From assembly GCF_027587195.1 (NCBI RefSeq), contig NZ_JAPDDP010000057.1, positions 1-49,802 of the forward strand: a stretch of DNA of 49,802 nucleotides. The letters are read 5' to 3'. Both the position numbers and the translations under genes were made by a program. This document shows, in pieces, positions 1-49,802 of the stretch; position 1 is the stretch's first letter, and the number at the start of each line of letters is the position of its first letter. The stretch comes from Solirubrobacter phytolaccae. GTDB taxonomy: Bacteria; Actinomycetota; Thermoleophilia; Solirubrobacterales; Solirubrobacteraceae. Below the pieces are notes generated by a model, which saw nothing but the letters and a program-made list of their open reading frames with translations, had not been told where the DNA came from and made no database searches.

Positions 1-284
1 CTCCGACTTCCGCGCCCGACGGCGCCGCCGCGCCGCACGGCGCCGCCGCGCACCACGACGGCGCCTCGCGCGGCGACGGTTCGCCGCCTCCAGACGCGCT
101 GTCCGCGCGCGAGCGGGAGGTGCTCGCGCTCGTCGGCGACGGGCTCAGCGACGACGAGATCGCCGCGCGGCTCGTGCTCAGCCCGCACACCGTGCACCGG
201 CACGTCGCGAACATCCGGGCCAAGCTGCGGCAGCCCTCGCGGGCCGCGGCCGCCGCCTACGCCGCGCGGCGCGGGCTGATCTGA
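1..284 (+). CDS. LuxR-type response regulator, C-terminal part (5' end outside window)
   Basis: Only the last 93 codons are present, with the frame beginning at base 3. After an Ala/Gly/His-rich linker the sequence reads SAREREVLALVGDGLSDDEI and continues to HTVHRHVANIRAKL. This is the four-helix GerE/LuxR DNA-binding domain, including the usual recognition-helix pattern (SPHTVHRHVANI). The N-terminal sensor or receiver part lies outside the window, so the signal it responds to cannot be told. It ends ARRGLI-stop and its last 28 bases overlap, convergently, the end of the patatin-like gene. The HTH assignment is secure; whether it is a two-component regulator or a stand-alone LuxR or ATP-dependent LAL protein is open. 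Confidence 0.85.
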   Translation, partial: PTSAPDGAAAPHGAAAHHDGASRGDGSPPPDALSAREREVLALVGDGLSDDEIAARLVLSPHTVHRHVANIRAKLRQPSRAAAAAYAARRGLI

Positions 285-1063
285 GCGGCCCGCGCGTAAC
301 CGGCGGCGACGGCCAGCGGGGCGCTCGCGCCGCTCATCGGGTCCGGGCCCATCGCCGCGACGTCTGCGGGGCCGGCGTCGATCACGAGCCCTTCGCGGAC
401 CTCGGTCCGCAGCGCTTCGAGCCAGAGCGCCTCGACGGCGTTGGTCGCGCGCGGCGGGAGCGGCACGATCACGATCGCGTACTCGTCCACCAGGTCCGCG
501 TTGGTCGCGGAGCCGAGCGCGCCGTCGACGAAGCGGCGGTCGCCGATCGTCACCGGTGGCAGCAGCCCCGGGATCGCGCGCGAGGCGGCGACGGCACGGG
601 CGAGCGGGACGCCTGAGCGCCGGTCGAAGGCCACGCGCTCGCCGGACTCGGCGTCGATCGCGACGATCCGCAGCGCGCGCGGCCAGCGGCCCGCGGGCAG
701 CAGCGCCGCGGTCCGGGCGACGAACTCGTCCTCGCCGCCCGGCGAGTGCTTGACGGCGAACGCGCCGAGCGCCTGCCGCCGCTCGGTCACCGAGCCGCCG
801 AACGTCTCCCATGCCTCGCCGAGCTTCGCGAAGAACGAGGACGGATGCTGCGCGGCGCCCGGTCGGCGGGCGGCGTGCGTCGCGGCGTCCGTCCGTGGGT
901 CGATGCCCGTCGCGAGCCGGGCCGCGACGAGCGCGCCCGCCGACGTGCCGAGGATCGTCTTGGCCTTGCGCAGGTCCAGGCACTCGTCCGCCAGCCCGGC
1001 GAGCACGCCGACCTCCCACGCGACCACGCGCTCGCCGCCCGCGCCCAGGACGACGCTGGTCAT
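257..1063 (-). CDS. patatin-like phospholipase family protein
   Basis: A 268-residue protein. Near the N-terminus it has an oxyanion-type glycine turn (LGAGGERVVAWEVGVLAGL), then the nucleophile elbow GTSAG at about residues 41-45, and later the DGA of the Ser-Asp dyad (FVDGALGSATNADLV). These are the hallmarks of bacterial patatin/RssA-like lipid acyl hydrolases. The ATG at 1063 was chosen because it starts right before the conserved glycine turn and overlaps the stop of the upstream methyltransferase gene as ATGA, indicating translational coupling. No signal peptide or membrane segment is obvious, so it is probably cytoplasmic. The lipid substrate is unknown. The catalytic dyad is intact and the family call is firm. 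Confidence 0.85.
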   Translation of the reverse strand: MTSVVLGAGGERVVAWEVGVLAGLADECLDLRKAKTILGTSAGALVAARLATGIDPRTDAATHAARRPGAAQHPSSFFAKLGEAWETFGGSVTERRQALGAFAVKHSPGGEDEFVARTAALLPAGRWPRALRIVAIDAESGERVAFDRRSGVPLARAVAASRAIPGLLPPVTIGDRRFVDGALGSATNADLVDEYAIVIVPLPPRATNAVEALWLEALRTEVREGLVIDAGPADVAAMGPDPMSGASAPLAVAAGYARAAQISPRRAA

Positions 1064-1644
1064 GCGCGCGCCTCGCCGACGACGAGCGGCCGGACCAGCG
1101 CCGGCATCCCGCGCCACGCCGCGTCCCGCGCGGTCACGGTCAGGCCCGCGGCCCGCAGCAGCTCGAGCGTCGGCTGGTTGCAGCGACAGCCGGCCGCGAC
1201 CCGGCTCCACGGCCGCACGAGCCGGTCCTGCCAGCGCGCGAGCCGGCCCGCCGAAGCGCGGACGTGCTCGATGAACACGAGCCGCCCGCCCGGCCGCAGC
1301 ACGCGCCGCAGCTCCGCGACGGCGGCCTCCGGATCACCGACCGTGCACAGCACCATCGTCGACACGACGGCGTCGAAGGACCCGTCCGCGAACGGCAGGG
1401 CCTCGGCGGGCGCCGGGATCACGGCGCGCTGGTGCCGGCGCCGCAGCCGGGCGGCCATCGCCGGGTCCGGCTCGGTCAACTCGAGGTCGACGCCGGCGGG
1501 GTAGTGCCGGAGGTTCAGCCCGGTGCCGGCGCCCACCTCGAGCACGCGGCCGTGGAGCTGGGCCAGCAGCGCGCGCCGGTGCGCCGCCATCCCGCGGCGC
1601 TCACCGAGCGCCAGGGCAGTGTCGTAGAGCAGAGCGGAGAGCAT
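1060..1644 (-). CDS. class I SAM-dependent methyltransferase
   Basis: A 194-residue protein of the Methyltransf_11 type. Motif I is VLEVGAGTGLNLRHYP at about residues 35-50, an acidic residue ends the second strand (LTEPDP), and the later motifs read FDAVVSTMVLCTV and LRPGGRLVFIEHV. The acceptor cannot be read from sequence; related small methyltransferases act on quinones, phospholipids or small metabolites. The ATG at 1644 is preceded by GAAGGTGG, a reasonable ribosome-binding site. The gene is first in a two-gene unit with the patatin-like lipase (ATGA overlap), so a lipid-related substrate is possible but only inferred. Confidence 0.85.
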   Translation of the reverse strand: MLSALLYDTALALGERRGMAAHRRALLAQLHGRVLEVGAGTGLNLRHYPAGVDLELTEPDPAMAARLRRRHQRAVIPAPAEALPFADGSFDAVVSTMVLCTVGDPEAAVAELRRVLRPGGRLVFIEHVRASAGRLARWQDRLVRPWSRVAAGCRCNQPTLELLRAAGLTVTARDAAWRGMPALVRPLVVGEARA

Positions 1645-1689
1645 GCGCCACCTTCACGCACACCTCCGGCCCGCGTCATCACCGGAATC

Positions 1690-1712
1690 GGCCATCTCGC
1701 ATCAAGATGGCC
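1690..1712. other. 8-bp stem-loop upstream of the methyltransferase gene
   Basis: GGCCATCT and AGATGGCC form a perfect 8-bp stem with a 7-nt loop. It lies about 46 bases upstream of the methyltransferase start and next to the palindrome at 1720-1738. It could be part of the 5' leader or a second half of a terminator. No function can be assigned. Confidence 0.4.
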
Positions 1713-1719
1713 CGCAACC

Positions 1720-1738
1720 TAAAGCCCCTGGGGCTTTA
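1720..1738. terminator. possible terminator of the WTP-repeat gene
   Basis: The 19-bp odd palindrome TAAAGCCCCTGGGGCTTTA includes the TAA stop of the minus-strand WTP-repeat gene. It lies between that gene and the next minus-strand gene. There is no long U tract after it, so it is a weak intrinsic terminator at best. Confidence 0.4.
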
Positions 1739-2131
1739 TCTACGCGCCCACCCGGACCAGAGGCCGGGCGGCGGGTCGTCCTCGTCGTCGTGGCCGCGGT
1801 AGCGGTCGTCGTCGTCCCAGCGGGCGCGCGGGGCGTCCGACGAGGGCGGCGTCCACAACGGACGGGGCGGGAGCGGCTCGGTGCGCTCCTCCGACAGCGG
1901 CGTCCATGCGGGGCGCTCGGCGGTCGGGGGCGTCCACACCGGGCGCGGCGGCTCGGGCGCGGGCTGGCCGTACGGCGTCCAGATCGGCGTGGTCGTCTGC
2001 GGCTCGGCGGCCGGCGCGGTCACGGTCGCGGCCTGTGTGGCGTGCTTGCGCTGCCACAGGTCCAGCAGCATGAAGGCGACGCCGCCGACGACGGCGGCCA
2101 GGACGATTGCCTGCCAGATCTCCAACTCCAC
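1736..2131 (-). CDS. small single-pass membrane protein with tandem WTP motifs
   Basis: About 131 residues from a GTG start. A hydrophobic N-terminal helix (AIVLAAVVGGVAFMLLDLW) is followed by a basic stretch, then a Pro-rich tail in which the motif (I/V/A/L)WTP recurs four times at irregular 14-21-residue intervals. The end is acidic and low-complexity (WDDDDRY, HDDEDDPPP). The pattern suggests a membrane-anchored, disordered tail facing cytoplasm or exterior. I recognise no family. The start is uncertain because several GTG/TTG codons cluster within a few bases; the GTG that keeps the whole hydrophobic helix was used. It diverges from the ECF sigma factor gene with only 27 bases between the starts, so the promoters must overlap. 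Confidence 0.6.
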   Translation of the reverse strand: MELEIWQAIVLAAVVGGVAFMLLDLWQRKHATQAATVTAPAAEPQTTTPIWTPYGQPAPEPPRPVWTPPTAERPAWTPLSEERTEPLPPRPLWTPPSSDAPRARWDDDDRYRGHDDEDDPPPGLWSGWARR

Positions 2132-2158
2132 GTCCCCTAGCGTAGTTACCCTGCGCCG

Positions 2159-2758
2159 ATGGACGACGCCGACCTGCTCGCCCGCCTGCGCGCCGGCGAC
2201 GAGGCCGCGTTCGCCGAGCTGGTGGATCGCTACGGTCCGCTGATGCTCCGGATCGCGCGCAGCCACGTCCAGAGCCAGGCCGTCGCCGAGGACGTCGTGC
2301 AGGAGGCATGGCTCGGCGTCCTTCAAGGGCTGGAGCGCTTCGAGGGTCGTTCCAGCCTGAAGACCTGGATCGCCACGATCGTCGCCAACCGCGCGCGGAC
2401 CCGCGGGGAGCGTGAGCGGCGCAGCGTCCCGCTGTCGGCGTTCGAGACCGACGAGGGCGGGCCGACCGTCGACCCGTCCCGCTTCACGAGCGACGGCGCG
2501 TGGGGCGTCCCGCCCGCCAGCTGGCCGGAGGAGCGCCTGCTCGCCGCCGAGACGCTCGAGCGCGTCGAGGCCGCGATCGCCACGCTCCCCCCGCGCCAGC
2601 AGGAGGTGATCGTGCTCCGCGACGTGCAGGGCTGGGCGCCTGAGGACGTCAACACCGCGCTCGGCCTCACCGACGGCAACCAGCGCGTGCTGCTGCATCG
2701 CGCGCGGGCCAAGGTGCGCGACCAGCTGGAGCGCTACCTGAGCGAGGAGGCCGCATGA
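2159..2758 (+). CDS. ECF (extracytoplasmic function) RNA polymerase sigma factor
   Basis: A 199-residue sigma-70 family protein. Region 2 (ADLLARLRAGDEAAFAELVD to DVVQEAWLGV) contains the core-binding and -10-reading helices, and region 2.4 continues through SLKTWIATIVANRART. Region 4 (LPPRQQEVIVLRDVQGWAPE) carries the -35-reading helix-turn-helix. A longer than usual linker of about 45 residues separates the two regions. The gene overlaps the next one as ATGA, and that gene encodes a zinc anti-sigma factor, so the pair is a sigma/anti-sigma module. Many such sigma genes are autoregulated, and the promoter may lie in the very short divergent spacer upstream. Target genes are unknown. Confidence 0.9.
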   Translation: MDDADLLARLRAGDEAAFAELVDRYGPLMLRIARSHVQSQAVAEDVVQEAWLGVLQGLERFEGRSSLKTWIATIVANRARTRGERERRSVPLSAFETDEGGPTVDPSRFTSDGAWGVPPASWPEERLLAAETLERVEAAIATLPPRQQEVIVLRDVQGWAPEDVNTALGLTDGNQRVLLHRARAKVRDQLERYLSEEAA

Positions 2759-2928
2759 TCCGCTGCCGGGAGCTGGTGGAGCTCGTGACTGTGTACCTCG
2801 ACGGCGTCCTTCCCGCGCACGAGCGCGAGCACGTGGACGCGCATCTGAAGCAGTGCGAGGGCTGCACGGCGTACCTCGCGCAGGTCGACGCGACGCTCGT
2901 CGTGCTCCGCCGGGTGGCTGAACGCTGA
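2755..2928 (+). CDS. short zinc-binding anti-sigma factor (zf-HC2/ZAS type)
   Basis: A 57-residue protein whose ATG overlaps the sigma factor stop (ATGA). It carries the zinc anti-sigma signature H30-x3-C34-x2-C37 (DAHLKQCEGC), with a further cysteine at position 4 (IRCREL) that often provides the fourth ligand. The residues before it (ELVELVTVYLDGVLP) match the first helix of the zf-HC2 fold. There is no transmembrane helix, so this is a soluble form that would bind the sigma factor and could release it when the thiols are oxidised or zinc is lost. Its small size makes it easy to miss. Family call and coupling are clear; redox sensing is inference from the ZAS family. Confidence 0.85.
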   Translation: MIRCRELVELVTVYLDGVLPAHEREHVDAHLKQCEGCTAYLAQVDATLVVLRRVAER

Positions 2929-2977
2929 CAAAAGCGCGGCTCAAGTCGGCGGACGGACGTCCGATGAACGGGTCAAC

Positions 2978-5719
2978 ATGCCCGGACCGAACAAGAAGCC
3001 GACCCTCGCCCAGATCGCCGCGCTCGCTGGCGCCGGCGCCACGGCCGCAGCGGCGGCCTCAGTCGCCCGTGCACATCGTCGCGTCATCTCCGCGCCGGTT
3101 CCCGCCGCGCCCGCCGCTCCGGCGTCGACGGGTCAGTTCGCCACCGACAGCGCGTTCGTCGCGCTGATCGAGGCCGTCGCCGCCGCGACGGCCAAGGTCG
3201 ACAACGTCGACGACACCCTCCTCGCCTGCATCGAGCACGTCTGCCGCTGGACCGGCTGGCCCGTCGGCCACGTGTACATCGCCGGCAAGGACGACCACGA
3301 CCCGCTGAAGCCGTCGCACCTCTGGCACCTCGGCCACCCGACCCGGTTCGAGGCCTTCCGCGCGCTCACCGAGACGATGACCCTGCCGAGCGGCATCGGC
3401 CTCCCGGGCCGCGTCGCCGCCACCGGCCGTCCCGCCTGGGTCGTCGACGTCCAGTGCGATCCGAACTTCCCGCGCGCGGAGGTCGCCACCGAGGTGGGCC
3501 TCAAGGGCGCGTTCTGCTTCCCGATCCCGATCGGCGACCGCACCTTCGCCGTCATCGAGTGCTTCTCGGTCAACGCCGTCACGCCGGACGACCGCCTGCT
3601 CGAGGTCACCGCGCACATCGGCCGCCAGCTCGGCCGCGTGATCGCCGCCGCGCAGCTCGCCGAGGCGCTCAAGGAGTCCGAGCAGCGCTTCCGCTCGGTC
3701 GCCGAGTCCGCCACCGACGCGATCGTCGCCGCCGACCAGAACGGCGACATCATCTCCTGGAACCGCGGCGCCGAGCTGATGTTCGGCTACAGCGAGGAAG
3801 AGGTCCACGGCGAGCCGCTGTCGGTCCTCATGCCCGAGCGCTTCCGCCCGATGCACGACGCCGGCATCAAGCGCGTCGCCGAGGGTGGCCGCGCGGCCGC
3901 GCGCCTGATCGGCCAGACCGTCGAGGTCGTCGGCCTGCGCAAGGACGGCCGCGAGTTCCCGCTCGAGCTCTCGCTCGCGATGTGGGAGAACGGCGAGGCC
4001 CGCTTCTTCAGCGGCATCATCCGCGACATCTCCGAGCGCAAGAAGGCCGAGGAGAAGCTCAAGGCCGTGCTCGAGACCGCGCCGGACCCGATCGTCGAGG
4101 TCGGCCCCGACGGCACGATCCAGATGGCCAACGCGCGGACCGACAAGCTCTTCGGCTACGACCGCGAGCAGATCGAGGGCCGCCCCGTCGAGGAGCTCTT
4201 CGCCGAGCGCACCCGCACGGTGGTCGGCGAGCGCTTCCGCGCCGTGCTGTGCAGCAAGGCCAAGGACGCGCAGGTCGCCCTGGGCATGGGCCTCGAGCTG
4301 TGGGGCCAGCGCAAGGACGGCACCGAGTTCCCGGTCGACGTCACGGTCTCCCCGCTGCAGACCGACGAGGGCACCGTCCTCACCGCGATCATCCGCGACA
4401 TCACCGAGCGCAAGCGCTTCGAGAACCAGCTCCAGCACCTCGCCGACCACGATGCGCTGACCGAGCTCTTCAACCGCCGCCGCTTCGACCAGGAGCTCGC
4501 CGAGTTCGTCTCCTACGCCGCCCGCTACGGCGGCCAGGGCGCGCTCTACCTGCTCGACCTGGATCGCTTCAAGTACGTCAACGACACCCGCGGCCACAAG
4601 GCCGGCGACGAGGTCATCCGCGCGGTCGGCCGCGCGCTGCACGACTCGGTCCGCAAGACGGACGTCGTGGCCCGCCTCGGCGGCGACGAGTTCGCCGTGC
4701 TGCTGCGCGACGCCGACCAGGACACCGCGGAGCGCATCGCCGAGGGCATGCTCGAGACGATCCGCGAGCGGCGCCTGCCGCTCGAGGGCAAGGCGATCTC
4801 GATGACGACCTCGATCGGCATCGTCTGCTTCGGCGACGAGGAGCCGCGCGGCGAGGACCTGATGGTCAGCGCCGACCTCGCGATGTACGCGGCCAAGGAG
4901 GCCGGCGGCAACCGCTACCACGTCGCCCAGAGCGACGGCGGCGAGTACGTCTCCGGCATGCAGCTGCGCCTGAACTGGGCCGACCAGATCCGCCGCGCGC
5001 TCGACGAGGACCGCTTCGTCCTGTACTGCCAGCCGATCCTGGAGCTCGCGAGCGACACGGTCACCCAGTACGAGCTGCTGCTGCGCATGATCGGCGACGA
5101 CGGCGAGATCGTCATGCCCGCCGCCTTCATCGACACGGCCGAGCGCTTCGGGCTCATCCAGGAGATCGACCAGTGGGTCGCCACCAAGGCCATCCACCTG
5201 CTCGCCGAGCACGACGTCCGCCTCGAGGTCAACGTCTCGGGCAAGTCGATGGGCGACCTGGCCATCCCGGAGCTGGTGGAGCGCGAGATCGCCGCCACCG
5301 GCATCGACCCCAGCCGCCTCGTGTTCGAGATCACCGAGACCGCCGCGATCGCCAACATGGAGCAGGCGCGCGCGTTCGCCGAGCGCCTTACCCGCCTCGG
5401 CTGCCGCTTCGCGCTCGACGACTTCGGCGCCGGCTTCTCCAGCTTCTACTACCTGAAGTACCTCCCGCTCGACTACCTGAAGATCGACGGCGACTTCATC
5501 CGCTCGCTGACCTCGTCGGTGACCGACCAGCTCGTCGTGAAGTCGATGGTCGACATCGCGCGCGGGATGGGCATGAAGACGATCGCCGAGTTCGTGGAGG
5601 CGCCGGAGACGGTCGCGATGCTCCGCGAGAAGGGCGTCGACTACTCCCAGGGCTACTACCACGGTGCGCCGCGTCCGGTCGTCACCGAGTTCGCTGCCCT
5701 GGAGGAGGTCAACCGATGA
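2978..5719 (+). CDS. GAF-PAS-PAS-GGDEF-EAL cyclic-di-GMP turnover protein
   Basis: A 913-residue sensor enzyme. An Ala/Pro-rich N-terminal segment is followed by a GAF domain (about 50-215), two PAS/PAC domains (about 235-350 and 353-475, each ending IIRDISERK or IIRDITERK), a GGDEF domain (about 490-650) and an EAL domain (about 665-905). The GGDEF motif at about 568 is intact and an RxxD inhibitory site (RKTD) lies five residues before it, so cyclase activity with product inhibition is expected. The EAL motif reads ELL, keeping the catalytic Glu. EITET, DDFGAG, LKIDGDF and QGYYHG are present, so phosphodiesterase activity is also plausible. No membrane segments are seen, so sensing is cytosolic. 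The stop overlaps the start of the next gene by ATGA. Confidence 0.92.
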   Translation: MPGPNKKPTLAQIAALAGAGATAAAAASVARAHRRVISAPVPAAPAAPASTGQFATDSAFVALIEAVAAATAKVDNVDDTLLACIEHVCRWTGWPVGHVYIAGKDDHDPLKPSHLWHLGHPTRFEAFRALTETMTLPSGIGLPGRVAATGRPAWVVDVQCDPNFPRAEVATEVGLKGAFCFPIPIGDRTFAVIECFSVNAVTPDDRLLEVTAHIGRQLGRVIAAAQLAEALKESEQRFRSVAESATDAIVAADQNGDIISWNRGAELMFGYSEEEVHGEPLSVLMPERFRPMHDAGIKRVAEGGRAAARLIGQTVEVVGLRKDGREFPLELSLAMWENGEARFFSGIIRDISERKKAEEKLKAVLETAPDPIVEVGPDGTIQMANARTDKLFGYDREQIEGRPVEELFAERTRTVVGERFRAVLCSKAKDAQVALGMGLELWGQRKDGTEFPVDVTVSPLQTDEGTVLTAIIRDITERKRFENQLQHLADHDALTELFNRRRFDQELAEFVSYAARYGGQGALYLLDLDRFKYVNDTRGHKAGDEVIRAVGRALHDSVRKTDVVARLGGDEFAVLLRDADQDTAERIAEGMLETIRERRLPLEGKAISMTTSIGIVCFGDEEPRGEDLMVSADLAMYAAKEAGGNRYHVAQSDGGEYVSGMQLRLNWADQIRRALDEDRFVLYCQPILELASDTVTQYELLLRMIGDDGEIVMPAAFIDTAERFGLIQEIDQWVATKAIHLLAEHDVRLEVNVSGKSMGDLAIPELVEREIAATGIDPSRLVFEITETAAIANMEQARAFAERLTRLGCRFALDDFGAGFSSFYYLKYLPLDYLKIDGDFIRSLTSSVTDQLVVKSMVDIARGMGMKTIAEFVEAPETVAMLREKGVDYSQGYYHGAPRPVVTEFAALEEVNR

Positions 5720-6474
5720 GTGGCAGCAACCGGCCCGGGTCGGCCGGCGAGCACGTCCTCCAGGACCAGCTCGGGACGACCAAGCGGGCGAACGCCTTCT
5801 ACGACAACCAGGTGCTCGATCACCTGACGCCGTTGATGCGCGAGTTCATCGAGCGGATGACGATGGCGTTCATCGCCACGTCGGACGCGCACGGCGAGTG
5901 CGACTCCTCGTTCCGCGCCGGCCCTCCGGGCTTCGTGCGCGTGATCGACGAGAAGACCGTCATGTGGCCCGAGTACAAGGGCAACGGCGTGATGGCCTCG
6001 ATGGGGAACATCTCCGAGAACGGCTACGTCGGCCTGCTCTTCGTCGACTTCTTCGAGACGCAGGTCGGCCTGCACGTCAACGGCACGGCGACCGTGGTCG
6101 AGAACGCGGCGGTCGAGGCCTTCTCGGGCCTGTTCGACCGGCTGCCGTTCGCGACGGCGCTCGTGTCCAGCGAGGACGTCAAGAAGACGCCGGAGCGCTG
6201 GGTCGTGGTCGCGATCGACGAGGCCTACATCCACTGCTCCAAGCACATCCCGGCCCTGCAGGAGAAGCCCGAGGGCGAGGACAACGGTCGTCGCGCGGGT
6301 GATGTCTTCAAGGCCAAGCACCACGAGCGAGCGTGGCTGCAGCCGACGTGCGAGATCGAGCCGCCGGTCGAGGAGCCCGTCATCGGCGAGGTCATCCTCA
6401 CCGAGGCCGGCAGCGAGCCGGCGCCGACGCATTCCGCGTCGGGCCGACCCTTGCCGCTGCCGATCAGGAAGTAG
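5716..6474 (+). CDS. pyridoxamine 5'-phosphate oxidase (PPOX)-family FMN-binding protein
   Basis: 252 residues. The core (FIERMTMAFIATSDAHGECD to VRVIDEKTVMWPEYKGNGVM, then GYVGLLFVDF and LHVNGTATVV) matches the split-barrel flavin-binding fold of PPOX/general-stress proteins. A later segment (RWVVVAIDEAYIHCSKHIPAL) is typical of the longer PPOX proteins in actinobacteria. The tail after about residue 200 is acidic, Pro-rich and probably disordered. The ATG sits inside the stop of the cyclic-di-GMP enzyme (ATGA), so the two are co-translated, and a flavin-linked redox or light input to the enzyme is a reasonable inference. It ends flush against the convergent DDAH gene. The exact activity (oxidase, reductase or flavin carrier) is unknown. 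Confidence 0.8.
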   Translation: MSGSNRPGSAGEHVLQDQLGTTKRANAFYDNQVLDHLTPLMREFIERMTMAFIATSDAHGECDSSFRAGPPGFVRVIDEKTVMWPEYKGNGVMASMGNISENGYVGLLFVDFFETQVGLHVNGTATVVENAAVEAFSGLFDRLPFATALVSSEDVKKTPERWVVVAIDEAYIHCSKHIPALQEKPEGEDNGRRAGDVFKAKHHERAWLQPTCEIEPPVEEPVIGEVILTEAGSEPAPTHSASGRPLPLPIRK

Positions 6475-7329
6475 CTAGGCCCGCAGGAGGGGCGCGGTGA
6501 GGCAGGTCGGCCCGCCGTCGCCCTTGAGGGAGAGGTCCGTGCCGTCGTAGGCGTGGACCTCGACGCCCTTGGCCTCGAGCGCGCTGCGGACCTTCGGCGC
6601 GCCGTCCACGACGATCACCACGCCCGGCCGCACCGGGAGGATGTTGCAGCCCATCGCGTGGTAGCTCTCGTCGTCGATCGCGATCCAGTCGATGCCGCGC
6701 TCCTTGAGGTCCTGCAGCAGGCGGACCGGGGCGAGCGGCTCGTAGACGACGAACAGGTTCTCGGTCGCGCCGCTCAGGAACGACTGCAGGTGCAGGACGT
6801 AGTCCGGGCCCTGGTCGTGCGGCATGTCGTAGGCCTCGACGTGGATGCCCTCGGGGTCGAGGAGGCGCTGAAGGGCCTGCGCGCCCTTCTGGTTGGTCCG
6901 GTAGCCGAGGCCGACCGCGACCGTGCTGTCGTCGAGGTAGAAGTGATCGCCGCCGTCGAGGTAGGCGTCGCCCTCGAGCGTCCCGAGGATCGGGATGCCG
7001 AGCCGCTCGAACTCCTGCTGCGCGTGGGCGGGCTCGCCCTTGCGCACGGCCTTGGCCATGTTGAGCGGGATCGCGCCCTGGCCGCTCACGATCGACGAGT
7101 CGTGCATGTAGACCGCGTCGACCTGCTGGTCGAGCGCCTCGGCGACCACGACCTCGACGCCGAGGGAGTCGAGCAGCTCGACGAGCTGCTCGTGCTGGCG
7201 CTCGAGCGCGGTCGCGTCCGGCGTGCGCCAGCCGGCACCGTCCCAGTCGCCGCTCGTCGCGGGCTTGCGGACGAGGACGCGCTGGAGCGGCGCGACCATG
7301 GACGTGACGCCGAAGGGAGCGGAGGACAT
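6475..7329 (-). CDS. dimethylarginine dimethylaminohydrolase (DDAH)/amidinotransferase-family hydrolase
   Basis: A 284-residue guanidino-group-modifying enzyme. Family landmarks are an acidic motif (YMHDSS, about 75-80), YLDGGDH (about 123-129), GYRTNQKG (about 142-149), the catalytic histidine in YVLHLQS (H180) and the catalytic cysteine in GGPTCLT (C276). These support hydrolysis of a substituted arginine such as dimethylarginine to citrulline plus an amine. The bacterial substrate cannot be read from sequence, and arginine deiminase-like activity is an alternative. The ATG at 7329 was used; a second Met at residue 11 is a possible start. The stop abuts the convergent PPOX gene with no spacer, and the CAP-protein gene lies 9 bases upstream, so co-transcription with it is likely. 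Confidence 0.85.
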   Translation of the reverse strand: MSSAPFGVTSMVAPLQRVLVRKPATSGDWDGAGWRTPDATALERQHEQLVELLDSLGVEVVVAEALDQQVDAVYMHDSSIVSGQGAIPLNMAKAVRKGEPAHAQQEFERLGIPILGTLEGDAYLDGGDHFYLDDSTVAVGLGYRTNQKGAQALQRLLDPEGIHVEAYDMPHDQGPDYVLHLQSFLSGATENLFVVYEPLAPVRLLQDLKERGIDWIAIDDESYHAMGCNILPVRPGVVIVVDGAPKVRSALEAKGVEVHAYDGTDLSLKGDGGPTCLTAPLLRA

Positions 7330-7338
7330 CCCGCTATT

Positions 7339-7914
7339 TCAGCGGATCACGCCCAGGTTCAGCGTGTAGGTCGCGCCCGGCAGCTCCGGGCCCTTGTTCG
7401 GGGCGCCCTGGGAGATGCCGACGCCGAGCTCGCGGAACGCGCCGTTGAGCATGTTCTTCTTGTGCGCGGCGCTGTTGAGCCACTCGTCCACGAGCGCGTT
7501 GGGCGTGGCGCGCTGGCCCGTGCCCCAGCCGAGGTTCTCGCCGACCTTCCAGCCGTCGCCCGGCTTGCCGTAGCCGGCGTCCCGGACGCGGTCGCCGACG
7601 GTCTCGCCGCCCGGGCTGGTGTGGTCGAAGTAGTTGCGCTTGGTCATGTCGCGCGAGTGCCCGCGCGCGGCCTGGGCCAGGTCGCCGTCGCGCTTGAGGG
7701 TCTTCAGGCCGCGGCTCGTGCGCTCGGCGTTGACGAGGCAGGTCACCGCCTCGGTGGCGACGTCGACCTTGGCGGCCGAGTCCGGGATGTCCAGCGCCCC
7801 GGGGCACTGGTCAGCGCCGGCCGCAGCGTGCGCGGAGGACGCGAAGAGCGAGAAGAACGCGGTGATCAAAGCGGCAGCGGTCAGCAGCGGCCGTGTGCAA
7901 GCGGTCGTGAGCAT
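7339..7914 (-). CDS. secreted CAP-domain (SCP/PR-1-like) protein
   Basis: 191 residues with a clear Sec signal peptide (LLTAAALITAFFSLFASSAHA, cleavage near residue 31). The mature part is a single CAP domain: VNAERTSRGLKTL, then HSRDMTKRNYFDH with the first His pair, GENLGWG with the conserved Glu, and NSAAHKKNMLNG with the last His. The set of His/Glu residues lining the CAP cavity is complete. Bacterial CAP proteins are extracytoplasmic and poorly understood; proposed roles include lipid or cell-wall binding. The start follows GGGAGGG about 8 bases upstream. The long leader (7915-8258) contains several stem-loops. It is the upstream gene of the DDAH gene. Confidence 0.88.
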   Translation of the reverse strand: MLTTACTRPLLTAAALITAFFSLFASSAHAAAGADQCPGALDIPDSAAKVDVATEAVTCLVNAERTSRGLKTLKRDGDLAQAARGHSRDMTKRNYFDHTSPGGETVGDRVRDAGYGKPGDGWKVGENLGWGTGQRATPNALVDEWLNSAAHKKNMLNGAFRELGVGISQGAPNKGPELPGATYTLNLGVIR

Positions 7915-8055
7915 TGGGACGCCCTCCCGGCGTCAAAGAGGCACCCGAAGTTGTCGGCGGGTGCGGACAGCGGCCCGGTCTCGGGCCTTGTGGTCTGACT
8001 TCGCCCTAGCCGGATTCCCCAGTCGGCCGCGGCGTGATGTTCAAATACCCAACAG

Positions 8056-8092
8056 ACTGGACGCAATCACCTAAAGCTCAACAGCGTCCAGT
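8056..8092. repeat. 9-bp inverted repeat in the CAP-gene leader
   Basis: ACTGGACGC at 8056-8064 and GCGTCCAGT at 8084-8092 are perfectly complementary with a 19-nt loop. It lies about 140 bases before the CAP gene start, in the leader on the minus strand. It could be a regulatory RNA stem or an operator; nothing identifies a ligand. Confidence 0.5.
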
Positions 8093-8163
8093 GCTCAAGT
8101 TTCTGGGTCCAGCCGTAAGGTTTGTGGGACCGGCACGTTGTTGGCGTAGGGGAGGTCGTGCGC

Positions 8164-8235
8164 CTTGCGTGGCTCCGGACATCGCTGGGGGGAACACCGT
8201 TCAGCGACGGTCCCGCGTGCCCGGAGCCACGCAAG
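8164..8235. repeat. 15-bp perfect inverted repeat with nested stem
   Basis: CTTGCGTGGCTCCGG at 8164-8178 and its exact complement at 8221-8235 flank a 42-nt interior that itself has a TCGCTG/CAGCGA stem. It lies 24 bases beyond the stop of the minus-strand membrane/NTF2 gene. A terminator is the simple reading, but there is no U tract and the long branched interior is unusual. A small mobile repeat or a structured RNA remain possible. Confidence 0.6.
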
Positions 8236-8258
8236 ACGCACGGCCCGTGTCGACTACA

Positions 8259-9425
8259 TCAACATTGTTGCGATCCCGCGGCGGTTGCGCCGAGTGCCAC
8301 CACGGTCCACTCGGAGCCCTCGGCCTCCAGCTGCCACGTCACCCTGAACTGACGCGCGCTGTCACATCCCTTATCGCGCGCCACGAGAATGTGCGTCACC
8401 GAGGTGCCCCGCGCGTCGCCCGTGATGGAGAACTCGCGCGGTCGCGACGAGATCGTCGACGCGTAGCCCGCCTTCCACCGCGTGTACGGCCCGAGCGCAC
8501 CCTGCACGGCGGGTGACAACGAGTCCCACGCCTCGGCGAACCGCTGCGCGTCGAGGTCGCGGTAGTACCCCCGCACGAAGCTCGTCGCGGAGGGCTGCCG
8601 CGAGGGGGCGGGCGCGGGCGCGTCGGCTGCGGGCGGCGCGGGCGCGTCGCCGGGAATGGCCACCGCGGGCGAGTCGTCGGGCGCGGGCGCGGCGTTGTCG
8701 CCGCGCGCGGCCTCGTCGCTCGCCGTGCGTGCTTCGGCGGCGGCCAGGGGTGGGGTCGGGGCGAGCCGGGCCGGGGAGGTGATCGCGCCGGCGAGCGTCG
8801 CGACGAGTGCCATCGCGGTCAGGGCCAGCGCACCGGCGGTGCTCGTGAGGCGGACGCCTCCGGGGGTGCGGTGGTCGCGCTGCACGAGGAGGCCGACGAG
8901 CACGATCGCGGCCGGGGCGGCGAGCAAAGGGTGACCCGAGAGTGGCCAGGCGATCGCGGCGACCAGCGTCAGTACGAGCGTGGTCGGGCGCAGCTGCGCC
9001 CAGCTGCGGGTCACCAGGAGCAGGGCCGCGGTGTTGGCGAGCGCGAAGCCGGCGGTGAGCGCGACCAGCGACGGGCCGCCGAGCTCGAGGTGCTCGGCGC
9101 GGCTCGCGAGCATCCGGACCACGAGCACGAGGAGCACCGCGACGCCGGCGAAGGCCGTGGCGAGCAGCGCGAGAAAGACACCGGCCGCCGCCGTGCGGGC
9201 GGCGGCGGCCGGTAGTGGGTGGGGCTCTGCCGGTTCGTCGTGCAGCGACGCCGCGTGGTCAGTCGCGGCGGACTCCTCGGCAGCCGTTGGGCCCTGTGCC
9301 GCCTCGCCGATCCGGGGGGGAGGGGCGACGGTGGGCGGCACTGGCCGACTGTTCCAGCCTCGCGCGTGCGCCGCCAGGTGCGGACGCGCAGCCTTGCGCG
9401 CGCATCCGCGTGCCCGAAAGGGCAA
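8259..9425 (-). CDS. multi-pass membrane protein with C-terminal NTF2-like domain
   Basis: Up to 388 residues. A Pro/Ala-rich N-terminus is followed by about five hydrophobic helices between residues 80 and 230 (for example TAAAGVFLALLATAFAGVAV and AIVLVGLLVQRD). Then comes a long Ala/Pro linker (AIPGDAPAPPAADAPAPA) and a C-terminal domain beginning FVRGYYRDLDAQRFAEAWDS. That domain has the helix-strand pattern of an NTF2/SnoaL-like cone fold and probably lies outside the membrane. I do not recognise a named family. The true start may be downstream, for example a GTG at VPPTVAPPP, because the first 25 residues are Arg-rich and look non-coding. It stands alone between the CAP gene and the end of the purine operon. 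Confidence 0.6.
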   Translation of the reverse strand: MPFRARGCARKAARPHLAAHARGWNSRPVPPTVAPPPRIGEAAQGPTAAEESAATDHAASLHDEPAEPHPLPAAAARTAAAGVFLALLATAFAGVAVLLVLVVRMLASRAEHLELGGPSLVALTAGFALANTAALLLVTRSWAQLRPTTLVLTLVAAIAWPLSGHPLLAAPAAIVLVGLLVQRDHRTPGGVRLTSTAGALALTAMALVATLAGAITSPARLAPTPPLAAAEARTASDEAARGDNAAPAPDDSPAVAIPGDAPAPPAADAPAPAPSRQPSATSFVRGYYRDLDAQRFAEAWDSLSPAVQGALGPYTRWKAGYASTISSRPREFSITGDARGTSVTHILVARDKGCDSARQFRVTWQLEAEGSEWTVVALGATAAGSQQC

Positions 9426-9434
9426 AAGTGCTGC

Positions 9435-9737
9435 TCAGGAGCCTCTATACGTGCTGTAGGCCCAGGGCGAGACGAGCAACGGCACGTGGTACTTCGCGTT
9501 GGCCTCGGCGATGCGGAAGCGGACCGGGACGCGGTCCAGGAACTCGCGCTCGCCGAAGTAGTCGCCGACGGCGAACACGAGCTCGAACTCGCCCGCGCCG
9601 ACGTCACCGAAGGCGTGGCGGCCGTCCGCGTCGGTCGTGGCCACGTCGACCACGTCACCGTCGCGGCGCAGCTCCAGCTTCACGCCCGCCGCCGGACGGC
9701 CGGCGACCGTGTCCAGCACGTGCGTCGAGAGGCTCAC
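9435..9737 (-). CDS. uraH: 5-hydroxyisourate hydrolase
   Basis: A 100-residue transthyretin-like protein. The N-terminal family signature is LSTHVLDTVAGRPA, the middle carries TTDADGRHAF, and the C-terminus is the diagnostic YRGS tetrapeptide that helps form the active site. His, Arg and Ser residues of the family are all in place (STHVLD, R near PVRFRI, YRGS). It hydrolyses 5-hydroxyisourate, the product of urate oxidation, to OHCU. The GTG start overlaps the stop of the upstream Ade-OHCU-decarboxylase fusion as GTGA, so its expression is coupled to the enzyme that uses its product. Full length for the family and a confident call. Confidence 0.95.
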   Translation of the reverse strand: MSLSTHVLDTVAGRPAAGVKLELRRDGDVVDVATTDADGRHAFGDVGAGEFELVFAVGDYFGEREFLDRVPVRFRIAEANAKYHVPLLVSPWAYSTYRGS

Positions 9738-11818
9738 AGCAGATCCTCCAGACGCAGCCGCGCGATCTTCCCGATCTCGCCCAGCGCCATGGCGATCTCG
9801 GTCTCCCGCGGGTTCCCGAGCCGCGCCTCGGCGTTCGCGAGGATCGACTCGGGCGAGCCGTGCTCGCGCACGCAGACCACGAACGGGATCTCGAACCGCT
9901 TGCGGTAGGCGGCGTTGGTCGCCATGAAGCGCTCGTACAGCTCCGGCTCGAGCCGATCCAGCCCGAGGCCCGCCTGCTCGGCCCTGGAGTGCTCGGTCAA
10001 CACGCCCACTCGCTCGCCCAGGTCCGGATGCGCGCGGATGAGCGCGAGCTGCTCGTCCGTGGAGGACGCGTACATCGACTCGCGCAGCGCGTCCGCGACC
10101 TCCTCGTCGGCGATGCCGGGCCGGTACGCGCGCTCGGCCACCCACGGCGAGTGCTCGTAGAGCGCGCCGAACCGCGCGACGAACGCCTCCCGCTCGGTCA
10201 GCTCGAGCGGCACGAGCGCGAACGCGTCCACGTCGACGAGCCCCTGGTCGGTCAGCTTCAGAGACGGGATCACCGACAGCGCCAGGAACGACAGCGTCAT
10301 GAACGGCGCGTCGATCTCGACGCCCATCCCGCGCAGCACGTCCTGCAGCGCCTCGAGCCCTTCCGCGACCTCCTCGAGCGGCGCGTCCGCAAGCAGCCCA
10401 GCGATCGGCAGCGCCAGCTCGCCAACGACCTCCCCGTCCCGCGCGACGACCAGCCCGCCGCCGAGCGCCTGCGCCCGGGCCGCGCACAGCGCCATGTCCT
10501 CGTCGGAGACACCCACGACCACGAGGTTGTGCGCGTCGTGCGCAACCGTGGAGGCGAACGCGCCCGCGTGCAGGTCGAACCCGCGCACGAAGCCGAGCCC
10601 GACGCGCCCCGTCGCGTGATGGCGCTCGATCACGGCGATCTTCGCCAGGTCCGCGTCGCCGACGCGCCCCACGCCCGAGCCGGTGATCAGCTGCCCCGAC
10701 TGCACCTCGATCACGCGCACCCAGTCGGCGTCGACGTCGAACGAGACCGGCACGGAGCGCATCGTGTCGCGCAGCGCGCCCGGCACGCCCTCCGGGTACG
10801 CCGGCTCGCGCCCGTCCTTCAGGACCAGCGAGGCCTTGAAGTCGACCAGATCGTCGAGCAGGACGAGATCGGCCGCGTAGCCGGGCACGACCGCGCCGCG
10901 GTCCGTCAGCCCGTGCGCTCGCGCCCCGTGCAGCGACGCCATCACGAGCACGTCCTCCGCCGCGACTCCCTCGCTCACGGCGATCCGGCACATCTGGTCG
11001 ATGTGCCCCTCGCGGTAGAGGAAGTCCGGCTCGCGGTCGTCCGTGCAGAACGCGCAGTACTCCGGCCCGTGCTCGCGCACCATCGCCAGCAGCGCCCGCA
11101 GGTTGCGCGCGTTGGAGGCCTCGCGGATCAGCACCCACATCCCGGCGCGTCGCTTCTCCAGCGCCTCGTCCGCGGTGAACGCCTCGTGGTCGGTGGTGAT
11201 CCCCGCCGCCACGTACGCGTTCAAAGCGCGCCCCCGCACGCCGGGTGCGTGCCCGTCACGGTGCGGCGCGACCATCGTCGCCAGCACGCCTTCGTCGCCC
11301 GCGATCACCCCCGGGAAGTTCATGAGCTCCGCCACCCCGAGCGCCCGCGGATGCTCGAGCACGCGCCGCATCTCGTCCGGCCCGAACGGCCCGGCCGGCG
11401 ACTCGAAGTGCGAGGCGGGCACGCACGACGGCGCCATCACGAACACGTCCAGCGGCAGGCCCTCGGTCGCGCTCAGCAGCCAGTCGACGCCTTCGACGCC
11501 GGCCACGTTGGCGATCTCGTGCGGGTCACAGACGACCGCGGTCGTCCCGCGGGGCACGACGGCGCGCGCGAACTCCGTGGGCACGAGCTTCGCCGACTCG
11601 AGATGGACATGCGCGTCGATGAAGCCGGGCACCAGGTACCGACCGGCGGCGTCGATCCGCTCGCCGCCGTCGTAGGACCCGACGCCCGCGATCTTGCCGC
11701 CGTAGAGCGCCACGTCACCGCTCAGCCACTCGCGCGTGAACGCCGAGAACACCCGCGCGCCGGTGATCACCACCTCTGGCTCGGCGTCTCCCCGAGCAAC
11801 CGCGATCAGCTCCCGCAC
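9734..11818 (-). CDS. ade: adenine deaminase fused to OHCU decarboxylase
   Basis: A single 694-residue reading frame joins two purine enzymes. Residues 1 to about 538 are a complete adenine deaminase: GFIDAHVHLES metal motif, CDPHEIANV, CTDDREPD and AHDAHNLVVVG, ending at the family's usual GLVDVDAFALVPL. Residues from about 539 to 694 are a complete 2-oxo-4-hydroxy-4-carboxy-5-ureidoimidazoline decarboxylase with HPDLG (596-600), SRAEQAGLG and NAAYRKRFEIPFVVCV. There is essentially no linker between them. The first half makes hypoxanthine from adenine; the second makes S-allantoin from OHCU. The GTG start lies 13 bases inside the xanthine dehydrogenase subunit gene, and the end overlaps uraH. 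Both domains appear intact. I do not know this fusion as a standard architecture. Confidence 0.93.
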   Translation of the reverse strand: MRELIAVARGDAEPEVVITGARVFSAFTREWLSGDVALYGGKIAGVGSYDGGERIDAAGRYLVPGFIDAHVHLESAKLVPTEFARAVVPRGTTAVVCDPHEIANVAGVEGVDWLLSATEGLPLDVFVMAPSCVPASHFESPAGPFGPDEMRRVLEHPRALGVAELMNFPGVIAGDEGVLATMVAPHRDGHAPGVRGRALNAYVAAGITTDHEAFTADEALEKRRAGMWVLIREASNARNLRALLAMVREHGPEYCAFCTDDREPDFLYREGHIDQMCRIAVSEGVAAEDVLVMASLHGARAHGLTDRGAVVPGYAADLVLLDDLVDFKASLVLKDGREPAYPEGVPGALRDTMRSVPVSFDVDADWVRVIEVQSGQLITGSGVGRVGDADLAKIAVIERHHATGRVGLGFVRGFDLHAGAFASTVAHDAHNLVVVGVSDEDMALCAARAQALGGGLVVARDGEVVGELALPIAGLLADAPLEEVAEGLEALQDVLRGMGVEIDAPFMTLSFLALSVIPSLKLTDQGLVDVDAFALVPLELTEREAFVARFGALYEHSPWVAERAYRPGIADEEVADALRESMYASSTDEQLALIRAHPDLGERVGVLTEHSRAEQAGLGLDRLEPELYERFMATNAAYRKRFEIPFVVCVREHGSPESILANAEARLGNPRETEIAMALGEIGKIARLRLEDLL

Positions 11819-13974
11819 AGGCCGATCATGTCATCCGGCTTGAGCGGCACGCGCCGGAGCTCCCGGCCGGTCGCCGCGCGGACCGCCGCGACCACCGCGG
11901 GCGTCGAGGAGATCGTCGGCGGCTCGCCGATCCCGCGCAGCCCGTACGGCGAGTCTGGGTCGCCGAGCTCGAGCACGTCCAGCTCGACCGGCGGCATGTC
12001 GAGGATCGTCGGGATCAGGTAGTCGGTGAAGGACGCGTTGCGCACCAGTCCGTCGACGACCTGGATCTCCTCCATCAGCGCGAGCCCGAGCCCCTGCGCG
12101 ATGCCGCCCTCGATCTGCCCCTCGACCGCCAGTGGGTTGAGCGCCTTGCCGACGTCCTGCGCGGTCGCGATCTCCACGACCCGCACGAGCCCCAGCTCGA
12201 CGTCGACGTCCACCACGGCGCGATGGGCCGCGAACGCGAACGTCACGTGCGCGTCGCCCTGCCCGCGCGCGTCGAGCGCGGCGGTCGGCCGGTGGTGGTA
12301 CTCGCGGGTGGCCTCGATCCCGGCGCCGATCGCGCCCAGGCGCTCCCACTCCTCGCGCACCGCGACGCACGCCGCCTGCACCGCGCCGCCGGTCATGTGT
12401 GTCTGGCGCGAGGCACTTGAAGAGCCGGCCGAACCCACCTGCGTGTCGGCCGGGAGCACGAGCACGTTCTCGACATTCAGCTCTGTGCGGGCGATCTGGG
12501 CCATCACGGTGACGAGCCCTTGCCCGACCTCGCAGGCCGCAGTATGAACCTCGACCAGAGGTTCACCCCTGACCTCAGAAATCCGCACCCGGGCGGTCGA
12601 GTAGTCGTCGAAGCCCTCGGAGAAGCCGACGTTCTTGAACCCGATCGCGTAGCCCACGCCGCGCACCACGCCCTCGCCGCGCGTGACGTTCGCGATCCCG
12701 CCGGGCACCCCGCTGTCGCCCTCAGGCAGCGGCCGTTCCGCAACGCTCCGCAGCAGCTCCTCGACGGGCGCCGGGCAGTTGATCGGCGCGCCGGTCGGCA
12801 TCGACGTCCCGGTGGTCATGGCGTTGCGCCGCCGCAGCTCGACCGGGTCCAGCTCCAGCGCGGCGGCCAGCTTGTCCATCTGCGCCTCGTGCGCGAAGCA
12901 CGTCTGCACGGCGCCGAACCCGCGCATCGCGCCGCACGGCGGGTTGTCGGTGTAGACGACGTAGGAGTCGATCCGCGCGCTCGGCACCTCGTACGGGCCG
13001 AGCGCGAACGACGCCGCGTTCGAGACGACCGCACCCGAGGAGGACGCGTACGCGCCGCCGTCCAGGAGGATGCGCGCGCGAATCCACGCGAGCTTCCCGT
13101 CGCGTGTCGCCGCGTGCTCGTACCGCATCCGCGCCGGATGGCGGTGCACGTGCCCGAAGAACGACTCCTCGCGACCGTAGACCATCTTCACCGGCCGCCC
13201 GGTGTGCAGCGCGAGCAGGCACGCGTGCGCCTGCATCGAGACGTCCTCGCGCCCGCCGAACGCGCCGCCGACGCCGGCCAGCGTGAACCGGACCTTGTCG
13301 ATCGGCAGGTCCAGGCACGCGGCCACCTGGTCGCGGTCCACGTGCAGCCACTGCGTGGCGATGAACAGGTCCACGCCGCCGTCCTCGGCGGGGATCGCCA
13401 GCCCGGACTCCGGCCCGAGGAACGCCTGGTCCTGCATCCCGACCTCGTACTCGCCGCTGACCACGACGTCGGCCTCACCCGGCTCGGGCCCGTGCTCGAT
13501 GTACACGTGCCGTAGCAGGTTCCCGCCGGGATGCAGCCGCGGCGACTCGTCCGAGAGCGCGTACTCCGGGTCCACCAACGGCTCGAGCTCCTCGTAGGCG
13601 ACCTCGATCTTCGACGCCGCATACCGCGCCGTCTCGGGATGGTCGGCGGCGACGACCGCCACCGGCTCGCCCTGGTAGCGCACCTCGTCGAACGCGAGCA
13701 CGGGCTGGTCGTGGTGCTCGAGCCCGTACGTCTTGCGGCCCGGGACGTCCGCGTGGGTGAGCACGGCGTGCACGCCCGGCACGGCCAGCGCCGCCGCGAT
13801 CTCGATCCCGAGCACCCGCGCGCGAGGATGCGGCGAGCGCAGCGTCGCGCCCCACAGCATCCCGTCGGCCCACATGTCCGACGAGTACGCGAACTCGCCC
13901 TTGACCTTCGGGATGCCGTCCGGCCGCCGGACGGACACGCCGATCCCGTTGGCGACCTCGGTCAACGTGCTCAT
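11806..13974 (-). CDS. xanthine dehydrogenase, molybdopterin-binding subunit
   Basis: 722 residues from the ATG whose first bases overlap the upstream stop (ATGA). It is the large molybdenum hydroxylase subunit. The N-terminal domain opens SVRRPDGIPKVKGEFAYSSD, cofactor-contact segments are GVGGAFGGREDVSMQAH and AMRGFGAVQTCFAHE, and the C-terminal catalytic base lies in RGIGEPPT (the Glu of the conserved GE-P motif). It would oxidise hypoxanthine and xanthine to urate together with the FAD and 2Fe-2S subunits encoded in the same operon. Length is normal for the three-subunit (CoxL/XdhA-like) form. Specificity for purines, rather than another aldehyde or heterocycle, is inferred from the purine genes on both sides. 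Confidence 0.9.
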   Translation of the reverse strand: MSTLTEVANGIGVSVRRPDGIPKVKGEFAYSSDMWADGMLWGATLRSPHPRARVLGIEIAAALAVPGVHAVLTHADVPGRKTYGLEHHDQPVLAFDEVRYQGEPVAVVAADHPETARYAASKIEVAYEELEPLVDPEYALSDESPRLHPGGNLLRHVYIEHGPEPGEADVVVSGEYEVGMQDQAFLGPESGLAIPAEDGGVDLFIATQWLHVDRDQVAACLDLPIDKVRFTLAGVGGAFGGREDVSMQAHACLLALHTGRPVKMVYGREESFFGHVHRHPARMRYEHAATRDGKLAWIRARILLDGGAYASSSGAVVSNAASFALGPYEVPSARIDSYVVYTDNPPCGAMRGFGAVQTCFAHEAQMDKLAAALELDPVELRRRNAMTTGTSMPTGAPINCPAPVEELLRSVAERPLPEGDSGVPGGIANVTRGEGVVRGVGYAIGFKNVGFSEGFDDYSTARVRISEVRGEPLVEVHTAACEVGQGLVTVMAQIARTELNVENVLVLPADTQVGSAGSSSASRQTHMTGGAVQAACVAVREEWERLGAIGAGIEATREYHHRPTAALDARGQGDAHVTFAFAAHRAVVDVDVELGLVRVVEIATAQDVGKALNPLAVEGQIEGGIAQGLGLALMEEIQVVDGLVRNASFTDYLIPTILDMPPVELDVLELGDPDSPYGLRGIGEPPTISSTPAVVAAVRAATGRELRRVPLKPDDMIGLCGS

Positions 13975-15266
13975 CGCAGCACCACCTCCGCCAGCTCGCG
14001 GGCGATCGCCTCGTCGTCGGCGCTGCGCAACACGCCGTTGATCATCACGCCTTCGGGCAGCGGGCGCGCGCCGAAGACGAGCGCCGCGACCGGGTCCTCG
14101 ATGCCCGCGTGGTCGAGGTCGTCGAGCCGCCACCAGACGAGGTCGGCGAGCTTGCCCACCTCCAGCGTCCCGAGCTCGTCCTCGCGCCCGAGACAGCGCG
14201 CGCCGTGGACGGTCGCCAGCTCGAGCGCCTCGTGCGCGGTCATCGCCGCCGGCCCGCCACGCAGCCGCGCGCTCAGCAGCGCCTGCCGCAGCTCGCCGCC
14301 CAACTCGCCCGCCTCGTTGGAGGCCGCGCCGTCCACGCCGAGTCCGACGGGCGCGCCCGCGCGTACGAGCGGCATGACCGGCGCGATCCCGGCGCCGAGC
14401 CGCGCGTTGGACGAGGGGCAGTGCGCGACGCCCGTGCGCGTCTCGCCAAAGCGCGCGATCTCACGGTCGGACAGGTGCACGCAGTGCGCAAGCCACACGT
14501 CGTCGCCGAGCCAGCCCAGGTCTTCCAGGTACTCGACGGGCCGCATGCCGAACCGCTCGAGGCAGAACGCCTCCTCCTCGACGGTCTCGGCCATGTGCGT
14601 GTGCAGCCGAACGCCGCGCTCGCGGGCGAAGACGGCCGTCTCACGCATCAGCTCGCGCGTGACGGAGAACGGGGAGCACGGCGCGAGCGCGATCCGGCAC
14701 ATCGCGCCCGGCGAGGGATCGTGGAACTCGTCCAGCGCCGCGGCGTAGGCGGCGAAGATCGTGTCGCGGTCCTCGACCACGGAGTCCGGCGGCAGCCCGC
14801 CCGCCGAAGCGCCCAGGTCCATCGACCCCCGGCACGGGTGGAAGCGGATCCCCAGCTCACGCGCGACCTCGATCTCCACGCGCAGCAGGTCCTGGCCGGC
14901 GGGGAACACGTAGTGATGGTCGGACGCCGTCGTGCAGCCGGAGCGCAGCAGTGCGGCCAGACCCGCCCGCGCGGCGACCCGCAGCACGCGCTCGTCGATC
15001 CGCGCCCACACCGGGTACAGCTCGACCAGCCACTCGAACAGCGTCGCCTGCTGCGCGAGCCCGCGCGTGGCCCACTGGTAGAGGTGGTGATGGCAGTTGA
15101 TGAGGCCGGGCGTGACCAGGCAGCCGCGCACGTCGACGCGCTCGCCGTCGCCCTCGTACCGCCCGGCCCCGACGGCGACGATCCGGTTGCCGTCCACCAC
15201 GACGTGCCCGTCGGTGAAGACCTCGCCCGAGACCGTCGCCACGGCGCAGCGCTCGAGGACGATCAC
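13971..15266 (-). CDS. amidohydrolase, probable 8-oxoguanine deaminase
   Basis: 431 residues from a GTG that overlaps the 2Fe-2S subunit stop (GTGA). It belongs to the ATZ/TRZ-like amidohydrolases: metal site LINCHHHLYQWATRGL, LHTHMAE, AHCVHLSD and GVDGAASNEAGELGGELRQA. The last of these, together with the C-terminal EVGKLADLVWW and DPVAALVFG, resembles characterised and predicted 8-oxoguanine deaminases, which convert 8-oxoguanine to urate. Its position inside a xanthine-dehydrogenase operon supports a purine substrate and a route to urate that bypasses the molybdoenzyme. Guanine deaminase or a hydroxyatrazine-type activity cannot be excluded without assay. Confidence 0.8.
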   Translation of the reverse strand: MIVLERCAVATVSGEVFTDGHVVVDGNRIVAVGAGRYEGDGERVDVRGCLVTPGLINCHHHLYQWATRGLAQQATLFEWLVELYPVWARIDERVLRVAARAGLAALLRSGCTTASDHHYVFPAGQDLLRVEIEVARELGIRFHPCRGSMDLGASAGGLPPDSVVEDRDTIFAAYAAALDEFHDPSPGAMCRIALAPCSPFSVTRELMRETAVFARERGVRLHTHMAETVEEEAFCLERFGMRPVEYLEDLGWLGDDVWLAHCVHLSDREIARFGETRTGVAHCPSSNARLGAGIAPVMPLVRAGAPVGLGVDGAASNEAGELGGELRQALLSARLRGGPAAMTAHEALELATVHGARCLGREDELGTLEVGKLADLVWWRLDDLDHAGIEDPVAALVFGARPLPEGVMINGVLRSADDEAIARELAEVVLR

Positions 15267-15724
15267 GACGCCGCCGCCAGCCGCACCGCGTCGAGGATCT
15301 TCTCGTAGCCCGTGCAGCGGCACAGGTTGCCCGCCAGCGCCTCGCGGATCTCGGCGTCGGTCGGGTTCGGCACCCGGGCGAGCAGGTCGTGCGTCGCCAC
15401 GATCAGGCCGGGCGTGCAGAACCCGCACTGCACCGCGCCCGCCTCGACGAACGCCGTTTGCACCGGGTGCAGCTCGTCTTCAGACGGCGCCAGCCCTTCC
15501 ACGGTCACGACCTCGCGCCCCTCGGCCTGGCCCGCCGCGACCAGGCACGAGCAGACGAGCACGCCGTCCAGGTACACCGAGCACGAGCCGCACTCGCCCT
15601 GCTCGCACGCGTTCTTGGAGCCGGGCAGCGCCAGCCGCTCGCGCAGCACGTACAGCAGCGACTCACCTTCCCAGAGCCCGTCGACCTCACGCGGCTCGCC
15701 GTTGATCGTGCAGGTCAGCCGCAT
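15263..15724 (-). CDS. xanthine dehydrogenase, 2Fe-2S iron-sulfur subunit
   Basis: 153 residues with both 2Fe-2S cluster motifs of the molybdenum hydroxylase small subunit. These are the plant-ferredoxin-type CEQGECGSCSVYLDG and a later Cys in VCSCLV, then CGFCTPG and CRCTGY in the helical C-terminal domain. It shuttles electrons between the molybdenum centre and FAD. The ATG at 15724 (MRLTCTING) overlaps the end of the FAD subunit gene by 10 bases; an in-frame GTG three codons earlier is an alternative start. All eight cluster cysteines appear to be present. Partner subunits are encoded directly on both sides in the same operon. Confidence 0.93.
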   Translation of the reverse strand: MRLTCTINGEPREVDGLWEGESLLYVLRERLALPGSKNACEQGECGSCSVYLDGVLVCSCLVAAGQAEGREVVTVEGLAPSEDELHPVQTAFVEAGAVQCGFCTPGLIVATHDLLARVPNPTDAEIREALAGNLCRCTGYEKILDAVRLAAAS

Positions 15725-16536
15725 AGCGCCCACTTCAGGGTGCGGCGCGCGAGCACGCTCAACGCATGGCGACGATAGGCCGCGGTGCCGCGCACGTCGT
15801 CGATCGGCGAGGCGGCCATCGCGACAAGGTCACCGAACTCGCGCCCCGCGTCTTCCGACCAGGAGTCCAATCCTTCGGCGAAGGCTTCGGCCTCGCGCGC
15901 CCGGATCGGCGTCGGACCCGCCGAGCCGATGCACGTGCCCACGCGACCATCGCTCACATCCAACGCGAACGAGCAGACCGCGATCACCATGGCGTTGCGC
16001 GTACCCACCTTCGCGAACTGCTGCGCACTTCCCGCCCGCAATGGCAGCCAGACGCCCGCGATCAGCTCGTCGTCCGCGAGCGCATTGCGCTTGGGCCCGA
16101 CCACGAACTCCTCGACCGGCACGCGCCGCTCCCCACGCGCCGAGGCGACGTCGACGAACGCGCCCGTCGCAAACAGCGGCGGCAGCGCATCCCCCGCCGG
16201 CGACGACGAGCCGAGGTTCCCTCCGATCGTCCCCCGGTTGCGGATCTGCGGCGAGCCGACCGTACGCGACGCCATCGCCAGCCCCGGCAGCCGGTCGCCG
16301 AGCTCGTCGATCACCCGCGTGTAGGAGACGCCCGCGCCGATCCGGACGCCGCCGTCCTCCACGTCCCAGCGCGAAAGCTCGCTCACCCGTGTGAGGTCCA
16401 GAAGCGCCGGTGGTCGCTTGCGCGCGAAGTTCAGCTCGACCATCACGTCCGTGCCGCCCCAGATCGGCAGCGCGTCCGGGTGAGCGGCGCGAGCTTCCAG
16501 CGCCTCCCTCCACGTGGGGGGTTGCAGGAACTCCAT
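15715..16536 (-). CDS. xanthine dehydrogenase, FAD-binding subunit
   Basis: 273 residues of the CoxM/XdhB-like FAD subunit. The N-terminal half has WGGTDVMVELNFARKRP and the second FAD loop is IRNRGTIGGNLGSSSPAGD, the usual TIGGN motif. The C-terminal CO dehydrogenase flavoprotein domain carries GTRNAMVIAVCSFAL. It passes electrons from the iron-sulfur subunit to the acceptor. It is the first gene of the six-gene minus-strand purine operon. Its ATG lies only about 29-38 bases from the GTG starts of the divergent carboxylase gene, so both promoters share a tiny spacer. Confidence 0.92.
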   Translation of the reverse strand: MEFLQPPTWREALEARAAHPDALPIWGGTDVMVELNFARKRPPALLDLTRVSELSRWDVEDGGVRIGAGVSYTRVIDELGDRLPGLAMASRTVGSPQIRNRGTIGGNLGSSSPAGDALPPLFATGAFVDVASARGERRVPVEEFVVGPKRNALADDELIAGVWLPLRAGSAQQFAKVGTRNAMVIAVCSFALDVSDGRVGTCIGSAGPTPIRAREAEAFAEGLDSWSEDAGREFGDLVAMAASPIDDVRGTAAYRRHALSVLARRTLKWALCG

Positions 16537-16574
16537 TCACCACAGATACACCCCCAGCGCCTAACGTGCCACCC

Positions 16575-22121
<5,547 letters not shown>

Positions 22122-23618
22122 GCGGCGACTTGAGCTCGAAGTCGTCGCGCGTCGGCGTCAGCAGCGCACCCGGGGTGACCTCGCCGTGGGTGCGTCGCTC
22201 GGCCGCCGTCAGGACCTCGAGCGCCATCTTCGACAGGTCGGCGAGCGACTGGTGGCGGTTCTGGCGCGTGCCGAGGTCCACCTGCGCCATCCGCTCCAGC
22301 CCGATCGCGCGGTAGGCGTCGATCAGCATCGCGATCTCGATCCCGTAGCCCATCGGGAACGGGATCTGGTCGAGCAGGGCGCGCGTCGCGCCGATCTCGC
22401 CCGCGAGTGGCTGCCGGAAGCCGGCGAGCGGCGGGAAGTGCAGGTTCAGGTACGGGCGGGCGAGCAGCTCCGTCACGCGGCCGCCCTCGTCGGGCGTCGT
22501 GACGTCGCCGTGCTTGAACGGGCGCCGGAAGTGGCCCTTGACGAAGTCGACGGGCTCGGTGAGCAGCGGGCCGAGCAGGCCGAGCACGAAGCGCTCGTCG
22601 AAGTCCTCGGTGTCCGTGTCCAGGTAGACGACGAGCTCGCCCGTGGTCTGGCCGAGGCCGTGCCACATCGCGTCGCCCTTGCCGAGCTGCGGCTGGGTGA
22701 CGGTGCGCACGCCGCGCTCGATCGCGACGTCGATCGTGCTGTCGGTTGAGTGCCCGTCGACCACGAGCAGCTCGTCGACCAGCGCGCGCGGGATCGCGTC
22801 CAGGACGTGGCCGAGCGTGCGCTCCACGTTGCGCGTGGGGAGGACGACGCTGACCGTCTGCTGCTTGGCGGCGAGGAGCGCGTCCAGCGTGAAGTCGCTG
22901 GATTCGTAACTGCGGTCGGCGAGCCAGGCGTTGCGGCGCAGGTCGACGGCGAGGCCGCGGGGTGCGCGGCCGTCGCGCCGGCCGGAGGTCGTCACCTTCA
23001 CCGACGCGAGCCGCTCGATCGGGACGCCGTGACGGTGAAGCGCGCGTTCGAAGCCTTCATCCTCCAAAGCGTGGCGCGGGTCGAGTCGGCCTACACGCGT
23101 ATAGGTCGCTGAAGTGACCGCGAGCGAGGCGCCGGAGAACTGGTGGTGCTCGCGCGCGCCGGTGCCGGTGAGCGCGGCGCGGCGGCGGGGGATGTCGGCC
23201 TCGCGCGCGGCCAGCGCGGCGGCCGGGGCGCTGTCGATCTCCACGCGCCCGCCGATCGCGTGGGCGCCACCGGCCACCGCTTCGAGCTGGCGCGCCAGCC
23301 AGTCGGGCGCGGGGGTGGAGTCGGCGTCGGTGGTGGCGATCAGGCCGTCGGGCTCCAGGCGCTCGGCGGCGAGGTCCATGCCGGTGCGGCGCGCGTGGCC
23401 GACGCCGGCGCCGGTGCTGGGGACGACGTGCAGCGTCATGTCGTCGCCGGCCGCCGCGCGGGCGCGCTCCGCGGTGGCGTCCGTGCAGCGGTCCAGCACG
23501 AGGATCACCTCGTAGGCGTCGCGGGGGACGCCGGTCTGGTGCGCGAGCGCCGCGATGCAGGCGCCGATCAGGTCTTCCTCGTCACGCGCGGGGACGACGA
23601 CGCACGCGCGCAGCGCCG

Positions 23619-24743
23619 TCAAGGCAGCGGGTCTCCCGCCTCGATCAGCTTGCGGCCGGCCTCGTAGTCCTCGTCGCGATCGTGGGTGAGCACGCCGACG
23701 GTACGGCCCTCGGTGCCGTACCAGATCGTCCACGCGCCGCCCCCGTGGTCGATCACGCGAGCTTCGTCGAAGCCGTCGCCCCAGGCGACGTACTTGAGCG
23801 TGTGCTCGCCGATCGTCGACCAGAAGCCCGGCGCGACGTCCCACTGCGCGCTGGTGTCGCCCGCGATCGCGCGGCCCGCGACCTCGCCCATGTTGAGCGC
23901 CTCGCCCCAGTGCTCGACCGCGAGGTGACGCTGCGCCTTCGCGTTGTAGGGGAGCGCGACGTCGCCCGCCGCGTAGACGTCGTTCGCGGACGTGCGCATG
24001 TGCTGGTCGACGACGATCCGGCCGTCCTGGAGGGTGAGCCCCGCCTGCTCGGCGAGGCCCGCGCGGGGCGTGACGCCGGCGGCCATCAGGATCAGGTCGG
24101 CGGCGTCCTCGGTCAGCTCCTCGACCTCCTTGCCGAGCTGGAGCGTGACGCCGAGGTCCTCGAGCCAGCCCTGGATGCGCCGGCCCGCCTCGGGCCCGAG
24201 GCGCTCGGCCTGGGGGACCTCCTCGTCGCTCGCGAGGGTGACGTCGACGCCGCGCATGGCCAGTGAAGCCGCCACCTCGCAGCCGATGAAGCCGGACCCG
24301 ACGACGAGGGCGGTCTTGGCGCTCTCCGCGCGGAGCTGCAGGACCCGCGCGGTCGCGAGGCTCCTGAGCAGCAGCACCCAGTCCTCGGTCGCGCCGGGGA
24401 CGGGGAGGACGTTGGGCTCGGCGCCGGTGGCGAGCACGCAGGCGTCGTAGCGCAGCGTCTCGCCCGAGCCGAGGGTGAGCGTACGCGTCGTGGGGTCGAG
24501 CGTCGCGACCTCGCCGCCCAACCGCACGTCGACGCCGTGGTTCTCGTACCAGGCGGCGTCCTCGATCGGCAGCTCGCTGTCGGGGAGCTCGCCGCGCAGG
24601 AACGCCTTCGACAGCGGCGGGCGCTGGTACGGGAGCACGAGCTCGGGCGTGAGGAGCGTGACGTCGCCCTCGCCCTTGGCGTCGCGGTACCCGCGGGCGG
24701 CGGCGAGCGCGGCGGGACCGCCGCCGACGATCACGAGCCGCAT
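23619..24743 (-). CDS. NAD(P)/FAD-dependent pyridine nucleotide-disulfide-type oxidoreductase
   Basis: 374 residues. The N-terminal FAD-binding Rossmann motif is RLVIVGGGPAALAAARGY, the NAD(P)-binding motif is ALVVGSGFIGCEVAASLAMRG, and the second FAD motif is TSANDVYAAGDVA. PYQRPPLSKAFLRGEL is typical of ferredoxin/rubredoxin reductase-like members. There is no redox-active CxxC pair, so it is not a thioredoxin- or glutathione-reductase type. It probably transfers electrons from NAD(P)H to a small iron-sulfur or haem partner, though none is encoded nearby. The ATG overlaps the upstream methyltransferase gene by 13 bases and the end overlaps the glycosyltransferase start. Confidence 0.87.
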   Translation of the reverse strand: MRLVIVGGGPAALAAARGYRDAKGEGDVTLLTPELVLPYQRPPLSKAFLRGELPDSELPIEDAAWYENHGVDVRLGGEVATLDPTTRTLTLGSGETLRYDACVLATGAEPNVLPVPGATEDWVLLLRSLATARVLQLRAESAKTALVVGSGFIGCEVAASLAMRGVDVTLASDEEVPQAERLGPEAGRRIQGWLEDLGVTLQLGKEVEELTEDAADLILMAAGVTPRAGLAEQAGLTLQDGRIVVDQHMRTSANDVYAAGDVALPYNAKAQRHLAVEHWGEALNMGEVAGRAIAGDTSAQWDVAPGFWSTIGEHTLKYVAWGDGFDEARVIDHGGGAWTIWYGTEGRTVGVLTHDRDEDYEAGRKLIEAGDPLP

Positions 24744-25288
24744 GCGTCCCACCGGTCGAGGGCGTACTTGTCCGTCCACGCGCTGTAGGCGGGCGCGCCG
24801 AAGCGAGCCTTCAGCTGCTCGTGGACCTCGTCACCCGTGAACGGGTAGCGCTCGGTGGGGCCGCGCCAGTGCACTGCCAAGAGTGTGCCCGTAAAGCGGT
24901 CGATGGTGTCGCGCAATGCGGGCGGGTCGAGGTAATAGAGCACTTCGGAGGCGACGACGAGGTCGAAGTCGCCGTCGGGATAGTCCTCCGGGATCTCGCG
25001 TCGTTGGAGGTTGACGTCCGGGTTCCGGGCGCGTGCCCGCTCGAGTGCGGCTTCGGACACGTCGATGGCGACCAGGCCGTCGGTGTGGTCCTCGAGGAGC
25101 TGCGTCAGCACCCCGATGGAACAGCCGATTTCCAGCGTGTTCTTGAAGTGGCGGCCTTCGAGCGCGGCGATCGTCGCGGCGTACTTCGTGGCCTCGTATT
25201 CGCTCGTCTCGAAGCCCCACGGGTCGGGATCGGTTGCGTAAAGCGCGTCGAAGAAGTCGGGCCTCAGGCGTTCTCGCACTACTCTCAT
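24731..25288 (-). CDS. NodS-like SAM-dependent methyltransferase
   Basis: About 185 residues. RPDFFDALYATDPDPWGFET, then EYEATKYAATIAAL and TLEIGCSIGVLTQLLEDH, are characteristic of the NodS/SAM methyltransferase group found in small glycan or lipid modification clusters. An acidic residue ends strand 2 (AIDVSEAAL), and DFDLVVASEVLYYL follows. NodS itself N-methylates a chito-oligosaccharide; here the acceptor is unknown. Starts are ambiguous: ATG at 25288 is used, with GTG at 25330 and GTG at 25279 as alternatives. First gene of a three-gene minus-strand operon and divergent from the M28 peptidase gene, 68 bases apart. Confidence 0.82.
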   Translation of the reverse strand: MRVVRERLRPDFFDALYATDPDPWGFETSEYEATKYAATIAALEGRHFKNTLEIGCSIGVLTQLLEDHTDGLVAIDVSEAALERARARNPDVNLQRREIPEDYPDGDFDLVVASEVLYYLDPPALRDTIDRFTGTLLAVHWRGPTERYPFTGDEVHEQLKARFGAPAYSAWTDKYALDRWDACGS

Positions 25289-25356
25289 CTCCAGCGTCGT
25301 GGGCAGGGGTGTTCGCGGCGCGGGTTCCACACACCCTCAAACGGGAGATTGAGGAC

Positions 25357-26874
25357 ATGTCTCATCGGAGAGCGCTCGTCCTGGGCGCGCTCACGGCTTC
25401 GCTTTGCCTGCCTTCGACGGCGTTCGGCATCGACGAGGTCAACTCGAAGAAGCTGCGTGACGGCGTCACCGTCAACGGCATCCTTCAGCACGAACGCGCC
25501 TTCCAGGCCGTGGCGAACGCCAACGGCGGCACGCGCGCCTCGGGCACGCCGGGCTACGAGGCCTCGCTGCAGTACGTCAAGCAGCGCCTGGTGAAGGCGG
25601 GCTACAAGGTGACCGAGCAGGAGTTCACCTTCCCGTTCTTCCGCGAGCTGGCGCCCGCCGCCCTCTCGCAGGTCTCGCCGACCGCGAAGGACTACGAGAC
25701 CGAGACCTTCGAGTACTCGGGCAGCGGCGACGTCACCGCGGCGCTGCAGGAGGTGCGCGACAACCTGGTGCCGCCGCCCGCTGAGCCCGGCTCCACCGCC
25801 GGCTGCGAGGCCGCCGACTTCACCGGGTTCGTCGCGGGCCGGATCGCGCTGATCCAGCGCGGCGGCTGCGACTTCGGCGTCAAGGTCGACAACGCGAAGG
25901 CCGCCGGTGCCGCGGCCGTGATCATCTTCAACGAAGGGCAGGAGGGCCGCACCGGCCTGATGGGCGGCACGCTCGGTGCGCCCAAGACCCTGCCGACCGT
26001 CGGGCTGACGTACGCGGACGGCTCGGCGCTGGCCGGCCAGCTGCGCGGCGGCGCGACGGTGACCATGCACGTCACGACCTCCACCGAGGCCGACCTGAAC
26101 GCCAAGACCAAGAACCTGATCGCGGACACGAAGGGTGGGAACGCGGACCAGACCGTGGTCGTCGGCGCCCATCTGGACTCCGTGGTCGAAGGTCCGGGCA
26201 TCAACGACAACGGGTCGGGCTCCGCAGCCATTTTGGAGATCGCGGAGGCGATGAGCGAGCAGAAGGTCAAGCCTCGCCGCACCGTTCGCTTCGCGTTCTG
26301 GGGCGCGGAGGAGTCCGGCCTGCTGGGCTCCGAGCACTACGTGACCACGTTGCCCGCGGAGAAGCTGACGCAGATCTACGCGAACCTGAACTTCGACATG
26401 GTCGGGTCGCCGAACTACGTGCGCTTCGTCTACGACGGCGACGGGTCCGACACGCCGGTCGCGGGTCCTCCGGGCTCGGGTGAGATCGAGTCGGTGTTCA
26501 CGCGCTACTTCGCGGGGCAGGGTTTGGCGTCCGAGCCGACGGAGTTCTCCGGTCGGTCGGACTACGGCCCGTTCATCGCGGTCGGCATCCCCGCCGGCGG
26601 CCTGTTCACCGGCGCCGAGGGCGTCAAGACCGCCGAGCAAGCGGCGATCTTCGGCGGCACCGCCGGGCTCGCCTACGACCCGTGTTACCACCAGGCGTGC
26701 GACACGATGACGAACCTGAACGTCAACGCCCTGAACGAGATGAGCGACGCGGCGGCGCACGCCACGCTGACGCTCGCGGTCAGCAAGACCGGCCTGTTCC
26801 CGGACGGCTCCCGCAAGGCCGCCCGTGACAAGTCCAAGGCCAAGAAGTTCGACGGCAACCACGCCTCGCGCTAG
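25357..26874 (+). CDS. secreted M28-family zinc aminopeptidase with inserted PA domain
   Basis: 505 residues with a signal peptide (ALVLGALTASLCLPSTAFG). A PA domain (FVAGRIALIQRGGCDFGVKV, about 155-240) is inserted between the N-terminal part and the M28 catalytic domain. The latter shows the di-zinc ligands and base in order: GAHLDSV, NDNGSGSA, EESGLLGSEHY, NFDMVGSPNY and a late His in CYHQACDT. It is therefore expected to be an active extracellular aminopeptidase resembling Streptomyces aminopeptidase S. The ATG is preceded by GAGGA at good spacing. The Lys-rich C-terminus (SKAKKFDG) may bind the cell surface. The TAG stop shares the CTAG tetramer with the stop of the convergent acyl-CoA-dehydrogenase-like gene. 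Confidence 0.9.
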   Translation: MSHRRALVLGALTASLCLPSTAFGIDEVNSKKLRDGVTVNGILQHERAFQAVANANGGTRASGTPGYEASLQYVKQRLVKAGYKVTEQEFTFPFFRELAPAALSQVSPTAKDYETETFEYSGSGDVTAALQEVRDNLVPPPAEPGSTAGCEAADFTGFVAGRIALIQRGGCDFGVKVDNAKAAGAAAVIIFNEGQEGRTGLMGGTLGAPKTLPTVGLTYADGSALAGQLRGGATVTMHVTTSTEADLNAKTKNLIADTKGGNADQTVVVGAHLDSVVEGPGINDNGSGSAAILEIAEAMSEQKVKPRRTVRFAFWGAEESGLLGSEHYVTTLPAEKLTQIYANLNFDMVGSPNYVRFVYDGDGSDTPVAGPPGSGEIESVFTRYFAGQGLASEPTEFSGRSDYGPFIAVGIPAGGLFTGAEGVKTAEQAAIFGGTAGLAYDPCYHQACDTMTNLNVNALNEMSDAAAHATLTLAVSKTGLFPDGSRKAARDKSKAKKFDGNHASR

Positions 26875-27776
26875 CTGATCCGCTCGCGGCCCAGCCTCGC
26901 CAGGAACGGGTCGAGGCGGTGCTGCAGCACGAACAGCTCGAAGTCGCGGCGGGCACGGTCGAGGGCCGTGCCCGTCGCGAACGGGCGTGAACCGGTGGCG
27001 CGGGCCGCTTCTCCGAAGACGGTCGCGCCGGCGTCGGCGACGGCGGCTCGCAGCGGGATCGAGACCTTCGTGAGGTCTTCGGCGCGCGCCGCGTACTCGA
27101 ACCAGCGGTCGATCGTCTGCTGCGCGACGATGAGCTTGCCCGCGGCGTGGGCTCGCAGGTCGTCGTCCTTGAGTTGTTGCAGGGCGGAGTCGACCCCGCA
27201 GTCGACCATCCCGGCCCACGCCGCCGCGGTGCGGATGGCGTCGCCGGACAGGTAGGGCTCGGTCGTCAGCGGCGTCAGCGTGGCGAGGATGGGGGCGCCG
27301 TGGAAGTGGACGCGGTGCGACTCGGACGCACGCATCCCGCCGGCCCGGTACCAGCCCTTGTCGACCTCGACGTTGCCGTCGGTCAGGTCGACGTACACGA
27401 GCGTGCCCTTCGCGATCACGAGCGCGCGCGTGAGGCCGCCCGCGCCGGAGCAGAAGACCTTCGTGCCGTTGAGGGTGTCGTTGTGGACGCTGGCGGGCTC
27501 GCCCTCGTTCGGCGCGGGATCAGCGCCCCACACGCCGAGCCAGTGGTCTCCGGGGTCGATCCCGTCGAGTTTGAGACGCTCCTGGGCGTTCAGATGGCCT
27601 TCGAAGATGCGCCCGACGGAGCCGTCTGCGCGCGCGACTCGTCGGACCAGCGCCCATTCCTCACCACGCGTGGCCGGCACCTCGAGCTGCGTCAGCGCGG
27701 CTATCGCGACGGTCGGGAACGCGGGGTTCGCGTCCAGCTCCGCCGCGTTGGCGGCGATCTCGTCCAGCGCCCTCAC
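26871..27776 (-). CDS. acyl-CoA dehydrogenase-like flavoprotein (short form)
   Basis: 301 residues, clearly shorter than the roughly 380 of classical acyl-CoA dehydrogenases. The N-terminal helical part (EWALVRRVARADGSVGRIFEGHLN), the middle beta segment (WLGVWGADPAP to LNGTKVFCSGAGGLTRALV) and the C-terminal helical domain (RTAAAWAGMVDCGVDSALQ and DRARRDFELFVLQHRLDPFL) follow the fold. The usual catalytic Glu cannot be placed with confidence. Homologues of this size occur in small clusters with glycosyltransferases and NodS-like methyltransferases, which fits this neighbourhood, but the reaction is unknown. The GTG start overlaps the stop of the deacetylase gene (GTGA). Confidence 0.75.
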   Translation of the reverse strand: MRALDEIAANAAELDANPAFPTVAIAALTQLEVPATRGEEWALVRRVARADGSVGRIFEGHLNAQERLKLDGIDPGDHWLGVWGADPAPNEGEPASVHNDTLNGTKVFCSGAGGLTRALVIAKGTLVYVDLTDGNVEVDKGWYRAGGMRASESHRVHFHGAPILATLTPLTTEPYLSGDAIRTAAAWAGMVDCGVDSALQQLKDDDLRAHAAGKLIVAQQTIDRWFEYAARAEDLTKVSIPLRAAVADAGATVFGEAARATGSRPFATGTALDRARRDFELFVLQHRLDPFLARLGRERIS

Positions 27777-28384
27777 AGGTTCGGGTTGCCCAGCGGGATC
27801 GGCACGGGCCACGGCATGGTCAGCGGCCCGGGCTCCAGGCCTTCGCTGCGTGCGCGCTCCACGAGCGGCTTCACGAGCAGGGCCGTCTCGATCGCCGTCT
27901 CCCGCCGCGCCCCGGCCCCGACGCCGTCGTGAGCGAGCACGATCGACCCGGGTTCGAACCGCAGCTGCGCGAGCATGTCGTGCGCGCTGTCACCCCGCCA
28001 GTCGTGGGTGTCCGCGTCCCACCCGACGATGGTCAGCCCGCGCTCCGCGGCCACCTCGCGCGTGTAGTCGGCGAGATGCCCCCACGGGATCCGCCACCGC
28101 GTCGCCGGGATCACCCGCAACGCCCGATCGATGTCGTCTTCCACGTCCTCACGCGGCGTATACGGGTGCCGCAGGTGCGCGTATCCATGGATCTGCACGT
28201 CATGTCCGGCAGCCACTACCCGTTCCAGCAGCTCGGGGTGCTGCTCGACCCGCTCGGCCAGCACGAAGAACGTCGCCTTCACGCCGGCGGCGTCCAACGC
28301 CTCCAGCACCGCCGGCGTCCCGCGCGGGTCCGGCCCGTCATCGAACGTGAGCGCAAGCACCTTGCTCGCGACCCTACCCAGCAC
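27773..28384 (-). CDS. polysaccharide deacetylase (NodB-type, carbohydrate esterase 4)
   Basis: About 203 residues covering one NodB domain. LALTFDDGPDPRGTPAVL contains the catalytic Asp pair, IHGYAHLRHP the H-x3-H zinc ligands, RWRIPWGH the Arg motif and GSIVLAHDGVG the final His. It should remove N- or O-acetyl groups from a glycan such as peptidoglycan or an exopolysaccharide. There is no clear signal peptide, which is unusual for a cell-wall enzyme and might mean a cytoplasmic glycan substrate. The reading frame is open further upstream but would run through the tRNA-His gene, so the start is placed at the GTG at 28384 (GTG 28360 is an alternative). It heads a two-gene unit with the acyl-CoA-dehydrogenase-like gene. 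Confidence 0.85.
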   Translation of the reverse strand: MLGRVASKVLALTFDDGPDPRGTPAVLEALDAAGVKATFFVLAERVEQHPELLERVVAAGHDVQIHGYAHLRHPYTPREDVEDDIDRALRVIPATRWRIPWGHLADYTREVAAERGLTIVGWDADTHDWRGDSAHDMLAQLRFEPGSIVLAHDGVGAGARRETAIETALLVKPLVERARSEGLEPGPLTMPWPVPIPLGNPNL

Positions 28385-28406
28385 GTCGCTAGACTGCTTC
28401 GCGCTT

Positions 28407-28480
28407 GGTGGGCGTAGCTCAGTTGGTAGAGCTCTCGGTTGTGGTCCGAGCGGTCGCGGGTTCGAGTCCCGTCGCTCACC
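28407..28480 (+). tRNA. tRNA-His (anticodon GTG)
   Basis: A complete cloverleaf: acceptor stem GTGGGCG with CGCTCAC, D-arm GCTCAGTTGGTAGAGC, anticodon stem CTCGG/CCGAG around the loop TTGTGGT (anticodon GTG) and T-arm with GGTTCGAGTCC. The extra G at position -1, pairing with the discriminator C, is the identity mark of histidine tRNA. CCA is not encoded. The 3' half of the gene is the integration site of the adjacent element and is duplicated at 43,506. Confidence 0.96.
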
Positions 28481-28511
28481 CCTCAAGGAAACCGCGCACT
28501 TGCGCGGTTTC
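28436..28511 (+). repeat. attL: 76-bp direct repeat in tRNA-His 3' half
   Basis: This 76-bp segment, from the anticodon stem of tRNA-His through its terminator, is repeated without a mismatch at 43,506-43,581. Repeats of a tRNA 3' end bracketing a tyrosine integrase are the standard footprint of site-specific integration. The left copy keeps the tRNA intact. Confidence 0.93.
28489..28510 (+). terminator. terminator after tRNA-His
   Basis: AAACCGCGC and GCGCGGTTT form a perfect 9-bp stem with a 4-nt loop, followed by CTTGCGTT. It ends tRNA-His transcription and is included in the duplicated att sequence, so a second copy is at 43,559-43,580. Confidence 0.8.
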
Positions 28512-28545
28512 TTGCGTTAACGAGGCCTGAAGGCTACTCGGCGAC

Positions 28546-28574
28546 GGAACAATCTCGGAACAAATTCTGTTCCG
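28546..28574. promoter_or_regulatory. paired GGAACAA repeats, probable arm-type integrase sites (left)
   Basis: GGAACAA occurs at 28546-28552 and 28557-28563, and the second copy forms an inverted pair with TGTTCC (CGGAACA-5-TGTTCCG, 28556-28574). The same arrangement (CGACGGAACAATCT then CGGAACAAATT) recurs just inside the right att site at 43401-43426. Position and repetition fit arm-type binding sites of a lambda-like integrase. Confidence 0.6.
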
Positions 28575-28606
28575 AAGCTGTCCGGGGTGGGCGCGAAGGT
28601 GGCTTC

Positions 28607-29071
28607 ATGGACGGATCTGGGAAGCGAGTCGGCGTCGTGATCAGCCTGGACGGCTGGGCGGTCCAGAGCGCGACGAGGATTGCCTCGGTGGGCGCGCACG
28701 TGGTCGTGGTGACCACGGCGATCGCCAGCCCGCGAGCGCCGATCACGTTGACGTCGACATACGTGGGCGCGCGAGACATCGACACGCAGGTCACTCGCCT
28801 GCTGCAGCAGCCGGCGGGAGTCTCGTTCGAGCAGCGCGAGGTTCGCTTGGTGTCGGTCATCGGCGACGACCGCAACGACTGCCTGGCCGATCACCTGGAC
28901 GCGCTGCTGAGCACGTTGATCGACCTCGGTTTTGAGCCGTCGACCAGGATCGAAGGCCCGCGCCCATTGCCCGAACCGATGCCGCAGTCGATCTTCATCA
29001 GCGAGAAGCGGGGAACGCCGCCGGCTGAGTTCCCGCGTGAGCGACGGCGCCCTCGGTGGCTGCGACGTTAG
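28607..29071 (+). CDS. hypothetical protein of the island
   Basis: 154 residues, not recognised. The start ATG has AAGGTGG at good distance. The first 60 residues look like a compact alpha/beta unit (KRVGVVISLDGWAVQS, VGAHVVVVTTAIA), followed by DIDTQVTRLLQQPAG and VRLVSVIGDDRNDCLADHLD. The C-terminal 40 residues are Pro/Arg-rich (TPPAEFPRERRRPRWLRR) and could bind nucleic acid. No signal peptide or membrane segment. It is the first gene next to attL, just inside the probable integrase arm sites, a common place for small element-maintenance genes, but no role can be assigned. Confidence 0.6.
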   Translation: MDGSGKRVGVVISLDGWAVQSATRIASVGAHVVVVTTAIASPRAPITLTSTYVGARDIDTQVTRLLQQPAGVSFEQREVRLVSVIGDDRNDCLADHLDALLSTLIDLGFEPSTRIEGPRPLPEPMPQSIFISEKRGTPPAEFPRERRRPRWLRR

Positions 29072-29074
29072 GAA

Positions 29075-29131
29075 AGCTGGCGTTCCATCAAAAGGAAGGC
29101 CGCGCGGCGGGCCGCCCGTACGACGCCAGCT
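29075..29131. terminator. possible bidirectional terminator
   Basis: AGCTGGCGT (29075-29083) and ACGCCAGCT (29123-29131) are perfectly complementary and enclose a further GC-rich stem (GGCCGCGCGG region). It lies between the convergent stops at 29071 and 29156. There is no U tract, so termination is inferred from position and structure. Confidence 0.5.
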
Positions 29132-29155
29132 CCCCCCGCCGCGCGATCGCCGTGG

Positions 29156-29359
29156 TCAACCGAGCTGACCTGCGAGCCAGCTCTCAAGCATCGGTCGCGT
29201 GAACCGGATGTGCCGGCCGACCTTCAAGCACGGCATCTTCTTCTCTCGCACGGCTTCGTAGACCCAGCTCTTCCTCACCGAGAGGAGGCTGGCGGCCTGG
29301 TCGGCGTCGAGAAGGGGCTCGCTGAGCGCGACTGGGGGAGTGCTGTGAGAACGGTGCAT
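29156..29359 (-). CDS. excisionase-like helix-turn-helix protein
   Basis: 67 residues. EPLLDADQAASLLSVRKSWV followed by YEAVREKKMPCLKVGRHIRF and TRPMLESWLAG is the winged HTH of the MerR-like excisionase (HTH_17/SinI-Xis) family. Such proteins bend DNA at att sites and steer tyrosine integrases toward excision, and they also act as small regulators. The ATG at 29359 gives the usual length; the frame is open upstream but the codons there belong to the overlapping end of a GIY-YIG gene. The 43 bases before the ATG are conserved in front of the replication-relaxation gene. The basic wing and Trp in the last helix are typical. Acting as Xis for the island's integrase is inferred. Confidence 0.82.
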   Translation of the reverse strand: MHRSHSTPPVALSEPLLDADQAASLLSVRKSWVYEAVREKKMPCLKVGRHIRFTRPMLESWLAGQLG

Positions 29360-29402
29360 ATCCACTAGGAGGCGGACCGCTCGACTTGTCCCAGGTTTCT
29401 TT
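29360..29402 (-). promoter_or_regulatory. conserved 43-base leader, copy 1
   Basis: These 43 bases in front of the excisionase-like gene match those in front of the replication-relaxation gene (31453-31495) at 31 positions without a gap, including the last 14 bases before ATG and AAAGAAA and TGGGA blocks at identical distances. Here the leader also encodes the last residues and the TAG of the GIY-YIG gene. A -35-like GGGACA and a TAGTGG near the start would allow leaderless transcription. Operator or promoter function is inference. Confidence 0.55.
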
Positions 29403-29666
29403 CGGTTTCGCTGCTCTGGCACAGCGCGCAGTGGCGGGCATAGTGCCCATCGCGCTTGATCTGACGCTCGAGGTCGAGCCCGCCGACCCACGTCCGCGGC
29501 AGTCGCATCTGGACGCCGGCGGCGTGCGCGCGCTTGGTCAGGCGTGAGCCGCGCCCGTTGCGGTGTTGCCACAGCCGCTGCTTGAGGTTGGTCGTGTACC
29601 GACGTAGTGCTGGCAGCCAGCCACTGGATCATCGAAATGGAGTAGGTACACGGTCCCGGTCTTCAT
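29365..29666 (-). pseudogene. GIY-YIG endonuclease, frameshifted
   Basis: The ATG at 29666, after a strong AAGGAGG, begins KTGTVYLLHFDDPVAG and reaches HYVG: a GIY-like and a YIG-like motif spaced as in GIY-YIG nucleases. The frame then breaks. Moving one base restores YTTNLKQRLWQHRNGRGSRL, then LPRTWVGGLDLERQIKRDGH and YARHCALCQ, ending at a TAG six bases before the excisionase gene. The total length (302 nt) is one base short of a whole number of codons, so a single deletion inside GGTACACG (about 29600) explains it. It could be a genuine pseudogene or a one-base sequencing error. The intact form would be a small nuclease of about 100 residues translated just ahead of the excisionase gene. 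Confidence 0.75.
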
Positions 29667-29800
29667 GCCCGGTCCCTCCTTCTTTGGACGAGCCCGCCCA
29701 TTGCGAGCCTTCGCCCTCCTCACCGCACGCGTGCGTGCGAACCTAAGAGGGCAAGGCCGCATGGGCGACCGTCTTGCCGCCGTCGCCACTAGGCGAACAC

Positions 29801-29847
29801 GCGTTTGGCACCGGTTGCGGTGCTAGCACCGGTGTTGGTGTGGCGCC
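29801..29847. repeat. palindrome block, copy 1
   Basis: A diverged copy of the block at 30085-30131, with the same TTTGGCACCGG opening and the same spacing to AGCACCGGTGTT. The palindromic symmetry is partly lost (GGCACCGGTTGCGGTGCT). A 284-bp spacing separates the two copies. Confidence 0.65.
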
Positions 29848-30084
29848 GGACCACGTTGAAGCCACGGCACACGCCGCCCACAGAACCACGACGACGATCG
29901 CAATCGCGACGAGAAAGCACCGGACAGCTGCGGGCCGTCTTCGATGAAACGAGCGTCCCGCTGGCTCTCCCTCGCAGTCACCAGCGATGACCGTGGACGC
30001 AGCACGGCTGAGTTTCCCTAACCGGCGCTTGGCCTTGGCCTGGGCTGATCCGATCCGTCGTCGGTGGTGACCTCCAGGAACAGC

Positions 30085-30131
30085 CGTTTGGCACCGGATC
30101 CGGTGCCAGCACCGGTGCTGGTGCGGGTGCC
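30085..30131. repeat. palindrome block, copy 2
   Basis: Contains the perfect 18-bp palindrome GGCACCGGATCCGGTGCC (30090-30107) directly abutting the perfect 12-bp palindrome AGCACCGGTGCT (30108-30119), then GGTGCGGGTGCC. Abutting palindromes repeated in direct orientation suggest binding sites for a dimeric protein, for example a replication initiator. Confidence 0.7.
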
Positions 30132-30178
30132 TAGCCGAGCAGCGTTCTGAAGCGACTGCTCTGCCGCGCCCGTCGGGG

Positions 30179-30367
30179 TTAGCGGCTTCCGTCACGTCGC
30201 GCCGGCCGGCCCATGGGGCTGGCCGTGAACGGCGTGGGACCTGTGCTGCGAGGGGCCGGCTTACCCATCGGGCTCGCCGTGAACGGAGTGGGCACCCCGC
30301 TGTGTGCTTGCGGCATGGCAGCTGGAATCCGCCTCGGTGGAGCTGGCTTGCCATTCCTGATGCGCAT
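30179..30367 (-). CDS. possible small Pro-rich repeat protein
   Basis: A 62-residue frame with the imperfect unit TPFTASPMGKPAP occurring twice and a related start (NGKPAPPRRIP). The DNA itself is repeated with a period of about 51 bases, so the protein repeats may simply reflect a DNA repeat. A GGATTCGG sequence precedes the ATG. Unrecognised, with no membrane segment; coding status is doubtful. It follows the replication-relaxation gene on the same strand. Confidence 0.35.
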   Translation of the reverse strand: MRIRNGKPAPPRRIPAAMPQAHSGVPTPFTASPMGKPAPRSTGPTPFTASPMGRPARRDGSR

Positions 30368-30453
30368 ATTCCGAATCCTAAGCCCGCTAGCGGCGTCGAC
30401 GACGGGGTGGCGCGCACCGGTCATCGACTTCCGGTGCGCGCACGTGGTGTCCG

Positions 30454-31452
30454 TCAGCCGCCGCTGAGCGCTCGCTTGAAGCGTTTGATCGGACGCGCAG
30501 CCTCGGCGGCGGCTCGCTCGCGCTCCGCCCTCTGCCGGCGGAGTATCTCTTCGCGCTGGGCTGCTCGCTGCGCCTGGACCGCCGCTTCGTGCTCGCGAGC
30601 GACTTGTACGGCCTCCTGCTGAAGCTCGATCTGGCGCGCCCGCTCCGCGTCGGCCGCGACCGACGCGCAATGCTGCTTGATCAGCCAGGACGCCATCCCG
30701 CGATAGCCGCGGACGGCGCTAAAGCGAACTGCGGCTGCTCCGATTCCGAACATGAGATCCGTCTGGCTCGCAGACCGCTGTGCGCGGAAGCCGACCTTGG
30801 CCGCGAGATCGTTCATCCGCACCTGGTCGCGTGGCGTCGGGACGACGTACACGACGCGCCCGAGGTTCGAGACGCCGGCAGCGTTGTAGTAGCCCTGGAG
30901 GATCGCCCGTGTCCGTTCCGCACGCTTCGCCGTTCGCTCGACCTCGATCGCGACCCAGCAATCGTCGGCCAAGTCCACGACGATGTCAGGAAGGTGATTG
31001 CCGGACCGCGTGCGTCCCGGCTCGTGGACCCGCGGCGCGAATCTCCGTCCGTCGGGCCTCGCGTGCTCCGCACGCATTTCGCGCTCGGTCCAGACCTTCA
31101 GGAGCTTGCCGTCACGCTCGAGCTCAGCGACGACATCCGTCATCGCCAGATCGTGCTTCAGCGTCGCCAGGCTCACTGTCGCCGACGCCAGACTCAGCTC
31201 CGCCCACTGCAGCCCCGCCCTCGTCGCCAGATAGACCCCCGGCCCCGGCACGTTGCTCTCGTGACCTACCAGCCCCGCTTCCCACAGCACCTGAAGCCGC
31301 CTGTACGCCTTGCTCCTCGCCATCCCGAACCGCCACTGGACCTGCTCGACCCTCGCCAATCGCACCCGTCCTAGCCATCCCAGGATCTCGATGTCCCGCT
31401 CCGTAATCCGGAACCCGATCTGCTCCCTCGTACCGCCTAGTTGATTGCTCAT
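30454..31452 (-). CDS. replication-relaxation family protein
   Basis: 332 residues. The N-terminal winged helix (ITERDIEILGWLGRVRLARV to RSKAYRRLQVLWEAGLVGHE) and the following domain (LKHDLAMTDVVAELE, then LPDIVVDLADDCWVAIEVER and GRVVYVVPT) match the actinobacterial and firmicute Replic_Relax family. That family is typical of integrative elements and plasmids and is proposed to help replication or relaxosome function. The second domain looks nuclease-like (D-x-VVD and AIEVER). The C-terminal 70 residues are a long charged coiled coil (REEILRRQRAERERAAAEAA). The ATG at 31452 follows the conserved leader shared with the excisionase gene. It is probably the island's maintenance or mobilisation protein. 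Confidence 0.75.
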   Translation of the reverse strand: MSNQLGGTREQIGFRITERDIEILGWLGRVRLARVEQVQWRFGMARSKAYRRLQVLWEAGLVGHESNVPGPGVYLATRAGLQWAELSLASATVSLATLKHDLAMTDVVAELERDGKLLKVWTEREMRAEHARPDGRRFAPRVHEPGRTRSGNHLPDIVVDLADDCWVAIEVERTAKRAERTRAILQGYYNAAGVSNLGRVVYVVPTPRDQVRMNDLAAKVGFRAQRSASQTDLMFGIGAAAVRFSAVRGYRGMASWLIKQHCASVAADAERARQIELQQEAVQVAREHEAAVQAQRAAQREEILRRQRAERERAAAEAARPIKRFKRALSGG

Positions 31453-31495
31453 ATCCACTAGGAGGCTCAACCGCCCGTCTGTCCCACATTTCTTT
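31453..31495 (-). promoter_or_regulatory. conserved 43-base leader, copy 2
   Basis: Second copy of the leader described at 29360-29402, here before the replication-relaxation gene. The codons upstream also echo the GIY-YIG gene tail (RNVGQ versus RNLGQ), although no such gene remains here. This suggests the leader was copied together with the end of an upstream gene. Confidence 0.55.
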
Positions 31496-31503
31496 TCCGA
31501 TGA

Positions 31504-31568
31504 CCCGCGCTGACCCCAGACACCCACCCCTTGTTTGTTCTCCGGTGGGCGTGTGGGGTCAGCGCGGG
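31504..31568. repeat. 25-bp imperfect inverted repeat (long hairpin)
   Basis: Arms 31504-31528 and 31544-31568 are complementary at 23 of 25 positions around a 15-nt AT-richer loop (TTGTTTGTTCT). It lies just upstream of the replication-relaxation gene in a stretch without genes. It is far longer than an ordinary terminator. A single-strand origin, nicking/transfer origin or terminator are possible. Confidence 0.6.
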
Positions 31569-31732
31569 GAAGAGGCATCAGGTCTGTCCATACCGCAGGC
31601 GGGCGGCGGAACATGCGAGCGAGGGGTGCGGACGTCCAGTCCACGGTTTGGTCCACGGCGTGCGGCCTCGGAGCTGAACTGTGTGCGCTGGGCCGCCGGG
31701 CAGCTAGCTGCTGACTCCTTGTAGTCCTCAGG

Positions 31733-32907
31733 TCACGGCTCTGGCGCCAGGTTGCCCACGGCGCGCATGAACTCGCGATCTAGGCTGGAGACCTGGGCTT
31801 TGTCAACGCCGGGAAGCAGCGGGCCTCGTCTCATGACGATGTGTTCGTTGCTATTGCGTCGTGGGAAGTGCCCGCCGGCGATGACGATCGTGACGTAGAC
31901 GTCGCCGAAACCTCCGAGGTCGCTGACGAGTTGGTCCGCGATCACCCATCGCGAAGCTATGCGCGTTTCTGCGAAATTGTCGGGGTACACGTCGTCCATC
32001 GCCAGACGCTCGCCCACTGCAGCTGATGCGTCCCACGCCGCTCGGGCCACCGTGATTGAGCGCACATTCCCGCCCATCTGGTGACGCCAAGTCAATGCCT
32101 CCTGAGACCACGTGACGGGATCCGGCGAATCCGCGTAGAAGCCGGCAGGGAGTCCGCTCGGGCGGTCCAGAAGCTGGTTCCAGATCCGCTCAGCGAAGTC
32201 AGTCTTGAATAGGCGTGCGGAGATGTCGGGCGGGTTCCCCGTTGCCGCAACGCCGACAGCGAACCGGACCGGGGCCGATGCTGTCGGTTCCGTGAAGTCT
32301 GATGGGTCTTCGTCCACGGCTCGCGCTGGCGCCCACGCTCCCGAAAGACGCCCGGCTCGGCTTCGAGCCAGTCCCGGAGAACTGCGAGAGCAGCACGGTC
32401 TGCGCGCTCCTGTGTGGTGCGCCGCGCGAGGTCGCCTTTCGCGAAGAGCTCCGCCAGCCGTGTCGGATCTCGCACGGTCTGCGATTTCCCGGGTAGCCGC
32501 TCGTACAGCGTGCCGTTGGCCATACACGGTGGAGTTGGCGTAGGAGACACTCTGACAATCGCCACGTGCCCGTTCTGAGCGCGCCATGCAAGGACGTCGA
32601 AGTCAGGCCGTGGGCGAACCCCACGCTCGGGGTCGGCGACCACGTTCGTTATCCACGTGATTGGCTCATCCGGAAACTGCATCCCGTCCAACGTCCATCC
32701 CGCGCCTCCGGACGCGCGGGCCGCGCCTAGGATCAGGAACCCACCCTCATGACTATTCGCGAAGGCGCACACCTGAAGACGCACCTCGCTCTTATCGAGC
32801 TTCGTGCCCTTGGCCTCCCAGAGCAAGGGTTCGTCATCAGCCTGCGCCAGAAACGCTGAGACGGTCGCGAGATCCAACGCCGACCACGGCGCGCCGAAGA
32901 TCGTCAT
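31733..32907 (-). pseudogene. AlbA_2 (Schlafen-like) domain protein, frameshifted
   Basis: The frame from the ATG at 32907 encodes an AlbA_2 domain (LLWEAKGTKLDKSEVRLQVC, AFANSHEGGFLILGAA, FDVLAWRAQNGHVAIVRVSP, then YERLPGKSQTVRDPTRLAEL). It stays plausible until about DWLEAEPGVFRERG and then turns into an Arg/Ser/His-rich nonsense tail. From about 32,325 a second frame continues sensibly (AVDEDPSDFTEP, RFAVGVAATGNPPDISARLF) to a stop at 31733. A one-base indel near 32,325 therefore splits a protein of about 390 residues. It may be a true mutation or a sequencing error. It lies 53 bases behind the UvrD-type helicase gene on the same strand, so they form a two-gene unit. AlbA_2 proteins include nucleic-acid-binding and anti-phage proteins. 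Confidence 0.7.
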
Positions 32908-32960
32908 TGCCTAGCTCGCTTCCGTTGAGTGTCGACTGCGGACCGGGCCGGCCCGCCGCT

Positions 32961-34982
32961 CTAGAGATCCTTCGATACGCGGACCGCATCCCCGGCCCAT
33001 TCAGTGCTGACGCCCTCAGGCCCTGGGCTAAATCGCACGCCGAGATGAGATGCAAACCGCGATGCTTGATGCGGGGTCGATTGCCCGTTGATGAATCTTC
33101 GGTTCGCGTAGCTGAGGAGGCATGCGAGACGTGCTCGCGTGATCGACACGTAGAGCATTCTTGCGGCTTCCAAGACTTGGCCCGGATACCTGGCGCGCGT
33201 CTCCCCGGGGAGGATTTGCTCTTCCAAACCGGGGATCAGGACGACGGTCGCAGAGAGCCCTTTGGCGCCGTGCATCGTCATGACGCGGACTCGATTAGGA
33301 AGCGACTCCTCGGGGCTAAGGTCATTGCCCAAACGCGCGTGTATCGCGGAAAGGATGGACGCGCGCTCGTCGTCCTTCTCGGAACTGAGAAATCGCGCTA
33401 ATTCAGCGATCGTCGTGCCTGCCGGAACGATCTCTACCTCATCACGCCAACTCGAGGTCGCGTCCGCGCCAAGGATCATCGCGATGACGTGGTCCAGGGC
33501 TTCGGCTCGATCCTCGACGGCGTCGTCGCTGCTCCATTCGAGCAATACTTCGCAGACTTCTCGCGCTTGATCGAGGGCTGTTTCAGCACGTGGGCTGAAC
33601 ACGTCTTCTGGCAAGGCCTCGTAGAAGATGTCGTGGTAGTTGAGGTCGTGCTCGATCGTCGCATCGGCGATTGCCGTTGCGGTAACGATTCCGACGCCGC
33701 TGCGCAACTCAAGCAAAGTTCGGAGGGCCACGTAATCGTCGCGGTCGCTAACGATGCGCGCGACCGTCATTACGGCACGACCGACATCGGTATCGCGAAA
33801 CGCCGTCTCTCTTGGGGGCTCGAATGGGACGTCGAGCTTGTCGAACGCCGCACTGAGCTGCCACTGCAGCGCGCGTGCATTGCTGACTAGGACCATGATC
33901 TCCCGCGGATCCATGCCAGCATCGATAAGTCGGCGGCACGAAAGCGCGACGAACGTAGCCTCTTCAGCGGCGCTCCCGTAGCGCCAGCACTGAATCGTTC
34001 CGTTGACTCGCGGTTCCGAGTCCGCGTACAGCGAAACCAGATCCTTCGGAATTCGCTTTGGCGCGGCGTTCTGAGTGATGAGGGCGTCGGCCGAAGCCAG
34101 CACGGCCGGCGTGCACCGGAAGCAGTGCTGGAGCACGTGGCTTCCCGCAACTTCGAACTGGTCTGGGAATTCCTGAATGCCTGACGGATCGGCGTACCGG
34201 AAGGAATAGAGGCTCTGATCGTCATCCCCGGCTACGAAGAGCGTCGCACCCAGCTCTGCGAGACCGTAAACGAATCTCAGGTCCATCGGATTCAGATCTT
34301 GGAACTCGTCGACGATGAGATGCTCGATGCCAAGCAGCTCGATCGGGTCCAACGTTCCGGCGTCGAGCATCTGGACGCACTTTTGCACGATCTCTCCGGG
34401 GAGCACGCATGCATACAGCTGTGTTCGTGGCCCGTGAAAGGCGCGAAACGCGACGCGCTCCGCGTCCGAGATCGGTGGGTCGGGCGGTCTCTGCGCAGGA
34501 CGTTGAGTGTGCTGTCCCGTGCTCCAGAACGCCTCGTGATCCTCTCGAATCTCGCGGCGCCGACGCACGGTTCCGATATTTGCCCGGCGCGCAAACTCCG
34601 GGTCGAAGAGCTTCGTTAGCTCCCATTCGTCAAGAACGAGCGGATCGACTGGGTATGCGGCAAGCGCACCAGCCGCCCGAAGCGTCCGGAGAGCGAGTGA
34701 GTGCAAGGTCGTCACAGCTATGTGCGCCTCGCCGTGGTTTGAGCGCTCGCATGCAGCCTGAACCCGTTTCTCGAGGTCCTGTGAGGATGCGCGCGTGAAA
34801 GACACCGCGGCGACCGACTTGGGGTCAGCGTTCTCGTTGAGAAGTCGAACTACGCGCTCCTCGATCGTGTACGACTTTCCCGTCCCCGGGCCTGCGACCA
34901 GCCGCACTCGATCGCGATCGTCGGCGGCTGCCGCCACCTGAACGGCTCCCGCTTGCCTTTTCTGCTTGACGGTGATGCCCAC
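32961..34982 (-). CDS. UvrD/PcrA-like superfamily 1 DNA helicase
   Basis: 673 residues with the full SF1A motif set: Walker A GPGTGKS (31-37), motif Ia AAVSFTRAS, motif II VDEFQDLN (224-231), motif III GDDDQSLYSFRY (252-263), motif IV region FRCTPAVL, motif V VMTMHGAKGLSATVV and motif VI ARMLYVSITRAR. It should be an active 3'-5' translocase. No nuclease domain is attached. It differs from housekeeping UvrD in its length and in the divergent 2B region (residues about 380-560). In an island, paired with an AlbA_2-domain protein, it is more likely part of a defence or element-maintenance pair than a repair gene. The CTTGC-5-GCAAG palindrome at 35050-35064, 67 bases upstream, could be an operator. 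Confidence 0.88.
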   Translation of the reverse strand: MGITVKQKRQAGAVQVAAAADDRDRVRLVAGPGTGKSYTIEERVVRLLNENADPKSVAAVSFTRASSQDLEKRVQAACERSNHGEAHIAVTTLHSLALRTLRAAGALAAYPVDPLVLDEWELTKLFDPEFARRANIGTVRRRREIREDHEAFWSTGQHTQRPAQRPPDPPISDAERVAFRAFHGPRTQLYACVLPGEIVQKCVQMLDAGTLDPIELLGIEHLIVDEFQDLNPMDLRFVYGLAELGATLFVAGDDDQSLYSFRYADPSGIQEFPDQFEVAGSHVLQHCFRCTPAVLASADALITQNAAPKRIPKDLVSLYADSEPRVNGTIQCWRYGSAAEEATFVALSCRRLIDAGMDPREIMVLVSNARALQWQLSAAFDKLDVPFEPPRETAFRDTDVGRAVMTVARIVSDRDDYVALRTLLELRSGVGIVTATAIADATIEHDLNYHDIFYEALPEDVFSPRAETALDQAREVCEVLLEWSSDDAVEDRAEALDHVIAMILGADATSSWRDEVEIVPAGTTIAELARFLSSEKDDERASILSAIHARLGNDLSPEESLPNRVRVMTMHGAKGLSATVVLIPGLEEQILPGETRARYPGQVLEAARMLYVSITRARLACLLSYANRRFINGQSTPHQASRFASHLGVRFSPGPEGVSTEWAGDAVRVSKDL

Positions 34983-35228
34983 AGCGACCTCCGTCCCTGT
35001 CGAACGCCCGGAGCCAATCTACGCGGCAGACGCACCATAGTGGTGATTCCTTGCGTGATGCAAGCTACTCCAACGAACAGTCCTGGCTAAGAAGTTGGCG
35101 GGGGCCGGTCGCGTCGGCGGGGCGGGGTGCCTGCGGCCGATGTAGTGGGCCGGTGCCCACCAGCAACCGACTCGGCTCGAACCCCATCCTCCGGCTACGA
35201 ACGCCGACGCGGGGGTCAAGATGTACGA

Positions 35229-35822
35229 GTGAGTTCAGATCAAGGGGATCAATGGTCGCCGGCACGCGACCCATACGCCATTGCGGTGTCCCAATCGTGG
35301 TCCGCGATGCATGCGGTGTTGCGATTCGCCGCCGACGCAAAAGCCGCCGACGGGCTGGAGCAGCAGATCTATGCGCGCCAGATCGTCGGCCAGTTGCGGT
35401 TGATCCATCTATGCGCCGGGATGTTGGCGAAGGAACTGACACGACTAGGTATCGATCAAGGGCACCGAGATCGACTCCAGGATGGAATCACCGCGTTCGC
35501 GCAGGCACTTCCCGGCGCTAAAGACGCACGCGACATTCGGGAGCATCTCGACGAGTACGCTCGCGGTGAGGGCCAGCTCCAGCGGAGAGCGATGCGCGAG
35601 TCGGCTATCGATCGTCTCGCTGCCGCCGCGAGGTTCTGGGGTGGCGGTTACGACCCTCTGACTGAAGAGTTCCGAGAAGGGCCGTTTGTCGTGTCGATCC
35701 CAGTAGCTGTGGAAGCGGCAAGGCTACTTCAGACCGCGATCTACCACGCCGCACGTGCCGTAGACGCCAGCCGTGATCCTGCGCGCCGCAGCAACCCGCC
35801 GAGCGAAGGGAACTGCAGCTAG
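35229..35822 (+). CDS. hypothetical protein of the island
   Basis: About 197 residues from a GTG; not recognised. It is mostly helical and soluble: AVSQSWSAMHAVLRFAADAK, then YARQIVGQLRLIHLCAGMLA, and a C-terminal VAVEAARLLQTAIYHAARA. There are no catalytic-looking motifs, signal peptide or coiled coil. The start is uncertain, since the frame is open further upstream, but that part reads like non-coding Arg/Gly-rich sequence. It is divergent from the helicase gene across a 246-base spacer and 80 bases ahead of the nuclease-like gene on the same strand, so the two may be co-transcribed. Moderate GC and codon use fit the island. Confidence 0.6.
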   Translation: MSSDQGDQWSPARDPYAIAVSQSWSAMHAVLRFAADAKAADGLEQQIYARQIVGQLRLIHLCAGMLAKELTRLGIDQGHRDRLQDGITAFAQALPGAKDARDIREHLDEYARGEGQLQRRAMRESAIDRLAAAARFWGGGYDPLTEEFREGPFVVSIPVAVEAARLLQTAIYHAARAVDASRDPARRSNPPSEGNCS

Positions 35823-35902
35823 CGCTCCAGCTGGCGTCGAGGATCGAGCGGCGGAGCAGGCCGCCGCTGGCCAAACACACAGAGCGCGTAGTCGGCGAAA
35901 CT

Positions 35903-36352
35903 ATGGTTCAGATGCCTGGCAGTGCGAACTCCGACGAGAGTTACGTCCTTGACCTGACCGACGATCTGCTTGGCGAACGTGCCAGTCGACAACATCGCTT
36001 CGACTGGTTGCTGGGAGACCCGAGCTCTAGCGGGAACCGCCGTAAGCTCCCGGTCGACGGCTATTACAAGCGGCACGCGCTCGTCGTCGAGTACCACGAG
36101 CGCCAGCACGAACATCCGGTGCCGCATTTTGACAAGCCGGATCGGATGACTGTGAGCGGCGTCGATCGAGGAAAACAGCGTCGGTTGTACGACGAGCGGC
36201 GGCGAGAACTCATCCCCTGCCACGGCCTCAGGCTCTTAGTGATCCGTGCCGGCGATCTGGCAACAGACTCGCGAGGACGACTGCATCGAGATCAGCAGGC
36301 CGACCTTGTGGTCCTTTCAAAAATGCTCAAAAGCTTCGTCCTCCTCGGTTGA
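35903..36352 (+). CDS. possible PD-(D/E)XK-type nuclease domain protein
   Basis: 149 residues. The core is RFDWLLGD, then LPVDGYYKRHALVVEYHERQ and FDKPDRMTVSGVDRGKQRRL, then YDERRRELIPCHGLRLLVI. The spacing of D52 and E63 on adjacent strands (VDGYY, VVEYHERQH), followed by a helix rich in basic residues, is what a small restriction-fold nuclease looks like; the third catalytic position would be H65 or Q68 instead of Lys. I recognise this as a widespread uncharacterised actinobacterial type rather than a named family, so nuclease activity is inference. ATG at 35903 is used; a second Met three codons later is possible. It ends 18 bases before a strong hairpin. Confidence 0.6.
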   Translation: MVQMPGSANSDESYVLDLTDDLLGERASRQHRFDWLLGDPSSSGNRRKLPVDGYYKRHALVVEYHERQHEHPVPHFDKPDRMTVSGVDRGKQRRLYDERRRELIPCHGLRLLVIRAGDLATDSRGRLHRDQQADLVVLSKMLKSFVLLG

Positions 36353-36369
36353 GAAGAGACGTTTAGAAG

Positions 36370-36392
36370 CGCCAGCGTGCGTGACGCTGGCG
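36370..36392. terminator. hairpin terminator between convergent genes
   Basis: CGCCAGCGT and ACGCTGGCG form a perfect 9-bp stem with a 5-nt loop, 18 bases after the nuclease-like gene and before the end of the convergent FG-GAP gene. It lacks a U tract. Confidence 0.6.
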
Positions 36393-36499
36393 GGCATCCC
36401 GTCCGTAAGTCAAGGGCGGACAGGACGTATGACCACCGGTCTCGCCTTCTCGCTGGCACTTCACTGCGGGCGCCCAGACGGCCCAGCAGGGCACCACGG

Positions 36500-37159
36500 T
36501 CAGCCCTCGTTGGACACGTTGAGGATCGTCTGTCCGGCATGCCACCGCAGACGACGCGCCGGATCATCGAATCCGGGCTTCCCCGGCCGCGGCAAAGGCT
36601 GTGTCGCTACCTCGGCAAACTGCGCGCCGTCCCAGCGGTAGAGCACCTCGTCGCGGATGCCACTTGCATAAGGTTCGTCGGCGTGTGGTTGAACGGTGGC
36701 GATCTCAACGCGTCCATCAGCGTCAAGGTCGCCCACTGTGAATCCCATCGGTGTTCCACTCCCGATCTCGGCCAGCTTGCTGAAGCTGTCTGGCCACTCG
36801 TCGCGCTGTCCGAAGACGTGAAGCATCGAGCTGTGAGGGCCCCATGGAGATGCCACAAGCAACTCGTCCCTTCCGTCGTTATTGACGTCGGCGACGGCTA
36901 TCGCCCAGCGGCGCGCCTCATTGCCGTCGATTGCTGCGTCGGCTCCAGCAGTCGTTGAGATCCCGAGTGCCCGAGCGATGTCTGCGACTTTCACACCAAG
37001 CTCTTCTGCTTTCCGAATTGCTCGGCTGTCCCGCTCCGCAGCGTTCTGGTCCGAAGTCCGAGAGTGCTTCAGCGCCCACACAGAGAGCAGCACGCCGAAC
37101 GCGGTGAGCCCAAGCCCTAGAACACCGACTGCAAGTCCAATCAGGGTAGAGGCGTCCAT
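36500..37159 (-). CDS. membrane-anchored FG-GAP/VCBS repeat protein
   Basis: 219 residues. An N-terminal hydrophobic helix (LIGLAVGVLGLGLTAFGVLL, about 6-27) is followed by a charged helix with a helix-turn-helix-like stretch (EELGVKVADIARALGIS). Then come two FG-GAP-type calcium-loop repeats: VADVNNDGRDELLVASP and VGDLDADGRVEIATVQP. The repeats usually fold as blades of a beta-propeller; two repeats are too few for a full one, so this may be a shortened member. It could be displayed on the surface or in the membrane. The role in the island is unknown; it is not an obvious mobility gene. Confidence 0.65.
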   Translation of the reverse strand: MDASTLIGLAVGVLGLGLTAFGVLLSVWALKHSRTSDQNAAERDSRAIRKAEELGVKVADIARALGISTTAGADAAIDGNEARRWAIAVADVNNDGRDELLVASPWGPHSSMLHVFGQRDEWPDSFSKLAEIGSGTPMGFTVGDLDADGRVEIATVQPHADEPYASGIRDEVLYRWDGAQFAEVATQPLPRPGKPGFDDPARRLRWHAGQTILNVSNEG

Positions 37160-37339
37160 TCAGCGTTAACCTTAGCCCTCGGACGCTTCGCCAGTGGTTC
37201 GCGGAGGTCCCGAGCCCCGTCTGCTGAGATACAGCTCGAATAGAGCGATCGTTCTCGTCGACCCGGACGTGCTGGTCTACCGCTGGACTACGTGTCGTCT
37301 TCAACGCCTACTGCCAGGATGGACGGTGCGAATGTGGCG

Positions 37340-37985
37340 TTAAGGAGTGATACCTCGCGCAGCCGGCTGGTAGTGCGGAGAGATCGCGGTCGTATCCGGG
37401 TCCTCGTGGCCCATCCACGCCTAGATCGTTCGCATCGGGACGCGGGCCGCGTCACAGCGCGTGCCGAACGTGGCGTAGCTCGTGGAACGTGATCTCGCGG
37501 ACCTCTGCGCGCTTCAGGGACACCTTGAACCGCTTGGGCAGCTCGGACCGATCGAGCGGCTTGCCGAGCCCGGGGTGGCCGAAGACTAGGTCGTCATCTG
37601 CCTGTAACCGCGACCGCTGGAAGAGTCGCTCGAGCTCCTGAGCCATACGCGTGGCCATCGGGACTGACCGAGCGGACTCTTCGCTCTTCGGTTCGTTGAA
37701 CTCGCCGAGCACGTAGCCGTCGACGACGGGGACGCGCTCGTTGGTCCAGTCGATGTGTCGCCAGCGCAGCGCGAGTAGCTCGTTCTGGCGGAGGCCGGTC
37801 ATGGCGGCGACCAGGTAGAGGGATGACTCGATCGTTCCCAGCGCGTCCTCGGGAAAGTCCACGCGCACGAGCGCCTCGAGCACCTCCTGCGTGAGAAAGC
37901 GGATGCGGATCTTGTTGCACCGGAGCTTCGGCCCTTCGGTGAGCTTGACCGAGTTGGCCACACACCACTGGGCGCGTCGCAATGC
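37340..37985 (-). pseudogene. second tyrosine integrase, truncated and frameshifted
   Basis: From QWCVANSVKLTEGPK to REITFHELRH it aligns with residues about 162-327 of the intact integrase at 42171-43355, with roughly 18 substitutions over 141 residues counted by eye. The N-terminal 160 residues are missing. After HELRH the frame shifts (RHVRHAL-stop) although homologous DNA continues down to about 37340, including the region encoding WMGHEDPDTTA. The catalytic Arg (TGLRQNE) and HELRH survive but the rest is gone, so it is inactive. It is in direct orientation with the intact copy and the giant DUF6602/TPR gene lies between them, pointing to accretion of two related elements or an internal recombination. 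Confidence 0.85.
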
Positions 37986-38070
37986 GCGACGAGTGGCGTC
38001 GAAGAGGCGTTCGATCGGGACCCCCTGGGGTGCAAGTGATGCCTTCCGTCCCACTTGGCATCCTTTGAAC

Positions 38071-41000
38071 GTGTCCTACGAGGGCTTTCGCGAGATGCTT
38101 CGGCAGGAAGCCGCGATGCTGGCGGCATCCGCAGCACGACACTCGGCGCTTTCACAGCACAAGCCCTCGCGCGGAACAGCGCGTGAGGCCGCCGTCGCGG
38201 ACGCGCTTAGGGCACGGTTCCCGATGATCGAGATGCTGCGGGGGGAGGTGATGGCACCGGGATCAGGCCCTAGCAGCGAATGGGACGTGATCCTGCACGA
38301 TCCCTCGCGCGGGGCGCCACTGGCCGGTGAGGGAGACGCCCACGTCGTCCCGATCGAAACGGTCGTGGCGGTCGTCTCGGTGAAAAGCCAACTAGGCACT
38401 TCCGCCGTCGTGGAATGCGCCGGTGCGGCAGTTCGCCTTCGGGGCTTGGTCACGCAGGAGTTTCCAGAGATGCCGTTGCCCGCTGTCTTCGCATTTGGTT
38501 TTGAAGGCGTGAAGGGAGACACGCTCTCGGACGCTCTAGCCGACGCGTCGACGACGCATGGAGCCATGTCACGGGTTGACGGCTTGCTTGTCCTTGGCCA
38601 GAGGCTCGCGCTGCCGTCTCCGGAGGGATACGCGGTTTCCGATGCTGGCCCGGACGCCTATGGCCATTGGATCGCGGCGATTGATTTTGCCGTGGAACGA
38701 GCTCCCAGGAGCCGGATGCGTTACTCGCACTATCTCGGGCCCGAGCCGTCCAGCGGCGCTGTTTCATCGCCGTTCTCGTACTTTGCCGAGGGCAGTGCGG
38801 TCGCGGCTGTCGTCACGGAGACCTCTATAGCCCCGGAGTCTTCGTCGTCGGTTCCCGAGACGGCCACCGATGATGTACGCGACGTACCTCTCGGATTGGC
38901 GACTCGACCAGCCGCTCAGGATCTCGGGGCTTCGCGGATGATGCGTCGGGTCGTAGACGAGCTTCGAGCGCATGACTCGAATGCCGCGATCAAACTGAGT
39001 AAGGCGCTGGAAAGTCGCGACGCGCTAGTCAATCTCGCCCATGCTGAACACGGTCGCCTCCTGGCCTACGTGGCGGCGGCCGTGAGCGTTCTTGGGGAGA
39101 TGCGGCTAGCGGCGGCCGCGTTCGAGCGTGCGTCCAGCGAGACCGATGGAGACGAGAGCGCCTCCCTCTTGGCGCGGGCAGCGATCACGTACCGAGCCGC
39201 GGACGAAGCCGCGTCCGCCGACGCGATCATGGACCGTGCGAGCGACGACCTGCGTCCCGGGTTCCGGCTAGCACGCGCTTCCCTGCTGGACGATGCGACC
39301 GACCGAGTAACGGAGCTGCGGGCTATTCAGCCTGCCCTCCCATGGGAGGGTCGCTTCCGGGACGTTCTCCTCGCGAAGTCTCTTTACGAGCTTGACCGCG
39401 AGCCGGAAGCCGAGGAGGCCGCGCGAAAGGCACTCCAGGATGCGTGGTCGCTCTCCGCGGCCGAGCTGCTGGTGCGCTGCCTAATGGCGGCTGACCGTCG
39501 GAGTGCACGCGACCCGTCGACAGCTCGACAGGATTCGTCGTACGACGAAGCGATCCAGGTGCTCGACGATGTAGCGCACGAAGCACTGACCCTCGGACAT
39601 CTTGACCAAGCGATGATCCACGACGGGGACCTCGTGCGGGCCCTCGCGCGACGCCATCGTCATCCAGATGTTGACGGAGTAGTGGGATGGTGGACGAGCC
39701 GAGGCTCGGCCGAGGCGCGAAGCGCGACAGCGCGCGCGGCCTTAGCGTCCGCGCTGCTTGGGGCGCATCGCCAGGATCTCGCGGTGAGGATCGCCCCAGG
39801 TAGAGATGCGACCGATGAGACGAGCCGTCTGTTGTGGTTGCAGCTTGATCTCGGGTCATCCGATCCCAATGTGGCCGCGGCGGCAACCCAAGCGCTAGAC
39901 CGGCAGATCGAAGCGGCAACGGACGACCAAGACGCTCTAGCGCTGGCGAACATTCGTGCAACAGCCTCGTTGGACCATGGCGCTCCATGGAGCGATCGTG
40001 CTGCGGAGATTCTCGGGCGCGAGGCGCCTTTCTACCGTGACCAATTGCTGTCCTCGTACCTCGCCAGACGGGGCGACTCTAAGCAAGCGGAAACGATCTT
40101 GCTGGCCTACGCTGACACGTTGGTCGGAAGGCGCGCGCTGATAGACGTTGCTGTCGACGCAGAGGATTGGGAGCGGGTCGTCACGCTCGTTGAAGACACC
40201 TTGGGTGACGAGCCGCCTCCGATCGAGAGGTTGCGTCGCGCCGACGCCCTCGAGCAACTCGAACGCCATTCCGAGGCAGAGACGGCCTGGCGTGCGCTTG
40301 CGGAGGCCGGCGACACCCCCACTGCGATGCGCGAACATGCCTGGTACAGATTCGCCTCATCACTAGCTACTCGGCAGCAGTGGGATGCGCTCGCCAAGGC
40401 GGCAGTTGCCTGGTCAGAGGCATGCCCTGAAAGCTCGCAGGCTGCTTGGGCTGCTGCCGAATCACTCGCCCGAATTGGGGACGCGTCAGCTGGATTGGAG
40501 CTGCTCGAACGCGCTGGCGAACGACCGGAAAGTGATTCGCAACGGCGGCTGGTTGCCCGGCTGATTGCAAACGCGCGACCGATCACCGAGGCGCTTGAAC
40601 GTATCGCTCGTCTTTCCGACGAAATTGCTCGACGTGACGAGACGTTGGAAGCGATGCTCATCACGCTCTCAATCCGAGTCGACTTCGAACTCGACGCGGA
40701 ACTCGAGCGGCGGCTGCGCTCGACGTTCGCGGAGTTCCCCGAGCGTTTCCCAGAGTCCGCGCACGTGCAGTCCTTCAGTGCGCCGTCTACCGCCGAAGGG
40801 TGGAGCGAGTTCGCCGAGCGACACCTGGGGCGGCGAGAACGCTGGGCCTCCGAGATCCTTGAGCAGATCTCCGGTGGTAGTGGCGCGCTATCGCTGCTGG
40901 CGGTCCTTGGACGGACTTCGCTCGAGGTTTGGATCGAGAGCCGTCTGCTCCCGCTCGTGACTCCGTTGCGGGACTTGCAAGAACTTGAGGTGTCCGACGC

Positions 41001-42132
41001 TGATGCCGCGATTGCGCGTGCTGCGTCCTGGGACGGATCTGTTCTTGCGGTGCTCTCCCTGCTTCCTGAGGCCTCATCGGGGGCCGTCCGCCGCGCACTA
41101 CCGGGCTCGGTCGTGCCGCGAGCAATTGCTGAAGAGGTCGAAGTGCTCGGACGTGAGCCAGACAGCAACAGCGCGGGGACCCTTGGGTGGGATCCTGACT
41201 CCGGTCGTCCGACGCTTTGGACAGATTCAGAAGAATCGGTCGCCGCCAGAACGAAGCGCATCGAGAAGCTCAGAGAAATCGCTCGCACGCTCGCCGTTCT
41301 GGACCCGGATGTCGGCGGCACCAGCGATGCCGCTGGAGCCTTACGTAGCGGAGACCTGCATCATTCGGCAGCGACTTGGTTGGGAGCGCTCGTGCTCGCG
41401 ATCGACCGCGGCATTCCGTTCTTCTGCGACGACCGCTATCTCCGACGTTGGGCGCGACAGCAAGCCGTTCCAGCCTTTGGAACCGCAGCTCTGCTCGAGG
41501 CCATGAGGCGCCGAGGTGTGCTTACAGAGCCCGATGCGCGTACGGCGGTGTGGACGCTCCGCGGTGCCGGCGGTCGGTATCTGCGACTCGAAGCGAACGA
41601 GCTTGCCGCTCGAGTCTCGGCCGATGATTTCGAAGTAAGCCCTGCCGTAGACACCACGCTTCTAGACCCAGACGGGTGGCTAGTAGATGCGGAGACCTCG
41701 ATCGAGGCGTGGGATCTGGCGTTGAGGGCCATTTGGAAGGCCAGGCCAAGCAGACTGGCGGAGTGGATTGCGCATCTCGTGACTCGGTTGAGGACCGTTC
41801 ATGGCCGTCGCCCTGGGGCTATCTGCGCCGTTCTTCTCAGCAGAGCGGCGCTTGGGGACAGTGCGGATTCCGACTACTGTCGCGCATTGCTTGCCGCATT
41901 CAGTCGTTGCGAGCGCGTCTTCTGCACGGTCGAGAACCCCGTGGATGAGCTTGTTGCGAACGCTGTTCAGACGGCCACTGCAACTGGTTCGGTTCCTCCT
42001 ATCGTTCCCTTGGTTGCGGTGCTGTCTCGGCTACCGATGAAGTACCAGCTCCGCGTTCTCGGCCTTCCTGCGGGCCCCGACTGGCGATTGGGTCTCATCG
42101 AGGACGGAACTGCGAAGCAGCCGCCTGTCTGA
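38071..42132 (+). CDS. giant protein: DUF6602/restriction-fold head, helical repeats, PIN-like region
   Basis: About 1,353 residues. The N-terminal 130 residues resemble DUF6602: SQHKPSRGTAREAAV (E39), APGSGPSSEWDVILHD (D72), PIETVVAVVSVKSQL (E96, K105). This is a PD-(D/E)XK-like layout, although the Glu usual in E-V-K is Ser103. Residues about 330-1000 are a long alpha-helical region with TPR-like Ala-rich pairs (AAAAFERASSETDGDE, EEAARKALQDAWSLSAAELL). Near 1110-1160, AIDRGIPFFCDDRYLRRWAR and AFGTAALLEAMRRRGVL resemble the end of a PIN nuclease domain. No membrane segments. The GTG at 38071 (SYEGFREML) is used; ATG at 38095 is an alternative. It lies between the broken and intact integrases, inside the island. 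A nuclease-based defence role is inferred; it matches no named system I know. Confidence 0.75.
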   Translation: MSYEGFREMLRQEAAMLAASAARHSALSQHKPSRGTAREAAVADALRARFPMIEMLRGEVMAPGSGPSSEWDVILHDPSRGAPLAGEGDAHVVPIETVVAVVSVKSQLGTSAVVECAGAAVRLRGLVTQEFPEMPLPAVFAFGFEGVKGDTLSDALADASTTHGAMSRVDGLLVLGQRLALPSPEGYAVSDAGPDAYGHWIAAIDFAVERAPRSRMRYSHYLGPEPSSGAVSSPFSYFAEGSAVAAVVTETSIAPESSSSVPETATDDVRDVPLGLATRPAAQDLGASRMMRRVVDELRAHDSNAAIKLSKALESRDALVNLAHAEHGRLLAYVAAAVSVLGEMRLAAAAFERASSETDGDESASLLARAAITYRAADEAASADAIMDRASDDLRPGFRLARASLLDDATDRVTELRAIQPALPWEGRFRDVLLAKSLYELDREPEAEEAARKALQDAWSLSAAELLVRCLMAADRRSARDPSTARQDSSYDEAIQVLDDVAHEALTLGHLDQAMIHDGDLVRALARRHRHPDVDGVVGWWTSRGSAEARSATARAALASALLGAHRQDLAVRIAPGRDATDETSRLLWLQLDLGSSDPNVAAAATQALDRQIEAATDDQDALALANIRATASLDHGAPWSDRAAEILGREAPFYRDQLLSSYLARRGDSKQAETILLAYADTLVGRRALIDVAVDAEDWERVVTLVEDTLGDEPPPIERLRRADALEQLERHSEAETAWRALAEAGDTPTAMREHAWYRFASSLATRQQWDALAKAAVAWSEACPESSQAAWAAAESLARIGDASAGLELLERAGERPESDSQRRLVARLIANARPITEALERIARLSDEIARRDETLEAMLITLSIRVDFELDAELERRLRSTFAEFPERFPESAHVQSFSAPSTAEGWSEFAERHLGRRERWASEILEQISGGSGALSLLAVLGRTSLEVWIESRLLPLVTPLRDLQELEVSDADAAIARAASWDGSVLAVLSLLPEASSGAVRRALPGSVVPRAIAEEVEVLGREPDSNSAGTLGWDPDSGRPTLWTDSEESVAARTKRIEKLREIARTLAVLDPDVGGTSDAAGALRSGDLHHSAATWLGALVLAIDRGIPFFCDDRYLRRWARQQAVPAFGTAALLEAMRRRGVLTEPDARTAVWTLRGAGGRYLRLEANELAARVSADDFEVSPAVDTTLLDPDGWLVDAETSIEAWDLALRAIWKARPSRLAEWIAHLVTRLRTVHGRRPGAICAVLLSRAALGDSADSDYCRALLAAFSRCERVFCTVENPVDELVANAVQTATATGSVPPIVPLVAVLSRLPMKYQLRVLGLPAGPDWRLGLIEDGTAKQPPV

Positions 42133-42170
42133 GACACCGCCTGAGTCTCGACTGCTGTCGATCCCAGAAC

Positions 42171-43355
42171 CTAGCCCGCTCGACCAGTTGTTGAGTTGCC
42201 CACCCGGGTGTACGCCGGTGTGCCGTGCGCGAAAGCGGTGTCGAGCAGGGAGACTTCTCGCGCAGCTGGCTGGTAGTGGGCGTAGATGGCGGTCGTGTCG
42301 GGATCCTCGTGGCCCATCCACGCCTGGATCGTTCGCATCGGCACGCCGGCTGCAGCGCAGCGAGTGCCGAACGTGTGCCGCAGCTCGTGGAACGTGATCT
42401 CCCGCACCTCCGCGCGCTTCAAGGCGGCCTTGAAGCGCTTGAGCAGCTTGGACCTGTCGAGCGGCTTGCCAAGTTCGGGGTGGCCAAAGACGAGGCCGTC
42501 GTCGGCCTGATAGCGAGACCGCTGGAACAGGCGCTCCAACTCGACCGCCACGCGCGTTGCCATCGGAACTGAGCGGGCGGACTCTTCGCTCTTCGGATCG
42601 TTGAACTCGCCGAGCACGTAGCCCTCGACGACACGGATGCGCTCGTTGGTCCAGTCGATGTGTCGCCAGCGCAGCGCGAGTAGCTCGTTCTGTCGCAGGC
42701 CGGTCATGGCGGCGACCAGGTAGAGGGAGGGCTCGATCGATCCCAACGCGTCCTCGGGGTAGTCCACACGTACGAGGGCTTCTAGCTCCTCCTGCGTGAG
42801 GAACCGAATGCGCATCTTGTTGCGCCGGACCTTCGGTCCTTCCGCGAGCTTGACTGGGTTCGCCACGCACCACTTGCGGCGCTGTCCGAGCACGAAGATC
42901 GAGTGCAGTACGCCGAGGAGATTCCGGATCGTCTTGGGCGCGAGCCCGGCGGAGAGCTTCGCGTCGATGAACCGCTCGACGTGGTCCTCGGTGAGCTGCG
43001 CGAGATCCTTGCCCTTGAACTGCGGAGCCACCGCGATGTGCACGCGGATGCAGCCCTCGACGTTCACCAGGTAGGACTTCTTGGCCCCGCGCGCCTTCAG
43101 CCGTCGGAGGAGCGCGGCGCCGGCCTCCGCCACGGTCACGCGCTCGACGACCGACGAGGCAAGGAGCGACTCGTCCTCGATCATCGACCGCAGCTTCGCC
43201 TCGGCCTGCGTCTTGGTCAGACCGTCGCGCTCGCCGGGTGTGCGCAGCGCGCCGACCTTGCGGTTGCGCTGACGTCCACTCGGGTCACGCCAGCGGCCGT
43301 ACCAACTGCCGTTGGTCTCGTAGAGGTGTCCGGTGCCGTACGAGCGCTTGCCCAT
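42171..43355 (-). CDS. int: tyrosine-family site-specific integrase of the island
   Basis: 394 residues. The N-terminal arm-binding region begins GKRSYGTGHLYETNGSWYGR and the core-binding (SAM-like) domain covers about 70-165. The catalytic domain has R221 (TGLRQNE), a Lys around 255, H323-x2-R326 (HELRH), H349 (MGHED) and the nucleophile Y358 (TAIYAHY). All active-site residues are present, so it should be functional. The ATG is preceded by AGGAGAAGG at good spacing. It is placed 150 bases from attR and reads inward, typical of islands in tRNA genes. It would recombine the 76-bp tRNA-His att sequence. The upstream DNA holds the right-hand GGAACAA repeats, which may also allow autoregulation. 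Confidence 0.94.
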   Translation of the reverse strand: MGKRSYGTGHLYETNGSWYGRWRDPSGRQRNRKVGALRTPGERDGLTKTQAEAKLRSMIEDESLLASSVVERVTVAEAGAALLRRLKARGAKKSYLVNVEGCIRVHIAVAPQFKGKDLAQLTEDHVERFIDAKLSAGLAPKTIRNLLGVLHSIFVLGQRRKWCVANPVKLAEGPKVRRNKMRIRFLTQEELEALVRVDYPEDALGSIEPSLYLVAAMTGLRQNELLALRWRHIDWTNERIRVVEGYVLGEFNDPKSEESARSVPMATRVAVELERLFQRSRYQADDGLVFGHPELGKPLDRSKLLKRFKAALKRAEVREITFHELRHTFGTRCAAAGVPMRTIQAWMGHEDPDTTAIYAHYQPAAREVSLLDTAFAHGTPAYTRVGNSTTGRAG

Positions 43356-43400
43356 GTCCTTCTCCTGAAAGAGTCGGCATCGGCACGGCTTCCTGAAGGG

Positions 43401-43438
43401 CGACGGAACAATCTTCGGAACAAATTGAGCCGAACAAA
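43401..43438. promoter_or_regulatory. GGAACAA repeats, probable arm-type integrase sites (right)
   Basis: GGAACAA at 43405-43411 and 43417-43423 with a related CGAACAAA at 43431-43438, between the integrase start and attR. They mirror the left-end repeats at 28546-28574 in sequence and nearly in spacing (12 versus 11 bases). Confidence 0.6.
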
Positions 43439-43457
43439 CCTGACCTAAGACCACAAT

Positions 43458-43479
43458 ATTTGGCTCTAGAGAGCCAAAT
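43458..43479. other. 8-bp stem-loop next to attR
   Basis: ATTTGGCT and AGCCAAAT form a perfect stem around CTAGAG. It lies between the integrase promoter region and attR, inside the element. It could be an Xis/Int-bound site or a terminator insulating the integrase from the flank. Confidence 0.45.
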
Positions 43480-43505
43480 CGCACCCAGTCAAATCGGTAT
43501 CAGTC

Positions 43506-43581
43506 CGGTTGTGGTCCGAGCGGTCGCGGGTTCGAGTCCCGTCGCTCACCCCTCAAGGAAACCGCGCACTTGCGCGGTTTC
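43506..43581 (+). repeat. attR: second copy of the 76-bp tRNA-His repeat
   Basis: Identical to 28436-28511. It begins at the anticodon stem, so it is only the 3' half of a tRNA and is not a working gene. It includes the duplicated terminator (43559-43580). The sequence to its right would be the original chromosomal DNA downstream of tRNA-His. Confidence 0.93.
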
Positions 43582-43610
43582 CTCTCGCATCGTTGCAGTC
43601 CGATCGGTGC

Positions 43611-45068
43611 TCAGCAGTCCCGGACCGCCGGGTCGACGTACGGGGTTCCCGCGAGCGGTCCCGAGGTCTGGCCGTTGTTGTAGAACGCGTCGGCGGAGAC
43701 GTAGTACTGGTCACTCCACGGTGCCTGGGCAATTCGGTACCACCAGGTGTTGCCGTTCTGGACCTTGAATCCGGGCAACTTGCAGGAAATGGCGACGGTA
43801 GTGAACGCGGGGATGGTGGGACCCTGAGTGCCGCCGGCGTTGAGGTGGTTCGACCAGGTGTTCGCGTTGCCGCCGGTGGTTTCGTTCCAGGTCCGCGGTG
43901 GGGGTGGCGGTTCCGGAGGCGTTTCGGACTCAGTTGGTGGAGTGCCTGACCCGGCGCCGTAGCCGGATGGCCCACAGGTGACCCACTGTCCGGTGAGGTC
44001 GGGGTACTCGTCCAGGCGGGCGGCGGGGAGGACGTCGGGGCCGGGAACGCCGTGGCCCTTCAAGCAGTAGTACAACGCGCTGGTCGGAATCCAGCGGCGC
44101 TTGCCGTCTTGGCCGACGAGCCATGCGGTCTTCTGGCCCTTGGTGTCTCCGTCCCACTGGACGATGTGCCCGACGTATGCGCCAGGCTGCGTTCCGGGCT
44201 GGTAGATGAACAGCATGTTCTCGGTCGTGTGCTGATGCTCGTGGTACTCGCCGAACTCGTTGGTGATGCCCTGTGCGCGGTTGATGAGGCGGTCTCCGCC
44301 GTTCATCTCGTTCGCCATGAACGACGTCGGGCTGAGGACCCGTGTGACCACGCCCACGTGGCCGAATGTGCCGACGGTCTTGACGAACACGGCCCCTGGG
44401 CGCGGTTCCGTGCCGACCGGAAGCCCGTTGCGCTTCGCGTTGGCCGCCCAGTACTTGGCGTCGTTCTGGCCGGGTGGTCCATACACCGCCGAGCCGAGCC
44501 ACTTCGCGAGGTTCCACGCACCCCAGGTGCAGTACTTGGCTTCGCCCGGGTTGCCGTCGCCGGCGGCACCCTTGGAGCCGCTCGTGTCGAACACGATGGT
44601 CTGCGACTTGGGCTTGTGCAGGTAACGCCCCTGGACCACGTCGAGCGAGCCCGGGAACATGTAGCCGGCTCGTACGCCGTCGCGGGCGACGCGCACCCTT
44701 CCCGATGTCGTCGCGCGACTGACTCGCCCGCGGAACGTGCAACGTGCCGAGAACCGCCACGTACCTTTCGGCGCGCCTGCCGGGGCCACCCAACGCCACG
44801 CGGCACGTCCGCGCTTGGTCACGAGCACCGGGAGGGACATCGCCCGAGTCTTGGGCGCGCGGACGGACGCGCTGCAGCGCGAGTTCGTGTGCGCCGACAC
44901 CACCAGCCGCACCGTGGCCTCCGCGCTCCCCGTGCGCGACGAGTGGACGCGCAGATCCGCCGCGTTCGCTGAGGCGGTCGCGACCCCGGAGCCCAGCACG
45001 GCGAGTGCCACCGCGCTCGCCCGGATACGACCGCCAAGCCGCTGCCGTGTCTCCTGGGACATCGCCAC
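43611..45068 (-). CDS. secreted CHAP-domain amidase/endopeptidase-like protein
   Basis: About 485 residues. Signal peptide (SAVALAVLGSGVATASANAA), then a Cys-containing beta domain, then a CHAP domain with the catalytic Cys in AKYCTWGAWNLAKWLG and His in GTFGHVGVVTRVLS; EPRPGAVFVKT is the usual intermediate strand. CHAP domains cleave peptidoglycan peptide bonds or the amide to the sugar. After it come a segment with QDGKRRWIPTSALYYCLKG (repeat-like, found in other actinobacterial surface proteins), a Pro-rich linker (PPEPPPPPRTW) and a C-terminal Cys-containing domain ending PAVRDC. The start is MAM or the Met two codons later. It is the first chromosomal gene after attR, outside the island. 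Confidence 0.85.
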   Translation of the reverse strand: MAMSQETRQRLGGRIRASAVALAVLGSGVATASANAADLRVHSSRTGSAEATVRLVVSAHTNSRCSASVRAPKTRAMSLPVLVTKRGRAAWRWVAPAGAPKGTWRFSARCTFRGRVSRATTSGRVRVARDGVRAGYMFPGSLDVVQGRYLHKPKSQTIVFDTSGSKGAAGDGNPGEAKYCTWGAWNLAKWLGSAVYGPPGQNDAKYWAANAKRNGLPVGTEPRPGAVFVKTVGTFGHVGVVTRVLSPTSFMANEMNGGDRLINRAQGITNEFGEYHEHQHTTENMLFIYQPGTQPGAYVGHIVQWDGDTKGQKTAWLVGQDGKRRWIPTSALYYCLKGHGVPGPDVLPAARLDEYPDLTGQWVTCGPSGYGAGSGTPPTESETPPEPPPPPRTWNETTGGNANTWSNHLNAGGTQGPTIPAFTTVAISCKLPGFKVQNGNTWWYRIAQAPWSDQYYVSADAFYNNGQTSGPLAGTPYVDPAVRDC

Positions 45069-45125
45069 GCTCCTCGTTCGACTGGTCGCGTGTGTATCCC
45101 CGATTTGTGGAGTTTTGATCCTCGT

Positions 45126-48100
45126 TCAGCGCGAAGATCGGGCGAGCGCCAGGGCGCGCGAGCGGGAGCGGCCCGCCAGGCCGCCGCCGGCCATCACGAG
45201 CACGAGCGCGGCGACGCCGCCCGCGATCTCCCAGGGCCATGGTGAGGGCGGGTGCGCGTAGGCCACCGCCGCGCTGTCGGCTTCGAAGGCGTATTCCTCG
45301 CGGCGCTGCTCGGCGTGCTGCACGGCCTGCATCGGTTGCACCTGCGGCGCTTCGACCGCCTGGACCTGGAGGCCCTGCGGCGGCGTCGGTGGGGCGGGCG
45401 GGACGGGCGGCTTGGGTGCGGGGGCGACCGGCGGGCGGGCCGGGTCGGGCGCGGGCGGCGGGACCGGCACGGCCGGGGTCGTCGGGCCGGGGCCCGCAGA
45501 GGCGGGGGCGGGCGCGGGGGACTCGGGCACCGGGTTCGGCTGTCCGGGCTGGGGCTGCGGTTGGGCCGGTGGGTTCGACGTCGCCGGGGCGGGGTCGGAG
45601 ACCGTCGGCGGGTTCGCGGCGGGCGGTTCGGGGGTGGGGGTGGGCTTCGGCTGGTCGTCGGGCGGGCGGATGTTCGGGAACGCGCAGGTGCCGGGCGGGA
45701 TCGGGATCGTCCGGAGGCCGTCGAGCCTGGGGGTCGGGGTCACGCGGACCGGGTTGGTGACGCGCCGGCCGAAGGCGGTGACGCTGATGTCGACCGTGCC
45801 GAGCGCGAGCGGGCAGATGAAGCCGCGGGGGTCGTCGACGACGTTGCCGGCCGGGTCGAGGATGACCTGGGGGAGACCGCCGTTCTCGCGCCCGCCCGGG
45901 CGGACCGCCACGAAGCGGGCGATGCGGGTGTCGGCGGAGGTGAAGGCCAGGGCGGTCGGGACGAACGTCTCGCACGACTGCAGGAAGAAGCGGCACTGGT
46001 CGACCAGCGGGTCCGAGGTGGTGCTGGGGCTGGCGGGTTGGAGCGGCTCGCTGGGAGCGGGGGACATCAGGAACCGGCGCGGGCTGGGGTCGGTGGCGAC
46101 GACGAACAGCGGGATCGCCCAGCCGAGCGGGATCGCGCGCGAGCCCTGGTCGAGCTCCAGGCCGTCCAGGAGCGGCTCGGACACCACGCCGACGGGCGCG
46201 ATGCCGGTCGCCGGGTCCCAGCTCCCCACGGCGACGTCGACCATCATCAGCGCGGCGTTGGTCTGGCGGGTGGTCTCGTCCTCCTCGTCCTCGGGCCCCA
46301 CCGTGAACTTCCGGGAAGGCGCGTAGCCGAGTGTCGAGGACTGCAGCAGCGTGAGCCGAGCGGCGGCGCCGGGCGCCTGAGCCACGCTCTGGGAGAGCAC
46401 GCCTCCGAAGTACTCGTCGGCGGGATCGTCCACGCCGGCGGTCGCGACATAGGCCGAGGCGCGGCCGGCGAGCAGCGCGATCTGGTCGGCGGCGTCCTCG
46501 GCGGGCTTCGCGCGCTGGCTGTTGTCGAGGGGCACGCTGCCGACCACGACAGAGGGGAACCCGGCCACGCGCGCCTGCTCGATCGTCGCGCGGATCCACT
46601 GCGCCTGCGGACCTTCGGGCCCGCCCTCGAGCCGGCCCGCGGCGTTGTCGATGGCGACGATCCGGACCGTGCCTGCGGGCGCCTTGACGTCGAACGCGAA
46701 CGTGGTGCGCGCCGCACCCGCGACCGCCGGGCCGGGCTGCAGCACGCTGGCCACGTCGACGCCCGCCGGCGCCTCGCCCGTGCCCTGCGGCGCGGCCGCG
46801 GTGGCGAAGGCCGACGCGAACGCCTCCGCGCCGCCGCCGGGAACATCGCCGGGACCGGGCAGCACGTACGTCGGCACGCCGGCGCCCTCGGCGAGCTGGC
46901 GGTAGCGGCGCGCCCCGCCCGGGTCGAGCGGCTCGCCGCCGAGCGAGGCACGCCCGCCGCCGATGAGCAGCGCCGCGGGCCCGGCGCCGCCGGCCGTCAG
47001 GGCACGCACGCGGGTGATCGCGGCCGAGAGGTGCGCGTCGGGGCCGTACCCCTGTCCGGCGGCGCCGCCGCACCGGTCCAGGCACGCCGGGTGGCCGCCG
47101 ACCGCGAGCCGCACCGAGGCGGCCGGCGCGGGCAGCTCGGCGGGCTCCGACGGCGCGGCGGGAGTGGGAGCGACGAGTGTGCCACGGTCCAGTCGGCGCA
47201 CCGAGGCGAGCCCGCCGAGGGTCGGGGCGTCCGGACCGCTCCGGTTGTAGGGCCTCGTCGAGGTGTCGGACACGCCGCCGAGGAGGAAGCCGCTGCCGTC
47301 GCCGTCGACCAGGATCGCGCGCACGTTGGGCGTCATCTCCGGCAGGTCACGGCCGCCCGAGCGCTGGAAACGCGACCGGTCCAGGTCGACCCAGCCGTCC
47401 GTCGTCTCGCGCAACGCGACCGCGTCGATCGGCGGCGGGGCGAGCAGCGCCGGGCCCTGCTCGTCGATCTGCTCGTCGTCAAGGTCGACCGGCTCCGGCA
47501 GCGGGACCGGCTCGGAGGTCGCGGACACGATCGACCGGACGGTGCCGTCGGCGCCGCGGAACGCGGCGAGCGCGAACGGGTGCAGGTCCAGCGGCTCGGC
47601 GGTCGGGCGCCACGGCGCCGCTTCGTTGTCGCGCGCGAAGCGGCCGTCCACCGCGACGCCGCCGCCGGCGACGGTCGCGACCGTGCGGACCGCGGCGGGC
47701 AGCCCCGCGGCGGCCATGCGGGCGCGCAGGTCATCGTCACGCGTGTAAGCGTCACCGCCGCCGGACGGCTCGCCGACGTAGAGCCCGTCGGTCGTCGCCA
47801 GCAGCGGCGTGCGGCCGTTGAACGCGACCCCGGTGATGTGGGTCGGATCCGGCGCCGTGGCCGGGAGCGACAGGACGCGCCAGTTGTAGCCGTCGCCGCG
47901 CACGATCAGCCCGTTGAGGCCGACCGCGATGCAGTCGAGCGGGTCGGAGGGCGTGCACGCGAGCGCGAGGACGGTGTCCTCGATCTTCAGCGCGTCGAAG
48001 TTGACGACCCGCATCGGCGGCAGCTGCCGGTCCTCGAGCACGGCATCGAAGCTGAGCGGGTCGGCGTTGGTCGTCATCAGCGAGCCGGCGCTCCCGCCCG

Positions 48101-49712
48101 CGATCAGCAGGTTCGGGCGCGGCCAGACGAGGACGAGCGGCGGCGCGCGGCTCTCCAGCAACGGCGTGTACGACTGCGACCACCCGCGGCCCGGCGCGTA
48201 AAGCAACGCGCCCGAGGTGCGGGCCACGGCGAACACGCGGCCGTCGCCGTTCGGGGCGCCGGCCGCCGTCACGATCGCCTCCACCGCGGGGACCGGCTCC
48301 GAGGCCGACGACGCGCCGGTCGCGGCGCGGCTCACCGCGCCGAACGCGACCGTACCGCCGGTGAAGCCCGTGCCGTCGGCGGCGAACGCGATCGCCTGCG
48401 TGGTCGAGCTGCCGTCCTCGCCGATGCCGTCGCGCAGCGCGAACGCCTCACCCTCCAGCGCCGCGTAGCCGCCCTGGCGCTGGGCGTCACGGGCGCGCGC
48501 GGACGCGGCGACTCCGCGATCGACGGGTGCGCTGATCTGGCGCGCGCCGAACTTCGCGTCCGCCGTCGCGGCCGTCGCCACCGAGCGGTAGCCGCGGGCG
48601 CCGGCGGCGAGCTCGAAGCCGAGGGGGTGATCGCACAGCGGCTGCGCGTCGCACCAGCGGCCGTCGAGGGTGAGCACCGGGGCAGCGGGCGTTGCGGTTG
48701 CGGTCGCGGTCGCGGTGGGTGTGGCCGTGCCCGTGGCGGTCGCGGTCGGCGTGGCCGTGGCGGTCGCCGTCGACGTCGCGGTGGCGGTCCCCGTGGCCGT
48801 TGCGGTGGGCGTCGGCACCGCGGGCTCGGTCACCTTCAGCCGCTCAGTCAGGTCGATCGGTGCCGTCGCCCCGGTCGGCGTGACGCGCAGATCGATCCAG
48901 ACGCCGTCGGCCGTGGCGGTGAGCGGGTCGGCGGGCGCCGCGGCGACCTCGACCTTCGCGACCGCGGTGCTCAACTCGTCGTCGAAGCTCACGGGCACCC
49001 AGCGCGGCCCGGCCGGATCGCGGCGCAGCAGGACGACGCGGTCGCCGACCGTCGTCGCCAGCATCCACGCGCGCGCGGGCCCGGCGGCCGCCAGCGCGAC
49101 GGGACGGACGGGGTCCGGCGCGTCGATCGGCTCGCGCTGCCAGCCGCCGGCGTCCAGGCGCAGGACCGCGCGGCCGGTGCCGTCGGCGATCGTCGGCGCG
49201 ACGAACGTGGCCGGCGTGCCCCCACCGATCACCGCCAGCAGCGTGCGGGCGGTCGCGGCGGCCGGGTCGCCGCCGACCAGCTGCTCGTCGGCCGCGAGCT
49301 CGGCACCCGGATCGGGCGCGGCGGTGAACGCGGCGCCGGGCGCCCGCGTGAACAGCCGCGTCGGCGCGGCGAGCAGGACCGCGCCGTGCCCGTCGGCGGT
49401 CATCTCACCCGCGTGCTGCGGCGCCGCGCCACCGACCGGCGCGCCGGTCGCCAGGGGCGCCGTGGACCAGGCGCCGCTCGCCGCGCGCGTGAGGACGACC
49501 GTCTCGTTGCCCGCGCGGCCGAGCGCCCACGCGTGCGCGCCCGCGCCCGTGGTCTCGATCCCGAACGGCACGAGCGTGCGCGCCCCGCCCGGAACCTCCG
49601 GGCGGGTGGACCATGGCGCGGGCGCGGCGGGAGCGCCGCCGTCCTGCGCGAGCGCGAGGGCAGCGCCGGCGACCGCGAGCACCACCGCGACAAGGGCCGG
49701 CCAGCGCCTCAC
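45126..49712 (-). CDS. very large membrane-anchored surface protein (propeller and phosphoesterase-like regions)
   Basis: 1,528 residues from a GTG. Signal peptide (WPALVAVVLAVAGAALALA), then a beta-rich region of propeller style. A Thr/Ala/Pro/Gly repeat linker follows (about 300-342; TATATPTATATGTATPTATA), then more propeller-like blades (GRVFAVARTSGALLYAPG, NGLIVRGDGYNWRVLSLP). A region beginning VRLAVGGHPACLDRCGG and containing LLIGGGRASLGG and YVLPGPGDVPGG resembles a calcineurin-like phosphoesterase in which most metal-binding His/Asp residues are missing. A Pro-rich stalk of about 120 residues and a C-terminal helix with basic anchor (WEIAGGVAALVLVMAGGGLA) complete it. It is probably displayed on the cell surface. 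No enzymatic function is claimed. Confidence 0.75.
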   Translation of the reverse strand: MRRWPALVAVVLAVAGAALALAQDGGAPAAPAPWSTRPEVPGGARTLVPFGIETTGAGAHAWALGRAGNETVVLTRAASGAWSTAPLATGAPVGGAAPQHAGEMTADGHGAVLLAAPTRLFTRAPGAAFTAAPDPGAELAADEQLVGGDPAAATARTLLAVIGGGTPATFVAPTIADGTGRAVLRLDAGGWQREPIDAPDPVRPVALAAAGPARAWMLATTVGDRVVLLRRDPAGPRWVPVSFDDELSTAVAKVEVAAAPADPLTATADGVWIDLRVTPTGATAPIDLTERLKVTEPAVPTPTATATGTATATSTATATATPTATATGTATPTATATATATPAAPVLTLDGRWCDAQPLCDHPLGFELAAGARGYRSVATAATADAKFGARQISAPVDRGVAASARARDAQRQGGYAALEGEAFALRDGIGEDGSSTTQAIAFAADGTGFTGGTVAFGAVSRAATGASSASEPVPAVEAIVTAAGAPNGDGRVFAVARTSGALLYAPGRGWSQSYTPLLESRAPPLVLVWPRPNLLIAGGSAGSLMTTNADPLSFDAVLEDRQLPPMRVVNFDALKIEDTVLALACTPSDPLDCIAVGLNGLIVRGDGYNWRVLSLPATAPDPTHITGVAFNGRTPLLATTDGLYVGEPSGGGDAYTRDDDLRARMAAAGLPAAVRTVATVAGGGVAVDGRFARDNEAAPWRPTAEPLDLHPFALAAFRGADGTVRSIVSATSEPVPLPEPVDLDDEQIDEQGPALLAPPPIDAVALRETTDGWVDLDRSRFQRSGGRDLPEMTPNVRAILVDGDGSGFLLGGVSDTSTRPYNRSGPDAPTLGGLASVRRLDRGTLVAPTPAAPSEPAELPAPAASVRLAVGGHPACLDRCGGAAGQGYGPDAHLSAAITRVRALTAGGAGPAALLIGGGRASLGGEPLDPGGARRYRQLAEGAGVPTYVLPGPGDVPGGGAEAFASAFATAAAPQGTGEAPAGVDVASVLQPGPAVAGAARTTFAFDVKAPAGTVRIVAIDNAAGRLEGGPEGPQAQWIRATIEQARVAGFPSVVVGSVPLDNSQRAKPAEDAADQIALLAGRASAYVATAGVDDPADEYFGGVLSQSVAQAPGAAARLTLLQSSTLGYAPSRKFTVGPEDEEDETTRQTNAALMMVDVAVGSWDPATGIAPVGVVSEPLLDGLELDQGSRAIPLGWAIPLFVVATDPSPRRFLMSPAPSEPLQPASPSTTSDPLVDQCRFFLQSCETFVPTALAFTSADTRIARFVAVRPGGRENGGLPQVILDPAGNVVDDPRGFICPLALGTVDISVTAFGRRVTNPVRVTPTPRLDGLRTIPIPPGTCAFPNIRPPDDQPKPTPTPEPPAANPPTVSDPAPATSNPPAQPQPQPGQPNPVPESPAPAPASAGPGPTTPAVPVPPPAPDPARPPVAPAPKPPVPPAPPTPPQGLQVQAVEAPQVQPMQAVQHAEQRREEYAFEADSAAVAYAHPPSPWPWEIAGGVAALVLVMAGGGLAGRSRSRALALARSSR

Positions 49713-49802
49713 GGTGTCGCCCTCCGGCGAGTGCGCGGCGCGGCGAGGGGCGTGCCGCCGCGCCGGGGCACGGTCGCCGCCGCCGCGAGAAGTCGGAGGC
49801 CA

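Follow-up and report, generated by a model that had tools for sequence, protein, structure and literature searches.

The closest described counterparts of the protein reported here are the 'TPR-GreA/B-C-PIN' proteins, which the sections of Kaur et al. (2021, eLife, PMC8195603) devoted to them predict to be a counter-invader conflict system with swappable N-terminal effectors. The proposal made there has the proteins docking on RNA polymerase and the PIN domain cleaving the transcript as it is extruded, with the N-terminal effector kept in reserve as a suicide module. We found no experimental test of this class in the openly licensed literature. A second point of comparison is NucC, the effector nuclease of CBASS and type III CRISPR systems, which is a free protein that is switched on by a cyclic trinucleotide. 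In the NgoMIV/Cfr10I (CCGG-family) restriction enzymes the place of the Glu in the E-x-K motif is taken by Gly, Ala, Ser or Thr, and a different Glu may stand in for it; in NgoMIV the permuted site is K187 ... E201 (PMC6326814, PMC6344858, in the parts on these active sites). Finally, the description of DS-3 and DS-5 (DefensePredictor, PMC13092281) reports that their PIN catalytic residues are essential for phage defence; it also says that PIN domains have been validated in other work.

The window, by which we mean the whole stretch of 49,802 nucleotides that was analysed, contains a 15.1-kb island at a tRNA-His gene; the 76-bp ends of the island are perfect repeats, and it encodes an integrase. 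The gene under study, whose product we call P0001, lies inside the island, with the intact integrase on one side and a decayed copy on the other:

28408 to 28482, plus strand: tRNA-His(gtg), the integration site
28436 to 28511, plus strand: left end of the island, a 76-bp direct repeat that overlaps the tRNA-His 3' end (copies 100% identical)
37354 to 37978, minus strand: decayed second integrase copy, 85.4% identical to 42257-42886, with a partial Phage_integrase match
38071 to 42132, plus strand: gene of the DUF6602(NucC-like)-TPR-PIN protein P0001, 1353 aa, stop included in the coordinates; GTG start at 38071, ATG at 38098 possible
42171 to 43484, minus strand: tyrosine integrase of the island (Phage_integrase, 9.8e-30)
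43506 to 43581, plus strand: right end of the island, second copy of the 76-bp repeat

Comparison of the right-flank DNA within the genus gave no clear empty site. A Gabija system in the window was considered on account of a GajB-like UvrD gene at 32961-34982 and was rejected, as no GajA was present among the 10 ORFs scanned.

The open frame of P0001 is real. It runs over 1,353 codons, compared with 401 for the longest stop-to-stop frame when 200 random sequences were generated from this stretch with a first-order model, and a homologue from another genus (G422) aligns with it from end to end at 39% identity. In the ORF list the longest frame over the gene begins at 37891. Because the decayed integrase copy occupies the opposite strand as far as 37978, the GTG at 38071 or the ATG at 38098 is the likelier start. 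The promoter scan returned no promoter-like site, and the terminator scan returned two terminator-like sites, fewer than in shuffled sequences. Queried alone, P0001 matched no NCBIfam family and nothing meaningful in the PDB, and single-sequence AlphaFold models of residues 1-220 and 840-1353 (mean pLDDT 41.9 and 42.0) were too poor to use. An earlier note, made from the letters of this DNA, had described a giant island-borne multi-domain protein, and this description was confirmed, with DUF6602 and the PIN domain both above their Pfam cut-offs. The protein was divided as follows:

38152 to 38403, plus strand: DUF6602/NucC-like PD-(D/E)XK head, residues 28-111, with D72, E96, S103 and K105 inside and E115 just beyond
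38923 to 40665, plus strand: repeat body of TPR-like helices, roughly residues 285-865 (limits set by us), from a profile matched to solved TPR proteins and from Pfam TPR in relatives
40666 to 41028, plus strand: segment between TPR and PIN, the expected place of GreA/B-C, with no such domain detected
41029 to 41457, plus strand: PIN-TPR-GreABC domain, residues 987-1129, with the acids D988, E1022, D1120 and D1121
41458 to 42129, plus strand: C-terminal extension after the PIN domain, residues 1130-1353

The head was assigned by Pfam to DUF6602 (PF20247; residues 28-111, E 2.4e-10, 40.7 bits against a cut-off of 27), and it also matched the PD_DExK (8.4e-15) and NucC (6.5e-4) models. A profile of the head matched five NucC chains in the PDB (6.6e-15 to 1.7e-9), among them Serratia NucC 7zgv, covered by profile positions 6-158 (E 6.6e-15). 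The restriction fold suggested earlier for this region is thus supported by Pfam and by solved NucC nucleases. In the structure-profile alignment, D72 and K105 fall on an Asp and a Lys of NucC, which we take to be catalytic in that enzyme. E39, D72, E96 and K105 stand at the positions given in the earlier note and do not vary across three aligned DUF6602 heads, and the Ser it had seen before V-K is Ser103, two residues ahead of K105.

In order to compare active-site columns, we used 11 DUF6602 domains, the two fused to TPR-PIN bodies (P0001 and the G422 protein) and nine others. D72, E96 and K105 were retained in both fused heads. The residue two positions before the Lys was Ser in both, whereas eight of the nine other domains had Glu and one had Gln. 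Conversely, both fused heads had a Glu ten positions after the Lys (E115 in P0001), which was found in none of the nine others. The active site of the fused heads is perhaps permuted, with the order D72 ... S103-x-K105 ... E115. A permuted site without the E-x-K Glu is also the arrangement of the NgoMIV/Cfr10I enzymes. The likeness is an analogy only and implies no relationship in sequence; in P0001 the candidate Glu lies at K+10, in NgoMIV at K+14. Specific active-site mutants follow as predictions from the Ser/Glu exchange.

The middle of the protein, which had been read as helical repeats, is TPR-like. A nine-sequence profile of this region matched designed TPR proteins at 2.2e-20, a value that sums many weak repeats, with no single stretch passing for that chain, and it matched 8bu0 at 1.9e-14 with two stretches passing. 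Pfam TPR was above cut-off in two relatives (L009 and L017) and gave no match in P0001 alone. Between this body and the PIN domain, GreA/B-C (PF01272) was undetected in P0001 at E up to 1, in eight relatives at E up to 0.5 and in L039 at E up to 0.01, although a very divergent copy is possible. A profile of the linker retrieved no GreA from the PDB at E up to 5, and hhalign of core segments against two GreA proteins of the same genome gave no match, these being shallow alignments run with no positive control. PF01272 places in this genome and in those of seven relatives lie elsewhere, away from the TPR-PIN genes.

The late segment had been likened to the C-terminal half of a PIN domain. The PIN type was upheld by Pfam, while the extent was larger than a half: positions 2-137 of the 138 of PIN-TPR-GreABC (PF20698) matched residues 987-1129 (E 5.7e-11), scoring 43.3 bits where the cut-off is 27.8. 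The residues at positions 988, 1022, 1120 and 1121 of P0001 were acidic in all ten collected relatives. The PIN fold assigned to residues 987-1129 rests mainly on this Pfam model and the conserved acids. Against the PDB, the PIN profile ranked unrelated Aca2 proteins at the top (0.08-0.09), and placed VapC6 (0.54) and TTHA0540 (0.22), both of PIN type, beneath them. The core gave no hhalign match to three ordinary PIN proteins of the same genome, again with shallow alignments and no positive control.

P0001 therefore does not stand outside all named systems, as had been stated, since its TPR-PIN core is that of the TPR-GreA/B-C-PIN conflict system, Pfam family PF20698, as set out in the relevant sections of Kaur et al. 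(2021, PMC8195603). Much of the earlier reading stood: the protein comes from a single gene on an island, joins a head of restriction fold to a TPR-like body and a PIN domain, and is best read as putative defence. The two modules are at most putative nucleases, the head being without the canonical Glu of E-x-K. P0001 shares with the published class the C-terminal TPR and PIN core, the exchangeable N-terminal effector, the mostly lone gene and the PF20698 match above cut-off. Its clade differs in having no detectable GreA/B-C. Its head is DUF6602/NucC-like, and the 13 effectors given in the pertinent part of PMC8195603 include 'REase', possibly covering such a head. With NucC the head shares the profile match and the aligned D72 and K105; unlike NucC, which is free and has the E-x-K Glu, it is fused to a 1,100-residue TPR-PIN body and has Ser at that position, and no cyclase family was recognized among the island ORFs scanned. 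DS-3 is likewise a single PIN protein without antitoxin, but its PIN is split between both termini, and DS-5 consists of two proteins, according to the part of PMC13092281 that describes them. The class itself was predicted in 2021, and P0001 is a variant of it, with a fused NucC-like head that carries the Ser/Glu exchange and with no detectable GreA/B-C.

Among the ten collected proteins, the head over the common core was DUF6602 in two, SIR2_2 in one, and none above a Pfam cut-off in seven. The DUF6602-TPR-PIN architecture is common to P0001 and the G422 protein. TPR-PIN genes are patchy, occurring in 6 of 146 genomes of the host's family, its own included. In a congener (G399), another such gene with a different head stops about 260 bp short of a second, partial tRNA-His copy. 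Some 2.6 kb separate this gene from a pair encoding an OLD-TOPRIM ATPase and UvrD, which looks Gabija-like by Pfam. Elsewhere, a type IIG-like enzyme is encoded about 5.7 kb from the TPR-PIN gene (L010), an integrase adjoins it (L017), or mobC and a relaxase are nearby (L021). Homologues are thus not confined to housekeeping contexts: some have an integrase, a relaxase, a Gabija-like, a type IIG restriction or a SIR2 gene in their vicinity, and others have ordinary neighbours (a luciferase-like gene in G404, an acyl-CoA dehydrogenase for part of the neighbourhood in G755, and G049 by eye).

We propose, with a probability of roughly 0.6, that P0001 is a putative single-gene, island-borne anti-phage protein of the abortive-infection type and the TPR-(GreA/B-C)-PIN kind. 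The TPR superhelix would keep the protein silent and sense infection, the PIN domain with its conserved acids would be the constant RNase effector or trigger, and the exchangeable NucC-like head would be a second, killing effector, whose active site may be the permuted one. Fusion to the sensor would free the head from any need for a cyclic trinucleotide. Counting for this reading are both domains over Pfam cut-offs, the NucC matches, the G422 architecture, head swapping, the conserved PIN acids, the patchy spread, the mobile tRNA-His setting, the defence and mobility neighbours and the prediction of Kaur et al. (2021). Counting against it are Ser for Glu, the weak PIN support outside Pfam, the poor AlphaFold models, the missing GreA/B-C, some ordinary neighbours, the absence of relatives on virus contigs and of an NCBIfam match, and the below-threshold Pfam results of L039 and L017. 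More tentatively, and doubtful as a whole, a NucC-type DNase may be wired to the TPR-PIN sensor without second messenger or RNA-polymerase docking, its site rebuilt from E-x-K to S-x-K with a Glu that precedes its NgoMIV counterpart by four residues, roughly a helical turn, so that one protein attacks DNA and RNA on sensing infection. If true, NucC-like killing would here be controlled by protein alone.

With Ser in place of the E-x-K Glu in both fused copies, the head may be without activity; it would then be an oligomerization or DNA-binding module, and the PIN domain alone would act, cleaving RNA. The PIN acids, retained in 10 of 10 proteins, and the Glu kept by nearly all other DUF6602 domains fit such a division of labour. 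We nevertheless consider it rather unlikely, with D72, E96 and K105 in place, with the new Glu at K+10 confined to the fused heads, and with the NgoMIV family likewise doing without this Glu by using another (PMC6326814, PMC6344858, same parts). Still less probable is the mechanism proposed for the class in Kaur et al. (2021). Although the TPR-PIN core belongs to PF20698, the docking module was undetected in P0001, eight further relatives and L039, and the PF01272 places lie away from the gene. The published RNA-polymerase mechanism would thus not carry over to P0001, and a core with no detectable GreA/B-C raises the question whether the class needs docking at all.

It is also unlikely, if less so than docking, that the gene protects or stabilizes the element itself by anti-plasmid action, inter-element competition or addiction. 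The position of the gene within an integrated element, between intact and decayed integrase, and of some relatives near integrase, relaxase or tRNA ends, is what such a role would lead one to expect. However, the locus neighbours in G399 and G320 are of anti-phage type, and no antitoxin-like partner was seen by eye among ORFs of at least 100 aa. We prefer the anti-phage reading.

During collection of the family, a match in G425 (L007) was removed, being a short frame with a below-cut-off match and no TPR seen, and an REase-like head read by eye in L015 was supported by neither Pfam nor PADLOC. In L039 no Pfam family matched at 0.01, and in the protein scan L017 stayed below the PF20698 cut-off (23.0 against 27.8 bits). 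Genome-collection scans with back-translated peptides, virus-contig scans with narrow patterns, and plasmid tblastn with P0001 or its head yielded no relative. With other queries, plasmid tblastn led from L010 to one Arthrobacter plasmid and from L015 to the same plasmid and a Streptomyces plasmid match. Within the C-terminal extension, residues 1161-1340 are 38% identical to the G422 homologue and 14-20% identical to the other eight proteins.

The gene, the domains that Pfam assigned to its product P0001, and the element that carries it were placed as follows.

38071-42132 (+): DUF6602-TPR-PIN gene, 1,353 aa
P0001 residues 28-111: DUF6602, Pfam 40.7 bits (cut-off 27)
P0001 residues 987-1129: PIN-TPR-GreABC (PF20698), Pfam 43.3 bits (cut-off 27.8)
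28436-28511 and 43506-43581: 76-bp perfect repeat of the tRNA-His 3' end, the island ends
42171-43484: tyrosine integrase, within the island

The frame is much longer than expected by chance: in 200 first-order random sequences, no stop-to-stop frame exceeded 401 codons. A homologue from another genus of the same family (genome G422) was 39% identical to P0001, in an alignment that ran to the end. PADLOC matched P0001 with its PD_DExK (8.4e-15), Effector (NucC) (3.2e-5) and NucC (6.5e-4) models, and an NCBIfam scan matched no family. In the G422 homologue (locus L008, 9002-13450), the PIN region was matched by the PDC-S70 models of PADLOC (4.1e-5), which were absent from the results for P0001.

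The view of the earlier note that the protein fits no named system did not hold, as its TPR-PIN core is that of a class predicted by Kaur et al. 2021 (PMC8195603), of which P0001 is a genuine new variant. The parts of that paper used here describe a constant core of TPR, GreA/B-C and PIN that is joined to EAD10 or to any of 13 effectors, among them REase, HNH, PNPase, TIR, SIR2, trypsin, BTLCP and a HetE-type domain. They predict that the class acts on RNA polymerase and keeps the variable effector as a fallback. The word DUF6602 did not occur in the open-licence literature searched, in which no experimental test of the class was found either. PMC13092281 states that PIN domains have been validated in defence elsewhere. 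The predicted function of P0001 is probably that of a one-gene anti-phage system.

The domain between TPR and PIN that gives the class its name (PMC8195603, in the part used), GreA/B-C, was not found in P0001 (E up to 1), in eight relatives (E up to 0.5) or in the congener protein L039 of genome G399 (E up to 0.01). Across seven relatives' genomes PF01272 was located at 13 places, and in the S. phytolaccae genome itself at two, all away from TPR-PIN genes. A very divergent GreA/B-C copy may be present, the scans having been run without a GreA/B-C-bearing prototype as positive control. Unlike the class as described, P0001 has no detectable RNA-polymerase module.

The late PIN-like region reported earlier stood in so far as PIN-TPR-GreABC scored above its Pfam cut-off and positions 988, 1022, 1120 and 1121 were Asp or Glu in all ten aligned proteins. 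Outside Pfam, the PIN fold is weakly supported: the best PDB matches of the PIN profile were Aca2 proteins (0.08-0.09), followed by TTHA0540 (0.22) and VapC6 (0.54), and hhalign, with shallow alignments, did not match the segment to three ordinary PIN proteins. We infer that the PIN domain would be active. The long helical repeats were borne out by a profile of the middle region from nine relatives, which matched designed TPR proteins (9qhb, 2.2e-20) and natural ones, CDC27 and SKI3/TTC37 among them. Judged by sequence, the middle of P0001 is a repeat scaffold; by analogy, we infer that it may serve as a sensor.

The proposed restriction-fold head was likewise supported. A profile of three DUF6602 heads (from P0001, from the G422 homologue and from another locus of the S. 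phytolaccae genome) matched the NucC structures of Serratia (7zgv, 6.6e-15), Vibrio (6uxf, 1.2e-11) and E. coli (6p7o, 1.8e-10). D72 and K105 of P0001 lay opposite the NucC Asp and Lys that we take to be catalytic, and Ser103 lay opposite the NucC Glu two residues before the Lys. The chemistry of this NucC-like head may be rearranged. Of the 399 genomes in the class sample, 10 carried DUF6602 domains, 11 in all. The residue at K-2 was Ser in both TPR-PIN fusions, Glu in eight of the nine other domains and Gln in one; a Glu at K+10 was present in both fusions versus none of the nine. These nine, in open frames of 258-494 aa, are not all independent, as L045 does not differ from L046 in the stretch shown. 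A rival explanation is that the fused head is inactive. The change is of the same kind as in the NgoMIV/Cfr10I restriction enzymes, in which a small residue replaces the Glu and another Glu may substitute (PMC6326814 and PMC6344858, in the parts used). This precedent, the Ser at K-2 and the Glu at K+10 lead us to propose, from two sequences, that the fused head has a permuted active site using E115.

The second DUF6602 gene of S. phytolaccae (contig C112, loci L002 and L018) has a Q-x-K motif and no TPR-PIN fusion. It adjoins a weakly SIR2-like gene (below cut-off), with an AlbA_2 gene some kilobases off; these surroundings are perhaps another defence island.

The ten-protein set comprised P0001, seven proteins detected through PF20698 or sequence similarity (G422, G404, G602, G755, G595, G320, G049), WP_223987846.1 from an Arthrobacter plasmid, and the G399 congener protein; a Streptomyces plasmid match was left out. 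The G755 protein (L017) scored below the PF20698 cut-off in the protein scan. L039 had no PF20698 match at 0.01 and was placed among the relatives by sequence similarity (6.4e-16) and alignment. G425 (L007) was dropped, its frame being short with no TPR seen. Two proteins had a DUF6602 head and one (G404) a SIR2_2 head; in the other seven, no head scored above a Pfam cut-off. PF20698 occurred in 7 of 399 class genomes, 4 of 101 relatives and 3 of 396 phylum genomes, overlapping samples of which the first two counts include G425. The C-terminal half of P0001 found 6 of 146 family genomes. The fusion looks inherited as a unit, because both DUF6602 proteins pair on the FastTree tree of the core (support 1.000).

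The 76-bp repeats delimit a 15.1-kb island holding the gene, which is directly preceded by a decayed integrase copy. Also in the island, a Schlafen AlbA_2 (PF04326) frame at 32095-32907 (-) overlaps a frame at 31733-32587 (-), by eye its possible continuation, and this gene may be broken. The top PADLOC match of a UvrD helicase at 32961-34982 (-) was GajB (4.4e-45); GajA was not found among the 10 window ORFs scanned. A 149-aa frame at 35903-36352 (+) appeared Vsr/restriction-fold-like by eye, without a match in the Pfam scan, and an FG-GAP repeat protein at 36500-37159 (-) has, by eye, a hydrophobic N-terminal stretch.

The expected proximity of homologues to defence or integrase genes was seen in part. 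In G422, SIR2 and AAA_10 genes lie about 5 kb and 1.6 kb away; in G320, a type IIG-like enzyme lies 5.7 kb away; in G755, an integrase adjoins the gene; on the Arthrobacter plasmid, mobC and a relaxase are among the neighbours. Neighbours were ordinary in G404, part of G755 and G049 (the last judged by eye). In G399, an OLD-TOPRIM ATPase and a UvrD helicase in tandem, Gabija-like by Pfam, precede the TPR-PIN gene by about 2.6 kb (L039, 633-10829). There, an integrase-like stretch (67% over 696 columns) comes after tRNA-His. A second, 48-bp copy of tRNA-His (94%) lies about 92 kb beyond, about 260 bp past the TPR-PIN gene, whose head differs from that of P0001. The tRNA-His site appears to be a hotspot. 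In G396, a 10.4-kb stretch from tRNA-His to a 48-bp partial copy (L059, 994-11497) carries M28 peptidase, radical SAM-SPASM, HD and MFS genes, and G401 (L062) has the same layout, judged by frame lengths.
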